Source of the DNA: Clostridiales bacterium | GTDB lineage: Bacteria > Bacillota > Clostridia > Caldicoprobacterales > UBA3941 | DNA: 60,508 bases | Direction of reading: 5' to 3' | Assembly: GCA_012518535.1 (NCBI GenBank) | Contig: JAAYRX010000160.1 | Span: forward strand, 1 to 60,508 | Shown here: in pieces, positions 1 through 60,508 of the stretch | Layout: the number at the start of each line of letters is the position of its first letter | Numbering within the stretch: the first letter of the stretch is position 1 | The notes under the pieces: generated by a model | What the model saw: the letters and a program-made list of their open reading frames with translations, nothing else | What the model was told of the DNA's origin: nothing | Database searches by the model: none | Program-made: the position numbers and the translations under genes

Positions 1-1
1 C

Positions 2-1492
2 TATACCAACGTTCTAAATATGCTGGACCTGGGAGAGATACCTCTGACCTGGAAGGAAAGAGATGAGAATTATCCATTAATAATAGCGGGTGGACCATGT
101 GCATACAACGTTGAGCCCATGGCAGATTTTTTTGATTTGGTGGTTATGGGTGAAGGAGAAGAAGTGACTCATGAGATATTGGATCTGTTTGCCGACTGCA
201 GGAAACAAGGGTTGAGTAAAACTGAATTTCTATATCGGGCCACCAGAATAAAAGGGGTATATGTCCCCAGGTTCTACAGGGTTGAATATAAAGAGGACGG
301 AAGGGTATCCCAGGTGACCCCGATTGATGAGGAAATACCTGAGACTATCCAAAAACGGATAGTAAGGGACCTGGACAAGGCCTATTTTCCGGATACAATG
401 ATCGTCCCTTATATGGATATAGTCCATGACAGGATCACTTTGGAGATATTTAGAGGATGTACCAGGGGTTGCAGATTTTGCCAGGCTGGTATGATCTATA
501 GGCCTGTACGGGAGAGATCCCCGGAAAGGCTACTGGAATTAGCCCAAAAATTGATAGAAAACACAGGCTATGAAGAGATTTCCTTATCCTCCTTAAGCAC
601 CGGCGATTATTCTCAGCTGGAATATTTGGTAGGGGAATTAATAGGCAGGTTCAAGGATAAGAAAGTGGGATTATCCCTGCCTTCCCTAAGATTGGATTCC
701 TTTGCTGAAGAGTTAGCCAATGAAGTACAGAAGGTAAGGAAGACCGGGCTTACATTTGCCCCCGAAGCTGGTAGCCAACGGCTGCGGGATGTTATAAACA
801 AGGGTATAACTGAACAGGATCTCATGACCAGTGTTAAGGATGCCTTCAAGTCTGGGTGGACAAGGGTAAAGCTTTATTTTATGTTGGGGCTGCCGGAGGA
901 AACCGAAGAGGACTTGATGGGTATCGGAGATCTAGCCCGAAAAATACGAGACTCCTATTTTCAGTTAGGGAAAAAAGGAAAAAAAGCTTTGAGAATCACC
1001 ATCAGCACTTCATCCTTTGTCCCTAAGGCTTTTACTCCCTTTCAATGGGTATCCCAGGACACTATAGATGAACTGACAAGAAAGCAAGAATTCCTGCAGG
1101 GGGAGCTTAGAACCAGGAATGTTCAATACAATTGGAACGACCCTAAAGTAAGCTTCCTGGAGGCTGTCCTTGCCAGAGGGGATAGGAGACTTGGTCGGGT
1201 GCTCAGGAAAGCTTGGGAGAAAGGTTGCACCTTTGATGGGTGGACCGAGCATTTTAAGTATGATCTATGGATGGAAGCCTTTGATGAGGAAGGTATAGAT
1301 CCTCACTTTTATGCTAATAGGACAAGATCGGCCGATGAGGTATTTCCCTGGGATCATATTGATATCGGTGTAACAAAGAAATATCTGTGGAAGGAATATG
1401 AGAGGGCTCTCCAAATGCAACTTACCGATGATTGTCGGCTAAACTGTACCGGTTGTGGTGTTAGCCTGCTGGGGGAGGGATTATGTCCATGA
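2..1492 (+). CDS. TIGR03960-family B12-binding radical SAM protein (5' end cut by window)
   Basis: The frame is open from base 2 (reads YTNVLNMLDL before the first internal Met at 20), so the true start lies left of the window and roughly 100-130 N-terminal residues are missing. The visible part begins within a cobalamin-binding-like region (IIAGGPCAYNVEPMADFFD, a GEGEE motif), followed by a radical SAM core with the CxxxCxxC cluster motif in FRGCTRGCRFCQ (about bases 449-480), SLSSLSTGDYS, and FAPEAGSQRLRDVINK. The C-terminal part has the CTFDGW and DDCRLNCTGCG stretches typical of TIGR03960. In many Clostridia this gene precedes a DUF2344 gene and rng, exactly as here; the next gene overlaps it by 10 bases. 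The substrate of the family is not known to me; a tRNA or ribosome-linked role is only inferred from the neighbours. Confidence 0.9.
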   Translation, partial: YTNVLNMLDLGEIPLTWKERDENYPLIIAGGPCAYNVEPMADFFDLVVMGEGEEVTHEILDLFADCRKQGLSKTEFLYRATRIKGVYVPRFYRVEYKEDGRVSQVTPIDEEIPETIQKRIVRDLDKAYFPDTMIVPYMDIVHDRITLEIFRGCTRGCRFCQAGMIYRPVRERSPERLLELAQKLIENTGYEEISLSSLSTGDYSQLEYLVGELIGRFKDKKVGLSLPSLRLDSFAEELANEVQKVRKTGLTFAPEAGSQRLRDVINKGITEQDLMTSVKDAFKSGWTRVKLYFMLGLPEETEEDLMGIGDLARKIRDSYFQLGKKGKKALRITISTSSFVPKAFTPFQWVSQDTIDELTRKQEFLQGELRTRNVQYNWNDPKVSFLEAVLARGDRRLGRVLRKAWEKGCTFDGWTEHFKYDLWMEAFDEEGIDPHFYANRTRSADEVFPWDHIDIGVTKKYLWKEYERALQMQLTDDCRLNCTGCGVSLLGEGLCP

Positions 1493-2184
1493 GGCTGGTA
1501 ATCAAGTATACCAAAGAGGAAAGGGTTAAATATATCTCTCATTTGGATTTTCTAAGGCTGGTACAAAGGGCAATCAGAAGGGCGGATATACCGGTAGCTT
1601 ACAGCCAGGGATTTAATCCGCATCCCAGGCTATCCTTTGCATCAGCTTTGGCGGTGGGTGTCACTAGCGAAGGGGAATACTTGGATATTTATTTAAAGGA
1701 TGATATGGATCCTGAGTTACTATGCAATAAGATGAACGAAAAATTGCCATCAGGGATACGATTTGTAGAAGGGCGCATAGTAGATGAAAAGCTACCTTCC
1801 CTTATGAGTCTTATAGAAAGGGCGGAGTATGCAATTGTGCTGCCCGGAGGAGTGCCACAAAAATTTAATTTGCCCTCAGTGATTGGGGAGTTTCTATCGC
1901 AACAGGAGATATGGGCAGTAAGGACGAACCGGAAGGGTAGTCGACAGATTGATATAAGACCGATGATCCATGGGATGGATGCATTTGAACGTGATGGGAA
2001 TATAGTCATAAAAGCCATTATTAGCTCGGGAAGTAAGGCTAACTTAAGGCCTGACCTGCTGATAAATGCTTTGTTTGATTTTGCCGGGTTACCCATTGGT
2101 CCGGATTTGTTTTGTCATATACATCGCCTGGATTTATATCTTTTACAGGAAGGGAAATGGGTCACACCTATTGGGATGGAGTAG
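1483..2184 (+). CDS. TIGR03936 / DUF2344 radical-SAM-associated protein
   Basis: A 233-residue protein beginning MSMRLVIKYTKEERVKYISHLD, with the family hallmarks YISHLDFLRLVQRAIRRA and PVAYSQGFNPHPRLSFA. DUF2344 proteins occur either as a separate gene or fused to the C terminus of the preceding radical SAM protein; here it is separate and overlaps it by 10 bases, implying translational coupling. A GGGGGAGG site at 1471-1478 serves the ATG at 1483 (short spacing) or the in-frame ATG at 1489 (better spacing). Function is unknown; the fused forms indicate that it works with the radical SAM enzyme. Confidence 0.9.
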   Translation: MSMRLVIKYTKEERVKYISHLDFLRLVQRAIRRADIPVAYSQGFNPHPRLSFASALAVGVTSEGEYLDIYLKDDMDPELLCNKMNEKLPSGIRFVEGRIVDEKLPSLMSLIERAEYAIVLPGGVPQKFNLPSVIGEFLSQQEIWAVRTNRKGSRQIDIRPMIHGMDAFERDGNIVIKAIISSGSKANLRPDLLINALFDFAGLPIGPDLFCHIHRLDLYLLQEGKWVTPIGME

Positions 2185-2196
2185 GGGGATAAAGCA

Positions 2197-3729
2197 TTGA
2201 GTAAAAGAATCATAGTAGATGTTCAATATGATCAGACCCGCGTTGCTATTCTAGAGGACAATGAGCTGGTGGAATTGTATATGGAAGGGGACGATAGCCA
2301 TACCATAGTCGGTAATATCTACAGGGGTAAGGTGGAAAACGTGCTTCCCGGCATGCAGGCTGCCTTTGTTGACATAGGGCTTGAAAAGAATGCCTTTCTC
2401 TACGTAGGGGATATTAACACCGATAAATCAGTTTTTGAGTTTCCCGGCAAACAAGCCCCGTCAGTCAATGATGCCAGAGCGTTATCCATACGGGATATCA
2501 TAAGCACGGGCCAGGAATTGACCGTTCAAGTGCTAAAAGAGCCCATAGGTACCAAGGGGGCCAGGGTGACCACTCAGATTACCTTGCCCGGAAGGTATAT
2601 GGTCCTAATGCCGACCGTTAATTATGTTGGGGTATCAAGAAGGATCGAGGATGAGACTGAAAGGACGCGCCTGAAAGAAATTGCCGAGAGATTGAAGCCC
2701 CATGGCATGGGGATGATAGTCAGGACCGCAGCCCAGGGCAAGGATCAAGATGACTTTGTTCAGGATATAGACTTTTTATGCCGACTGTGGGCCAGGATCC
2801 AAAGTAAAGAGTGGCGAGGTAAGGTGCCCAGAGTATTATATGAGGACGAAGATATAATCTATAGGACTATTCGGGATTTTTATGCACCGGACATTGACAA
2901 GATCATCATAAACAATAGAGAGGAATATGATAAGACTTTGGAATTGGCCGATGTGCTATTCCCGGGATTAAGGCAAAGAGTAGAGCTATTTGATGACTCC
3001 ATTCCCATATTTCAATATTTTGATATTGAATATAAAATAGAAAAAGCCATTCAAAAGAAGGTTTGGCTGAAGAATGGCGGATATCTTATTATCGACCCAA
3101 CAGAAGCCTTGACTGTAATCGACGTTAATACAGGGAAATTTGTTGGATCCAGAAACCTGGAAGATACTGTGCTCAAGACCAACCTTGAGGCGGCTCAGGA
3201 GATAGCCCATCAGATTAGGCTTCGGGATATAGGGGGTATAATCATTATCGACTTTATTGATATGGGAAAAGAAGAAAATAAGAAAAAAGTTATAGAGGTC
3301 TTGGAAAGTTCACTTAAGAAGGATCGAACCAGGACCAATGTCCTAGGGTTTACCGGACTAGGACTGGTGGAAATGACAAGAAAGAAGGTTAGAAGCAGGT
3401 TATCTTCCAAACTCCTCAAGCCTTGCCCCTATTGTCACGGCACAGGTAGGGTCTATTCGGAAACCATGGTCGTTGCCAGGATAGAAAAGGAGTTGGAAAA
3501 CGAGGTAAAGGATTCTGGAATCTGGGGTGTAGCTGTGGAAGTACACCCAAGCGTTGCAAGAACCTGGACTGAAGACGGAGGTAAGAATATCGATATCTTG
3601 GAGAAAACTTTAAATTGCAGAATCTATCCCAGAGAAAATCATAACCTCCATATTGAGGAGAGTATAATCCACCGTCTGGTAGATCAGCGAGAGGCTGAGA
3701 AGTACTTTCTTGAATATAAAGAGTCATAG
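2197..3729 (+). CDS. rng: Ribonuclease G/E family endoribonuclease
   Basis: A 510-residue single-strand endoribonuclease of the Rne/Rng family for rRNA and mRNA processing. The N terminus (RIIVDVQYDQTRVAILE) leads into an S1-like domain at about residues 35-125 (NIYRGKVENVLPGMQAAFVDIG). The catalytic DNase-I-like region has the metal-binding aspartates in VIDVNTGKF (about residue 309) and IIDFIDM (about 351-354). The Zn-link CPYCHGTG lies near residue 409. There is no long RNase E-type C-terminal scaffold, so RNase G is the better name. The start is TTG at 2197 behind GTAGGGGG. In many Clostridia rplU, a ysxB-like gene and rpmA follow; here a terminator and an aminotransferase follow instead. 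Confidence 0.95.
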   Translation: MSKRIIVDVQYDQTRVAILEDNELVELYMEGDDSHTIVGNIYRGKVENVLPGMQAAFVDIGLEKNAFLYVGDINTDKSVFEFPGKQAPSVNDARALSIRDIISTGQELTVQVLKEPIGTKGARVTTQITLPGRYMVLMPTVNYVGVSRRIEDETERTRLKEIAERLKPHGMGMIVRTAAQGKDQDDFVQDIDFLCRLWARIQSKEWRGKVPRVLYEDEDIIYRTIRDFYAPDIDKIIINNREEYDKTLELADVLFPGLRQRVELFDDSIPIFQYFDIEYKIEKAIQKKVWLKNGGYLIIDPTEALTVIDVNTGKFVGSRNLEDTVLKTNLEAAQEIAHQIRLRDIGGIIIIDFIDMGKEENKKKVIEVLESSLKKDRTRTNVLGFTGLGLVEMTRKKVRSRLSSKLLKPCPYCHGTGRVYSETMVVARIEKELENEVKDSGIWGVAVEVHPSVARTWTEDGGKNIDILEKTLNCRIYPRENHNLHIEESIIHRLVDQREAEKYFLEYKES

Positions 3730-3737
3730 ATAATTAT

Positions 3738-3765
3738 GGAAGGGACCGCCCTTCCTTTATTTTTT
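3738..3765 (+). terminator. Rho-independent terminator after rng
   Basis: A perfect 7-bp stem, GGAAGGG (3738-3744) and CCCTTCC (3749-3755), with loop ACCG, runs into TTTATTTTTT. It sits 9 bases after the rng stop codon and closes the radical SAM / DUF2344 / rng operon. Confidence 0.9.
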
Positions 3766-3849
3766 ATACAGGTGGTACTTGTATGGGTAGGATAATACTG
3801 TTATAGTTATACCAAAAACCAGGGATATTAATAGGAAGGGCGAATTGAT

Positions 3850-5070
3850 TTGAAGATGATTAAAAAATCCAGTAAGCTAGATAACGTTTGTTATGATATA
3901 AGGGGACCTGTTTTAGATGAATCCAAAAGATTAGAAGAGGAAGGCTACAACATTATTAAGCTCAATATTGGAAATCCAGCACCCTTTGGCCTTAAAGCTC
4001 CGGACGAAATAATCGTGGATGTAATAATGAATTTAAGAAACGCTCAGGGATATAGTGACTCCAAGGGTATATTTGCTGCCAGAAAGGCAGTTATGCAATA
4101 TTGTCAGCAAAAGGGTATAGACAATGTAGAAATTGATGATATATACATCGGCAACGGAGTCAGCGAACTTATAATGATAGCCATGCAGGGACTATTGGAC
4201 AACGGAGATGAGGTTTTAATACCTGCGCCCGACTATCCCTTGTGGACAGCGGCTGTTAACCTGTCTGGAGGAACGCCGGTACACTACATGTGCGACGAGG
4301 AATCAGATTGGTACCCTGACCTGGAAGACATTCGAAAGAAAGTTACTCCCAACACCAAGGGTATAGTCGTAATTAATCCGAACAATCCCACAGGATCCGT
4401 TTACCCTGTTGAAATATTGGAGGGAATTATTGAAATAGCCAGAGAACACGAACTTATCGTGTTTTCGGATGAAATTTACGATAAGATATTGTACGATGGT
4501 GCCACTCATACTTCAACTGCCGCCCTGGCTGATGATATACTTTTTATTACCATGAATGGGCTGTCAAAGTCCCACAGGATTGCCGGTTTCCGTGCCGGAT
4601 GGATGGTAATAAGCGGAGACAAGTCCAAGGCCAAAGATTATATAGAGGGACTTAACATGCTTTCATCGATGAGGCTTTGCAGCAATGTGCCCGCCCAATA
4701 CACTATCCAAACTGCACTCGGAGGGTATCAGAGCATTAAGGATCTGGTCATGCCCGGGGGTCGGCTAAAGGAGCAAAGGGATTATGCATGGGAGCGGCTA
4801 AATAGTATACCTGGGATCTCATGTGTTAAGCCCAAAGGTGCATTCTATTTGTTTCCAAAAGTGGATATGAAGAGGTACTCAATAATAAGCGATGAGAAGT
4901 TCGTACTGGACTTCCTGTTGCAAGAAAAGGTTCTGCTGGTCCAGGGAACTGGATTTAATTGGCCGGAGCATGATCATTTTAGAATAGTGTTTTTACCTAA
5001 CCTGACGGATCTGAGGATAGCTCTGGATCGTTTTGAATACTTTCTGTCGAACTACAGTCAAAAACTATAG
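3850..5070 (+). CDS. alaA: Alanine transaminase (AlaA type), PLP aminotransferase class I/II
   Basis: A 406-residue fold-type I aminotransferase converting pyruvate and glutamate to alanine and 2-oxoglutarate. It closely follows E. coli AlaA (YfbQ) from end to end as I remember it: KSSKLDNVCYDIRGPVLDES, LNIGNPAPFG, YSDSKG, IYIGNGVSELI, NPNNPTGSVY, SDEIYDKILYDGA, the PLP-lysine motif GLSKSHRIAGFRAGW (Lys about 240), SNVPAQYTIQTALGGYQSI and the C-terminal VLLVQGTGFNWP. The start is TTG at 3850 behind AGGAAGGG. It is flanked by terminators on both sides, so it is monocistronic. The strong likeness to a proteobacterial enzyme may mean transfer or simply a well-conserved family. Confidence 0.88.
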   Translation: MKMIKKSSKLDNVCYDIRGPVLDESKRLEEEGYNIIKLNIGNPAPFGLKAPDEIIVDVIMNLRNAQGYSDSKGIFAARKAVMQYCQQKGIDNVEIDDIYIGNGVSELIMIAMQGLLDNGDEVLIPAPDYPLWTAAVNLSGGTPVHYMCDEESDWYPDLEDIRKKVTPNTKGIVVINPNNPTGSVYPVEILEGIIEIAREHELIVFSDEIYDKILYDGATHTSTAALADDILFITMNGLSKSHRIAGFRAGWMVISGDKSKAKDYIEGLNMLSSMRLCSNVPAQYTIQTALGGYQSIKDLVMPGGRLKEQRDYAWERLNSIPGISCVKPKGAFYLFPKVDMKRYSIISDEKFVLDFLLQEKVLLVQGTGFNWPEHDHFRIVFLPNLTDLRIALDRFEYFLSNYSQKL

Positions 5071-5099
5071 CAATTGGATAATTAAATAGTTGCTATATA

Positions 5100-5129
5100 G
5101 AGCAAGCCCTTGGATGGGCTTGCTTTTTT
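5100..5129 (+). terminator. Rho-independent terminator after alaA
   Basis: GCAAGCCC pairs with GGGCTTGC across a TTGGAT loop, followed by TTTTTT. It ends the alaA transcript about 30 bases after the stop. Confidence 0.93.
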
Positions 5130-5448
5130 GTCCATATAATCCTATAAGTCCAGATTAAATCTAAGGTTGATTCAATTTACCTCGGCTACTGGTATGAGAC
5201 AGTCAGACTACCAAATTGCAGACAACTCCTCCATTGGAAGTCTAACTTTGGGTGAGACGAGATTTATATCCAACCATCCATTTTCTTAACGGAATTGTGC
5301 TTTTGTAATATCATCTGGGTTTGACAACTATAGATGCGGTTTATAAGGGTATCAAAGGATATTAAAGAATAGCCCTGTTAGGTATGGATACCAACCCAGG
5401 TGTAAGCAACAAAATACCTGTAGGGTATTATGCTGGGAGGTTAGTAGT
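5130..5448 (+). other. Leader and promoter region of the pyruvate dehydrogenase operon
   Basis: This 319-base stretch holds no gene. It has a possible sigma-A promoter, TTGACA (5321-5326) with TATAAG (5342-5347) at a short 15-base spacing. Two perfect small inverted repeats follow: GGTAT/ATACC at 5381-5392 and AATACC/GGTATT at 5413-5429. The second sits just before the GGGAGG site (5435-5440) of the first gene, so it could be an operator or act on translation. I recognise no known riboswitch. Confidence 0.4.
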
Positions 5449-5898
5449 TTGCAAAGATATGAATTTTTTAATAGATTAGAGGCTATTATAGCCGAAGTCG
5501 GAACTGCAATATTAGCCAATATTGACCAGGATGCTGGACCGAGAATGCGCTGGATGACACCCGCTACCCTAAAAGGCCGGCCGGGGTGTATCTATTGCGT
5601 AGGTGCCAAGGATTCCAGAAAGATAATGGGTTTGAGGTTAAATCCCAATGTAGAATGGATGATACAGAGCAAGAATTTGGACTGTATTATTAATATAAAG
5701 GGAACCGTGAATATACTGGATAATCCCTCCATTAGGACGGAGATTATACACGCCATAGGACCGAAATTGGGGGTATTTTGGAAGACAAACCTTGAGGATA
5801 CGGAATTTCTGGTTCTGGAAACTGTGATGGATGAAGCTACTCTTTATGAGCCCATGTTATGTAAGTCCAGGAAAGTTTCTTTTAGGGAGGGAGTATAA
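5449..5898 (+). CDS. Pyridoxamine 5'-phosphate oxidase-fold (FMN-binding split barrel) protein
   Basis: A 149-residue protein, MQRYEFFNRLEAIIAEVGTA, with the pattern of the general-stress / PNPOx-like split-barrel family (AILANIDQDAGPRMRWMTPA, IYCVGAKDSRKIMGLRLNPNVEWM). These usually bind FMN, F420 or heme and act as small oxidoreductases. The start is TTG at 5449 with GGGAGG 8 bases upstream. Its stop TAA shares an A with the ATG of the E1 alpha gene (TAATG), so it is translationally coupled to the pyruvate dehydrogenase operon. A link between the two, such as a redox or cofactor accessory role, is inferred from position only. Confidence 0.8.
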   Translation: MQRYEFFNRLEAIIAEVGTAILANIDQDAGPRMRWMTPATLKGRPGCIYCVGAKDSRKIMGLRLNPNVEWMIQSKNLDCIINIKGTVNILDNPSIRTEIIHAIGPKLGVFWKTNLEDTEFLVLETVMDEATLYEPMLCKSRKVSFREGV

Positions 5899-6881
5899 TG
5901 AGCAGGACCTTTGCAATTGATAAATATAATAGAAACTTTTTGATAGATCTGTTGAAGGAAATGATTTTGATACGGAGATTCGAAGAAAAAGCCGGGCAGA
6001 TGTACGGTCTTCAAAAGATTGGTGGGTTCTGTCATCTCTATATAGGGCAGGAGGCGGTAGCTGTAGGCTCCATAGCTGCTCTGGATTTAAGTCAGGATTA
6101 CGTTTTAACTACCTATAGGGATCATGGGCATGCCCTGGCTTGCGGTATGGATCCCAAGGTATTGATGGCCGAACTATATGGGAAGATAACGGGCTGTTCC
6201 AAGGGAAAAGGAGGGTCAATGCATCTCTTTGATGTTGAGAAGCACATGTATGGGGGCCATGGAATCGTTGGATCCCACATACCCTTGGCAACCGGTGTAG
6301 CCTTGAAGATGAAATATAAGGGGGAGACTGGGGTCGTTGCCTGCTATTTTGGGGATGGGGCCATTCATCAGGGCAGTTTCCACGAAAGCCTAAACATGGC
6401 AAAGGTTTGGGACCTACCCATTGTCTATATATGCGAAAACAATCAATATGGCATGGGCACCAGCTATGAGAGGATCTCTTCAGTTCGAGACTTCTACAAG
6501 ATGGGGAGTTCCTATGGGATCCCTGGGAAACAGGTGGATGGCATGAATGTGTTGGAGGTCTATGAAGAGATGATGCAGGCTGTAAGAATGGCCTGGGAAA
6601 CGGGGTTGCCGAGCTTTTTGGAGATCAAGACTTATAGGTACAGGGGCCATTCCATGAGCGATCCGGCCAAATACAGGACCAGGGAGGAGCTGGACGAGTA
6701 CAGGCGCCAGGACCCTATCCTGCTGTTTAAGGATGCTTTGATTGAGTATGGGATAGTAAACGAAGATGAATACAGAGCAATTGATAATGAGTCTAAGGAA
6801 GTATCGAACAGGGCAGTTGAATTTGCTGAAATGAGCGAAGAGCCAGGGCTGGAAGCCCTTTATGAGGATATTTTGGCCTAA
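5898..6881 (+). CDS. pdhA: Pyruvate dehydrogenase E1 component, alpha subunit
   Basis: A 327-residue TPP-dependent 2-oxoacid dehydrogenase alpha subunit. It decarboxylates pyruvate and, with the beta subunit, transfers the acetyl unit to lipoyl-E2. Visible are GKGGSMHLFD, GGHGIVGSHIPLATGVAL, the TPP/Mg motif GDGAIHQGSFHESLNMA (about residue 152), ENNQYGMGTS, and the phosphorylation-loop-like YRYRGHSMSDPAKYRTREE. This last motif is characteristic of mitochondrial, plastid and alpha-proteobacterial PDH E1 alpha rather than of acetoin dehydrogenase AcoA. Its ATG overlaps the previous stop, with AGGGAGGG just upstream. The substrate call of pyruvate over acetoin or branched-chain oxoacids is an inference from motifs. 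Confidence 0.88.
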   Translation: MSRTFAIDKYNRNFLIDLLKEMILIRRFEEKAGQMYGLQKIGGFCHLYIGQEAVAVGSIAALDLSQDYVLTTYRDHGHALACGMDPKVLMAELYGKITGCSKGKGGSMHLFDVEKHMYGGHGIVGSHIPLATGVALKMKYKGETGVVACYFGDGAIHQGSFHESLNMAKVWDLPIVYICENNQYGMGTSYERISSVRDFYKMGSSYGIPGKQVDGMNVLEVYEEMMQAVRMAWETGLPSFLEIKTYRYRGHSMSDPAKYRTREELDEYRRQDPILLFKDALIEYGIVNEDEYRAIDNESKEVSNRAVEFAEMSEEPGLEALYEDILA

Positions 6882-6915
6882 TCAATTGGATATCGATTGA
6901 AGAGGAGGTATGAGG

Positions 6916-7896
6916 ATGCCTATCATTACCTATCGTGATGCTTTACGAGAAGCCATGGATGAAGAAATGGCCAGGGATGAGAATGTTATTCTATTGGGAG
7001 AGGAAGTAGCCGAATACAATGGGGCATACAAGGTGAGTCAGGGGCTATGGGATAAATATGGGTCCAAGAGAGTTATAGACACGCCTATAACCGAGGAGGG
7101 GTTTACGGGTGTCGGAATAGGAGCGGCAATGGCGGGACTTAGGCCTATAGTAGAATGGATGACCTTCAATTTCTCCATAATGGCCTTGGATCAGGTTATC
7201 AACAATGCGGCCAAGATGCGCTATATGTCAGGAGGGCAATTCAAGGTACCTATAGTATTCAGGGGGCCCAACGGGCCCGCGGAATATCTGGCAGCCCAGC
7301 ATTCTCAGGCCTTACAAACCCTTTTTGTCCATATACCAGGACTGAAGGTAGTTGCACCTGCCACCCCCTATGATGCAAAAGGCTTATTAAAATCAGCCAT
7401 AAGGGATGATAACCCCGTAATCTTTTTAGAGGGTGAACTTATGTATCAATGGAAGGGGGAGGTCCCAGAGGGAGAATACCTGATACCTATAGGAAAGGCG
7501 GATATAAAGAGGGAAGGGAAGGATGTAACCATATTAACCTATTCCAAGCCCTTAAGAGTTGTGGAAGAGGCAGCCACGGAGCTGGAAAAACAAGGCATAG
7601 AAGCCGAGATAGTGGATTTAAGAACCATAAGGCCAATGGACGAAGAGACCATCTACCGATCTGTTAAGAAGACCAATAGATGCGTTGTAGTGGATGAGTC
7701 CTGGCCTATGGTCAGCGTAGCTTCACATGTGGGCTGGATGGTATCCAGGAACTGTTTTGATGATTTGGATGCTCCAGTGGAGTTAGTAACCGGTGAGGAT
7801 GTACCTATGCCCTATAATCATAGATTGGAATTGGCTGCCCAGCCTTCTGTAGAGAAGGTCATTAACGCAGTACAAAAGGTCATGTATTTAACATGA
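6916..7896 (+). CDS. pdhB: Pyruvate dehydrogenase E1 component, beta subunit
   Basis: The transketolase-like beta subunit of E1, about 326 residues from MPIITYRDALREAMDEEMA. Motifs are GEEVAEYNGAYKVSQGL, RVIDTPITEEGFTGVGIGAA, FRGPNGPAEYLAAQHSQ, HIPGLKVVAPATPYDAKGLL, and DLRTIRPMDEETI, all matching the mitochondrial/alpha-proteobacterial PDH beta type. An upstream in-frame ATG at 6910 lies only 1 base after AGGAGG (6903-6908), whereas the ATG at 6916 has 7-base spacing, so 6916 is preferred. It lies 34 bases after pdhA and 19 before the E2 gene. Confidence 0.9.
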   Translation: MPIITYRDALREAMDEEMARDENVILLGEEVAEYNGAYKVSQGLWDKYGSKRVIDTPITEEGFTGVGIGAAMAGLRPIVEWMTFNFSIMALDQVINNAAKMRYMSGGQFKVPIVFRGPNGPAEYLAAQHSQALQTLFVHIPGLKVVAPATPYDAKGLLKSAIRDDNPVIFLEGELMYQWKGEVPEGEYLIPIGKADIKREGKDVTILTYSKPLRVVEEAATELEKQGIEAEIVDLRTIRPMDEETIYRSVKKTNRCVVVDESWPMVSVASHVGWMVSRNCFDDLDAPVELVTGEDVPMPYNHRLELAAQPSVEKVINAVQKVMYLT

Positions 7897-7915
7897 GTAG
7901 AAAAGGAGGGATCTT

Positions 7916-9154
7916 ATGGCTGAAAGAGTTTTGATGGTTGCCCTGTCCCCTACAATGAGCACCGGTCTTATTTCAAAGTGGGAAAAGGAAGAAGGGGATA
8001 GGGTTGAATCCGGAGATCTATTATGTCAGGTTGAAACAGACAAGGCCACAATGGATTATGAATCGATGCAGGAAGGAACCCTGCTTAAGATATTGGTTCA
8101 TGAGGGAGAACAAGCGAGTATTGGTGCCCCTATAGCCATCATAGGTCAGGTGGGGGAAGATTTAACGGAGTTGTTGGCCGAAGTCGATACGGATATGAAA
8201 GGGACAACCGATGATGAAGAAACTGAATCCAATGAGGATGAGAATACTCCCATATCCTCTATGGAAACGATAGAAGAACCCATTGAAGATAGGGTGATAG
8301 CATCGCCACTGGCCCGCAGGATGGCCAAGCAAAGGGGAATTGATCTAAACCTTATCCAAGGGAGTGGTCCCAGGGGAAGAATCATCAAGAGGGACATACT
8401 GGAAGCGGGAGCGGAGATTCAAAAGCCTGATCTCGGTGCGCCAAAAACTGCTCCCCGAATTTCACCGGGATCTACAGATGAGGTTATACATGTAACCACC
8501 AAACGTAAAATTATTGCGGAGAGGCTGGCAGAATCCAAGTATTCTGCACCTCATTATTATTTAAGATTGAAGGTACTAAGTGATGATTTTATGCAGGCTA
8601 GAAAGGTCCTTAACAATACTCTAAAGGAGAAGGTATCTGTCAATGCCTTTATAATTAAATTTGTTGCCGAAGCTATAAAAAGGCATCCAATTATGAATTC
8701 CACATGGCAGGGCGAGACTATTTTAAGGCACGGCAGCATCGATATTGGATTGGCGGTAGCACAGGATGACGGCTTAATCACTCCGGTAGTAAGAGATTGC
8801 GGGAACAAGGGGATTATAGATATAGATAGGGAATTGAAGGATCTCATAGATAAAGCTCTGAATAATCAGCTTACCCCGTCGGAATATACCGGGGCTACCT
8901 TTACCATCAGCAACCTGGGGAGTTTTGGAATCGGGGAGTTTACTGCCATAATCAACCCGCCCGGATCGGCAATACTGGCCATAGGAAAGATGGGTAAAGA
9001 ACCGATAATAGCAGAAGGTGATAAGATAGAGATAAGATCCCTGATGACTTTAACCTTATCCTGTGACCACCGGGTTATTGACGGTGCTGTTGGGGCTGCT
9101 TTCCTGAAGGAGTTAAAGGACATAATGGAGAATCCTATAAGAGTACTATACTAA
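7916..9154 (+). CDS. pdhC: Dihydrolipoamide acetyltransferase, E2 of pyruvate dehydrogenase
   Basis: A 412-residue E2 core protein. The N-terminal lipoyl domain (about 1-80) carries the lipoylated lysine in ETDKATMDYE (K43). An acidic, flexible linker (about 95-125) is followed by a peripheral-subunit-binding domain (about 128-165, IASPLARRMAKQRGIDL). The catalytic domain (about 190-412) ends in the chloramphenicol-acetyltransferase-like site SCDHRVIDGAVG. The opening MVALSPTMSTGLISKW again resembles mitochondrial-type PDH E2. The start ATG has AAAGGAGGG 5 bases upstream. It moves the acetyl group from E1 to CoA. Confidence 0.93.
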   Translation: MAERVLMVALSPTMSTGLISKWEKEEGDRVESGDLLCQVETDKATMDYESMQEGTLLKILVHEGEQASIGAPIAIIGQVGEDLTELLAEVDTDMKGTTDDEETESNEDENTPISSMETIEEPIEDRVIASPLARRMAKQRGIDLNLIQGSGPRGRIIKRDILEAGAEIQKPDLGAPKTAPRISPGSTDEVIHVTTKRKIIAERLAESKYSAPHYYLRLKVLSDDFMQARKVLNNTLKEKVSVNAFIIKFVAEAIKRHPIMNSTWQGETILRHGSIDIGLAVAQDDGLITPVVRDCGNKGIIDIDRELKDLIDKALNNQLTPSEYTGATFTISNLGSFGIGEFTAIINPPGSAILAIGKMGKEPIIAEGDKIEIRSLMTLTLSCDHRVIDGAVGAAFLKELKDIMENPIRVLY

Positions 9155-9191
9155 TACAGAAGTTGGCAAAACCTAAAGGAGGCAAGGGTAA

Positions 9192-10586
9192 ATGGATATG
9201 AAATATGATTATGATCTATTGGTAATTGGATCGGGACCGGGCGGTTATGTGGCGGCAATCCGTGCCTCCCAACTGGGGCTTAAAACCGCTGTTATTGAGA
9301 AGGATAAGCCCGGTGGGGTGTGTTTGAACGTTGGCTGTATTCCATCCAAGGCTCTAATCAATCAGGCAGAGATCTATCGAAATAGAGATCTGCTGGTAAA
9401 TATGGGGATCAAACTTGATGAGACCGGCTTTGATTATAGCAAGGTATTTAAAAAGTCCAGGAAGGCAGCCAATACCTTGGCAAAGGGTGTGGAATACCTG
9501 CTTAAAAAGAATAAAGTTGACCTTATTATGGGTGAAGGATTTATTGAAGCATCCAATCGAGTAAAGGTGGGGGATAAAAGCCTGGGTGCAAAGAACATAA
9601 TAATAGCTACCGGTTCCAGCCCAAGGCAAATACCTGGTTTTCCCATTGACGAAAAGAAGGTTCTATCATCCACAGGTGCGCTTATGTTGGAGGAATTGCC
9701 AAAGGACATAGTTATTTTGGGTGCTGGTGCTATCGGGATGGAATTCGCCTACATTCTGAACTCTTTTGGGGTAGAAGTGCATGTAGTAGAAATGATGGAC
9801 AGTATTTTGCCACTTGAGGATAAAGAGGCAGTGAGGATTTTGCAAAGGGCTCTTCAAAGAAGGGGTATAAAATTCCATACCTCTACCAGAGCTCTTTCCA
9901 TGGAAGAAAAGGATGATGACAAAATCCTGGTTACATTGGAGGATGCTAAAGGTAACAGGACGGAAAAGGAGGCGGAAAAAATCCTGGTGGCTGTTGGCAG
10001 AAAGCCAAACACCGATGGAATCGGACTGGAGAACTTGGGGATAGAGACTAATAGGGGTTTTGTACCCGTTGGAGATTATTACCAGACGAAGGTAGAAGGA
10101 GTATTTGCCATTGGCGATATTGTGGACTCCCCGCTACTGGCTCATGTAGCTTCCAAGGAGGGTGAGATAGCCGCTGAATTTATTGCGGGGCGTGCGCCCG
10201 AACCGAGAATTGACCCAAACACCATTCCCAGTGCTGTTTACTGTGAACCACAGATAGCCAGCTTTGGGTATACCGAGGAAGGGGCTATCAAGGAGGGTCT
10301 TGCCTATGAGAAAGCCGTCTTTCCCTATAGGGGGGCCGGTAAATCCGTAGCAATAGAAAAGCCTGAAGGAATGGTAAAAATACTCTACGATCCAGTTACC
10401 CATGAGCTTTTGGGAGGACATATAGTTGGAGCAGAGGCCACTGAGCTGATCCATGAGCTGTTATTGGCTAAATGGGGGGAATTGTTGCCCGGGGATATAG
10501 CCGGTATGATACATGCACACCCGACCTTAACGGAGGCAGTTATGGAGGCAGCCCGAAGTGCAGATGGCTGGGCAATTCATATGTAG
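9192..10586 (+). CDS. lpdA: Dihydrolipoyl dehydrogenase, E3
   Basis: A 464-residue flavoprotein that reoxidises dihydrolipoyl-E2 with NAD. It shows the FAD dinucleotide motif VIGSGPGGYVAAIRASQLG, the redox-active disulfide CLNVGC (C44/C49), the NAD motif ILGAGAIGMEFAYILNSFG, the second FAD motif VFAIGDIVDSPLLAHVASKEG, and the C-terminal His-Glu pair region HAHPTLTEAVMEAA. A strong AAAGGAGG lies 9 bases before the ATG. It is the last gene of the operon and is followed by a terminator. Confidence 0.95.
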   Translation: MDMKYDYDLLVIGSGPGGYVAAIRASQLGLKTAVIEKDKPGGVCLNVGCIPSKALINQAEIYRNRDLLVNMGIKLDETGFDYSKVFKKSRKAANTLAKGVEYLLKKNKVDLIMGEGFIEASNRVKVGDKSLGAKNIIIATGSSPRQIPGFPIDEKKVLSSTGALMLEELPKDIVILGAGAIGMEFAYILNSFGVEVHVVEMMDSILPLEDKEAVRILQRALQRRGIKFHTSTRALSMEEKDDDKILVTLEDAKGNRTEKEAEKILVAVGRKPNTDGIGLENLGIETNRGFVPVGDYYQTKVEGVFAIGDIVDSPLLAHVASKEGEIAAEFIAGRAPEPRIDPNTIPSAVYCEPQIASFGYTEEGAIKEGLAYEKAVFPYRGAGKSVAIEKPEGMVKILYDPVTHELLGGHIVGAEATELIHELLLAKWGELLPGDIAGMIHAHPTLTEAVMEAARSADGWAIHM

Positions 10587-10670
10587 TAGAATTCTCAAAG
10601 ATCAGGATTGTGTCATTATGACTGTATAAACAAGACGCTTATATCAGTTTGTTTCTTACAATGATATGTA

Positions 10671-10723
10671 GAGCCTATGGCTTCCACCGGCAAGTTCCCG
10701 GATTTGGAACCATAGGCTTTTTG
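10671..10723 (+). terminator. Rho-independent terminator of the pyruvate dehydrogenase operon
   Basis: A long stem, AGCCTATGG (10672-10680) with CCATAGGCT (10710-10718), is extended inward by TTCCA/TGGAA and a CCGG/CCGG helix, then followed by TTTTT. It is about 85 bases after the lpdA stop. Confidence 0.9.
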
Positions 10724-10998
10724 ATGAAGATTGATCTACTATTAACAACAGAAACGGGAGACCAATAAAAAGCATAGTGGACAAGTTTTTGTTTATAGGA
10801 TATTATACTGTTAATATCCTAAGTTATTGTAAAAACGACTAATCGGAAAAGGTCCAAGAGTACAGATATTATTGCATTTTTATAAAAAAACGCTACAAAT
10901 GCGGTTCTAGCATCATAATCGTTGTTCGATTGATTAATCAGGGCAAATAATGGATTATTGATCAGCTTTTATCATTAAATTTGGGGGATAGGGGATAG
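10724..10998 (+). other. Intergenic region with a 9-bp inverted repeat upstream of the HPr gene
   Basis: No gene is seen here. AGGATATTA (10797-10805) and TAATATCCT (10812-10820) form a perfect 9-bp inverted repeat with a 6-base loop and no T-run, so it looks more like an operator or RNA hairpin than a terminator. A looser GCATTT/AAATGC pair lies near 10875-10901. Confidence 0.4.
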
Positions 10999-11265
10999 AT
11001 GATAGAGAGGGAATTCATAATAAGAGATGATATAGGTTTACACGCCGGGCCGGCAGCAAAGTTTACCAGGGTAGCTAGTAGGTATAAATCGGAAATCAGG
11101 GTTATCAAGGGAAACAAGACTGGCAACGGTAAAAGCCTATTGTCAATTTTGGCCCTGGGGATTTTTGGAAACACCAAGTTTACTGTTAAAATTGTTGGCC
11201 CTGATGAGGTTGAGGCCATGTATGATTTGACCAGGCTAATAGAAACCAATTTTACAGAGGACTGA
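10999..11265 (+). CDS. ptsH: HPr family phosphocarrier protein
   Basis: An 88-residue HPr. It has the active-site histidine in GLHAGPAAKF at exactly position 15, and the regulatory serine in NGKSLLSILALG at exactly position 46. It can therefore be both a PTS phosphocarrier and a target of HPr kinase; the Crh type lacks His15, so this is not Crh. No other PTS gene is near, and HPr is often isolated like this. The start ATG follows GGGGGATAGGGG. It lies 39 bases before dinB. Confidence 0.93.
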   Translation: MIEREFIIRDDIGLHAGPAAKFTRVASRYKSEIRVIKGNKTGNGKSLLSILALGIFGNTKFTVKIVGPDEVEAMYDLTRLIETNFTED

Positions 11266-11304
11266 TAAACCACTATGTATTGATACATGTTATGAGGGAT
11301 CAAA

Positions 11305-12354
11305 GTGACAGAACTGAGTATCATCCATGTGGATATGGATGCTTTTTTTACTTCTGTAGAGCAGAGGGATCATCCGCAATACAGGAATAAACCTGTAGTA
11401 GTGGGAGGAGATCCTAAGGGGAGAGGTGTAGTAAGTACCGCATCCTATGAGGCGAGGAAATTTGGGGTTCGCTCGGCCATGTCATGCAGACAGGCAGCGG
11501 AACTATGTCCGAATATAATTTTCTTACCTGTGGATATGGAAAAATACAAAAGAATATCAAAAGAAATACATTCAATTTTTAGAAACTATACTTCCGCAAT
11601 CGAGCCCATCTCCATTGATGAGGCATTTCTACAGTTAGATGTAGGGAATCCAGTGGATATAGGAGAATCAATAAAGAAGGAGATATACAATAGACTCGGC
11701 CTGACAGCCTCTGTCGGCGTTTCCTACAATAAGTTTATAGCCAAGCTGGCATCCGACATGGAGAAACCCAATGGCTTTACTGTAATTACCAGAGATGAGG
11801 CAAAGAAAATTCTACCGGAATTGCCCATAAGAAAAATATGGGGCGTAGGAGAAAAAACAGAAAGATATTTAAATAATATAGGTATCTTTACCGTAAATGA
11901 TTTATTGCAATATGATCATGAATTCCTAATGAGAAATTGGGGCAGAAGAGCCTACGAACTAATACAGTTATGTAGGGGAATAGATCATAGTGCGGTTCAA
12001 ACGGATCAGGAGACAAAGAGTATGGGTGAGGAGACAACTCTTGAAGAAGATACCAAGGACCTGGAAATTTTAAAGGAATACCTTAGGGAGTTTTCAGTGG
12101 CATTGGGTAGGAGAATGGCCGGTAGGGATATTAAATGTCGTACCATCACTATAAAAGTAAAATACAACGACTTCAAGTCCATAACCAGGAGCATCACACT
12201 TCCCCTTCCTACTGGTTCGTCCCGGATCATATACCAACATTCCCGGGATATGCTAGTTAATCGGGTACCACTATTAAAGCCAGTTAGACTAATAGGGGTA
12301 CAGGTTTCCAATCTGATTTATCCCGATGAACCGATCCAGATTTCCTTCATATAG
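11305..12354 (+). CDS. dinB: DNA polymerase IV (Y family)
   Basis: A 349-residue translesion polymerase. It has the catalytic metal motifs HVDMDAFFTSVEQ near the N terminus and SIDEAFLQL near residue 103, the fingers motif VVSTASYEARKFGVRSAM, the helix-hairpin-helix WGVGEKTERYLNNIGI, and a C-terminal little-finger domain. It ends without an obvious QxSLF-type clamp peptide, although the last residues IQISFI are a plausible degenerate clamp-binding motif. The start is GTG at 11305 behind GAGGG. No LexA box is evident in the short upstream gap. Confidence 0.93.
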   Translation: MTELSIIHVDMDAFFTSVEQRDHPQYRNKPVVVGGDPKGRGVVSTASYEARKFGVRSAMSCRQAAELCPNIIFLPVDMEKYKRISKEIHSIFRNYTSAIEPISIDEAFLQLDVGNPVDIGESIKKEIYNRLGLTASVGVSYNKFIAKLASDMEKPNGFTVITRDEAKKILPELPIRKIWGVGEKTERYLNNIGIFTVNDLLQYDHEFLMRNWGRRAYELIQLCRGIDHSAVQTDQETKSMGEETTLEEDTKDLEILKEYLREFSVALGRRMAGRDIKCRTITIKVKYNDFKSITRSITLPLPTGSSRIIYQHSRDMLVNRVPLLKPVRLIGVQVSNLIYPDEPIQISFI

Positions 12355-12444
12355 CACCTCTATCATGAATTAAGGCCTGTTACTGAATAAAAAACCTTAT
12401 AAAGGAAAGTATTCATATATAGGGAGCTATAAAGGAGGAAATCT

Positions 12445-12708
12445 ATGGAAGCTGGTCTCATGATAAAAATCTATACGCAAGAAGGTAATAAAAAACTCAA
12501 TAAGCAATATCTGGGGACAAAACAGGCCATCACCCAAATCGCCTATGAGAAGATGCAGGAGTATATGAGAAATGCGGATGTAGGTTTGGGGTCAGAGGAG
12601 AGAGAGCTATTGGAGCTTATGATAGCCAATAGTATGATGCAAAGTTTTTCTCTGGGTTATGGTATTGGAAAGGTAGAAGGTTTGACCAATAAGCAAATTC
12701 GTTTGTGA
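12445..12708 (+). CDS. Small protein of unknown function (87 aa)
   Basis: An 87-residue soluble protein beginning MEAGLMIKIYTQEGNKKLNK, rich in helix-forming and charged residues, with no signal peptide or cysteine. A textbook AAGGAGG sits 6 bases before the ATG, which supports translation. I do not recognise a family. It lies between dinB and the MASE3-PP2C phosphatase, followed by an 8-bp hairpin, and may be its own transcript. Confidence 0.7.
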   Translation: MEAGLMIKIYTQEGNKKLNKQYLGTKQAITQIAYEKMQEYMRNADVGLGSEERELLELMIANSMMQSFSLGYGIGKVEGLTNKQIRL

Positions 12709-12711
12709 CAA

Positions 12712-12732
12712 ACCTGTGATACCGTCACAGGT
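12712..12732. repeat. 8-bp inverted repeat
   Basis: ACCTGTGA and TCACAGGT are separated by TACCG, 4 bases after the stop of the 87-aa gene. No T-run follows, so this is either a weak 3'-end hairpin or an operator for the gene at 12831. Confidence 0.5.
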
Positions 12733-12830
12733 AAATAGAAAAATAAATGGTATAAGTCATAATCTTATGATATCATTAGGCTAGGGAACTATGGTTCACA
12801 TTTCTGACTATAATACATGAAAGGTATTGT

Positions 12831-14528
12831 ATGTGGGGGTTTAATGGCCAATTAAAGAGATCATTTTGTGGTTATACCAGATTAAAAATCTGGATTATAA
12901 TACTGGGGATACTAATTGCTACTACTCTCTTGTTTGGTGTGGCTAAGTTCACTGAGGATAACTCCTTATTAGTACTGTCCCCCAATACATTTCTGGTACT
13001 GCATATTATTTTGGAATTTATGTCCATAATGATGGCCTTTTGCATTTTTGCTATTACCTATTATACTTCCGAGGAAACAAAGTCCTTGTCAATGATAATT
13101 ATAGCTTGCGTATTTTTAGTAACTGCGCCTTTGGATACCATGCATACTTTTTCTTATAAGGGAATGCCGGTTTTTATTATAGAACCGTCAGCTAATACTG
13201 CTACACTTTTCTGGGTAGCTTCCAGACTCATCATGTCTGTTGGCCTGCTATTTGCAAGCCTTATACCTCAAAACAGGGAAATAAAGGGAAAACAAGTTGC
13301 TTATGTGGCAGTTACCATTGGTATGGTAGCCTTGATAATTGCATTGATTTTGTGCAGGCCTGAGCTTTTACCCCTCATGTACAAAGAGGGAATAGGGTTA
13401 ACACCGCTGAAAATAGGCATTGAATATTTTATCACAGGAGTACTGTTTACGACAGCATTTGTTTACTATAAAAAATACAGTAAAAACGTTGATGACAGGG
13501 AATACTTTCTCCTGGCTATAGGATTTCTTATAAGCGGTTTAGGAGAATTAGCTTTTACCCTGTACAGGAATGTATACGATAGCTATAACTTATTGGGGCA
13601 TTTATATAAGTTTATAGCTCGTTATATGCTCTTTCGCTCTCTGTTTATAATAAATATACGGAAGCCTTACAGAAATCTCTGGAAGGCAGAAAAAAAACTA
13701 AATAACTATGTTGATAATCTGGAAAGGTCCGTAACCCAAAGGACCAAGGAGATAAGAAAGGCCAACGAGAAACTCGTTAAGAACTTAAAAGATGCACAGC
13801 ATATTCAGAGGGCCTTGATGACAACGGAATTTCCCAGAATACCTGGAATGGAATTCGCGGCCAAATACCTCCCCTGTGAACAAGTAGGTGGAGACTTTTA
13901 TAACGTATTTAGACTGGATGAGCAAAATATAGGTATAGTTATAGGTGATGTGGCAGGTCATGGGGTATCCGCCGCGATGGTAAATGTTTTTATCAATCAG
14001 AATATGAGGTTCAGAGTGGATTATAACGAGCGAAGATACCGAATATTAACCCCTCGGGGGGTATTGATGAATTTATACCATGTCTATAATAATATGTCTT
14101 TTCCGGAAGAAATGTACGTTGTACTGTTTTACGGTATATACAATACAGTAACAGGGAGATTGACTTATTCCTCTGCAGGAATGAACACCTATCCATTGAT
14201 TCTCAGTGCCCAGGGCGAGGTATCCTATATCAAATTGGATGGTTTCCCCATATGTAAGTTTGGCAAGTTCTTCAAGCCGGATTATGAGACCAAGACCTTA
14301 TGGCTGTCACCAGGGGATACCATGGTATTCTACAGCGATGGTTTAGGTGAAATAGATCGAAAACGCCCCAACATATTGTCCACAGAAAATATCATGGAAT
14401 ACCTGAAGGGCATGAAGGACTACTCAGCCCAGGATGTCTGCCAGGGCTTGTCTGATGCCTACCATACCTTATTGGGAGATAATGAAATGTTGGATGATGT
14501 AACCATACTGGTTATTAAAACACCGTGA
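12831..14528 (+). CDS. MASE3 membrane sensor with SpoIIE-like PP2C phosphatase domain
   Basis: A 565-residue membrane serine/threonine phosphatase. Residues about 20-280 hold seven or so transmembrane segments with the MASE3 signature (HIILEFMSIMMAFCIFA, PLDTMHTFSYKGMPVF, NTATLFWVASRL). A coiled coil follows at about 285-325 (LNNYVDNLERSVTQRTKEI). The PP2C domain then has the acidic metal sites GGDFYN, IGDVAGHGVSAAM, MVFYSDGLGE and DDVTILVIK. Such proteins usually dephosphorylate STAS anti-anti-sigma factors, but no STAS or RsbW gene is in the window. The ligand sensed by MASE3 is unknown. The start ATG has a weak AAAGG site; TATAAT at 12809-12814 may be its -10. Confidence 0.9.
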   Translation: MWGFNGQLKRSFCGYTRLKIWIIILGILIATTLLFGVAKFTEDNSLLVLSPNTFLVLHIILEFMSIMMAFCIFAITYYTSEETKSLSMIIIACVFLVTAPLDTMHTFSYKGMPVFIIEPSANTATLFWVASRLIMSVGLLFASLIPQNREIKGKQVAYVAVTIGMVALIIALILCRPELLPLMYKEGIGLTPLKIGIEYFITGVLFTTAFVYYKKYSKNVDDREYFLLAIGFLISGLGELAFTLYRNVYDSYNLLGHLYKFIARYMLFRSLFIINIRKPYRNLWKAEKKLNNYVDNLERSVTQRTKEIRKANEKLVKNLKDAQHIQRALMTTEFPRIPGMEFAAKYLPCEQVGGDFYNVFRLDEQNIGIVIGDVAGHGVSAAMVNVFINQNMRFRVDYNERRYRILTPRGVLMNLYHVYNNMSFPEEMYVVLFYGIYNTVTGRLTYSSAGMNTYPLILSAQGEVSYIKLDGFPICKFGKFFKPDYETKTLWLSPGDTMVFYSDGLGEIDRKRPNILSTENIMEYLKGMKDYSAQDVCQGLSDAYHTLLGDNEMLDDVTILVIKTP

Positions 14529-14542
14529 ATCTGGCAATTGTA

Positions 14543-14588
14543 AACACAACAGTGCCGGTTGATAACTTTCAATCGGCACTGTTGTGTT
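14543..14588. terminator. Bidirectional terminator between convergent genes
   Basis: A perfect 15-bp stem, AACACAACAGTGCCG (14543-14557) with CGGCACTGTTGTGTT (14574-14588). It begins 14 bases after the PP2C stop and contains the stop of the minus-strand gene at 14569. Its T-rich flank is modest on both sides, but the stem is strong. Confidence 0.85.
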
Positions 14589-15546
14589 CTACGGTATCTT
14601 TAGAAAGCAATTGAGCCATTTTCATGATGAATTCCAAGGATTTTGCTTGTTCTGGATTTAATATCTTACTTAAGGTCTCGGATATGTTACCAGGTTCTGC
14701 ACCCCTAGTTCCCGATATATCCTGGATTGAATCCAAATTCTCAAGAGATTGATCTAACCTGAGATCATTATCAGCTTCGGAGCCATCAGCGATAGACGGG
14801 GACCCAGTAGATAGTTGGGCCAATTCTATAGTTCCCAGGAGTTTCAACACTTTGCTGATCTGATCGATTGATTGAAGTTGATCCGCCGGGACCAATATCC
14901 TGACAATATCCAATATTTCCATTACCATGGATATGCCATGGGTAGTAGAATCCTGGGTCCTTATACTGTCACGCTCCCTAAATCTCTTTATGCTATCCAC
15001 CAGTTTTTCCATGGTTTTGTTGGCATAGAGTATTCTGTTGATTTGAGTTTGGTTTTCTAAGGAGATATAAGGTTGCAATGACTTTATAATGCCTATAGCC
15101 CTTTCCTTATGGTTTGTTATAGATTTTGAAGTAGTCGAAATACGTGGGATTCGATATGTACCATCTATCAGGCCCTGGAGATTGGCCTTTATTTCAGCCA
15201 AGCCTACTATAAAATTAACTCCGTCCTGGTGCTGGGGATCCAGGTATGGATAGACAGAAGATAATATGTCCACAAGTGTATTTGAATCTTCGACCCGGAT
15301 TTTCTCATTGTTAAGCGACTGAATTGAAGCCGACTTGGCTTTCTGTATGTACGGGGATACCAACAGGACAAACAGGATAATTGGTAGCAGGTTCGTTTGG
15401 GCCGGTTCAGCATAGGTGAATCCGGGGGGAATCCTTTTCTTTGCTTCGGACTTAAATTCCATGTCTATAGGTAACTTAGCTGTATCACCAGGTTTTAGTC
15501 TTGGATTGATATGACCGTCATAGCGCGGGGGGATATAGCGATCCAT
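14569..15546 (-). CDS. Unknown protein with four helical repeats and one membrane segment
   Basis: A 325-residue protein I cannot assign. A polar N terminus (MDRYIPPRYDGHINPRLKPGD) precedes one hydrophobic segment at about 52-68 (NLLPIILFVLLVSPYI). The rest is helical and contains four copies of a loose motif: ILSSVYPYLDPQHQDGVNFI, IIKSLQPYISLENQTQINRI, ILDIVRILVPADQLQSIDQI and LSKILNPEQAKSLEFIMKMA, i.e. hydrophobic-Leu-Pro, a Gln, then a second amphipathic helix. AAGGAGG lies 6 bases before the ATG. The divergent small gene at 15734 ends in the same type of motif. Confidence 0.75.
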   Translation of the reverse strand: MDRYIPPRYDGHINPRLKPGDTAKLPIDMEFKSEAKKRIPPGFTYAEPAQTNLLPIILFVLLVSPYIQKAKSASIQSLNNEKIRVEDSNTLVDILSSVYPYLDPQHQDGVNFIVGLAEIKANLQGLIDGTYRIPRISTTSKSITNHKERAIGIIKSLQPYISLENQTQINRILYANKTMEKLVDSIKRFRERDSIRTQDSTTHGISMVMEILDIVRILVPADQLQSIDQISKVLKLLGTIELAQLSTGSPSIADGSEADNDLRLDQSLENLDSIQDISGTRGAEPGNISETLSKILNPEQAKSLEFIMKMAQLLSKDTVEHNSAD

Positions 15547-15733
15547 GAGGAACCTCCTTAAATATTGGTTTTATTTTTTATTTAAGCACACTATTTACAT
15601 CTATGCTGGATACCTATACTTCTATGTACCATATTATGCTGCGGCGAATAAAATGTGCCTTTAGGGTATCATTGAATATGCTGATGAATAGGATGGTAGG
15701 GAGATACTATTTTTGGTGAAAGGCGGTATTTAT

Positions 15734-15952
15734 ATGGATATAAATAAGGATAATCTGGAAGCAATGGCCGGTCTCTTTGGTAGTCTGGAAGGGAAGTCTG
15801 AAGATGAGATGATTTCCGAGGTAGCCCGGATGATCAGGGCTGGGCAAGGGGGTATAACGGTAGGCAAGGCTAAGCAGATGATTCAAACTATTCTCCCCAT
15901 GGCGGATAGAAATCAGAAAAGAAAACTGGAAAAGCTTCTAAGGAGCCTGTAG
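15734..15952 (+). CDS. Small helical protein of unknown function (72 aa)
   Basis: A soluble protein starting MDINKDNLEAMAGLFGSLEGK and ending ILPMADRNQKRKLEKLLRSL. AAAGGCGG is 8 bases before this ATG. In-frame TTG and GTG codons at 15713 and 15716 could extend it by 7 residues but have poorer spacing. Its C-terminal Leu-Pro/Gln/amphipathic-helix motif resembles the repeats of the divergently transcribed protein at 14569-15546, which suggests related folds or an interaction. No known family is recognised. Confidence 0.7.
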   Translation: MDINKDNLEAMAGLFGSLEGKSEDEMISEVARMIRAGQGGITVGKAKQMIQTILPMADRNQKRKLEKLLRSL

Positions 15953-15958
15953 AAACTA

Positions 15959-15987
15959 AAACCCGCTAGCCTATATGCTGCGGGTTT
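15959..15987. terminator. Bidirectional terminator
   Basis: AAACCCGC (15959-15966) pairs with GCGGGTTT (15980-15987), with a further TAGC/TGCT-like inner pairing; CTATTTTAT follows. It lies between the convergent small gene and the cysteine desulfurase gene, whose stop is inside it. Confidence 0.85.
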
Positions 15988-17134
15988 CTATTTTATAGCC
16001 TATCTCACCTATGGCTCTAACGCATGCCTTAACCTCATCCAGAGTGTTGAATTCCCCGGGACTGAACCTTACTGTGCCCTGTTCCTTAGTGCCTATGGTC
16101 TTGTGGGCAAGGGGAGCACAATGGAGGCTGCCCCGAGTAGCGATACCATAATCACGGCTCAATATGTTGACAATCTCTCTGGAGTCCCTATCCCATATAT
16201 TGATGGATACAATGCCCGATCTATGTTTCATATCTTTTGGGCCATATACTTTTACACCCTTTATTTGGGATAGGGCGTTAAGAAACAGCCTTTCAATATT
16301 GACTACATGGGACACTATTTTACCCTGACCCTTGTTCAGGATATGCCTGATACCTGCTCCTAAACCCGCAATGCCCGGTGTATTTAGGGTCCCTGATTCG
16401 TAACGATCGGGTAGAAACATTGGTTGGTTTATACTCTCGGATTGGCTTCCGGTGCCACCTTCACGGATTTGTCTCAGTTCGACTCCTTCCCTGACGTATA
16501 ATACTCCTGTACCCTGAGGTCCCAATAGGCCTTTGTGCCCGGGCATTGCCACTAGATCAACGGGCAATTTTGATATGTCTATTGGTATGGAGCCGGCTGT
16601 TTGTGCCGCATCCAATAAGAAGTAGACACCAGAGTCCTTAGCTATTTTTCCGATGGATTCAATCGGCATCAAAGTACCGGTTACATTGGAAGCATGGGTG
16701 GCTATAATTAGACGCGTGTTACTTCGCATACTCCTTTTTATGTCGGAAGGGTCTATAAGCCCCTCGGAATCCCCAGGGACGATTGTGGTTTCAACCCCCA
16801 TATCTGCTAAATGCATCAAAGGTCTAATTACAGAGTTATGTTCCATAGAGGTGGTAATGACATGATCCCCATTTTTTAATACACCTTTGATAGCCAGGTT
16901 TAAACTGTCCGTCGTGTTGTAAGTAAATATCATTCTAAAGGGGTCTTGGGCATTAAACAACTGACAGAGCATTTCCCTGGTATAGAGAAGAATGTTGGCC
17001 GCTTCTATTGCCATGGTATGACTGGAACGACCGGGGTTAGCGCCATAATACTTCATGGTCCTTAGTATTGTATCGTATACAATATCCGGCTTGGGCCAGC
17101 TTGTAGCAGCATTATCCATATAGATCATTTTCAT
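15971..17134 (-). CDS. Cysteine desulfurase family protein, TIGR01977 (class V aminotransferase)
   Basis: A 387-residue PLP enzyme. It begins IYMDNAATSWPKPD and has HNSVIRPLMHLAD, the PLP region LLDAAQTAGSIPIDISKL, the Schiff-base lysine in AMPGHKGLLGPQGTGVLY, and the catalytic cysteine in RGSLHCAPLAHKTIGT, then GTVRFSPGEFNT. These match the TIGR01977 branch (EF2568-like) that often lies near selenium or sulfur handling genes rather than the IscS or SufS housekeeping enzymes. No iscU or sufU is nearby. It is divergent from a DUF3343 gene, a proposed Se/S carrier. Likely reaction: release of S (or Se) from cysteine (or selenocysteine) as an enzyme persulfide. The start ATG has a GGGAGATGG site. 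Confidence 0.88.
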   Translation of the reverse strand: MKMIYMDNAATSWPKPDIVYDTILRTMKYYGANPGRSSHTMAIEAANILLYTREMLCQLFNAQDPFRMIFTYNTTDSLNLAIKGVLKNGDHVITTSMEHNSVIRPLMHLADMGVETTIVPGDSEGLIDPSDIKRSMRSNTRLIIATHASNVTGTLMPIESIGKIAKDSGVYFLLDAAQTAGSIPIDISKLPVDLVAMPGHKGLLGPQGTGVLYVREGVELRQIREGGTGSQSESINQPMFLPDRYESGTLNTPGIAGLGAGIRHILNKGQGKIVSHVVNIERLFLNALSQIKGVKVYGPKDMKHRSGIVSINIWDRDSREIVNILSRDYGIATRGSLHCAPLAHKTIGTKEQGTVRFSPGEFNTLDEVKACVRAIGEIGYKIETRSI

Positions 17135-17189
17135 CTTTCCATCTCCCGGAGTAACATAAATAAAATACGTAAATATATTACTAATAGGG

Positions 17190-17215
17190 CCGCTCCATCC
17201 CGGATGGGATCGCGG
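17190..17215. repeat. Structured inverted repeat between divergent genes
   Basis: CCGC and CCATCC (17190-17200) pair with GGATGG and GCGG (17202-17215), giving a compact hairpin or palindrome midway between the desulfurase and DUF3343 starts. Its position suits a shared operator. Confidence 0.5.
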
Positions 17216-17278
17216 TTAAGCTCTATTTGCCTTGCTTAACACAAAAATAAAATAAGTCATATTTTCAGGGGGTAACAT

Positions 17279-17554
17279 ATGACAGCGATTGAAGATTTCA
17301 ATTTTATATCCTTTAATTCACGGCAGCATGCCTTATACTTTGCTCAAATATTAAAAAATGCCGGATATAACTCTCAAATTATATCCACACCTAAAGGTGT
17401 AGCCCTGGGGTGTGGACTATCTCTAAAATTCTCGCCCCATTTAACCGGGGCCATCATGGAGGTATATAAAAACAACCCAATACCCATAATAGGTTTCTAT
17501 TCGATCAGGAGAATAGGGGGCTACAGCCAGCTTCGGAGACTACCCATGGTATAA
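17279..17554 (+). CDS. DUF3343 domain protein (putative Se/S carrier-like)
   Basis: A 91-residue protein, the family's usual size. It has the DUF3343 features: an opening strand FNFISFNSRQHALYFAQIL, then IISTPKGVALGCGLSLKF, in which the single cysteine of the GCG motif is the proposed sulfur or selenium carrier residue. CAGGGGG lies 6 bases before the ATG. It is divergent from a cysteine desulfurase family gene, consistent with the desulfurase loading this cysteine. That partnership is inferred. Confidence 0.82.
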   Translation: MTAIEDFNFISFNSRQHALYFAQILKNAGYNSQIISTPKGVALGCGLSLKFSPHLTGAIMEVYKNNPIPIIGFYSIRRIGGYSQLRRLPMV

Positions 17555-17560
17555 GATCAT

Positions 17561-18415
17561 CTAGTGTAGTATGGATTGGAAAATCCTTTTCAGAGGATTC
17601 TTGTTTTGTGATTTTTTTATTCTTATTCTAAAATCTTCCAACTCCTCCAGTATGAGCTCCCATCGGCGTTTGGTTTCCATGGAACGTCTTCGGAGCTCAT
17701 CGGCTTCCCTCGCTATGGTAATATGTTCCCTGTAGACGGCCTGAGCTTTATTAATCCATTCAAGTACATATTCATACATGTTTAATTCCATTGGGGAATT
17801 TAGGGGTTTATATTCAACTATTGGTTCATCCGAAAGCCTTAACCATTTTTGGAGATCTGTATGGTATTTCATATGTAGTACCCTGTATATTCCTTCGGAG
17901 TTTTCCCGGTAGGATAAGTGGATATCCCTATCATATACCTTATAGCTGTATGGAGTTGGTTCCGGGTCACCGGTAAAGTCCGATATCCTTTGATGTATCC
18001 AGTTCTCTCCATCCCAACAATAATGATATAGGGTCCAGATATCCGTATCCCACGGATTACCAAAGACGAAGAGGATGTGGATCTTATTCTCCAACACGAG
18101 GATGGCCGGATATCTGATATCATACTCCTTTATATTGTATTCACCGAGCACTTGTTCAGACCATGTATCACCGTCAAAATGCATATAGGTTATCCTGCCT
18201 TCAAGAGATAAACATATAATGTGTAATTTACCGTCTTGGTCAATACAAACCCCAAACTCTTCTTTCGCGTTTGTCGTTATAAGGTGGGGATTTCCCCAAC
18301 CCATATTTTCTTTCAGACTCCTGTAGCAAATATTGTTCTGACTGTCTGAAAAGATATCCCACATATTTTCGTCACTAAACATTACTATTCTATGCGTAGT
18401 TTGGTGGGGACCCAT
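17561..18415 (-). CDS. Beta-propeller-like protein with C-terminal coiled coil
   Basis: A 284-residue cytoplasmic protein without signal peptide. Residues about 10-200 contain at least three blade-like repeats built on an HI-hydrophobic strand, an aromatic strand and DG-x-x-W: GKLHIICLSLEGRITYMHFDGDTW, KIHILFVF ... HYCWDGENW, and RDIHLSYRE ... KYHTDLQKW (motifs shown in part). The last 60 residues (ADELRRRSMETKRRWEL) form a basic coiled coil. I recognise no enzyme motif; a binding or scaffold role is likely but unproven. It converges on the DUF3343 gene with only 6 bases between stops. Confidence 0.72.
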   Translation of the reverse strand: MGPHQTTHRIVMFSDENMWDIFSDSQNNICYRSLKENMGWGNPHLITTNAKEEFGVCIDQDGKLHIICLSLEGRITYMHFDGDTWSEQVLGEYNIKEYDIRYPAILVLENKIHILFVFGNPWDTDIWTLYHYCWDGENWIHQRISDFTGDPEPTPYSYKVYDRDIHLSYRENSEGIYRVLHMKYHTDLQKWLRLSDEPIVEYKPLNSPMELNMYEYVLEWINKAQAVYREHITIAREADELRRRSMETKRRWELILEELEDFRIRIKKSQNKNPLKRIFQSILH

Positions 18416-18718
18416 CTATTTCACCTTCCTTGCAGGTTTTATAATTTAACCTTCGGTCAGTTAAATTCTAAGCAGTTTGGATTATCAGCCTTGGGAATTA
18501 ACGGATTGATCAAAGCGTTGTGATGCTTCTCAATTAAGTTCCCTGGTGATTCTCTTGTAATAAGGTAGTAATCTGATATATTATTTATATAGAGTAGTGT
18601 ACATGTTTATAACTAAAATACTGAATTTTTACTGGAACAATGGTAGGATTTGCTAAATAAGACCTTGGTAGGATGAGATTTTATTACTTAAAGGATATAA
18701 TAGGAGCGGATGACTTAA
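18416..18718. other. Divergent intergenic region with inverted repeat
   Basis: This 303-base gap contains no gene. A perfect 8-bp inverted repeat, AATTTAAC (18443-18450) and GTTAAATT (18460-18467), encloses CTTCGGTCA and lies 28 bases upstream of the minus-strand propeller gene, where an operator or leader hairpin would sit. The remaining AT-rich sequence presumably holds the nth promoter, which I cannot pinpoint. Confidence 0.4.
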
Positions 18719-19357
18719 ATGAATGATAAAGTAGGGAATACAGATAAGATACTAACGCTGTTGGAAGAAAGGTATAGCGGGGCCGGTCCTGAACTTGACC
18801 ATGAAAACCCCTTTCAGTTATTAATAGCAACCATTCTTTCCGCCCAATGCACTGACAGGCAGGTTAATAGGGTAACTCCCATCCTGTTTAAGAAGTACCC
18901 GAAAGTGGAAGATGTGGCTGCTCTGGATCCCCAAGAATTAGAACCTATCATTAAGAGCTGTGGTTTTTATAAAACGAAAAGCAGAAACATAGTGGCAACG
19001 TGCAGGCTTCTTATAGAAAAGTATGACGGGAAAGTTCCCAGAGATATCGAGACCCTCCAAACCCTACCCGGTGTTGGTAGAAAAACTGCTAATGTCGTAG
19101 CCAGCAACGCCTTTGGAGTTGATGCTATTGCTGTGGACACTCATGTTTTCAGGGTTTCGAACAGGCTTGGATTGGCGGATGCAAAGGATGTGCTGGAGAC
19201 AGAAAAGCAGCTTATGGAGAATATCCCTAAAAACAAGTGGACAGCAGCCCATCACTGGCTTATCCATCATGGAAGGCAGATATGCAATGCCAGAAACCCA
19301 AAGTGCGATATTTGTTTTCTGAATCCCTATTGTCCTTACTATAACAATAAGTTGTAA
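18719..19357 (+). CDS. nth: Endonuclease III (base-excision repair DNA glycosylase/AP lyase)
   Basis: A 212-residue HhH-GPD glycosylase that removes oxidised pyrimidines. It has the hairpin LPGVGRKTANVV with the catalytic lysine (about 120), the catalytic aspartate in AVDTHVFRVSNR (about 139), and the C-terminal 4Fe-4S ligands in the pattern C-x6-C-x2-C-x5-C (CNARNPKCDICFLNPYC). An AGGAG site is about 12 bases before the ATG. The gene is convergent with the VanW gene, with 28 bases between stops. Confidence 0.96.
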   Translation: MNDKVGNTDKILTLLEERYSGAGPELDHENPFQLLIATILSAQCTDRQVNRVTPILFKKYPKVEDVAALDPQELEPIIKSCGFYKTKSRNIVATCRLLIEKYDGKVPRDIETLQTLPGVGRKTANVVASNAFGVDAIAVDTHVFRVSNRLGLADAKDVLETEKQLMENIPKNKWTAAHHWLIHHGRQICNARNPKCDICFLNPYCPYYNNKL

Positions 19358-19385
19358 TCTATCTGGTGAAATCATCCATTAAAAC

Positions 19386-20816
19386 CTAAAGACTCGTGTC
19401 TTCAAGCTTTTTTATCCCTATATATGTTTTGCCTTTTACGGGTCTATAGTAGTGGGTGTCAAAGAGCTCTTCCTTAATTAGTTTGTCCTTTTGAAAGGTT
19501 TGTCGGTATACCCGTACTTTGTAGCCATTTCTGGATGCTGTATGCACATACTCTTCGCCCTCATATTCTACATACTTCCCCTCATAATCCTTTATTATAT
19601 CAGGGCTTGGTGCAGGGACGGTTTCATAAACTTCGGAATGAAATTCGTATCTTTGCCCATCGGGCAGAGGCTCGCCATAGACTTCAAAATATACCCGTTT
19701 ATCGGCATAATAAGCCCTGATATATATCGGGCTCTCTCTGTTGTTCCGAAACTTCAGATCGATTACAGGCTCAGGCGGAGGCAAGTTTACTGTTGTGTCA
19801 AGGCCCATATCAATATATGAAGATGGGATGGAGTGGCGGGTCCTCTCTACAACATCCAGACCGGCCCTGATCACAGTATTGTAAAGGGTGGTTGAAGTCT
19901 GGGACACCCCACCTCCCAGGACATTGACAAAGCGTTTGTTTTGGATCATGGGTGCATAACCGTATCCTTTATCCGCGGTGCGTTTGCCAGTTGTTTCGTT
20001 AAAGGATATGGTCTGCCCCGGGGATACGACCAAGCCGTTAAAAGCCAGGGCGGCCGTCACGACATTCTTTGTCCGGTCCTCAGAGCTTTTGGACAAATCA
20101 GTACTAAAAGATGTTATTTTTTCCAGCTTTCCTTCAAAATCCCTGGCTAAAACCCCAGGGGGCAACTTAACGGGGGATAAGACTAAAGGTCTAGCAACGG
20201 TACCGCTATTCAATATTTCCCTAATTTGGTCAATGACAGTATCAACATCCAGGAAAAGGCCATACTTTTCGGGGCTTATATTAAACATTATCTTATCATC
20301 CGGATTGAACTTTAAGGTTGCATCCACAGGGTCACTGTTTATTGCTGAAGCTATTTCTTCAATTTTCTCCTTAAGCCTATCTACATTATAGGTCAGTTCC
20401 GTGTTGAAGGTTCGTCCTTGCCTCTTCAGTTTTTGGACTGCCAGGAACCGGTCTAAAAAGGTTCCTTCCCTTGCAACACTATAAGCTTCATCTACCTTCT
20501 CTGCTATATCAATATAAGCCTGGATATCCTCATGTCCAAAGGTCCAGGTATTGGATTCGTATTTCAGCTCTATGTCCAGCTTGTCCAACCGCGGTTGATT
20601 TAACTTCCTTAATGATTTCTCAGCGGACTCCTTAGTTAGGCCATCCATAGATAAGCCATCTATTGTAATACCTTCATAAAAAGTATCTGTATTTAAAAGC
20701 CTGTCCATGTAAAGCTTTATCCCTAAAACCGAGACAAGTACAAGGACGATAAAGAAAGTCAATGCCGCAGCAAGTTTTCTGTTATTTTTATTTGCTCTGT
20801 TACGCCGTGCATTCAT
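19386..20816 (-). CDS. VanW family membrane-anchored cell-wall protein (YoaR-like)
   Basis: A 476-residue protein with a basic N terminus and one membrane anchor at about 15-33 (LAAALTFFIVLVLVSVLGI). A peptidoglycan-binding-4 type region follows at about 60-200, then the VanW domain at about 225-345 (SPGQTISFNETTGKRTADKG, GGGVSQTSTTLYNTVIRAGL, RHSIPSSYIDMGLDTTV). The C terminus (FHSEVYETVPAPSPDI, EEYVHTASRNGYKVRVYR) looks like a G5-type domain. The bulk would be outside the membrane. The family is tied to the cell wall and was first noticed in vancomycin-resistance clusters, but this is the common YoaR-like form and no resistance genes are near. Confidence 0.9.
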   Translation of the reverse strand: MNARRNRANKNNRKLAAALTFFIVLVLVSVLGIKLYMDRLLNTDTFYEGITIDGLSMDGLTKESAEKSLRKLNQPRLDKLDIELKYESNTWTFGHEDIQAYIDIAEKVDEAYSVAREGTFLDRFLAVQKLKRQGRTFNTELTYNVDRLKEKIEEIASAINSDPVDATLKFNPDDKIMFNISPEKYGLFLDVDTVIDQIREILNSGTVARPLVLSPVKLPPGVLARDFEGKLEKITSFSTDLSKSSEDRTKNVVTAALAFNGLVVSPGQTISFNETTGKRTADKGYGYAPMIQNKRFVNVLGGGVSQTSTTLYNTVIRAGLDVVERTRHSIPSSYIDMGLDTTVNLPPPEPVIDLKFRNNRESPIYIRAYYADKRVYFEVYGEPLPDGQRYEFHSEVYETVPAPSPDIIKDYEGKYVEYEGEEYVHTASRNGYKVRVYRQTFQKDKLIKEELFDTHYYRPVKGKTYIGIKKLEDTSL

Positions 20817-21083
20817 AGTATTATTGTTTCCCCTTATGTGTTATATTTAACAATTTATCTTGGTAAAGCTCGCCTCGCAATGATTAGTTATGTATACCAA
20901 ATACATTGGACAATGAAACACTCAATTATTGCTATGATTTTTATAGGAACTATGTTAAAATTAATACGGCCTGTGTGGAAAGGATATTGCAGACATGCAT
21001 TGTTATAATAATAACAAAGACTATAGTATGGTTTTTGAAGTCAAATAATTAGCCTGAAGCTAGGTGATGAGGAGTTGTACAAC

Positions 21084-21905
21084 TTGAAGATATATGGCCT
21101 GGTTGGACCCAGCGGTACAGGGAAGAGTTATAAGGCATCCAATCTTGCCAATGAACGGGGCATTTTGTATATTATAGATGATGGATTATTCATTAAAGGT
21201 AGTAAGGTAATTGCTGGCATCTCTGCAAAAAAGGAGGCTACTATGGTTGCAGCCGTGCGGAGGGCTCTGTTCATGGATAAGAAACATGCAGCTAGTGTTA
21301 AGGAGGCCATAGAAATAGCCAAGCCCAATGCCATACTGATTTTAGGCACCTCTGTTAATATGATTCATAGAATCGTGGACAATCTTGGGTTACCGCCTGC
21401 TGAAGAGATAATCAGAATTAAGGATGTATCTACAGAAGAGGAGATACAGGCTGCCCGCACTTCTAGGAGGGAACAGGGCAAGCATGTTATACCGGTTCCT
21501 ACCCTTGAAATACGTAAGGATTTTTCAGGGTACCTGCTTCACCCTTTACGAATCCTTAGATTTACTGAAAAGGGAAAGAACATAGAGACCCTGGAAAAGA
21601 CGGTCATGCGACCTACATACAGCTACATGGGGAAGTTTTATATAGCGGATTTGGCACTGGAATCCATAGCCTCGTACAATGCTTACAAGGTCGAGGGGGT
21701 CTATAGGGTAACAAAGGTCACATCTATAAGCCACGCAGGCGGTGTAGTTATCAACATGGAAATAACCGTGTCCTATGGCTACAGGATTTATGAAATAGTT
21801 GATCAAATTCAAGAGAAGATTGCCAAAGATATAGTACACCTAACGGGGATCAATGTGCTCCAGGTAAATGTAATAATCAAAAATATAGTAGTAGAGAAGA
21901 CTTAA
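21084..21905 (+). CDS. P-loop NTPase fused to Asp23/Gls24-like domain
   Basis: A protein of about 273 residues. The N terminus MKIYGLVGPSGTGKSYKA is a Walker A P-loop followed by a small NTPase-like region (YIIDDGLFIKG, IEIAKPNAILILGTS). The last 110 residues (YIADLALESIASYNAYKVEGVYRV ... GGVVINMEITVSYGYRI ... INVLQVNVIIKNIVVE) form an Asp23/YloU-type envelope stress domain. The TTG at 21084 is chosen because GAGGAG (21069-21074) lies 9 bases upstream; the earlier TTG at 21075 abuts it. Role unknown; coupling of nucleotide binding to an envelope-stress scaffold is inferred from domains. Confidence 0.85.
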   Translation: MKIYGLVGPSGTGKSYKASNLANERGILYIIDDGLFIKGSKVIAGISAKKEATMVAAVRRALFMDKKHAASVKEAIEIAKPNAILILGTSVNMIHRIVDNLGLPPAEEIIRIKDVSTEEEIQAARTSRREQGKHVIPVPTLEIRKDFSGYLLHPLRILRFTEKGKNIETLEKTVMRPTYSYMGKFYIADLALESIASYNAYKVEGVYRVTKVTSISHAGGVVINMEITVSYGYRIYEIVDQIQEKIAKDIVHLTGINVLQVNVIIKNIVVEKT

Positions 21906-21989
21906 AACTCTTCAGGGAGCCATCGATTGAGAATATACGTATTTAGCATATAAGGGATTATTCTTAACTCAGCATAGGAGGTATTAGAC

Positions 21990-24322
<2,333 letters not shown>

Positions 24323-24369
24323 AAGTGCAAACAAAAAACATCCATCTAAATTGTAGTAGGGAGACATAA

Positions 24370-25257
24370 ATGTTAATAGAAGAAAACCGGGATACAGGTG
24401 TATTAAGGATTGAGGGACTGAAGAATTTTAATCCTAAGCATATATTCGAATGCGGCCAGGCCTTTCGTTGGAATTGGGACGGCCAGGGCTATGTTGGAGT
24501 AGTTGGGGATAAAGTAGTGAGGGTGTTGTGGGAAAGGTCAACCCTGACACTGGAAAATGCTACCTATGACGATTTTAATATAGTATGGCTGGATTATTTC
24601 GACTTAAATACAGATTACGGGAGGATTATAGAAAAGCTGTCCAGGGATCCGATACTGGTGGAAGCAATAAGGCATGGATGGGGTATAAGAATACTAAACC
24701 AGGATCCTTGGGAGACCCTTATATCCTTTATCATATCTGCCCGAAATGGGATAGACAGGATAAAGGCGACGGTAGAGAGAATATCCCAAAAGTTTGGAGA
24801 AAAGATCTCCTGGGCAGGCCGGGATTATTATAAGTTTCCAAGTATTGATGTGCTAGCCGATGCGGATGAGGATGAACTAAGGAGCTGTGGATGCGGTTAC
24901 AGGGGCCCGTATATTAAAGGCACAGCCCAGCTGATCCGCTCCGGAGAAATCAATCTGGATGCATTGAAGTACATGGATTATGAAGATGCTAAAGAACAGC
25001 TATTGGCATGCCCCGGTGTTGGACCCAAGGTGGCGGATTGTATCTTATTGTTTTCCCTGAGAAAAGGACAGGCCTTTCCAGTAGATGTATGGATTGGTCG
25101 TATAATGGAGGAGCTATATTCCCAGGAGATGAAGGAATTTAAGGATATACGTGAGTTCGCAGAGAACAGGTTTGGAGACATAGCCGGATATGCCCAGCAA
25201 TATTTATTCTATTATGCTAGGGAAAAGCAGATTGGAAAGGCACCGTCAAAGAGATAG
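24370..25257 (+). CDS. ogg: 8-oxoguanine DNA glycosylase (OGG1-like)
   Basis: A 295-residue HhH-GPD glycosylase/AP lyase that removes 8-oxoguanine. The N-terminal OGG_N domain has FECGQAFRWNWDGQGYVGVV. The helix-hairpin-helix is CPGVGPKVADCILLFSL with the catalytic lysine (about 220), followed by FPVDVWIGRIMEELY with the catalytic aspartate (about 239). Unlike endonuclease III it has no iron-sulfur cluster loop. It lies 47 bases after nfnB behind AGGGAGAC and may share its transcript. Confidence 0.9.
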   Translation: MLIEENRDTGVLRIEGLKNFNPKHIFECGQAFRWNWDGQGYVGVVGDKVVRVLWERSTLTLENATYDDFNIVWLDYFDLNTDYGRIIEKLSRDPILVEAIRHGWGIRILNQDPWETLISFIISARNGIDRIKATVERISQKFGEKISWAGRDYYKFPSIDVLADADEDELRSCGCGYRGPYIKGTAQLIRSGEINLDALKYMDYEDAKEQLLACPGVGPKVADCILLFSLRKGQAFPVDVWIGRIMEELYSQEMKEFKDIREFAENRFGDIAGYAQQYLFYYAREKQIGKAPSKR

Positions 25258-25451
25258 CCATTGAAGTCTGCCTCTATTGACCCATTTGCCTGGATAATTT
25301 GGTTGCTACGCTGGATTAACCAGAAAGTTGGCCTTGCAACTCTTTCAAATATGTCGTTGACAATATCTATTGGCTTTGGTAGACTGTTCACTAATAATTA
25401 CATGAGAAATACTGCATTTTAGGTACGGATTTCGCAATAGATATGACATAA

Positions 25452-26984
<1,533 letters not shown>

Positions 26985-27027
26985 TAGTATATTTCATATT
27001 AGTAACTGTCATAGATCTGCTTAATAG

Positions 27028-27054
27028 CTTGAATTCGGTTCTACCGGATTCAAG
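27028..27054. repeat. Hairpin downstream of guaB
   Basis: CTTGAATTCGGT pairs with ACCGGATTCAAG, with one G-T pair in 12. AATATT follows rather than a T-run, so it is a stable 3'-end or processing hairpin, or a weak terminator, about 45 bases after guaB. Confidence 0.55.
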
Positions 27055-27117
27055 AATATTAGGATAAGAATTGATTACAGAAGAATCTACCTTATGTCAA
27101 TCCATATTGACCAATCT

Positions 27118-27153
27118 AAGGGATCTTGAGTATTTTACTTTGGGTCCCTTTTT
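27118..27153 (+). terminator. Probable terminator/attenuator between guaB and guaA
   Basis: AAGGGA (27118-27123) pairs with TCCCTT (27145-27150), extended by G-T and C-G pairs, and is followed by TTT. It separates guaB from guaA and could end guaB or attenuate read-through into guaA. No T-box or purine aptamer precedes it. Confidence 0.6.
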
Positions 27154-27276
27154 ACTGTTTCAAACAGATTGACGGCATGTTATTATAAAGATAGGCATGG
27201 CTTACATGGATATGTGTTGTTATGTTGAGATAATTTAGGGTAAGAATATAAGATAAACAATGAAGGAGAAGATTTG

Positions 27277-28533
27277 ATGCAACAAGAGACAATTTTGGTC
27301 TTAAATTTTGGCAGTGAGCACAGTCAAAGAATAGCCAGGGAGGTAAGGGATTTAAAAGTATATAGTGAGATTTTGCCCTATACGGCACCTATAGAGAGGA
27401 TTAAAACCCTGAACCCAAAGGGCATTATAGTGACTGTTGATGCGGATAATCTTTCCGCTGAAGGCGCAGATAAGTACATCAATCAGGTTTACCATTTGGG
27501 AATTCCAACCGTAATAATTAGCGAACCTTGTGGTGATGAAATCAGAGACTTTATCTTTGGCCCGTGTGAATGTAGTGGAACTTGGACCCCATCCAATTTT
27601 ATTCAGAATTCTATAGATATCATAAAAGAAAAAGTAGGAGATAAAAGAGTCTTATGCGCTTTATCCGGAGGGGTTGACAGTTCAGTGGCTGCTGTATTGA
27701 TGCACAAGGCCATAGGGGATCAATTGGTTTGCGTTTTTGTGGACCATGGATTATTGAGGAAAAACGAGGGAGATGAAGTAGAGGAAATATTCAAAGGAAA
27801 ATTTCATTTGAATCTGATCCGGGTAAACGCTCAAGATCGCTTCTTAGATCGGTTAGCGGGCGTATCCGACCCGGAAGCCAAACGTATGATCATAGGAGAG
27901 GAATTTATCAGGGTTTTTGAGGAAGAGTCAAAGAAGTTGGGAAAGATCGACTTCCTGGTCCAGGGTACCATTTATCCGGATGTTATTGAGAGCGGTGCAG
28001 ATGAATCTGGTCTGGTAAAAAGCCACCATAATGTAGGAGGACTTCCTGAAGATTTTGATTTTAGAGAGATAATTGAACCCCTAAGAAATCTCTTCAAAGA
28101 TGAGGTAAGAAGGGTAGGCGAAGAACTTGGAATTCCTCATCACATGGTATGGAGGCAGCCTTTCCCAGGACCTGGACTGGCTATAAGGGTTATTGGTGAT
28201 GTTACACGGGAGAAATTACAAATCATCAGAGAAGCTGATGCAATTTATAGGGATGAGATAGCCAAAGCAGGCCTTGACAGGGAAATATGGCAATACTTTG
28301 CTGTTCTAACCGATATGCGGAGCGTAGGGGTAACAGGAGGAAAACGTACATATGACTATACAGTTGCCTTAAGGGGTGTTACCAGTGTAGACGGAATGAG
28401 GGCCAATTGGGCCAGGATTCCCCATGAGGTCCTGGATAGAGTATCAAGTCGAATCACCAATGAGGTTGCCCATGTCAATAGAGTAGTATACGATATAAGC
28501 AGCAAACCACCGGCGACAATTGAGTGGGAATAA
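27277..28533 (+). CDS. guaA: GMP synthase with truncated, catalytically dead glutaminase domain
   Basis: About 418 residues instead of the usual 510-520. Normal guaA sequence opens the protein ([43 protein letters not shown]). After [15 protein letters not shown] it jumps straight to the linker [17 protein letters not shown] that normally follows the glutaminase. Lost are the GGP loop (here TVDADN), the GICYGMQ nucleophile elbow and the HPE/HGD catalytic His and Glu, about 100 residues. The ATP pyrophosphatase domain (SGGVDSS, about residue 130; [40 protein letters not shown]) and dimerisation domain ([23 protein letters not shown]) are intact. It should aminate XMP using ammonia directly or a partner glutaminase. 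The ATG at 27277 has AAGGAGA 7 bases upstream. There is no sign of a frameshift: the frame is continuous. Confidence 0.92.
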
Positions 28534-28571
28534 GCCCAACTGTTTACCGACCATTACAGAGAGCATTATGT

Positions 28572-28597
28572 AGGAGCCTATGGCTCCTTATGTTTTT
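28572..28597 (+). terminator. Rho-independent terminator after guaA
   Basis: AGGAGCC (28572-28578) and GGCTCCT (28582-28588) form a perfect 7-bp stem with a TAT loop, followed by TATGTTTTT. It lies about 40 bases after the guaA stop. Confidence 0.85.
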
Positions 28598-28612
28598 AAT
28601 GCGATATAGTTA

Positions 28613-28621
28613 TGGTATAAT
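28613..28621 (+). promoter_or_regulatory. Extended -10 promoter for the ABC exporter operon
   Basis: TGG followed by TATAAT (28616-28621) is an extended -10 element with no clear -35. It would give a leader of about 150 bases containing a TCAGCTT/AAGCTGA hairpin (28711-28732) before the ATPase gene. Confidence 0.5.
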
Positions 28622-28780
28622 AGCCTTGGGCATAAATAACGAGACAATTCTAAACTTCATAGGGTAGCCAAGTATATATTTTGGATATTACCGGTCATGA
28701 TGTCCATAATTCAGCTTTTTCACTTAAGCTGACCTTTTATTCTTTTTTTAATGGTTAAAACTGAAAAAGGGGTGGTAACA

Positions 28781-29635
28781 TTGTATCGAATTAGGGATTT
28801 AAGATTCAGATACCCTAGAAATTCCGAAGATACCATAGGCGGAATCTCCTTTGATATCAAAAAAGGGGAGATATTTGGGCTCCTTGGCCCTAGTGGTGTA
28901 GGCAAATCTACCACCCAAAAGCTCCTTATCAAGCTTTTGGGCAGCTATCGCGGTGAAATACTCTACAAGGGTAAGGACTTACACTCCTATAATGACAGCT
29001 ATTATCAGGATATAGGAGTTGGTTTTGAAATGCCGGTGTTTTTTTCCAAATTAACCGCTGAGGAGAATTTACGCTTCTTTAAACAGCTCTATGCATCCAA
29101 TATAGATACCGATATACTGCTAAAGAGACTGGGCCTGTATGAGGACAGAAACAGAAGGGTATCTGAATACTCAAAAGGTATGAAGGTAAGATTGAATTTT
29201 ATCAGGGCAATGATAAATAATCCCAATATGCTCTTTTTAGATGAACCGACCAATGGATTGGATCCGAAGAATGCCAGAATCATTAAGGAGATAATCAAGG
29301 AATTTCGTCAGCAGGGCGGTACTGTCTTACTGACAACGCATCTGATGAACGATGTGGACGAACTATGTGACAGGGTGGCCTTTATGGCTGGCGGAAAAAT
29401 AGTTGAGATCAGCACCCCTAAGGAGCTGAAACTAAAGTATAGTACCAGGGAATTGGATATTGAATATATGGATGATGGAACTATTCGAAAATCCACCTTC
29501 AGCCTGGATGGTTTGGGTACAAACAATGAATTTATGGATATCATTAGAAAGAGACCGATAATCACCCTTCATAGCAGGGAAAGCACCTTGGATGATATTT
29601 TTATAAAGGTGACGGGGGTGGATGCTGGTGTCTAG
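28781..29635 (+). CDS. ABC transporter ATP-binding protein (exporter type)
   Basis: About 284 residues, starting MYRIRDLRFRYPRN. It has Walker A GLLGPSGVGKST, a Q-loop region, the signature SEYSKGMKVRL, Walker B MLFLDEPTNGLDP and the H-loop LLTTHLMND, plus a C-terminal extension typical of drug/bacitracin-type export ATPases. The TTG at 28781 is preferred because GGGGTGG lies 5 bases upstream; the frame is open to an ATG at 28751 that lacks a site. It overlaps the first permease by 14 bases. The ligand is unknown; the gene order ATPase-permease-permease resembles sets annotated as fluoroquinolone exporters, which is a weak guide. Confidence 0.9.
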   Translation: MYRIRDLRFRYPRNSEDTIGGISFDIKKGEIFGLLGPSGVGKSTTQKLLIKLLGSYRGEILYKGKDLHSYNDSYYQDIGVGFEMPVFFSKLTAEENLRFFKQLYASNIDTDILLKRLGLYEDRNRRVSEYSKGMKVRLNFIRAMINNPNMLFLDEPTNGLDPKNARIIKEIIKEFRQQGGTVLLTTHLMNDVDELCDRVAFMAGGKIVEISTPKELKLKYSTRELDIEYMDDGTIRKSTFSLDGLGTNNEFMDIIRKRPIITLHSRESTLDDIFIKVTGVDAGV

Positions 29636-30353
29636 AATTATCATCTTGTTTAAAGGAGAGCTTCTAAGACTTCAAAGGTATAGATTGTTTGCGGCATCAA
29701 TATTCGTGTCCATTATGTGGGTTGGAGTATTGCATTTTGTGGATATGGTGAATGTAACCGGCTTGATCCCTCAGTTGGTTTTTTTAGACGTTACTACTAT
29801 GGCTGTATTATTGGTCGGGGTTAGCTTTATATATGAACGGGATGAGGCTACCTTATATAGCATGTTGATATCGCCAATCACCAAGTCCGAATACATATGG
29901 GCCAAACTCCTTTCTCACATCACACCCAGTATCGTCTCCCTGTCTATCATGTTTATTTATGCTAAGATTTTTAAGACCTTGGATGTGAATTATTTCTTGT
30001 TGCTGGGCGGAGTTGTATTGGTTGCGTTATTTCACTCTCAAATAGGCTTTTTATTAACTTTCTATACCAAGGACTTTACAGGTCTGGTAATGCTCATAAT
30101 AACATTTTTTTTGGTATCCATCTTACCTGTTATTCTGGATGAATTCGGCATAGTAACAAATGAGGTATTCAGAAAGCTAATTTTCCTGCTCCCTGCCAAA
30201 TCCGCACTTATGATCATCATGGGTACTACAGGGACAATGGAATCATGGAAAATAATAACATCCATCGTCTATATGGTGTTGGGCTCAACGTTTTTGTATT
30301 ATCTTATATGGAAGAAACTACAAGACCATTTTCAAAGGGGAGGCGAGAAATAG
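29622..30353 (+). CDS. ABC transporter permease (exporter)
   Basis: A 243-residue integral membrane protein with about six hydrophobic segments, beginning MLVSRIIILFKGELLRLQRY. It has the ABC-2 type arrangement, with a DEATLYSMLISPITKSEYIWAKL coupling-helix-like stretch (shown in part) between segments two and three. It overlaps the ATPase gene by 14 bases and is followed after 1 base by the second permease, so all three form one operon and probably one complex of two different permeases with an ATPase dimer. Confidence 0.85.
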   Translation: MLVSRIIILFKGELLRLQRYRLFAASIFVSIMWVGVLHFVDMVNVTGLIPQLVFLDVTTMAVLLVGVSFIYERDEATLYSMLISPITKSEYIWAKLLSHITPSIVSLSIMFIYAKIFKTLDVNYFLLLGGVVLVALFHSQIGFLLTFYTKDFTGLVMLIITFFLVSILPVILDEFGIVTNEVFRKLIFLLPAKSALMIIMGTTGTMESWKIITSIVYMVLGSTFLYYLIWKKLQDHFQRGGEK

Positions 30354-30354
30354 G

Positions 30355-31077
30355 GTGTATATGGACTTTTTTAAGGCGGAACTAAAAAAATGGAGCAGGG
30401 ATCCTATGATGGGGTTTATGGTTAGTTATCCTGTTATCTTTGCCATGTTGGGCAGATATTTTTTGCCTTGGCTTAGCCGTAACTATGGATTTGACTTTAC
30501 TCCCTTTACGGATTTAATTCTGGTAATTATGGTGCTTATCCTACCTATATCCTATGGTGCCCTTATTGGATTCTCTATATTGGATGATCGGGATGATAAT
30601 GTATTGATCAATATAATGGCTACACCGCTTAGTATCCATAAATTTCTTGGTTTCAGGTTGGTAATCGTATTTCTACTCTGCTTTTTGGCAACTTTATTTA
30701 CCATGAGTTTCTCAAACATTGGCGATCTTTCCTTTAGGAATATAGTAGCTGTATCTCTTCTTGCCTCCTTGGAAGCTCCAATAAGCGGACTGTTGATTAA
30801 TACTTTTTCAAGAAGCAAAATTGAAGGATTTGCCATTATGAAGGCGGGGGGTAGTATAATAATATTTCCAATAGTTGCTCTCTTCTTCAACGATATAAAA
30901 GAACTGTTCTTTTCCTTTGCGCCTGGATTCTGGACCGCAAAGGTTATTAGTTATTTTGTAAAGGATAGTGGCTTTTATCTGACATACAATCAGTACTATA
31001 TTATAGGATTGGCCTACATGTTGGCATTAAACGTATTGGTTTACAGACTGTTTATTAAGCGGGTCATATTGAACTAG
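30355..31077 (+). CDS. ABC transporter permease (exporter), second subunit
   Basis: A 240-residue membrane protein with about six segments (SYPVIFAMLGRYFLPWL, LILVIMVLILPISYGALIG, VVFLL-type segments) and the ABC-2-like cytoplasmic stretch DDRDDNVLINIMATPLS. The start is GTG at 30355 with GGGGAGGCGAG upstream; an ATG at 30361 is possible. It differs from the preceding permease, implying a heterodimeric channel. Confidence 0.85.
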   Translation: MYMDFFKAELKKWSRDPMMGFMVSYPVIFAMLGRYFLPWLSRNYGFDFTPFTDLILVIMVLILPISYGALIGFSILDDRDDNVLINIMATPLSIHKFLGFRLVIVFLLCFLATLFTMSFSNIGDLSFRNIVAVSLLASLEAPISGLLINTFSRSKIEGFAIMKAGGSIIIFPIVALFFNDIKELFFSFAPGFWTAKVISYFVKDSGFYLTYNQYYIIGLAYMLALNVLVYRLFIKRVILN

Positions 31078-31203
31078 GGAAGACTTCCTAACGAAATATT
31101 TGAATAAAGTTAATTGTTTTGCGTCAAATGGCGAAATTTAGGTATTTAATCTCTGGAAAACCGAACATTAATCTACTTACAAGAAAAAACGTTCAAATAA
31201 TTA

Positions 31204-31232
31204 TTGACAATTGGGATGGGCTTTGATATATT
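31204..31232 (+). promoter_or_regulatory. Sigma-A promoter of the guanine riboswitch/permease unit
   Basis: TTGACA (31204-31209) and TATATT (31227-31232) with ideal 17-base spacing, ending 18 bases before the riboswitch aptamer, so transcription would start near 31239. Confidence 0.88.
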
Positions 31233-31250
31233 GTTTATGTACCGTATAGA

Positions 31251-31317
31251 ACTCATATAATCCTAATAATTGGTTTGGGAGTTTCTACCAGGCAGCCGTA
31301 ACTGCCGGACTATGAGT
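31251..31317 (+). promoter_or_regulatory. Purine (guanine-type) riboswitch aptamer
   Basis: P1 is ACTCATA (31251-31257) paired with TATGAGT (31311-31317). The conserved junctions are present: TATAATCC, the P2 loop region, GTTTCTACC, and GGACTATGAG. The specificity base in the GACTAT junction is C (position 74 in xpt numbering; adenine types have U), so it should bind guanine or hypoxanthine. P3 is GGCAG/CTGCC. The 3' half of P1, TGAGTGA (31313-31319), is complementary to TCACTCA (31372-31378) in the terminator loop, giving mutually exclusive anti-terminator pairing. Ligand binding should switch expression of the downstream permease off. Confidence 0.95.
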
Positions 31318-31357
31318 GATATGCACGATATTGGAAGGTCAGTTGGCCTTGCGGTAT

Positions 31358-31405
31358 ATAGGCATATTGATTCACTCAGGTCAGGAATCTATATGTCTAT
31401 TTTTT
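31358..31405 (+). terminator. Riboswitch-controlled terminator
   Basis: ATAGGCATAT (31358-31367) pairs with ATATGTCTAT (31391-31400) with one G-T pair, extended by GATTC/GAATC, followed by TTTTTT. It is the expression platform of the guanine riboswitch. Confidence 0.88.
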
Positions 31406-31456
31406 CTGGGTAAAATATTATTTAATGACCTGACAACATTAAAGGAGGAAATATGA

Positions 31457-32812
31457 ATGAACGGCTTTTTAGATCGAACTTTTAAGCTGAAGGAACACAA
31501 CACGGATGTAAAGACCGAAATAATGGCTGGTATAACCACATTTATGACCATGGCTTACATCCTGATCGTCAATCCTAATATCCTGTCCGGGGTTGAAATC
31601 GGTATTGATCTAATGGATCGAGGCGCCGTATTTACTGCTACCGCTCTTTCTGCCGCAATTGCTACAATCGTCATGGCCTTCTTAGCAAATTACCCTGTTG
31701 CCCTTGCATCGGGTATGGGACTGAATGCATTCTTTGCTTTTGTTGTTGCCACTAAGTATTCCTGGCAGATAGCATTGACCGCTGTTTTGATCGAGGGTGT
31801 TATTTTCATTATCTTGTCATTTTTTAAATTCAGAGAGGCAATCGTAAACGGCATTCCCGAGAACTTAAAGTATTCTGTAACCGTCGGAATAGGATTGTTT
31901 ATTGCATTTATAGGTCTTCAAAATGCAGGAATCATCACAGATGACGGTGCAGTATTAGTTGGTTTAGGGGATCTAACGAGTATCACATCCATTTTGTTCT
32001 TTATAGGTTTAATCGGTACTATATACATGACCCATAAAGGTATTAAAGGAGCACTCCTTTGGGGAATACTGGGTACTTATGCCTTGGGTATAATTTGTCA
32101 ATTGACTGGCCTTTATACGGTGGATTTTGAAGCCGGCAGATTTAATCTCATTCCCGAGGGAGGCATTGTATCCCTGCCACCTTCCTTAGGCCCAACCTTT
32201 ATGAAATTCGATTTTCAGGGTGCAATCAAGTTAGGCTTTGAGTTTATTGTAATACTGTTCTCATTCTTATTTGTTGACATCTTTGATACCGTTGGAACCC
32301 TAATAGGTGTCGCCAGTAAGGGAAATCTCCTGGACAAGGAAGGCAAACTACCAAAAGCAAAAGAAGCCTTACTTGCCGATGCCATTGGTACTGTATCCGG
32401 AGCATGCCTTGGTACTTCCACAGTAACCAGCTATGTTGAGAGTGCAGCCGGTGTTGCTGAGGGTGGTAGAACAGGTTTAACCGCATTGGTAACTGGACTT
32501 ATGTTCCTGGTAGCCTTGGTTTTCTCCCCAATATTTACCATAATACCATCCTTTGCTACTGCACCCATATTGGTAACTGTTGGACTCTTCATGGTAACTG
32601 CCATAGCTAAAGTGGATTTTAGCGATTATACAGAAGCCCTACCTGCTTTTTTGACTATAATTATGATGCCTATGGCATATAGTATTGCAGACGGTATAAT
32701 GTTCGGTATGCTGTCTTGGGTTATTCTGAAGTTAGTTACCGGTAAGGCAAAACAGATTAACCCTTTAATGTACATCCTTGCACTATTGTTTATCCTAAAG
32801 ATAGTTCTCTAA
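31457..32812 (+). CDS. pbuG: NCS2/AzgA-family guanine-hypoxanthine permease
   Basis: A 451-residue nucleobase:cation symporter with about 12-14 membrane segments. AzgA-branch motifs are TEIMAGITTFMTMAYILIVNP, ASGMGLNAFFAF, FDTVGTLIGVA and CLGTSTVTSYVESAAGVAEGG (shown in part). The closest characterised relatives are B. subtilis PbuG and PbuO. A strong AAAGGAGGA precedes the ATG at 31457. It is preceded by a guanine riboswitch and terminator and followed by a terminator, so it is a monocistronic, purine-repressed salvage transporter. Confidence 0.95.
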   Translation: MNGFLDRTFKLKEHNTDVKTEIMAGITTFMTMAYILIVNPNILSGVEIGIDLMDRGAVFTATALSAAIATIVMAFLANYPVALASGMGLNAFFAFVVATKYSWQIALTAVLIEGVIFIILSFFKFREAIVNGIPENLKYSVTVGIGLFIAFIGLQNAGIITDDGAVLVGLGDLTSITSILFFIGLIGTIYMTHKGIKGALLWGILGTYALGIICQLTGLYTVDFEAGRFNLIPEGGIVSLPPSLGPTFMKFDFQGAIKLGFEFIVILFSFLFVDIFDTVGTLIGVASKGNLLDKEGKLPKAKEALLADAIGTVSGACLGTSTVTSYVESAAGVAEGGRTGLTALVTGLMFLVALVFSPIFTIIPSFATAPILVTVGLFMVTAIAKVDFSDYTEALPAFLTIIMMPMAYSIADGIMFGMLSWVILKLVTGKAKQINPLMYILALLFILKIVL

Positions 32813-32840
32813 AATATAATTTAGGACCTGCAAGATAATG

Positions 32841-32873
32841 AAGTCCGATGTAGATGTCATCGGACTTTATTTA
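32841..32873 (+). terminator. Rho-independent terminator after the purine permease gene
   Basis: AAGTCCGATG (32841-32850) pairs perfectly with CATCGGACTT (32858-32867), followed by TATTTATT. Confidence 0.9.
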
Positions 32874-32963
32874 TCTATAGTATTTTTGAGCATAATAAGT
32901 AGCGAAGAGGGAAGCAGGATTACATGATTCACTAGGACACCTTATTTTTATGGAGGTGAGGGT

Positions 32964-33464
32964 ATGTGTAGAATAAATAAAGTAGCAATTATTATGGGAA
33001 GTGATTCGGACCTTCCCATTGTGAAGCCCGGAATCGAATTGTTAAAATCCTTTGGTATTCAGATCGAGGTCAGGATTCTGTCAGCTCATAGGACGCCCGA
33101 TCATGCCTCAGAATACGCCAGAACGGCCAGGGAGCGAGGAATAGGTGTGATTATTGGTGCCGCGGGAAAGGCTGCCCACCTGCCAGGGATAATGGCCGCC
33201 TATACCACTCTTCCGGTAATAGGGCTTCCAATCAAGTCTTCTACCCTGGACGGTTTGGATTCTTTATTATCCATTGTACAGATGCCAAAGGGTATCCCAG
33301 TGGCAACAGTTGCTATAAATGGGAGTGAGAATGCGGCTTTACTGGCTGTTCAAATCCTGACTTTGGGGGATGAGAAATTAGCCGAAGCCTTGAAACAGTA
33401 TCGTATCTCTATGGAGGACCAGGTGTTAGCCAAGAACGAACAAGTGCAAAAGGAATTAGGATAG
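32964..33464 (+). CDS. purE: N5-carboxyaminoimidazole ribonucleotide mutase
   Basis: A 166-residue PurE. It has the motifs [29 protein letters not shown] with the catalytic His, [16 protein letters not shown] and [19 protein letters not shown]. The first is typical of class I enzymes, which act on N5-CAIR made by PurK; no purK is in the window. It is the first gene of the purE-F-M-N-H-D run. The ATG follows GGAGGTGAGGGT. Confidence 0.95.
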
Positions 33465-33549
33465 GGTAAAAGCCCTAATCTTCGGCATGACTAAGGATTT
33501 AAGAGAACATATAGAACCCATTAATCGGTGGAGGGTAAGTATATAAAAA

Positions 33550-34983
33550 ATGTATAAAGAAATGGTCTATCATCATGACAAGTTAAAGGAAGCCTGCGGA
33601 GTCTTTGGGGTTTTAGACATGGATAATTTGAGGGTTGAAGAGCTAACTTACTACGGCCTGTATTCTCTCCAACACAGGGGGCAGGAGAGCGCTGGAATTG
33701 CTGTATCCGATGGGAAAAACATCAAATATCATAAAGCCATGGGACTGGTGGTAGAGGCCATAGACCCAAAATCCATGGCCCGTTTGCGAGGCGGGCAAAT
33801 AGCTATTGGCCATGTATGGTATTCAACGGATGGGGATGTTAGCGTACACAATACCTTGCCTCTGGTAATGAAATACAGAAAGGGAACCATAGCCATCGCC
33901 CATAACGGTAATATAGTAAATGCAGGTGCACTTCGCACATCCCTTGAGGATCAGGGTGCAATCTTTCAAACTTCCACAGACAGCGAAGTGATTGCCAATC
34001 TCCTGGCTCGACAGGATTCGGACAGCTTTGAGACAGGACTTTTAGACACATTGAAAACCATCAAGGGTTCCTATGCCCTGGTTATAATGACTGAAGATAA
34101 GTTGATAGCCGCCAGAGACCCTCATGGTATGCGACCACTGGCCCTCGGCAAACTCAAAAATTCATATGTAATAGCTTCTGAAAGCTGCGCTTTTGATATT
34201 ATCGGGGCGGATTTCATCAGGGACGTCAGGCCCGGTGAGGTCATCGTAATAAGTCGCCAGGGTCTGGAGAGCATGCAGATACCTACACCTCTTAAGACAT
34301 CCCTATGTATTTTTGAATTTGTCTACTTTGCCCGAACTGATAGCAATATTGACGGTATTAGCGTCTATATGGCAAGAAAAGAAGCAGGTCGCAGGTTGGC
34401 TGTGGAGCAGCCGGTAGATGCAGATCTTGTCATCGGTGTTCCCGATTCCGGCACTACGGCCGCTCTTGGCTATTCTGAAGCGTCAGGGATACCTTTTGGT
34501 GAGGGACTGGTAAAAAATCGCTATGTGGGAAGAACCTTTATCAATCCCGACTTTAATATTAGGGAGCAAAACGTCCGGATCAAACTGAATGCCTTGACCC
34601 GAATAGTTAGAGGGAAAAGAATAGTTATGGTGGATGATTCCATAGTAAGAGGAACCACCAGTAAGAAGATCGTTGAGATGCTGCGTTTGGCAGGAGCCAA
34701 GGAGGTACACATGCGAATCAGTTCGCCTCCTGTAAAATATTCATGTCATTTTGGTGTTGATACACCAGGTGCTAAACATTTAATAGGGGCGACCTATACC
34801 ATAGAAGAGATAAAACAGATTATAGGGGCTGATTCTTTGGGTTATCTAAGTATCGATGGACTAATAAGAACCGTTGAAGAAAGTGGCTGTGGTTTTTGTT
34901 TGGGTTGCTTTAATCAGCAGTACCCCATGGAATTGGATTGGAATACAGAAAAGCAGGAGATGGATTCGGAAACGGAGGGATGA
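33550..34983 (+). CDS. purF: Amidophosphoribosyltransferase
   Basis: A 477-residue enzyme making phosphoribosylamine from PRPP and glutamine, the first committed step. The N-terminal nucleophile is Cys16 in KEACGVFGV, exposed after removal of a 15-residue propeptide. The glutaminase domain ([28 protein letters not shown]) is intact. The phosphoribosyltransferase loop is [15 protein letters not shown]. Cysteines in [20 protein letters not shown] and [10 protein letters not shown] match the B. subtilis type with a structural 4Fe-4S cluster. The start ATG at 33550 has a GGAGGG site about 14 bases upstream, a little distant. purC, which often stands between purE and purF, is absent. Confidence 0.96.
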
Positions 34984-34988
34984 GGGTT

Positions 34989-36014
34989 ATGAAGTGGACT
35001 TATAAGGATGCGGGCGTAGACGTAGAATCTGGATATAGGGCAGTTAACCTTATGAAGGAACATATACTAAAGACCCATACTCCACAGGTTATCGGGAGCA
35101 TAGGAAGCTTTGCAGGCCTTTATGCCCTGGATATGGAGGGTATAAAAAGCCCGGTCCTGGTATCGGGCACTGATGGAGTAGGGACTAAATTACAGCTCGC
35201 CTTCCTTCTGGACAGGCATGATACCATTGGAATAGATTGCGTGGCTATGTGTGTGAATGATATTGTCTGTCAAGGCGCAAGGCCTATGTTTTTCCTGGAC
35301 TATTTGGCTACAGGCAAACTGGAGCCTGAAAAGGCGGCTACCATTGTAAGAGGCATAGCTCATGGATGCCTGGAATCCGGATGCGCATTGATAGGTGGAG
35401 AGACCGCCGAGATGCCGGGTTTCTACAGGGAAGACGAATATGATATGGCAGGTTTTGTCGTAGGAATAGTAGACAGGGAAAAGATAATAGACGGTTCCGG
35501 GATAGAGGAGGGAGACGTGCTTATTGGTCTTGAATCGTCTGGCGTGCACAGTAACGGTTACTCTCTGATCAGGAAGCTTGTTATAGAGGAAGAGTATCGC
35601 CTGGATGACTATAATGTTTCTATAGGCCTTACCATTGGGGAGGAACTTTTAAAACCTACCAGAATCTATGTGAAGCCCATCCTGAAGGCCCTAAAAGGCT
35701 ATACACTAAAGGGAATCGCCCATATCACCGGTGGTGGATTCATTGAGAACATACCAAGAATTCTGCCAGACGGGTTAGGTGCAATCATATATGAGGAATC
35801 TTGGCCTGTAAAACCTATATTCCAGCTAATAGGCAGATGGGGTAATATAGAAAAGATGGACATGTTCAATACCTTCAATATGGGAATTGGGATGGTAGTG
35901 GCATGTCAAGCATCGGATGCCGATGATCTAGTAAAACTTTTTACAGATGAAGGTTATCCTGCCCATGTCATAGGAAAGATTGAAAAGGGCCGGGAAGGGG
36001 TTGTCTTTGGTTAA
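34989..36014 (+). CDS. purM: Phosphoribosylformylglycinamidine cyclo-ligase (AIR synthetase)
   Basis: About 341 residues, starting [19 protein letters not shown]. It has the ATP-binding PurM motifs [45 protein letters not shown] and [15 protein letters not shown]. It closes FGAM to AIR. The ATG at 34989 is preferred, 5 bases after the purF stop, with GGAGGGATGAGGG upstream; the frame is open further left into purF. Its stop overlaps the purN start. Confidence 0.95.
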
Positions 36015-36631
36015 TGAAGAACATTGGTGTTTTTATTTCCGGAGGTGGTTCTAACCTCCAGGCAATCATAGATGCCATAGACAATGGTGACATAAAAGCT
36101 CGAATCAGCCTTGTCATTTCCAGCCGGGAAGGTGTTTATGGCTTGGAAAGAGCAAGGGAACGCAGTATTCCTTATGCGGTTGTCTCCAAAGGAGATTACA
36201 GGGATTCTAACTCCTTTGGCAATGCCATTCTAAAACATCTGGAGGAGGGTAGGGTGGACATGGTGGTTTTGGCGGGATACCTGAATATCCTCCCCAGGGA
36301 AGTTATTGAAAAATTTAGGAATAGGATTATCAACGTTCATCCATCCCTTATCCCGGCCTTTTGTGGCCAGGGATATTACGGCAAAAGGGTACACCAGGCT
36401 GTTTTGGATCATGGGGTTAAGATAACAGGCGCAACGGTCCATTTCGTGGATGAGGGGACCGATACAGGTCCGATAATAATGCAAAAACCCGTTGAGGTTC
36501 TGCCGGAGGATGATATTAACACTTTGGCAGAGAGGGTGTTAAAGGTAGAGCACCAACTGCTGCCCAAGGCTCTTAAGTTGTTGGTTGAGGATCGGATCCT
36601 GGTTGATGGACGCAGGGTCATTATAAGCTGA
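36014..36631 (+). CDS. purN: Phosphoribosylglycinamide formyltransferase (folate-dependent)
   Basis: A 205-residue GAR transformylase. It shows ISGGGSNLQAIIDAI at the N terminus, the catalytic Asn and His in INVHPSLIPAF (about 106-108) and the Asp in HFVDEGTDTGPII. Its ATG overlaps the purM stop (TAATG), so the two are coupled. The loop after the catalytic His reads CGQGYYGKRVHQAV, as in clostridial forms. Confidence 0.95.
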   Translation: MKNIGVFISGGGSNLQAIIDAIDNGDIKARISLVISSREGVYGLERARERSIPYAVVSKGDYRDSNSFGNAILKHLEEGRVDMVVLAGYLNILPREVIEKFRNRIINVHPSLIPAFCGQGYYGKRVHQAVLDHGVKITGATVHFVDEGTDTGPIIMQKPVEVLPEDDINTLAERVLKVEHQLLPKALKLLVEDRILVDGRRVIIS

Positions 36632-36667
36632 AAACATTTCGATCTAATAAAGAATTGGAGGAAAGAA

Positions 36668-38218
36668 ATGAACAAAAAGCGTGCTATTATTAGCGTATCT
36701 GATAAGACGGGAATTGTCGAGTTCGCCGAACGGTTAAATGATATGGGCATCGATATTATCTCCACCGGGGGTACTGCGGGAACTTTAGGAGGGGCCGGTA
36801 TTCCGGTAATAAATATAAGCGATGTAACGGGGTTTCCTGAATGCCTGGATGGCAGGGTAAAGACACTGCATCCAAATATTCATGCCGGAATTTTGGCCAT
36901 AAGGGACAATCCACATCACATGGACCAGCTGGAAAGTTTAGGCATCAATACAATAGACTTTGTAATCATTAACCTGTACCCCTTTAAGGAGACCATCTTG
37001 AAAGAGGATGTGGATCTAAAAGATGCCATAGAGAATATTGACATTGGGGGGCCGACCCTTCTAAGGGCGGCAGCAAAGAATTACCAGGATGTAGTGGTAA
37101 TAGTCGATCCTGAAGATTATGACCCAATAATAGATGAACTTAAGGAAAAAGGCTATATATCAGCTGAAACTAAATTCTATTTGGCTGCGAAGGTTTTTGA
37201 ACATACAGCCCATTACGATTCACTTATTGCCGAATACCTGAGAGAACAATCCGGCCAGGAAGAATTTCCGGAGCTATTGACCCTGACCTTCGAGAAGATG
37301 CAGTCTATGCGTTATGGCGAAAACCCCCATCAGAGGGCAGTTTTCTACAGGGAGTCAGGCAGCCGGCCGGGAAGTCTTGTTAATGCGGTGCAGCTGCATG
37401 GTAAGGAGCTCTCCTATAACAATATAAACGATACGAACGGCGCACTGGAACTCTTAAGGGAATTTGAAAAACCTACCGTAGTGGCGGTTAAACACGCCAA
37501 TCCCTGTGGTGTAGGCAGTGGCAAAGACATCTTTGAAGCCTATGATAAAGCCTATAGGGCGGATCCGGTGTCCATCTTCGGTGGTATAGTCGTTGCCAAT
37601 GACGTGATAGACGAAAAAACGGCTGAAGCCATAAACAAGATCTTCATTGAAATTGTCGTGGCTCCATCCTACACAGAAGGGGCCCTGGATATACTAAAGC
37701 AGAAGAAGAATATAAGGATATTGGAGTTGAAGGATATAAGGTCCGGGATACCTAAGGGTACATACGATATGAAAAAAGTGTATGGGGGGTTATTGGTTCA
37801 GGAAGCAAATACCAAGCTTCTTCCGGACATGTCAGACATTAAGGTAGTAACGAAAAAGAGCCCATCATCAAAGGAGTTAGAGGATCTTATATTTGCATGG
37901 AAGGTGGTTAAGCATGCAAAATCCAATGGAATCGCCATCGCCAAGGATGGTCAATCCTTAGGTATTGGACCCGGCCAAGTAAATAGAATTTGGGCTGTCA
38001 ATCAGGCTATAGAAAGAAGTGGCCCCAATGTAAAGGGAGCAGTGCTGGCATCGGATGCGTTTTTCCCCTTTCCCGATTGCGTAGAAGCTGCCGCTGCAGC
38101 CGGTATTACAGCTATTATGCAGCCCGGAGGTTCAATCAGGGATCAGGAATCCATAGATGAATGCGACAGGCATGGAATAGCCATGCTCTTTACCGGCATG
38201 AGGCATTTTAAACACTAG
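36668..38218 (+). CDS. purH: Bifunctional AICAR transformylase / IMP cyclohydrolase
   Basis: A 516-residue enzyme for the last two steps to IMP. The N-terminal cyclohydrolase ([45 protein letters not shown]) is followed by the transformylase ([27 protein letters not shown] with catalytic Lys and His, [15 protein letters not shown]). A GGAGGAAAG site precedes the ATG. It lies 36 bases after purN. Confidence 0.97.
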
Positions 38219-38267
38219 GGCAGAGGCTCCATACAGTCAATGCAATGGACGATTAGAAGGATGTGAC

Positions 38268-39530
38268 ATGATGAAGGTTTTAGTTGTAGGTGGGGGAGGA
38301 AGGGAGCACGCCATTATATGGAAGCTAAGTCAAAGCCCAGGGATTTCCGTTCTATATTGTGCACCGGGCAATGGTGGAATAGGTAGAATGGCCACCTGTG
38401 TAGGTATAGAAGCTACGGATATAAGAAGTATGGTACAGTTCTCAAAGGATAATGCTATCGATCTGGTAGTTGTAACCCCGGATGATCCCTTGGCCATAGG
38501 TATGGTGGACGCCTTGGAAGAAGCAGGCATAAGGGCATTTGGCCCTAGAAAGGACGCTGCAATAATAGAGAGTAGTAAGGTGTTTGCCAAGGGCCTTATG
38601 AAAAAGTATGATATACCAACCGGTGATTACAAGGTGTTCTCGGACTACAATGAAGCTCTGACCTATTTAAAGGAGACAAATTATCCCCAGGTAATAAAGG
38701 CCGATGGCTTGGCCTTGGGTAAAGGGGTTATCATCACCAAGAACTTTGCCGAAGCCGGTAAGGCTTTGGAAGAGATAATGGTAGACAAGATCTTTGGCAC
38801 TGCTGGAAATCAGGTTATAATAGAAGAGTTCCTGGTGGGGCAAGAAGTCTCCCTATTAGCTTTTAGTGATGGGCACACCATTGTACCTATGGTTAGCGCC
38901 CAGGATCATAAGAGAGCCTTTGATGGGGATAAGGGACCAAACACCGGGGGAATGGGAGCCTTTTCTCCAAGTAGGGTGTATACACCTGAAATTGCCAATA
39001 TAGTTGAGACTGAAATACTGGAACCGACTATACAGGCTATGAATAAGGAGGGTCGTCCCTTTAAAGGAGTTCTATTTCTAGGCTTGATTCTAACCCAGGA
39101 TGGTCCAAAACTCCTGGAGTATAATGCAAGGTTCGGTGATCCGGAGACCCAGGTAGTTTTACCAAGGCTGAAAACCGATCTTTTGGATATTTTCTTGGCA
39201 GTGGCGGATGAAAGACTGGATGAAATAGACATTGAATGGGAAGACAGTGCTGTGGCCTGTGTAGTATTGACATCAGGAGGTTATCCCGGTTCCTATAAAA
39301 AGGGTTATCCTATCCGAGGTCTGGAAAACTTGGATGGAAGTCATGATACTATAGCATTCCATGCGGGAACCCGTTGGCAGGAAGACAGGTTTTTGACCGA
39401 TGGAGGCAGGGTTTTAGGAGTAACAGCAGTAGCGGAGGATCTGGACAGGGCAGTTAAAAATGCTTATAAAGGTGTAGATTTAATCAGCTTTAAGGATATG
39501 CACTATCGCAGGGATATAGGTTTAAAGTAG
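38268..39530 (+). CDS. purD: Phosphoribosylamine-glycine ligase
   Basis: A 420-residue ATP-grasp GAR synthetase. It shows VVGGGGREHAIIWKL, KADGLALGKGVII, EEFLVGQEVSLLAF, PNTGGMGAFSPSRVYTPE and EYNARFGDPETQVVLPRL. It couples phosphoribosylamine from PurF to glycine. The start is ATG at 38268 (or the adjacent ATG at 38271) behind AGAAGG. It is the last gene of the pur run and is followed by a terminator. Confidence 0.96.
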   Translation: MMKVLVVGGGGREHAIIWKLSQSPGISVLYCAPGNGGIGRMATCVGIEATDIRSMVQFSKDNAIDLVVVTPDDPLAIGMVDALEEAGIRAFGPRKDAAIIESSKVFAKGLMKKYDIPTGDYKVFSDYNEALTYLKETNYPQVIKADGLALGKGVIITKNFAEAGKALEEIMVDKIFGTAGNQVIIEEFLVGQEVSLLAFSDGHTIVPMVSAQDHKRAFDGDKGPNTGGMGAFSPSRVYTPEIANIVETEILEPTIQAMNKEGRPFKGVLFLGLILTQDGPKLLEYNARFGDPETQVVLPRLKTDLLDIFLAVADERLDEIDIEWEDSAVACVVLTSGGYPGSYKKGYPIRGLENLDGSHDTIAFHAGTRWQEDRFLTDGGRVLGVTAVAEDLDRAVKNAYKGVDLISFKDMHYRRDIGLK

Positions 39531-39602
39531 GTTTGTCATGACGGAATAAGAGGACACGGTATAAGAAAAACATTGTCGTTTCATAGGGATAGATAAAATA
39601 TA

Positions 39603-39632
39603 AAAGGTCTCTGAATGTTTTCAGAGACCTTT
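39603..39632. terminator. Bidirectional terminator between purD and dapB
   Basis: A perfect 13-bp stem, AAAGGTCTCTGAA (39603-39615) with TTCAGAGACCTTT (39620-39632). On the minus strand it is followed by TATATTTTA, on the plus strand by a weaker T-rich flank, so it serves the convergent pur and asd-dapB units. Confidence 0.88.
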
Positions 39633-39706
39633 GGCTTGATTGTATTCTTTGTACCAACTCATCTCATCTGGATAAAAGAGATGGGCTACTTATTATAAGC
39701 TTGCTC

Positions 39707-40927
39707 TCAAAGTCCAAAACCTTCAATTAGAGTATCCATTGTTATTTTTTCATAGACCTTATCTATAAAACAATCGATCTTTTGATTGGAGGTTGCCGAA
39801 GCCTTGATTGGGATATTATGCCTGTTGATCAATTCGAAGACGGTTGCAGCCACTCGGGGTTGCTGTTCCAGTCCCAACCCTTCCAGAGTTATCTTTATGA
39901 TATCGGTGTCCATCTTTATAGCCAGGTTTTTATCTTTGGCAGCCAAGCCACGACAGAATGCTTCCGCTTTTTCCAGATCCTTTGCAGAAAGTGCAAAGGT
40001 AATATCGGTCATTCTATCAGCAGGGGAGATTTGGCTGATGAGCTCCAAATAATTATTTTCGCCTGCAAACTCCTTGAATATGTTGGCAATTGTGTTGAGC
40101 TTGGCAGGTGCATTACGGATGGATACCAGAATAATATCAGCCTGAGTTGTGATGCTGGTAACCGGGCTTCTCTCATCAAGTACATTTTTCATGTTATACA
40201 GACCTGGACGTCTATTGGCCATATACCTGACTGCCCTGAGGGCACCTACGGCGAAGATCTGCTTAGAATACGCGGTGTGTTCAATCTCGATTACCTCATC
40301 CTTTCCTGCGAACATAACCGTATGCTGACCTACAAGAGTACCGCCACGTATGGCATGGATACCCATATCCGATGGTGATCTCATATCATTCTTGCTATGT
40401 CTACCGTATATATAGTGCTTGGAATTTAAGAAGACCTCGTTAATAGCATTTGCCAGGGCATAAGCAGTCCCACTAGGTGCATCTACCTTTTCATTATGGT
40501 GTTTTTCTATGATCTCAATGTCGTAGGAATCTCCAAGAACCTGTGCTGCTTGCTGGATCAATTGATACATAAGGTTAATTCCTATAGACATATTTGCAGC
40601 TTGAAAGATGGGAATCTCCTTGCTATAAGCCTCGATGCTTTGCTGTTCCTTTTCATTAAAGCCAGTTGTAGCAATAACTAAAGCACATTTTTGAGTATGA
40701 GCCCACTTTAATAAGGAAGGCAAGGCCTGGGGCAGTGAAAAATCTACAACAACATCACATTCCACCGGGCACTCATCCAAGGAGGAATAAACCGGAAATG
40801 GGTTTTCAAAGGCATCAGGGTACCTGTCAATACCGGCGACTATCCTGATGTCTGACTGACTGGCCGCCATTGAAGCAACCACCTGGCCCATCTTACCATT
40901 ACATCCGTGGATAATTATATTTATCAT
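39707..40927 (-). CDS. dapB: Dihydrodipicolinate reductase fused to C-terminal tandem ACT domains
   Basis: About 406 residues, against the usual 250-270 for DapB. Residues 1 to about 252 are a full DapB: NAD(P) motif IIIHGCNGKMGQVV, ATTGFNEKE, EKHHNEKVDAPSGTA with the catalytic His and Lys, and the normal family ending GLYNMKNVL. Then come about 150 extra residues resembling the aspartokinase regulatory region: ILVSIRNAPAKLNTIANIF with DITFALSAKDLEKAEAF (first ACT), and IKITLEGLGLEQQPRVAATV with FELINRHNIPIKASATS (second ACT). It reduces HTPA to tetrahydrodipicolinate for lysine and peptidoglycan; the ACT pair probably senses an amino acid, perhaps lysine. The ATG at 40927 has AGGAG 11 bases upstream; an upstream GTG overlaps that site. 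It follows asd by 27 bases. Confidence 0.92.
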   Translation of the reverse strand: MINIIIHGCNGKMGQVVASMAASQSDIRIVAGIDRYPDAFENPFPVYSSLDECPVECDVVVDFSLPQALPSLLKWAHTQKCALVIATTGFNEKEQQSIEAYSKEIPIFQAANMSIGINLMYQLIQQAAQVLGDSYDIEIIEKHHNEKVDAPSGTAYALANAINEVFLNSKHYIYGRHSKNDMRSPSDMGIHAIRGGTLVGQHTVMFAGKDEVIEIEHTAYSKQIFAVGALRAVRYMANRRPGLYNMKNVLDERSPVTSITTQADIILVSIRNAPAKLNTIANIFKEFAGENNYLELISQISPADRMTDITFALSAKDLEKAEAFCRGLAAKDKNLAIKMDTDIIKITLEGLGLEQQPRVAATVFELINRHNIPIKASATSNQKIDCFIDKVYEKITMDTLIEGFGL

Positions 40928-40954
40928 TTGTAGGGACACTCCTATCCATGTATA

Positions 40955-41965
40955 TTAAAGGTCGTTATTACTCCAATACTCCATTAGTTTCTCAGCAATT
41001 TGAACCGTGTTGGTAGCAGCTCCTTTTCTAATATTATCTGCTACAACCCACAAATTAACACCATGATCCAGGCTTTCGTCTCTCCGCATCCTACCAATAA
41101 AGACCTGGTCTGAACCATTAGCATTGACAGGCATGGGGTACACATTGTTATCAGGATCATCTATTACTTCGACTCCGGGGGCTCCCGATAGAACTTCCCT
41201 TAACTCATCCAGATTAAATTCCTTCTTAAGCTCTACATTAATGGATTCACTGTGGCCATTATAGACAGGAACCCTTACAGTTGTAGCGGTGATCCTGAGA
41301 CTATCATCACTAAGAATTTTCTTGGTCTCTTCTATCATCTTCATTTCCTCTTTGGTATATCCGTTATCTAAAAAGGAATCGATGTGGGGGATGCAGTTAT
41401 CAAAGATCGGGTGAGGGAATTTCTTAGGTTCTATTCCATCTATACCGTTCTTAAGGTCATCATAGCCTGCTACACCGGCTCCAGACACGGCCTGATATGT
41501 GGAATAAACAATTCTCTTAATTCCATAACGATCATGGAGGGGTTTTAAGGCCACCACCGCCTGGATGGTAGAACAGTTTGGATTAGAGATGATGCCCTTG
41601 TGTTTTAAAATCTCTTCAGGGTTTACCTCGGGCACAACCAGAGGAACGTCTTTGTTCATTCTCCATGCGCTACTGTTGTCTATAACCACTATGCCCTTTT
41701 CTGCGGCTATAGGGGCATAGGTCTTGCTTATATCCCCACCTGCCGAAAATAATGCAATATCAATATCCTTATTATCAAAACAAGATGGTGTAAGCTCTTC
41801 TATTACGTGCTCTTTTCCCATAAAAGAGATAGCTTTACCGGCAGAACGGGCTGATGCAAACATAAAACACTTATCAATAGGCAGATTCCGCTCTTCCAAT
41901 ACTTCCAGAAATTTCTGGCCAACCATACCTGTAACGCCTACTATGGCAAGATTGTATTTTTTCAT
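40955..41965 (-). CDS. asd: Aspartate-semialdehyde dehydrogenase
   Basis: A 336-residue enzyme reducing aspartyl phosphate to the semialdehyde, the branch point for lysine, threonine and methionine. It shows the NADP motif IVGVTGMVGQKFLEVLEER, SAGGDISKTYAP, the catalytic cysteine in SNPNCSTIQAVVAL (about 130), SGAGVAGYDDL, and the His of RVPVYNGHSESINVE. GGAGGAGG lies 6 bases before the ATG. It is the first gene of a minus-strand asd-dapB operon. Confidence 0.96.
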   Translation of the reverse strand: MKKYNLAIVGVTGMVGQKFLEVLEERNLPIDKCFMFASARSAGKAISFMGKEHVIEELTPSCFDNKDIDIALFSAGGDISKTYAPIAAEKGIVVIDNSSAWRMNKDVPLVVPEVNPEEILKHKGIISNPNCSTIQAVVALKPLHDRYGIKRIVYSTYQAVSGAGVAGYDDLKNGIDGIEPKKFPHPIFDNCIPHIDSFLDNGYTKEEMKMIEETKKILSDDSLRITATTVRVPVYNGHSESINVELKKEFNLDELREVLSGAPGVEVIDDPDNNVYPMPVNANGSDQVFIGRMRRDESLDHGVNLWVVADNIRKGAATNTVQIAEKLMEYWSNNDL

Positions 41966-42049
41966 GATTTGCCTCCTCCAAATAATTTTACTCAGTCCTA
42001 TTTAAATGTACGCAATTAATAAGACTGATTGTGACACATATAACCTAAA

Positions 42050-42088
42050 AAACGAAAGCGGCTGATGTTTCACCAGCCGCTTTCGTTT
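42050..42088. terminator. Symmetric bidirectional terminator
   Basis: A perfect 15-bp stem, AAACGAAAGCGGCTG (42050-42064) with CAGCCGCTTTCGTTT (42074-42088). On the minus strand it ends the 57-aa gene at 42101 and insulates the asd promoter. Confidence 0.9.
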
Positions 42089-42100
42089 ATTTTGTCATTG

Positions 42101-42274
42101 CTATCTAACAAAGATTACGAAAGCAGTTAGCTCTCCACCAAACATGTGCTCAGTGACAATCCGAGGACTATTAATCCGGGGACCAAGGTATAAAATGCGG
42201 TGTTCTATACCTTTCGGCATCTTTTCCTTTGAGATTCCTTCACAGAATTCCGCATTCTCAGGAAACTTACTCAT
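42101..42274 (-). CDS. Small protein of unknown function (57 aa)
   Basis: A soluble 57-residue protein starting MSKFPENAEFCEGISKEKM. GAGGTG lies 8 bases before this ATG; the frame is open 8 codons further but without a site. Support for its reality is the good ribosome binding site and the 15-bp terminator 13 bases past the stop. The conserved-looking block PRINSPRIVTEHMFGGELTA gives no family that I recognise. It is divergent from dapA. Confidence 0.6.
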   Translation of the reverse strand: MSKFPENAEFCEGISKEKMPKGIEHRILYLGPRINSPRIVTEHMFGGELTAFVIFVR

Positions 42275-42298
42275 AAAAGATGCACCTCTAAACTGCAA

Positions 42299-42592
42299 AT
42301 ATAATATTAAAAACCTGATAACTATTTGCTCAGATTAAAGATATTATCAACTCATGATACCATCCATATAAATGTATGTCAAATGATTTTTTATATAGGT
42401 AAGCCCGGTAGTGTAAGTAAAGATTGAACATATTTTACCTGATTTAGGATAAGTCTGACAAAAGGAAACAGGTAAATTCAGCAATGTTAACAGTTGATAT
42501 CATGGATTATATTTTTCATATCATTTACATGGCCACGGACATATAGTAAAATAGAATTGAGTTTTCTTACACAGATACAAGGAGGCATTGGT
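42299..42592 (+). other. Upstream region of dapA
   Basis: This 294-base gap has no gene. It holds an 8-bp inverted repeat, TTTACCTG (42434-42441) and CAGGTAAA (42469-42476), 27 bases apart. AT-rich promoter-like sequence follows, but no well-spaced -35/-10 pair. It does not match the lysine riboswitch, which would need a much longer structured leader. Confidence 0.4.
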
Positions 42593-43468
42593 ATGAGAGA
42601 ATGGGGAAGATTGCTTACAGCTATGGTTACACCCTTTGATAGGGACATGAATGTTGATTATGAAAAGGCTGTCCAGCTTGGGAAAAGGATCGTTGAGGAC
42701 GGAACCACTGCTTTGGTTGTGGTTGGAACCACTGGGGAATCGCCAACTATAACTGATGAGGAAAAGTATGAGCTGTTTAAAATACTTAAAGACAGGATAA
42801 ACGTACCCATAATAGCCGGAATTGGTACCAATTGTACACGGGCTACCATAGAGACAGGCAAACTGGCTGTAAAAGCAAAGGCTGACGGGGTATTGGTGGT
42901 AGTTCCATATTACAACAAGCCCAACCAACAGGGTCTTTTCGCTCATTTTAAGGCCGTAGCCGAAGCCATTGAGCTGCCCATGATGCCATACAATGTCCCA
43001 TCCAGGACTGGTGGTAATATGGAAGCAGAAACCTCTATTGCTCTATCCAAGATCCCCAATATAGTAGCACTAAAGGAAGCCAGTGGAAATATAGACCAGA
43101 TAACCAGGATTATAGCAGGTTGTTCCAAGGACTTTTTAGTCTATTCGGGAGACGATGGATTTACCCTGCCCACCCTTTCTGCAGGAGGATATGGGGTTGT
43201 CAGCGTTGCTGCCCAGGTTGCCGGTCGTAAGATAAGAGATATGATTGAAGCATATGTAAGCGGGGATACTAAGAAAGCTGCCGAGCTCCATCAAATGCTC
43301 AGTCCCTTGTTTAAAGCTTTATTTGTAACCACGAATCCCATACCTGTAAAAGCAGCTCTAAACCTTATGGGAATGGATGTAGGCGGGCTGCGTCTGCCTC
43401 TGGTGGAAGCAGATGACAGGGTAAAGGAGATACTTAAGAGAGAAATGAGTGCTTTAGGACTTGTATAA
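42593..43468 (+). CDS. dapA: 4-hydroxy-tetrahydrodipicolinate synthase
   Basis: A 291-residue class I aldolase condensing pyruvate with aspartate semialdehyde. It has VVGTTGESPTITDEEK, PYYNKPNQQGLFAHFK, the catalytic Tyr in PYNVPSRTGGN and the Schiff-base Lys161 in IVALKEASGN. The ATG at 42593 has AAGGAGG at 7-base spacing; the frame is open 33 codons further but that segment is not family-like. It is separate from the asd-dapB operon across the divergent 57-aa gene. Confidence 0.96.
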   Translation: MREWGRLLTAMVTPFDRDMNVDYEKAVQLGKRIVEDGTTALVVVGTTGESPTITDEEKYELFKILKDRINVPIIAGIGTNCTRATIETGKLAVKAKADGVLVVVPYYNKPNQQGLFAHFKAVAEAIELPMMPYNVPSRTGGNMEAETSIALSKIPNIVALKEASGNIDQITRIIAGCSKDFLVYSGDDGFTLPTLSAGGYGVVSVAAQVAGRKIRDMIEAYVSGDTKKAAELHQMLSPLFKALFVTTNPIPVKAALNLMGMDVGGLRLPLVEADDRVKEILKREMSALGLV

Positions 43469-43649
43469 TTATTGACTTTTATAAAAGCCTTTATAAAAAG
43501 GGCGATTATTCAATTGGAGTTATGTAGTTTAGTTACAGGAATAATCCCCTGAAATATTGGACAAGGTGATATTTCCGAACTTATAAACCTTGATATTAAA
43601 AGAAATACAAGAGTAGGTAATGTATGTTGCCTGGGAAAGGATTGTTTAG

Positions 43650-44498
43650 ATGTTTGGTGGATTCTTTAATCGGATGTATTATGGTAATCCCAATAGACCC
43701 GATTTAAAAAAAGAAGATGTACAAATGGGGCGGTTTAAGACATTTTTTGTAGTACTGCAGATTAGGGTTTGGAAGCTGATACAGCTAAATCTACTGTATT
43801 CTATATTTTGGGCCCCGGCCTTTTTTGTAATATATGCACATCTAATGGCCATGACACGAATGTTGGAAAACAATGATATGCTTAACATGTTACCGGGTTT
43901 TTGGAGCTCGTTGATTATACTGCTGATCCCATGTATGGTAATAGCCGGACCGGCAACAGCCGGAGCAGTATATGTAATACGGAATTGGGCAAGGGATGAG
44001 CATGCATGGCTGTGGAGTGATTTTAAGGATACCTGGAAACAGAATTGGAAGGAAAGCCTGCTGATTATGCTGATCAACGGATTGGTCTTGTTTGTATTCT
44101 ACGTAAATATGAACTTTTACGCGGTGCAGGCTCAAAAAGGATTGATATATATTGTTCTCCGCTATCTTGTTATAATAATGGGAATAGTATATTGCATGAT
44201 GAATATGTTTATTTTCCCCATGCTGGTAACCTACAAGCTGAAGTTAAGACAAATATTTAAAAATGCCCTTATATTTACCATGGCTGAGTTACCAAGAACT
44301 TTTGTAATATTTGTTTTGGCCTCGCTTTTGTTTGGCCTGGTGTTTTATTACAGTATATCCTTTATCATACCATTCTTTATAATAGGACTGGCCTTTCCTA
44401 TGTTTATTGCAATTTCTTATGTCAATTGGGTATTTGATAAATACCTCAATAAAGTGCCGGATGAACATAGTGAGGTTTCAGCAAAAAATGGGTCTTAA
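43650..44498 (+). CDS. DUF624 / YesL-like membrane protein
   Basis: A 282-residue polytopic protein with about six membrane segments (LIQLNLLYSIFWAPAFFVIYA, LIILLIPCMVIAGPATAGAVY, LLIMLINGLVLFVFYVNM and others, in part). The DUF624 hallmark is the PATAGAVYVIRNWARDEHAWLWSDF region (in part). YesL-like proteins often sit with carbohydrate ABC importers; none is here and the function is unknown. The start ATG has a weak AAAGG site. Confidence 0.82.
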   Translation: MFGGFFNRMYYGNPNRPDLKKEDVQMGRFKTFFVVLQIRVWKLIQLNLLYSIFWAPAFFVIYAHLMAMTRMLENNDMLNMLPGFWSSLIILLIPCMVIAGPATAGAVYVIRNWARDEHAWLWSDFKDTWKQNWKESLLIMLINGLVLFVFYVNMNFYAVQAQKGLIYIVLRYLVIIMGIVYCMMNMFIFPMLVTYKLKLRQIFKNALIFTMAELPRTFVIFVLASLLFGLVFYYSISFIIPFFIIGLAFPMFIAISYVNWVFDKYLNKVPDEHSEVSAKNGS

Positions 44499-44513
44499 AG
44501 GACCTTTTTTTGT
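44486..44513 (+). terminator. Probable terminator after the DUF624 gene
   Basis: GGTC/GACC around TTAAAG is flanked by AAAAAA on the left and TTTTTTT on the right, so the A and T tracts extend the short stem. It overlaps the stop codon. Confidence 0.6.
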
Positions 44514-44573
44514 TATATTTATTTATAGTGATTCTATTTTGCTATGGCAAAAATCATAATTTAGGGTGTTAAG

Positions 44574-45320
44574 ATGATGTATGAGGAATTTGCGTATATA
44601 TATGACAAAATGATGTTGGAGGATGTAGATTATATTGAATGGGCTGATTACATAGAGGACTTATTTCGTCTTTACGATATTAGGCCAAAAGATGTAGCAG
44701 ACTTAGCCTGTGGAACGGGCAATATGACCACAATCCTATCCCAACGTGGATATAATGTAATCGGGATTGATCGTTCTGAAGACATGCTTTCTGTAGCTCA
44801 GGAAAAAGCACGCGAGCAGGGGTTAAGAATACCCTTTATATGTCAGGATCTAAGACGTGTTTCCCTGCATAAAACCGTGGATGCAGTGCTAATCGTATGC
44901 GATGGAATAAACTACATCCTGGACGATTCGGATCTTGATAAAGTTTTTTCCGGTATATATAGCATTTTAAAGCCTAATGGGGTATTATTGTTTGACATAA
45001 GTTCCCACTATAAGTTATCCTCTATACTGGGCAATAGTATTATGATCGATAACGATACGGATATCTCCCTGATATGGCAAAATGACTTTGATGACCAAAT
45101 GGGTATATGTACTATGGAGCTGACATTCTTTGTACGGGAAGGCTCGCTATATCGAAGATTTGATGAGATCCATGTTCAAAAAGCCCATCGGATTTGTGAT
45201 ATTGTTGGAAGACTGGAGCAGAATAATTTCATAGACATAAATTGCTATAATCATATGGGGTTCAGCCAACCCCAAGAGGATAGCCAACGCATTTTGTTTG
45301 CATCCAGAAAGCCAAAATAA
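44574..45320 (+). CDS. Class I SAM-dependent methyltransferase
   Basis: A 248-residue methyltransferase starting MMYEEFAYIYDKMM. It has the SAM-binding motif I VADLACGTGNMTTILSQRGY, the acidic end of strand 2 in VIGIDRSEDMLSVA, and the motif LLFDISSHYKL. The substrate cannot be told; the opening residues are common to small clostridial methyltransferases of unknown target. It may share a transcript with hslO, 139 bases downstream. Confidence 0.9.
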   Translation: MMYEEFAYIYDKMMLEDVDYIEWADYIEDLFRLYDIRPKDVADLACGTGNMTTILSQRGYNVIGIDRSEDMLSVAQEKAREQGLRIPFICQDLRRVSLHKTVDAVLIVCDGINYILDDSDLDKVFSGIYSILKPNGVLLFDISSHYKLSSILGNSIMIDNDTDISLIWQNDFDDQMGICTMELTFFVREGSLYRRFDEIHVQKAHRICDIVGRLEQNNFIDINCYNHMGFSQPQEDSQRILFASRKPK

Positions 45321-45459
45321 ATGCTACCAGTTTGAATATTGATACTATGTCCTTAATCCATAGAGATAGGTCAAGCTTAGTAGGTTAAATTTAGATAATA
45401 AAGGCTTTGGATATTGGAACCAGGAAATCATAAAAATTAGCAGGAATAGGAGATATGTT

Positions 45460-46344
45460 ATGAAAGACTATATAATCAGGGCTACGGCGGCTCAAGGGTA
45501 TATACGTGCCTTTGCTGCCACTACAACGAATTTGGTAGGGATGGCTCAAAAAACTCACGGTTTATATCCCGTCCCTTCGGCTGTTCTGGGAAGGACCATG
45601 ACAGCAGCCCTAATGATGACTATAGATATGAAGAGCGAAAGCCATAACCTATCAATAGTTCTAAAGGGGGAAGGCCCTGTAGGAAACGTAGTAGTGGTGG
45701 CCAAACCCAATGGGCGGATCAAGGGATATGTTGATAATCCTCGTGTGGACTTGCCCTTGAATCCCCTGGGTAAGCTGGATGTAGGTACGGCTGTAGGGAA
45801 AAAAGGGAAGCTGACGGTTATAAAAGATCTGGGCTTAAAGGAGCCCTATGCAGGGCAGGTAGACCTGGTTACCGGGGAGATTGGCGAGGATATAGCCTAT
45901 TATATGGCTGTTTCTGAACAAAAACCTTCAGCCGTTGCACTGGGCGTTTTGGTAGACCCGGATGCCTCCATAAGGGCTGCAGGAGGTTTTATTATACAGC
46001 CCTTACCTGGTGCACCCGATGAGCTTATAGATAGCATTGAGCAGAGAATAGCCAAGGTCCCATCTGTTTCAACCATGGTGGACGAAGGCAAAAAACCCGA
46101 GGAAATGCTGGAAGCGGTATTGGGATCTATGGATCTAAAGGTCAATCAGAGGATATATCCCGTATTTGCTTGTGACTGTAGCAGGGAGCGGTTGGAATCA
46201 GTGCTTCTCAGCCTGGGCGAGGAAGAACTGGAAATTATTCTAAAAGAGGACGGCAAGGCAGAGCTGGTTTGCCATTACTGTAATACAGTCTACAATTTTG
46301 ATGAAAAAGACATAATCAAACTTATTGAAAACGCTAGAACCTAG
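45460..46344 (+). CDS. hslO: Hsp33 redox-regulated chaperone
   Basis: A 294-residue holdase activated by oxidation. The N terminus DYIIRATAAQGYIRAFAATT and the domain MTIDMKSESHNLSIVLKGEGP are typical. The C-terminal zinc switch has C238-x-C240 (FACDCSRERL) and C271-x2-C274 (VCHYCNTVYNF). GGAATAGGAGAT precedes the ATG. Confidence 0.96.
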   Translation: MKDYIIRATAAQGYIRAFAATTTNLVGMAQKTHGLYPVPSAVLGRTMTAALMMTIDMKSESHNLSIVLKGEGPVGNVVVVAKPNGRIKGYVDNPRVDLPLNPLGKLDVGTAVGKKGKLTVIKDLGLKEPYAGQVDLVTGEIGEDIAYYMAVSEQKPSAVALGVLVDPDASIRAAGGFIIQPLPGAPDELIDSIEQRIAKVPSVSTMVDEGKKPEEMLEAVLGSMDLKVNQRIYPVFACDCSRERLESVLLSLGEEELEIILKEDGKAELVCHYCNTVYNFDEKDIIKLIENART

Positions 46345-46376
46345 GCCAACTTTATATAGTGGCACAATAGGTTTTG

Positions 46377-46385
46377 TGCTATAAT
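46377..46385 (+). promoter_or_regulatory. Extended -10 promoter with overlapping inverted repeat
   Basis: TGCTATAAT is an extended -10 just before the TPR gene. An inverted repeat, GCACAA (46362-46367) and TTGTGC (46374-46379), with partial TATAG/CTATA flanks, overlaps it and could be an operator or the hslO 3' hairpin. Confidence 0.5.
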
Positions 46386-46418
46386 ATGTTTATGTAATTC
46401 AGATATCAGGAGATGGAG

Positions 46419-48137
46419 ATGGCAAGAGAGTTATTTGCAAGAACACGAAAGAAAGTTATTTCTTTTGACCAAAACGGCGAGTTTTATCATAGAAAAGCCA
46501 GAAAGCATATGGATAATAACAATTATCTAAATGCCTTAAATCTTTATAGAAAAGCGGTAGAAAAAGAACCCCAGAATGTCGAATACCTGCTGGATTTAGC
46601 CGAAGTCTTCACGGAAATGGGATGCTATGATCAATCCAGCAGGGTTTTGTTTACCATCCTCCAAAAGGAGAAAGCCAGGTTTGATTGCTATTTTGGCCTG
46701 GGCTGCAATTTCCTGGGCATGCAGGATTATGATAAAGCCATAGAATGTTTTGAGAAATACTTAGATATTGATCCATATGGGATTTACTCGGAAGAAGCAA
46801 GGGATTTATTGGAAGTTTTGGAAGACTACGAGTATTACTTCGATGAAAACCCTGATGGATTTGATTCTGGCGAGAGCAATATATACACTCTGGCCACGGA
46901 AGGAAAAGACCTTTTGGATCAGGGTGAATATAAAGAAGCTATCAAAAAACTGGAGAAGGTTATTTGCTTGGATCCAGATCTTTTGTTTGTAAAGAACAAT
47001 TTAGCCTTGGCCTATTTTTGTGCTGGTAGGCTTAACCAGGCTATAGATCTTAGCCTGGATGTCATAGAGAGAGAGCCTCAAAACATCCATGCCAATTGCA
47101 ATCTATGCCTTTTCATAAATGAAAGGGACGGTGCAAAGGCCGGTGAGAAGTACCTTGATGCTATAATCGATTTCAAGACTCAGGATCCGGAAGAAATTCA
47201 TAAAATAGCAGTAACCCTATGTGAACTTAAGGAACACGAGAGGGCTAATCTAGTATTAAAAAGATTATTACAATATAAACCATATGATATCAGAATCCTT
47301 CATCATGTGGCTGTTTCCTGTTTCAATCTTGGTAAGTATAGGGAGGCTTATAAGTATTGGAGGAAAATAGATCGTATTGATCCGGATAACACAGTAAGCG
47401 ATTTTTATTTAAAGCTGGTGCAGGAATACTTGAATGGGGATAAGACCGGAGGCGAGATATCCTACCATTTTCAGGTACCCTACGATGAAATCCTTCTTAG
47501 GATTAAGAAATTAAACAGTATCCTCAAACTCGATGAGAAGAGTTTGCTGATTAAGTGGAGATACGATGATAGTTTTAGAATGCTATTATACTGGGGATTG
47601 GAGCTTAATGACAAGCTCATTAAAAAGGCCATACTGAATGTGGTGGCTTCTTTTAACGACAGGAAAGCTGAAGAATTTCTAAGGGAATTCCTTTTGAGGA
47701 TAAGCGAGAGTGAAGAACTAAAGACCGAAGCATTGGGTCTTTTGAAGCAGATGTCGGCTCAGGAACCCTATATGGCTTACGTTGATGATGGTTTGGTCGA
47801 GGTTAAGGTGGATATTCTTGAGGAGGATGCATTTATAATCCCTTCAGACATGGAGGTGGTAATTCAAACTGCCGTAAATATGATGGAAGGCAGATATGAG
47901 GAAGGATACCAGGATGATGTCAGGCAGATATGGACTAAGTTTTTGAAATCCCTTTATCCCAATGAATTACCCAGGATTAAGAAGTATGAGGCATGGGCAG
48001 CAGCTATTGAACTCTACTATTGTATGGAACATGGTATATATGTCAAGAATAAGGATGTTTCGGATCATTATGGTATTAGCTATTCGTCCCTCTATAATAA
48101 CTATAACAGGATAAGGATGATTTTACAGGAAAAATAG
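46419..48137 (+). CDS. Tetratricopeptide repeat protein with C-terminal HTH-like segment
   Basis: About 572 residues, beginning MARELFARTRKKVISFDQNG. Residues 25-340 hold about eight TPR units (DNNNYLNALNLYRKAVEKEP, MQDYDKAIECFEKYLDIDP, DQGEYKEAIKKLEKVICLDP, LGKYREAYKYWRKIDRIDP). The C terminus (WAAAIELYYCMEHGIYVKNK, DVSDHYGISYSSLYNNYNRI) looks like a helix-turn-helix. The ATG at 46419 has AGGAG 6 bases upstream; the ATG at 46413 abuts the site. No signal peptide. Possibly a cytoplasmic scaffold or regulator; function unknown. Confidence 0.85.
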   Translation: MARELFARTRKKVISFDQNGEFYHRKARKHMDNNNYLNALNLYRKAVEKEPQNVEYLLDLAEVFTEMGCYDQSSRVLFTILQKEKARFDCYFGLGCNFLGMQDYDKAIECFEKYLDIDPYGIYSEEARDLLEVLEDYEYYFDENPDGFDSGESNIYTLATEGKDLLDQGEYKEAIKKLEKVICLDPDLLFVKNNLALAYFCAGRLNQAIDLSLDVIEREPQNIHANCNLCLFINERDGAKAGEKYLDAIIDFKTQDPEEIHKIAVTLCELKEHERANLVLKRLLQYKPYDIRILHHVAVSCFNLGKYREAYKYWRKIDRIDPDNTVSDFYLKLVQEYLNGDKTGGEISYHFQVPYDEILLRIKKLNSILKLDEKSLLIKWRYDDSFRMLLYWGLELNDKLIKKAILNVVASFNDRKAEEFLREFLLRISESEELKTEALGLLKQMSAQEPYMAYVDDGLVEVKVDILEEDAFIIPSDMEVVIQTAVNMMEGRYEEGYQDDVRQIWTKFLKSLYPNELPRIKKYEAWAAAIELYYCMEHGIYVKNKDVSDHYGISYSSLYNNYNRIRMILQEK

Positions 48138-48158
48138 GTGTTCAAGGGGGTTATGGGT

Positions 48159-48359
48159 ATGAAATGGATAGGAATAGTAAAGGATCTTAAAGACAATATG
48201 GGGATTATCTGCCCGCAAAACGCCCAGGAAAACATTGCCATCCCCGTGGAGTATTTGCCGCAGGGCTGCAGAGTAGGAGATGTTCTCCAGTTTAAGGTTT
48301 CCTTTGATCCCTTTACGACGTTGACATTGATGAACAATTCCCAACCCGGAGATAAATAG
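48159..48359 (+). CDS. Small beta-rich protein, possibly DUF3006-like (66 aa)
   Basis: A 66-residue protein starting MKWIGIVKDLKDNMGIICPQ, with IPVEYLPQGCRVGDVLQFKV resembling the IPxxxLPxGxxxGDVL pattern of DUF3006 small proteins. The assignment is tentative. The ATG at 48159 has AAGGGGG 8 bases upstream; GTG and ATG codons at 48138 and 48153 are less well placed. It follows the TPR gene by 21 bases and is probably cotranscribed. Confidence 0.6.
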   Translation: MKWIGIVKDLKDNMGIICPQNAQENIAIPVEYLPQGCRVGDVLQFKVSFDPFTTLTLMNNSQPGDK

Positions 48360-48413
48360 CCCGGGCTTCCATTAGAAACCGTGTTTTCGGTCATTTTGGC
48401 TTCCTAATTAGTT

Positions 48414-48492
48414 ATACAGGTATTGGGATGAAACCTTGGACATCTGTGGAGAGAAGAACCGGTATGAAAAAGCAACCCCGGAACTGTGGTCG
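48414..48492 (+). promoter_or_regulatory. Element resembling the core of a cobalamin riboswitch (uncertain)
   Basis: In order, the stretch shows AGGT near 48418, GAGAA (48451-48455), CCGGTATGAA (48459-48468), GCAACCCC (48472-48479) and AACTGT (48482-48487). These recall the conserved GGGAA, GGUGNGAA, GCNGCCCC and ACUGU blocks of cobalamin aptamers in the right order and about the right spacing. The downstream B12 box (GTCAGGAGACC-like) is missing and the next gene, cca, is not a B12 gene. It may be a decayed aptamer or chance. Confidence 0.25.
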
Positions 48493-48521
48493 CTTAATAG
48501 TATATTCTGAGAAAAAGGAGA

Positions 48522-49874
48522 ATGGATCCACAAGAGATGGTTATACCTACTGGTGTAAGGCTGGCCTTGGATAGGCTGGATAGGGCAGGTTATGAGGCCT
48601 ATATAGTTGGGGGCTGTGTACGGGATTCCCTACTGGGGGAAACACCCACTGACTGGGATCTAGCAACCTCTGCCAGCCCTGAAAGGATAAAAGAAGTTTT
48701 TAATGGATATAATCAGATAGATACCGGTATAAGGCATGGGACCATCACCGTCATATTGGATGATATGCCAATAGAAATTACAACATATAGAGTTGATGGC
48801 AAGTATTCTGATGGGCGCAGACCCGATGAGGTTCATTTTACCGGAGATATAGTAGAGGACCTGGCCCGCAGAGACTTTACTATCAATGCTTGTGCCATGA
48901 CAGAATCGGAAGTTATAGATCCTTTTGGCGGGAAGGATGATCTAAGACACGGCATAATCCGTAGCGTGGGTGATCCGAAAGAACGTTTCAAGGAAGATGC
49001 CCTCAGGATATTAAGGGGGATCCGTTTTGCATCTGTGCTGGGTTTCAAAGTAGAAGAGGAAACCAAAAAGGCTATATTGGACTGTAGGGAGCTAATAAGA
49101 AACGTATCCATGGAACGCATAACAATGGAATTTAGTAAAATTCTTTTGGGCGATGCTGTATATGATACTCTCCTGGAATTTCAGGCCGTTATGGCAGTTG
49201 TTTTTCCTGAAATACAAGAAATGGTTGGATTTGATCAGCGCAATAAGTACCACATCTACGATGTGTACAGGCACACCCTGAAAAGTGTGGAATCAATCGA
49301 TAAGGATGTTGCATTGAGGACAACCATGTTTTTTCATGATATCGCTAAACCCTCATGTTTTACTCTGGACGAGAATGGTGTGGGTCACTTTTATGGACAT
49401 GCAAAGGCATCTGCTGTTATGGCTGAAGGAATCCTCGAAAGAATGAGGTTTCCAAATAGGAAGATAAGGGATATAGTAGAGCTTATAAAATATCATGACA
49501 GACCCATAGGATTGACGGCAAAAAGCGTTCGAAAGCTACTTGGTAAAATGGGAGAAGAGCAATTTCGGAGGCTGTTAAAGGTTAAGAGGGCAGATACCAT
49601 GGCTAAAAATCCGAACTTTCAGGAAGAAAAGCTTAAAGACCTGGAAATAATAGAGGGTATTGCCTATAGTCTGATAGCTGAGGATGCTTGTATTACCCGT
49701 AATCAGCTGGCTGTCAATGGGAATGATCTGATAGAACTTGGGATCCCACAGGGAAGGCCAATAGGGCGCATACTTGATACTCTGCTAGAGATGGTTCTCA
49801 ATGAAGAATTGGAAAATAATAAGGCCGACCTGTTAAAACAGGCCAAAGCCATATGGGTTAAATCCAGATTATAA
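48522..49874 (+). CDS. cca: CCA tRNA nucleotidyltransferase with HD domain
   Basis: A 450-residue tRNA 3'-end CCA-adding enzyme. The nucleotidyltransferase head has YIVGGCVRDSLLG and the metal-binding DWDLATSASPE. Motifs follow in RRDFTINACAM, DALRILRGIRFASVLGF. A C-terminal HD domain is visible in MFFHDIAKPS, FYGHAKASAVMAEG and IKYHDRP. The start is uncertain: ATG at 48522 lies 1 base after AAAGGAG, while the in-frame ATG at 48537 gives MVIPTGVRLALDRL, which matches the usual family N terminus but lacks a good site. Confidence 0.95.
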   Translation: MDPQEMVIPTGVRLALDRLDRAGYEAYIVGGCVRDSLLGETPTDWDLATSASPERIKEVFNGYNQIDTGIRHGTITVILDDMPIEITTYRVDGKYSDGRRPDEVHFTGDIVEDLARRDFTINACAMTESEVIDPFGGKDDLRHGIIRSVGDPKERFKEDALRILRGIRFASVLGFKVEEETKKAILDCRELIRNVSMERITMEFSKILLGDAVYDTLLEFQAVMAVVFPEIQEMVGFDQRNKYHIYDVYRHTLKSVESIDKDVALRTTMFFHDIAKPSCFTLDENGVGHFYGHAKASAVMAEGILERMRFPNRKIRDIVELIKYHDRPIGLTAKSVRKLLGKMGEEQFRRLLKVKRADTMAKNPNFQEEKLKDLEIIEGIAYSLIAEDACITRNQLAVNGNDLIELGIPQGRPIGRILDTLLEMVLNEELENNKADLLKQAKAIWVKSRL

Positions 49875-49986
49875 TGATTAAACTAAATTAAATATTTAGG
49901 ACATGTTCCTTATCTAAATTACCTATACATTTTTGACTTGCTGTATAAATTCTATCCAAATAATGTTCAACTTTGTCCTTCTGCAT

Positions 49987-52158
49987 CTAATATAGGTTAT
50001 GGAGTTCAGTTCCCGGATAAAAGTGTTCAATGATCTCCGTGTAGGTTTTTCCCAATAGTGATAGGCCATAGACACCATATTGACTCATTCCTACCCCGTG
50101 GCCGTATCCACCACCTGTAATGGTTACATCGGAGATATTTCCATTGGTATCGCGGTGTATATCAAAATAGAAGAAGGCACTGGGCAGTATGGAAAAGTCT
50201 TTTACAACACTGCCATCGTGGCGCAGGATCTCTATGGGCTCCTCATCAGGAACTAAGTTTACGGGCTTTAAAAGCTGTCTTATGTTAAGTTCTTTTATTA
50301 TCTTATATATTCCGCTGGTAGTAGTTATCTCCAGCTCCATAATATTCCCCCCCTGACCTCGGCTAATTACTGCAATATTTTGCAGCATCCCTATGTCCTC
50401 GGGTATAGGCAGTTGGCTAAATGAGCCGTCCTTACCCCGGGTCAGGACAAATTGGGGCTGTGCCTTCTGCAGGCCAGAAAGATTTTTATACAGGGCCGCC
50501 TCCAACTGTTGTCTTTGCATATTTAGTGACCAGCGGAAAAATGGCGAAAACTGATCATAGCTCATTAATTCTTTCTGATTTATAAAGGTACGAAAATTCT
50601 CTTCGTTGTATAAGCTAGGAGCATCACCGGTAAACTGTGGCCTGGCTACCAAATATGGTACTTCAACGCTGGGAAATACATCATCGATACTCCAGGTTTC
50701 ATGAAAATTCGATGTGTATCCGCATGAGGTCGAAAAAAACCTGGCATCAATTACGTTGCCGTCGTAGACGGGAATCAGGCCCTGGGTCTCTTCTACAGCC
50801 TGTATAGCAATAGGGTTCTCCTCAATGTTGTTATACATTTGACTGGAAACACTATCGTCAGCATGAGCGCCCAGACTTGAGTAGCCCGTGGATTTGAAAC
50901 ACCGAACGGCGTAGGATCTGGCGGCGATAGCCTGGACTTTGAGGCTTTCCAAGCCAAATTTTACAGGCATCTCGCTGGGAACCACTGAATATAGATATTC
51001 CTCCAAATTTACCTCGTTTATGATAACCAATCCCTCTTGATTGCTGGAGATCTCCATGTTACCCCTGTAGGTAGTGCCGTTGGAATCCCTGGATCTGGCC
51101 CTTTTTATGCTATTTACCGTTATGTTTCCTCCGTTTTTTGGTAGTATGTACCAGCGATTATGAGACGAACCCAGTAAATTATCACCTTTATAAACTGCGG
51201 TACCGGACTCCGTATCGTATTTAAAAGTCAGCTTATCACCGGCCCCCATACTGTATTCAAGGCTATCCACCAGGTTCTTGACAAAGGCACCCTGGTTGGA
51301 GGATATGCTGACTTCCTTATGATATAGACCCTGATAGTCACTATCGTTTAGGACGATTCGAATAACATCATTGGGCATTTTAGATGGGTCTATGTACGCC
51401 ACAAGGTCCATGTTCTCATTTGAAGGGGAGTGGTAGAGGGTTACATCAGCAATTCCTATGGGCAAAATGCCCTTATTCAGAAATGATGGGCTGCCATTTG
51501 CTACTTGATATATGGAAAGGGATGATTCAACGGGTATATAGCCAAGGATAGCATCCTCGATAAAATCCTTGGAAGAGGACATAATCCTATAAAGACGCTT
51601 TGGGATAAGTTCTTGATATTGTACAACATAGTCCTCAACCAAAATGAGGGATATGGGCATACCAATATTCATTGTATTTCCTGAAGATGGAAGCATACAG
51701 TTAAGATGGGTGCCATCCACATCTATCTTATACTCTATTGCCTTGTTGCCACTGTCCAGAACCCATATCGGTACTGCGGCCCCTATATGGATTACTCGGG
51801 GGAATTGTGATATAAACCACTTGTTATTCACTTTAGTCATTACAAATCCGACATCAAAGGCTCCATATTCTGAAACCAGGGAGGCATTTACTTTCACATC
51901 ATTATTGTCCATTCTTAGTGAGTTCAGGATCCTATGACCAACAATAATATTCTGATCAGCTAACTCCCTGATGAAGGGATCCTCACAGAGTTCCGGCAGT
52001 ATGTAATCGTCCAGGGAGATAATTTGTGTATCGTTTATATGCGTTAATAGCTCATCAAGTACCCTGGAAGCGGGACTTCTTATAATAAAAAAATAGGCAA
52101 GTACAACCCCAAGGGCAAGGATGGCCACATAAAGGGATGCTCGTCTTAAGAATTTCAT
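49987..52158 (-). CDS. SpoIID/LytB domain protein, membrane-anchored
   Basis: A 723-residue protein with an N-terminal membrane anchor (LYVAILALGVVLAYFFII). An unassigned extracytoplasmic region of about 350 residues follows, then the SpoIID domain from about 375: IINEVNLEEYLYSVVPSEMP, SLKVQAIAARSYAVRCF, FFSTSCGYTSNFHETW, and the C-terminal GGGYGHGVGMSQYGVYGLSL. SpoIID is a lytic transglycosylase acting on peptide-free glycan in spore engulfment; this longer relative is not SpoIID itself, and a wall-remodelling role is inferred. GGGGGT precedes the ATG. Convergent with cca. Confidence 0.9.
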   Translation of the reverse strand: MKFLRRASLYVAILALGVVLAYFFIIRSPASRVLDELLTHINDTQIISLDDYILPELCEDPFIRELADQNIIVGHRILNSLRMDNNDVKVNASLVSEYGAFDVGFVMTKVNNKWFISQFPRVIHIGAAVPIWVLDSGNKAIEYKIDVDGTHLNCMLPSSGNTMNIGMPISLILVEDYVVQYQELIPKRLYRIMSSSKDFIEDAILGYIPVESSLSIYQVANGSPSFLNKGILPIGIADVTLYHSPSNENMDLVAYIDPSKMPNDVIRIVLNDSDYQGLYHKEVSISSNQGAFVKNLVDSLEYSMGAGDKLTFKYDTESGTAVYKGDNLLGSSHNRWYILPKNGGNITVNSIKRARSRDSNGTTYRGNMEISSNQEGLVIINEVNLEEYLYSVVPSEMPVKFGLESLKVQAIAARSYAVRCFKSTGYSSLGAHADDSVSSQMYNNIEENPIAIQAVEETQGLIPVYDGNVIDARFFSTSCGYTSNFHETWSIDDVFPSVEVPYLVARPQFTGDAPSLYNEENFRTFINQKELMSYDQFSPFFRWSLNMQRQQLEAALYKNLSGLQKAQPQFVLTRGKDGSFSQLPIPEDIGMLQNIAVISRGQGGNIMELEITTTSGIYKIIKELNIRQLLKPVNLVPDEEPIEILRHDGSVVKDFSILPSAFFYFDIHRDTNGNISDVTITGGGYGHGVGMSQYGVYGLSLLGKTYTEIIEHFYPGTELHNLY

Positions 52159-52470
52159 TTTACTACCCCCGGTTAGGTTTGTAGACAGAGAATGTAGGGT
52201 CCATAAGTCATAGTCCTCTATTTATTATATCACTCTTTTACCCCATAAAGTACAGAAGGCAGAAATCATACTATTGATAATTTCAAGTAATTCCCCATGA
52301 AATAAAAAAAGTATGGAGAAATGAAGGGGTTCATGATAGAATATATACTATGTTAAGATAGATATATGAATATTGACATATACGTAAGAAACTATCCATA
52401 AGATCAACCTGGCATTATATCAGTAAGTTGGGATATGGTGTTTGGCTGATTGTTTGAAAGGGTGGGGAAG
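52159..52470. other. Divergent promoter region, SpoIID-like / DUF2207
   Basis: A 312-base AT-rich gap without a gene. TTGACA at 52373-52378 is the best -35 candidate for the plus-strand gene, with only a poor CATAAG 18 bases on. No strong hairpin or repeat is seen. Confidence 0.3.
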
Positions 52471-54258
52471 TTGAAAAAAACATTTATACTGACACTGGCG
52501 TTGATCCTGGCGTTAATGAGCTTTAGTACATTGGCTTGCCTGGCGGAGGGAGAGGAAGCGGACCCCTGGTTTATAGAATCGTACGCAGCATTTGCAGACA
52601 TCAGGCCGGATGGTTCTATGAAAATAGAAGAATATATCTCTTATAGATTTGCTGAAGACTTCCCCGGAACCTTAAAGAGGAGGATGGACACTTTTGCTGC
52701 GTCCGGGTTGGATGAATTAAGTATATATAGTGTTGAAGAGCTTGATACAGAGGATATACGTAAATCCAAGAAGGAACCTATCCAAGAAGAAGATTATATT
52801 GTAAACCATGATCAAGATTATGGTCTGGTAAATGGAATAGATATAACTCTTGGAGAAGGAGACAAAAGTAGTATCCTGGTTTTTGAATATACATTGCATG
52901 ATTTAGTAGGGATATATAAGGATATGGCCTTATTGGATTGGACCTTTCTGGATGATGTGGACAGCCAGGGGATTGAGGATATATTCATAAGTATTGATAT
53001 ACCCAAGGGTGGAAGCCTGGATACCATACATTCTACATTGTTTGGTCCATTATATAATCAGGAGCATAAGGAGGGTAACACCATATCCTATGAGGCTAGA
53101 CTGATGGATCAGGGACGAAGTTTAAGCCTTACTGTGCTAATGCCAATTTCAATCATTCCCGATGGACGAAAGACTATAGAGAATGAGATAACTCAAAATG
53201 TTCTGTCTGGCATGGAAGAATATGAGAAGGAGATAGAAGCGGCAAGAAAAGATTATGAGACAAGGCAGCTTACCATAGACCTTCTTACTTATATCACTAT
53301 TGGGCTTATAGTTGCAGTGGGGATCTACCTTTACTTCAGATATGATAAGGATCCAAAACTGGCTGACAAGCCGTCGCACATCAATGAACTGCCGGCGGAT
53401 TACTATACCCCTGCCGAACTGGGTGTCTTTATGAACAGGGGCAGGGTAAGGGTTGACTATATAGTAGCTACCTTGATGGATTTGGTAAATAGAGGTTACC
53501 TAAACTTAAAACCATCGGAGGATGAAAAATACATCCTATCGAAAAAACCGGATACAGAGGGACAACGGCTTAAAGCACATGAAGAATACCTGTTGGCTTG
53601 GATTTTCGACGATTTCGGTGAGGACTCTTCCGAAGTGTCTATTGTACAGATTGAAAAATGGTTTAAGGATCCTGCTTATAGGGAGCGGTACAAGTATAAA
53701 TATAAAACCTGGTCGGATCTGGTGGAGAAGCAGGCATCAAAATGGAAATTTTTCGAGAATTTGGGTGTTGTCAAACTTTACGGGTTGCTACTTGGAATTC
53801 TAACCGCTATACCAGGTATTATACTATATACACTAGAGGCCAGGATAAACGGGATAGTTATTATTGGCCTTTCCGTGATTCTTATGATGTACTCCCAGCT
53901 AATCCAAAAGCGTACGGAGTTTGGTGCCATAAACAGATACCAATGGCTCGGCTTCAAGAAATATGTGAAGGAAGCCTCGAGCGTTCAGCTTCCAAGGCCG
54001 GAGTTGGACCAATGGGAAAGGTTCTTGGCATATGCCATGCCTCTTGACGTGGTTGATGTAATGATTGAACAGCTTCATTTGATCTATGATGCCAATGCAC
54101 TAAAAGAAAAACGCCTGTCGCTACTTCACAGCGAAAACATAGACAAGACCCTATATTGGATAAATTCACTAGGTACCGGTGACGGATTATGGGAAAGATT
54201 GCTGGGATCATTCAAGTTTCCCGGATTTAAAGCTTTTAGAACTACAAAAAAGGGATGA
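52471..54258 (+). CDS. DUF2207 domain membrane protein
   Basis: About 595 residues. A signal peptide (MKKTFILTLALILALMSFST) leads to an extracellular DUF2207 domain at about 35-240 (YAAFADIRPDGSMKIEEYIS). A membrane segment follows at about 275-292 (YITIGLIVAVGIYLYF). A cytoplasmic part then has the conserved LPADYYTPAELGVFMNRGRV and VDYIVATLMDLVNRGYL winged-helix-like region. Two more membrane segments (LLLGILTAIPGIILYTL, IVIIGLSVILMMY) lie near 450-490. Function is unknown. The TTG at 52471 after GGTGGGG gives a proper signal peptide; a TTG at 52450 would add 7 residues. Confidence 0.88.
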   Translation: MKKTFILTLALILALMSFSTLACLAEGEEADPWFIESYAAFADIRPDGSMKIEEYISYRFAEDFPGTLKRRMDTFAASGLDELSIYSVEELDTEDIRKSKKEPIQEEDYIVNHDQDYGLVNGIDITLGEGDKSSILVFEYTLHDLVGIYKDMALLDWTFLDDVDSQGIEDIFISIDIPKGGSLDTIHSTLFGPLYNQEHKEGNTISYEARLMDQGRSLSLTVLMPISIIPDGRKTIENEITQNVLSGMEEYEKEIEAARKDYETRQLTIDLLTYITIGLIVAVGIYLYFRYDKDPKLADKPSHINELPADYYTPAELGVFMNRGRVRVDYIVATLMDLVNRGYLNLKPSEDEKYILSKKPDTEGQRLKAHEEYLLAWIFDDFGEDSSEVSIVQIEKWFKDPAYRERYKYKYKTWSDLVEKQASKWKFFENLGVVKLYGLLLGILTAIPGIILYTLEARINGIVIIGLSVILMMYSQLIQKRTEFGAINRYQWLGFKKYVKEASSVQLPRPELDQWERFLAYAMPLDVVDVMIEQLHLIYDANALKEKRLSLLHSENIDKTLYWINSLGTGDGLWERLLGSFKFPGFKAFRTTKKG

Positions 54259-54281
54259 GGGCGAAACACCCCATCCCTTTT
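54248..54281. terminator. Bidirectional terminator
   Basis: AAAAGGGATG (54248-54257) pairs with CATCCCTTTT (54272-54281), with inner GGG/CCC pairing. It overlaps the DUF2207 stop and serves the convergent ABC operon. Confidence 0.9.
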
Positions 54282-54285
54282 CTCT

Positions 54286-55110
54286 TTAGTGCTGCCATTT
54301 TAAGAATTTCTTTTCCAACCAAGCGACGAACTGATACATAAGGGCTGCCGCTATGGACAGTATAAACACACTGGTCATTACCAGATCCAGCTTGAATACC
54401 TGGCCACCGTATACGATTAGATGGCCCAAACCTGCTTTGGAAACCAGAAACTCACCAACTATAACACCTACCCAGGACATTCCTACATTGATCTTTACTG
54501 CGGAAATTATGGTTGGTATACTGGCCGGCAGGATGACCTTCTTTAGTATCTGGGTCTTGTCGGCACCAAAGGTTTGAAGCAATTTTATCTTGTCGGGGCT
54601 GACCTCCATAAAGCCATTTAACACGGTAATTATGGTGACAACCAAGGAAACCAGAAGGGCCATGGTTATGATGGCAAAGGGTCCTGCACCTATCCAGACT
54701 ATGATTATAGGCCCTAAGGCGACCTTGGGGAGGCTATTTAGGACCACCAGATAGGGATCTGCTACCTTTGCAGCAAATTCGGACCACCATAACACAATAG
54801 CAACTGCGGTTCCCAGGATGGTACCCAATACAAATCCTATTATTGTTTCATAGATAGTAATGGAGACGTGCATAAGTAATACACCCTCCTGGTACAGGCT
54901 TTTTATGGTGTTAATTATCCTGGAAGGTTGGCTGGTGATAAAGGCGTCGACAATATTCAACCTGGCGACTAACTCCCACAGGACAATAAAGGCTACAAGA
55001 ATGGTTACCTGGCTTAACCGGACCATGATCTTGTTTCTCCTGATCCTGGATAAATACTTAGCATGCTCCTTTGATATAGGTTTGTTTGAATTTCGATTAT
55101 ACATGTACAT
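54286..55110 (-). CDS. ABC importer permease (nitrate/sulfonate/thiamine-precursor family)
   Basis: A 274-residue permease with about six membrane segments, after a basic N terminus. The BPD_transp_1 signature is visible: NSLPKVALGPIIIVWIGAG and the coupling loop LLQTFGADKTQILKKVILPAS, then IISAVKINVGMSWVGVIVGE. It belongs to the SsuC/TauC/ThiX group. It overlaps the ATPase gene by 14 bases and AAGGAG serves its ATG. Substrate: see the binding protein at 56040. Confidence 0.9.
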   Translation of the reverse strand: MYMYNRNSNKPISKEHAKYLSRIRRNKIMVRLSQVTILVAFIVLWELVARLNIVDAFITSQPSRIINTIKSLYQEGVLLMHVSITIYETIIGFVLGTILGTAVAIVLWWSEFAAKVADPYLVVLNSLPKVALGPIIIVWIGAGPFAIITMALLVSLVVTIITVLNGFMEVSPDKIKLLQTFGADKTQILKKVILPASIPTIISAVKINVGMSWVGVIVGEFLVSKAGLGHLIVYGGQVFKLDLVMTSVFILSIAAALMYQFVAWLEKKFLKWQH

Positions 55111-55873
55111 CCAACTCCTTCCAAATGGCGTTAAAGTATTGCCGGAATTCGGGAGCCTGTCGTCGACTTATGGGGGTGTTATCCTCAGAGGTAAGTTGAA
55201 TCTCGTGGATATTTTTTATCGTGGCAGGACGCTCGCTAAGGACTATTACCCTGTTGGCCATACTGATGGCTTCGGAGATGTCATGGGTAACCAGTAAGGC
55301 GGTTTTACCCTCTTTTCGGATGATGGTACATACCTCATCAGACATGACCAGTCTGGTCTGATAATCCAAGGCGGAAAAGGGTTCGTCCAATAGAAGTATT
55401 TTGGGATCGATGGCCAGGGTCCGTATCAGGGCTGCCCTTTGACGCATACCCCCTGAAAGCTGATCGGGGTAATGCTTCCTAAAATCTCCCAGCCCGTAGG
55501 TATCCAGTAGTCTTTCAACCTTTTTTTTGGAATCCTCGGTTACTTTACCGCGGATCTCCAGACCAAGCAGTGCGTTTTGCATTATATTCCGCCATTCAAA
55601 AAGATAATCCTGTTGTAACATGTAACCGACACTGGTAGAGGGACCCTGAACCTTCTTCCCGTAAACCAGTACCTGGCCTGTTGTGGGTTTTATCAATCCG
55701 GCAATAAGGGATAGGATGGTGGTTTTACCGCACCCACTGGGGCCTACTATACCAATGAATTCACCTTCGTTAACCTTAAAGGATATGTTGTTTATGGCAG
55801 GGGTTTCTCCTTCCAGACTATGATATTTCAAAGAGACATTTTCAAGGCTCACCACTACTTTGCTATTCATCAA
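55097..55873 (-). CDS. ABC importer ATP-binding protein (SsuB/TauB/ThiZ type)
   Basis: A 258-residue ATPase with Walker A GIVGPSGCGKTTIL, signature LSGGMRQRAALIRTLA, Walker B ILLLDEPFSALD and H-loop LLVTHDISEAISMANRV. It energises the permease encoded directly downstream. A hairpin separates it from the binding-protein gene upstream. Confidence 0.92.
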   Translation of the reverse strand: MMNSKVVVSLENVSLKYHSLEGETPAINNISFKVNEGEFIGIVGPSGCGKTTILSLIAGLIKPTTGQVLVYGKKVQGPSTSVGYMLQQDYLFEWRNIMQNALLGLEIRGKVTEDSKKKVERLLDTYGLGDFRKHYPDQLSGGMRQRAALIRTLAIDPKILLLDEPFSALDYQTRLVMSDEVCTIIRKEGKTALLVTHDISEAISMANRVIVLSERPATIKNIHEIQLTSEDNTPISRRQAPEFRQYFNAIWKELDVHV

Positions 55874-55981
55874 TAAAGTCCTCCTATATACAGCGATGTA
55901 AACTATTAAACAGGGTTTTTACCGACCCCATTTATTTTCATAATTCATTATATTCCCAGCAATATTTTTTGTTAAAGCAAA

Positions 55982-55999
55982 TGGCCCCCGAAGGGGCCA
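55982..55999 (-). terminator. Intra-operon hairpin after the binding-protein gene
   Basis: TGGCCCC pairs with GGGGCCA over a CGAA loop; reading the minus strand it is followed by TTTGCTTTAAC. It lies between the binding-protein and ATPase genes, where partial termination or mRNA protection would raise binding-protein levels. Confidence 0.75.
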
Positions 56000-56039
56000 C
56001 CAGGCTATGATTCTATTCTATAATAATAGGATGGATCTG

Positions 56040-57035
56040 CTAATTCGCGGCTTTTTCTGCAAATTCATTGGTAACCAACTCATCATAAGGAGCTCTCTCA
56101 TGCAATTCACCGGCCAACTCCATGATTTCCTGGAGATGGTAAAAATCATCTTCCTTTAAGGCTGGAGCGGCAGGCCATGAATCCTGTTCCTTATATCGCC
56201 TTGCCACTTTGGTAAGCAATTCCAGATCGCTATCCGGGAAAGCCGGCTTAATGGCCTCGGCAATCTCCTCAGGGGAATGTTCCTGAACAAATTGTTGCCC
56301 CTTATAAATAGCGTTGGTAAATCGTTGGATAAGGTCCTTGTTTTCCTCAATAAAGCTTTTCTTTGCGGAATAGGTTGTAAAGGGAATATTACCTGCTGCG
56401 ACTCCAACTGAAGCAAGGACATGGCCAACGCCCTCATTCTCCAGAGTGGATGCAATGGGCTCGAATAATGTTACATAGTCTCCCGTGCCTCCTGTGAAGG
56501 CACCTCCCATCAAAGCAAATTGTATGTTGGTTAAAACCTCGACATCCACTCCCGGTGTCAGCCCGTGTTTCTTAAGAACATATTCAAGGCTCATTTCAGG
56601 CACACCACCCTTGCGGCCACCGATTATGGTTTTTCCCTTTAGGTTCTCCCACTTAAAATCAGGTTCTTCTTCACGACCCATAAGGAAGGAGCCATCAGTC
56701 TGGGTCAATTGGGCAAAGATAAGCGCATGGTCTTCTTTTCCTTCATTGTATACGTAGATGGCCGCCTCAGGGCCCATAAAACCTATATCTACCTGTTCAG
56801 CCAGCACGGCGGTCATAACCTTATCCGCTCCTTCACCTGTGGTCAATTCGATCTCTATGCCCTCTTCTTCAAAGAATCCCTTATGTATGGCTACATATTG
56901 GGGAGCATAGAAAACTGAATGGGTTACTTCCATCAAACGTACCTTCTGGCCCTTTTGCTGTTTGCATCCCGGAACCATAAAGGATAATGCAAGTAAAAGG
57001 GCCAAAATTATAAGGGTAAACTTTACAGACTTCAA
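56040..57035 (-). CDS. ABC importer substrate-binding lipoprotein (SsuA/NMT1-THI5-like)
   Basis: A 331-residue lipoprotein. The signal peptide ends in the lipobox FMVPGC (Cys24). The mature part shows the family features YAPQYVAIHKGFFEEEGIEI, KVMTAVLAEQVDIGFMGPEA and GKTIIGGRKGGVPEMSLEYV. Members bind alkanesulfonates, taurine, nitrate, riboflavin or pyrimidine thiamine precursors. Nothing in the flanks (no thi genes or TPP riboswitch, no sulfonate monooxygenase) decides which. It is the first gene of a three-gene importer operon. Confidence 0.9.
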   Translation of the reverse strand: MKSVKFTLIILALLLALSFMVPGCKQQKGQKVRLMEVTHSVFYAPQYVAIHKGFFEEEGIEIELTTGEGADKVMTAVLAEQVDIGFMGPEAAIYVYNEGKEDHALIFAQLTQTDGSFLMGREEEPDFKWENLKGKTIIGGRKGGVPEMSLEYVLKKHGLTPGVDVEVLTNIQFALMGGAFTGGTGDYVTLFEPIASTLENEGVGHVLASVGVAAGNIPFTTYSAKKSFIEENKDLIQRFTNAIYKGQQFVQEHSPEEIAEAIKPAFPDSDLELLTKVARRYKEQDSWPAAPALKEDDFYHLQEIMELAGELHERAPYDELVTNEFAEKAAN

Positions 57036-57296
57036 TTTAATTACACCTCCGGATTTTAATCATATTTTGATACTTCATCATATTCAAAAAAACAAAAAAA
57101 GTGATGGTAGCAAAGTTTTTGATTGGTTTTTAACCCAGATAAGGGGTTGAGTAAGAGATGGGAGAGGCGTTTTACAAGTTTAGATTGAAGTGACACTAAC
57201 ACTGGTAAAGATACGATTGCAGGTAGTTTAAAAGTATTATAGAATTGTTCTTAATGTATTATATATATTTATTCTTGGAAAGGAAGGCATAAGGCC

Positions 57297-58004
57297 ATGG
57301 GAATAGGAACCTTAGTTAATACCGCTGCCATTATACTGGGCGGGCTTTTAGGGCTATTGCTTAAGAGTGTTTTGCCCGAAAGAGTTCAAAATACCCTTAT
57401 AAAGGCTATTGGTTTGTGCGTGTTATTCATAGGAATAGGCGGAGCGATGGAAGGTATGCTGTCCTATGAGGGCGGTAAATTGGTGAGTCGTGGGAGTATG
57501 ATGATTATTTTCAGCTTCGTTACAGGCACCGTCCTGGGAGAGGGTATAGATTTGGAAAGAAGAATAGGGCAATTCGGGGCCTGGTTAAAGGCAAAGACGA
57601 GGAATGAAAGGGATAAAAGTTTTATGGAGGGCTTTGTGTCCACATCATTGATAGTCTGCGTTGGAGCAATGGCTGTTGTAGGTGCCATACAGGATGGGCT
57701 TTCTGGAGATTATTCCTTGCTTATGGCAAAATCGGTATTGGATTTTATAATCGTTATGATCATGGCTGCTTCCATAGGCAAGGGGTGTATCTTTGCGGCT
57801 GTACCGGTGGCACTGTTTCAAGGAACCATAACGATTTTAGCAAGATTTATTCAGCCCTTAATAACGGCAGGGGCTATGTCCAATCTTTCCCTGACAGCAT
57901 CGATGCTAATTTTTTGTGTAGGCGTAAATCTGATCTGGGATAAAAAAATAAAGGTAGCAAATATGCTACCTGCGATTCTTTTTGCACTAATATTCAGGTG
58001 GTGA
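57297..58004 (+). CDS. DUF554 family membrane protein
   Basis: A 235-residue protein with about seven membrane segments, opening MGIGTLVNTAAIILGGLLGL, with the conserved GTVLGEGIDLERRIGQFGAW loop and FMEGFVSTSLIVCVGAMAVV. Homologues include YdfK/YqgA; the function is not established, although a transporter role is usually supposed. GGAAAGGAAGG precedes the ATG. Confidence 0.9.
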   Translation: MGIGTLVNTAAIILGGLLGLLLKSVLPERVQNTLIKAIGLCVLFIGIGGAMEGMLSYEGGKLVSRGSMMIIFSFVTGTVLGEGIDLERRIGQFGAWLKAKTRNERDKSFMEGFVSTSLIVCVGAMAVVGAIQDGLSGDYSLLMAKSVLDFIIVMIMAASIGKGCIFAAVPVALFQGTITILARFIQPLITAGAMSNLSLTASMLIFCVGVNLIWDKKIKVANMLPAILFALIFRW

Positions 58005-58044
58005 GATTAAGTTTGTAAGAGAGTCCTTCTCGTCAATATTCTTA

Positions 58045-59301
58045 TTAGGCCTTATTAAACTCATGAACGGCATCAATCATGGCAACTATATTTTCCACCG
58101 GTGTGTTGGCCTGCACATTATGTATCGCACCGAAAACAAAACCTCCGTCCTTGGAAAAAACTTCACACCTCTTAAGAACCTGTTCACGAACTTCCTCAGG
58201 AGTGCCGAAGGGAAGCGTCCATTGGGTGTCTACTCCTCCTCCCCAGAAGACTATATCCTTACCGTATTCTTTCTTTAAATGCTCCGGTTCCATACCAGAG
58301 GCAGAACATTGAACCGGGTTGATTATATCGAAGCCGGACTCTATAAAAAGGCTTAGAAAAGGTTCAATGGCTCCGCAACAGTGTTTAAAGGTCTTCCAAT
58401 TTGTATTATCGTGTATCCAGTTGTTTACCCTTTTATAATAGGGCATATAGAGTTCTCTAAAGGTATCGGCGGAGCAAAATGTGCTTGTCTGAGTACCAAA
58501 GTCCGTTCCGCAGATATATACTATATCAACCATGTCACCGATATGCTCGTTGAGGACTCTTAAATTTTGAAGGGCAATATCTATTTGCCGATCGAAAACC
58601 TTATGTATATAGTCCTTTCTGATAACAGTGGATACATACCACTCTTCAATATCCCTAATGCCTTTTGGGTATTTCAAAAAGGGACCGGGAACAAGGGCTA
58701 TATCGCCAAGGGCTGTACCCCCAAAGTTAGCCAGTATGCCCTTACCGGTTTTGACGGCTTTTCTTGATTCGTTAACAAGATACGAGACATCCTCCTGGCC
58801 TAGGAGTTTAAACTCCTTCAGATTATCATTGGGGTCCAACTCATCTTCATGAATTTCATCCTGACGGATAATGGCATCAAAGTAATATCCACCCTTGGGC
58901 ATAATGCCACTGGCCGGTGCAGTAAGGTCCCCTTCAGGATATATATAGGTATTACCGGCATCATCCACAGTTGTATTAAATTCCCCGGGAACCAAAACCT
59001 CCAGTCCGTTGTGTAGGCGCCACTCCTTCCAATTATCATTAGAGAACCCAAACATGTTGTTTTTCTGCCCTACAGGAGCGGTATCAATTCCAATGATTTG
59101 CTGTAAATCCTCCTCTATTAAGCCCAGCATCTGGTAAGGTTCGTTTATCTTAACGGGTCTCTTTTCCAGTCCATAGTAGTCCCTTAAGGCGGCAACACAG
59201 GTGACATGCATGCCCGATATGGCAGAACCGCCAAAATCAATGGGGATTCTGTCCGGAAGCCTATGATTAATTGCATCCAAAATTCTTTTCCTAGATCCCA
59301 T
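58045..59301 (-). CDS. Uroporphyrinogen decarboxylase-like protein (methyltransferase MtaA/CmuA branch)
   Basis: A 418-residue URO-D superfamily protein beginning MGSRKRILDAINHRLPDRIP. The C-terminal half carries YICGTDFGTQTSTFCSADTF, the likely zinc site HCCGAIEPFL (about 305), GGGVDTQWTLPFGTPEEVRE and HNVQANTPVENIVAMIDA. These are features of the corrinoid- or CoM-linked methyltransferase branch rather than of heme-synthesis HemE. No corrinoid protein or heme gene is adjacent, so the methyl donor is unknown. GGGGGTG lies before the ATG. Confidence 0.88.
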   Translation of the reverse strand: MGSRKRILDAINHRLPDRIPIDFGGSAISGMHVTCVAALRDYYGLEKRPVKINEPYQMLGLIEEDLQQIIGIDTAPVGQKNNMFGFSNDNWKEWRLHNGLEVLVPGEFNTTVDDAGNTYIYPEGDLTAPASGIMPKGGYYFDAIIRQDEIHEDELDPNDNLKEFKLLGQEDVSYLVNESRKAVKTGKGILANFGGTALGDIALVPGPFLKYPKGIRDIEEWYVSTVIRKDYIHKVFDRQIDIALQNLRVLNEHIGDMVDIVYICGTDFGTQTSTFCSADTFRELYMPYYKRVNNWIHDNTNWKTFKHCCGAIEPFLSLFIESGFDIINPVQCSASGMEPEHLKKEYGKDIVFWGGGVDTQWTLPFGTPEEVREQVLKRCEVFSKDGGFVFGAIHNVQANTPVENIVAMIDAVHEFNKA

Positions 59302-59595
59302 TTCTACACCCCCAGCATTGTATAAATCCCAAATAAAGACACCTTAATATTGAAATTTGAGATAGCTTAATTATAAAGTACCCGTAAATAGGTGTCAAAC
59401 TAATGAAAACTTTACACTAATACAGTATAGCGGCGATACATCATATCACACCGGCACAATCATTAAATCACTTGTAAAACAATCGTGAATTATGTATAGT
59501 ATCATTAGTAAATATACCTAAAAACAAATGCATATCTAGTACATCCGGTTTCTTTATACGCCGGGCCTATATTAGACAAAGGGGATGTGTAAATC
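59302..59595. other. Divergent intergenic region
   Basis: A 294-base AT-rich gap without a gene, between the UroD-like and acyltransferase genes. A plus-strand promoter is listed separately; a short CCGG/CCGG inverted repeat lies around 59549-59568. Confidence 0.35.
59472..59500 (+). promoter_or_regulatory. Sigma-A-type promoter for the acyltransferase gene
   Basis: TTGTAA (59472-59477) and TATAGT (59495-59500) are separated by 17 bases, giving a leader of about 90 bases. Confidence 0.5.
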
Positions 59596-60507
59596 GTGAC
59601 AGAAATGAGAGAGTATTTATCCTGTTTTATGGAAAAAGTAAATTTCCCTGAAGAAGCAGTAGAGACCTTTTTAGAGGTGCATGATAGTCTGGAATCGGAG
59701 ACGGTCCATAAAAAAGAGATGGATTCCATTATAGCAAAATACTATTGTGATGAAGGACATAAGAGAATAAATGAGGTTTTGGATGATCTAACCCGTCTGG
59801 CTCAGCAGATGGATATAAACCCATATACAATGCATTTGATGTTTTATCTGTACTGTTCAAAAAAAGCAATGGAGAAATATAAGATATCAGGAGTCTCTAT
59901 GGATATTTTTTGGAATTCTATGCTTGACTTGAGCTACAAGCTTTGGGAATGTCACAATATCCACGGGGTTTGGGGAACTTTTGTTGCTCATTGGTTATCG
60001 GATTACTTTGTAATGGAGAGATTTGCTCTTGGCAGGATGCAATACGAAGCGATATCCTTTCCCTATGACAGATATACAAAGAAGGGATATACCGTAGAAA
60101 AGGGCGATAGGGTATATAACATGCATATTCCTTCTTCAGGTCCCCTGACACGCGAAAAGCGGATGGATTCCTATAAGAGGGTCTACGATTTTTTCAAGCA
60201 TGAATTACAGGGAGGACCCATTGTGCTGGTATGCTATTCATGGCTCCTCTATCCCGATAACGAGAAGTTTTATCCAAAAGGTTCAAACATAATAGATTTT
60301 ATGCACGATTTTGAAATAATAGAATCAGTGGACGAGGACGAATTTTCTGAAGCTTGGAGAGTTTTTGGCGGGAACCATGACAAGGGTATGGATAAATGGC
60401 CAACTGATACATCCTTGCAAAGAGCGTATATTGATTGGCTTAAAGCCGGTAACAAGACCGGAGCCGGATTCGGAGTTCTAATATTTGATGGAGAGAAAAT
60501 TCTTTAG
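59596..60507 (+). CDS. GNAT-like acyltransferase domain protein (NAT_N + GNAT_C type)
   Basis: A 303-residue protein that just fits the window: the TAG stop is at 60505-60507. It begins MTEMREYLSCFMEKVNFPEE, a helical N-terminal half with WNSMLDLSYKLWECHNIHGV, WGTFVAHWLSDYFVMERFAL, then a GNAT-like C-terminal half with YNMHIPSSGPLTREKRMDSY, IVLVCYSWLLYPDN and FGVLIFDGEKIL. This two-domain form is typically annotated acyltransferase domain-containing protein; the acceptor is unknown. The start is GTG at 59596, 11 bases after GGGG; an ATG at 59605 is possible. It is divergent from the UroD-like gene. Confidence 0.8.
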   Translation: MTEMREYLSCFMEKVNFPEEAVETFLEVHDSLESETVHKKEMDSIIAKYYCDEGHKRINEVLDDLTRLAQQMDINPYTMHLMFYLYCSKKAMEKYKISGVSMDIFWNSMLDLSYKLWECHNIHGVWGTFVAHWLSDYFVMERFALGRMQYEAISFPYDRYTKKGYTVEKGDRVYNMHIPSSGPLTREKRMDSYKRVYDFFKHELQGGPIVLVCYSWLLYPDNEKFYPKGSNIIDFMHDFEIIESVDEDEFSEAWRVFGGNHDKGMDKWPTDTSLQRAYIDWLKAGNKTGAGFGVLIFDGEKIL

Positions 60508-60508
60508 A

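Follow-up and report, generated by a model that had tools for sequence, protein, structure and literature searches.

In the window analysed here, a 60,508-nucleotide stretch of DNA from a Clostridiales bacterium (order Caldicoprobacterales, family UBA3941), 4-hydroxy-tetrahydrodipicolinate reductase (DapB) continues into a C-terminal pair of ACT units that is, by sequence and predicted fold, a tandem regulatory module of the aspartokinase type. This dapB-ACT architecture is real, conserved and built from known parts, and is apparently undescribed. The transplanted ACT pair probably alters the activity of DapB by binding a small-molecule effector, for which an end product of the lysine/diaminopimelate branch is the most likely candidate. 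A literature search, with subscription journals mostly outside its reach, found neither a DapB-ACT protein nor an allosteric DapB, and we know of no feedback control of DapB as a normal feature of the enzyme.

Structure of the fused dapB-ACT gene

The fused gene and its parts are located as follows.
39707..40927, minus strand: dapB-ACT, encoding a 406-residue 4-hydroxy-tetrahydrodipicolinate reductase with a C-terminal tandem ACT module; intact in six genomes of the family
40175..40927, minus strand: DapB catalytic part, residues 1-251; TIGR00036, with GCNGKMG dinucleotide motif and EKHHNEKVDAPSGTA catalytic motif
39923..40156, minus strand: first ACT unit, residues about 258-335; beta-alpha-beta-beta-alpha in the predicted model, covered by aspartokinase models and PDB chains
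39710..39922, minus strand: second ACT unit, residues about 336-406; ACT_9, ACT_7 and predicted model

The frame comprises 406 codons and a stop, with its ATG at 40927 on the minus strand, and the original prediction of a full-length DapB followed in frame by a two-unit ACT tail was correct in frame, coordinates and strand. The DapB part matches TIGR00036 with 223 bits over residues 1-251 (cut-off 122) as well as both Pfam DapB_N and DapB_C. GCNGKMG and EKHHNEKVDAPSGTA are both present and intact, and the catalytic and dinucleotide motif residues are largely invariant in the 20 fusions compared. Judged by the full-length match and the intact motifs, this part is a complete DapB, with predicted NAD(P)H-dependent reductase activity. 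It has the same catalytic part, with nucleotide-binding and catalytic motifs, and the same fold as known DapB (TIGR00036; 1dih, 1arz, 1vm6); however, the matched PDB DapB chains are about 215-280 residues long and lack ACT domains, whereas the window DapB has an extra 155-residue tail.

DapB and ACT are the only domains in the chain, and no amino-acid kinase domain was found by domain search. Pfam ACT_9 matches the second unit at 35-38 bits (cut-off 27), where ACT_7 also matches, and the tail alone (residues 252-406) aligns with the last ~155 positions in models of aspartate kinase, the best of which is NF005154 (76 bits, E=3.5e-21). A profile of the relatives' tails matched the solved aspartokinases 3l76, 2re1, 3aaw and 5yei with E values of 1e-29 to 1e-60. 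The tail modelled alone (mean pLDDT 88, pTM 0.82) is predicted to adopt a tandem ACT fold that superposes on aspartokinase regulatory subunits with TM-scores of about 0.84-0.90, and the whole-protein model (pLDDT 86, pTM 0.64) contains both the DapB fold and the tandem ACT fold, the orientation of the two relative to each other being uncertain at this pTM. The same fold is found with full-length coverage in the aspartokinase beta subunit (2dtj, 3aaw, 5yei, 2zho); in contrast to that subunit, the window tail has no kinase domain in its chain, is attached to DapB, lacks the threonine-type pocket residues and, in the window's family, has several lysine-type residues changed. The aspartokinase-like tandem ACT assignment made in the original prediction is therefore borne out by domain search and fold comparison.

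For the tail, pairs with a usable dS give a dN/dS of 0.01-0.27, comparable with that of the DapB part, and of about 0.03-0.06 within the window's own family; some pairs were saturated and give no estimate. Purifying selection on the tail is strong.

Distribution and origin of the fusion

Among 291 genomes that sample the class, 18 contain an uninterrupted fusion, counted as a match over the whole query without a stop, and in several of them it lies on a single contig. All six genomes of the window's family and most examined genomes of the order have it intact, and it is carried by contigs of the cultured Caldicoprobacter algeriensis and C. oshimai. It is also present in contigs labelled Spirochaetota, one of them a 4.8-Mb chromosome, and Desulfobulbaceae. 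No dapB other than the fused gene was found in the window genome, in either Caldicoprobacter or in several other genomes. One member of the order (G028) has two fused dapB-ACT genes, L046 and L047 on contigs C24 and C56, or is a mixed bin.

The source genome is a fragmented draft of 246 contigs, so the fusion might have arisen from misassembly or a frameshift in a single metagenome-assembled genome. The same intact frame, however, recurs in the five further genomes of the family, in the Caldicoprobacter contigs and in the single-contig genomes G008, G074, G107 and G180, with the fusion of G074 sitting on a contig of 3,135,972 bases. Its recurrence in many independent genomes rules out a sequencing or assembly artefact, the chance of which we put at practically nil.

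Other Clostridia commonly have the gene order asd-dapA-dapB-(dapD)-lysC, in which lysC encodes a normal aspartokinase. At least ten families (f7, f19, f24, f28, f30, f46, f65, f66, f72 and f75) have a separate tandem-ACT gene behind dapB; it has its own start codon and usually lies within tens of bases of dapB. A phylogenetic tree was built from 78 ACT modules, comprising operonic lysC tails, 19 stand-alone genes and 37 DapB tails. The fused DapB tails form one clade (37; 98/97) and the stand-alone genes form one group (19; 100/99) that is sister to it, and the ACT ends of operonic lysC aspartokinases adjoin both. Given that the three kinds of module each occupy their own side of a branch and that the fused and stand-alone ones are sisters, a single departure of the module from an aspartokinase is most likely, after which either the stand-alone or the fused form may have come first. 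Three loci of Eubacteriaceae (L107, L113 and L125) have a second ACT-only gene beside lysC; in a second tree those of L107 and L113 fall away from the dapB-linked stand-alone genes, which looks like a separate duplication. The aspartokinase of L070, labelled Lutibacter sp. B2, groups with Clostridia sequences, a case of possible mislabelling or contamination.

A tree of the DapB domain places the proteins from Spirochaetota and Desulfobulbaceae inside the group of Clostridia fusions, which suggests that dapB-ACT was transferred as a unit. Three unfused DapBs of the window's order also nest among fused ones, suggesting that the tail was lost repeatedly in the order, and no decayed ACT remnants were found behind the unfused dapB genes of that order. 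This nesting implies that the catalytic part works without the tail, and that the tail is regulatory, not catalytic.

Operon organization and lysine riboswitch

The following features surround the fused gene.
40955..41965, minus strand: asd, aspartate-semialdehyde dehydrogenase; TIGR01296 452 bits, sharing the operon with dapB and preceding it by 27 nt
42120..42298, minus strand: lysine riboswitch aptamer RF00168; 111.8 bits (gathering 30), full model 1-182
42050..42088, minus strand: intrinsic terminator of the riboswitch, an 18-bp stem followed by a T run
42079..42124, minus strand: possible antiterminator, read from sequence, from complementarity between GCTTTCGT (42124-42117, which overlaps the 3' end of the aptamer) and ACGAAAGC (42086-42079, in the 5' arm of the terminator)
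42354..42382, minus strand: promoter-like TTGACA-17-TATCAT ahead of the riboswitch, its second hexamer preceded by TG; consensus match only, 11/12 positions
39603..39632, minus strand: terminator-like hairpin between dapB and a convergent gene ending at 39530; consensus match only
42584..43468, plus strand: dapA, divergent and outside the riboswitch operon; TIGR00674 333 bits

The original prediction rightly placed asd directly upstream in the dapB operon, but it missed the lysine riboswitch, seeing none ahead of asd or dapA, and took this as being in line with protein-level control. This was wrong, as the RF00168 aptamer lies just upstream of asd and is the only lysine riboswitch found in this genome. 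The riboswitch leader folds far better than shuffles (z=-6.4), and pairing of GCTTTCGT with ACGAAAGC would give a classical antiterminator. A lysine riboswitch precedes the operon at 18 loci with the fusion and at 9 with split genes, and was not found in the Spirochaetota or Desulfobulbaceae loci searched. A riboswitch with a terminator on the dapB-ACT operon would make control two-layered: the ACT module would provide fast control of enzyme activity, and the riboswitch slower control of expression. A purine riboswitch (RF00167, 73.7 bits) is also present in the window at 31233-31332 on the plus strand, upstream of co-directional purine genes.

The same aptamer and intrinsic terminator precede asd in RF00168 lysine operons of Clostridia. 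Lysine-riboswitch operons have been catalogued, including asd-dapA-dapB of Mahella australiensis, and the passages of that catalogue consulted here make no mention of an ACT fusion (PMC5584792). Unlike in the catalogued operons, dapA in the window lies outside the riboswitch operon; operonic dapA is gone in the window's family, and the window dapA, the only copy found, is about 45% identical to the operonic dapA of related families. Window DapA lacks most of what we take to be the E. coli-type lysine-site residues, which makes lysine control at the DapA step unlikely, and such control in place of control at DapB was rejected on this ground.

Aspartokinases and the putative effector pocket

Two aspartokinases, one DapG-type and one PRK09034-type, were found in the window genome, and both match full-length models through the C-terminal regulatory region. 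The original prediction held that feedback control had been moved to, or duplicated on, the reductase step, and proposed checking whether an aspartokinase of the same genome lacks its ACT domains. Both aspartokinases found keep their ACT ends, so control was added rather than moved, and removal of regulation from aspartokinase is rejected for these two kinases; the draft is 85% complete, and a third kinase may be absent from it. The DapG-type gene adjoins the dipicolinate synthase genes DpaA and DpaB (L001 976-3681, contig C89 of G000).

Type A denotes the aspartokinases that score highest for the family, grouped as L129-L146 in the tree that also holds L107 and L113. Within the order, all 16 genomes in which no type A aspartokinase was found have the fusion, and all five genomes with an unfused dapB have a type A aspartokinase. 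The genomes compared are related, and this tracking of the fusion by type A absence is only suggestive.

Pocket positions are numbered by C. glutamicum (Cg) LysC, with D274, G277, A279 and N374 taken by us as the threonine-type residues; this choice and the ligand-pocket roles of D274, G277, N374 and D294 are in part our assumption. Cg D294, Q298, T380, S381 and E382 are kept almost throughout the operonic lysC, fused and stand-alone modules, and the threonine-type residues are mostly not kept in any of the three. S381, E382, T361 and Q298 are listed as feedback-affecting sites (PMC10464499). The window's family has A, N, I and P at positions D274, G277, A279 and N374, and of the lysine-type positions in the window Q298, T380 and S381 are kept, D294 is E and E382 is N. 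Counted at positions kept in at least 85% of the other fusions, the departures of the family include N292Y, D294E, M354L, G359R/Q/K and E382N/S.

Lysine or threonine feedback had been predicted. Threonine is disfavoured, given that its pocket residues are mostly missing in fusions, and the lysine half of the claim fits nearly all fusions, where the lysine-type residues are kept, but is weakest for the window's family, where several of them are changed. A pocket of the lysine kind in most members of the protein group makes lysine the likely effector there. In the window's family, the changed pocket residues indicate that the ligand has probably changed, been lost or come to be bound with altered affinity, and lysine as the effector is least certain for the window's own protein. 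The stem of this family measures 2.04 in the tail tree and 0.29 in the DapB tree; we take this long tail stem, with strong constraint after it, to reflect a shift in function and not decay.

Proposed mechanism and alternative explanations

An effector would bind the two-unit ACT module on the DapB tail, and binding would alter DapB activity, presumably by inhibition, in the manner of the ACT pairs of aspartokinase. The DapA product can leave for spore dipicolinate, and DapB catalyses the first step beyond that exit, where control would make sense here but not in carriers without spores; the dipicolinate branch was rejected as a general reason for the fusion, which is also present in Spirochaetota and Desulfobulbaceae. 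Counting against lysine control, strong inhibition by lysine would also cut cell-wall diaminopimelate where the fused DapB is the only DapB. In a broader proposal, which we regard as tentative and rather unlikely as a whole, DapB would be under allosteric control in these lineages, exerted either by the ACT tail or, in ten or more further families of Clostridia, by a separate ACT protein encoded right after dapB, and the pocket of the window's family would have been retuned from lysine to another ligand. Meso-diaminopimelate is one example, suggested by the alteration of two acidic positions, one to neutral, and the gain of a basic or polar residue.

The tail and the stand-alone ACT protein might instead act in trans, pairing with aspartokinase ACT domains in the style of the C. 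glutamicum-type beta subunit and tethering or regulating the kinase, not DapB. The best fold matches do include the free beta subunits 2dtj, 2zho and 5yei, and the stand-alone genes are of beta-subunit size, but the closest aspartokinase type was not found in the window's and Caldicoprobacter families, where the fusion is always present, the aspartokinases remaining there are of distant types, and the module stays with dapB as a neighbour or fused to it; we therefore consider action in trans improbable. We give the same low standing to a structural tail that would serve oligomer assembly or stability without binding an effector, in the window's family at least. The changed pocket positions and long stem branch of that family speak for such a role, yet the changes hit positions that almost every other member keeps, and the remainder of the fold is constrained, as retuning predicts; relatives have also lost the tail cleanly several times. 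Effector-dependent control of DapB by the transplanted ACT pair is the explanation we favour.

Biological significance

If this explanation is true, a feedback module has left one enzyme of a pathway, persisted as a neighbouring gene and become part of a later enzyme. The small ACT genes that follow dapB in many Clostridia would gain a testable function as a regulatory subunit of DapB, and Caldicoprobacter is a cultured host that carries the fusion and is open to direct testing. In this uncultured anaerobe and many of its relatives, a new step of the pathway seems to have acquired a brake at the protein level.
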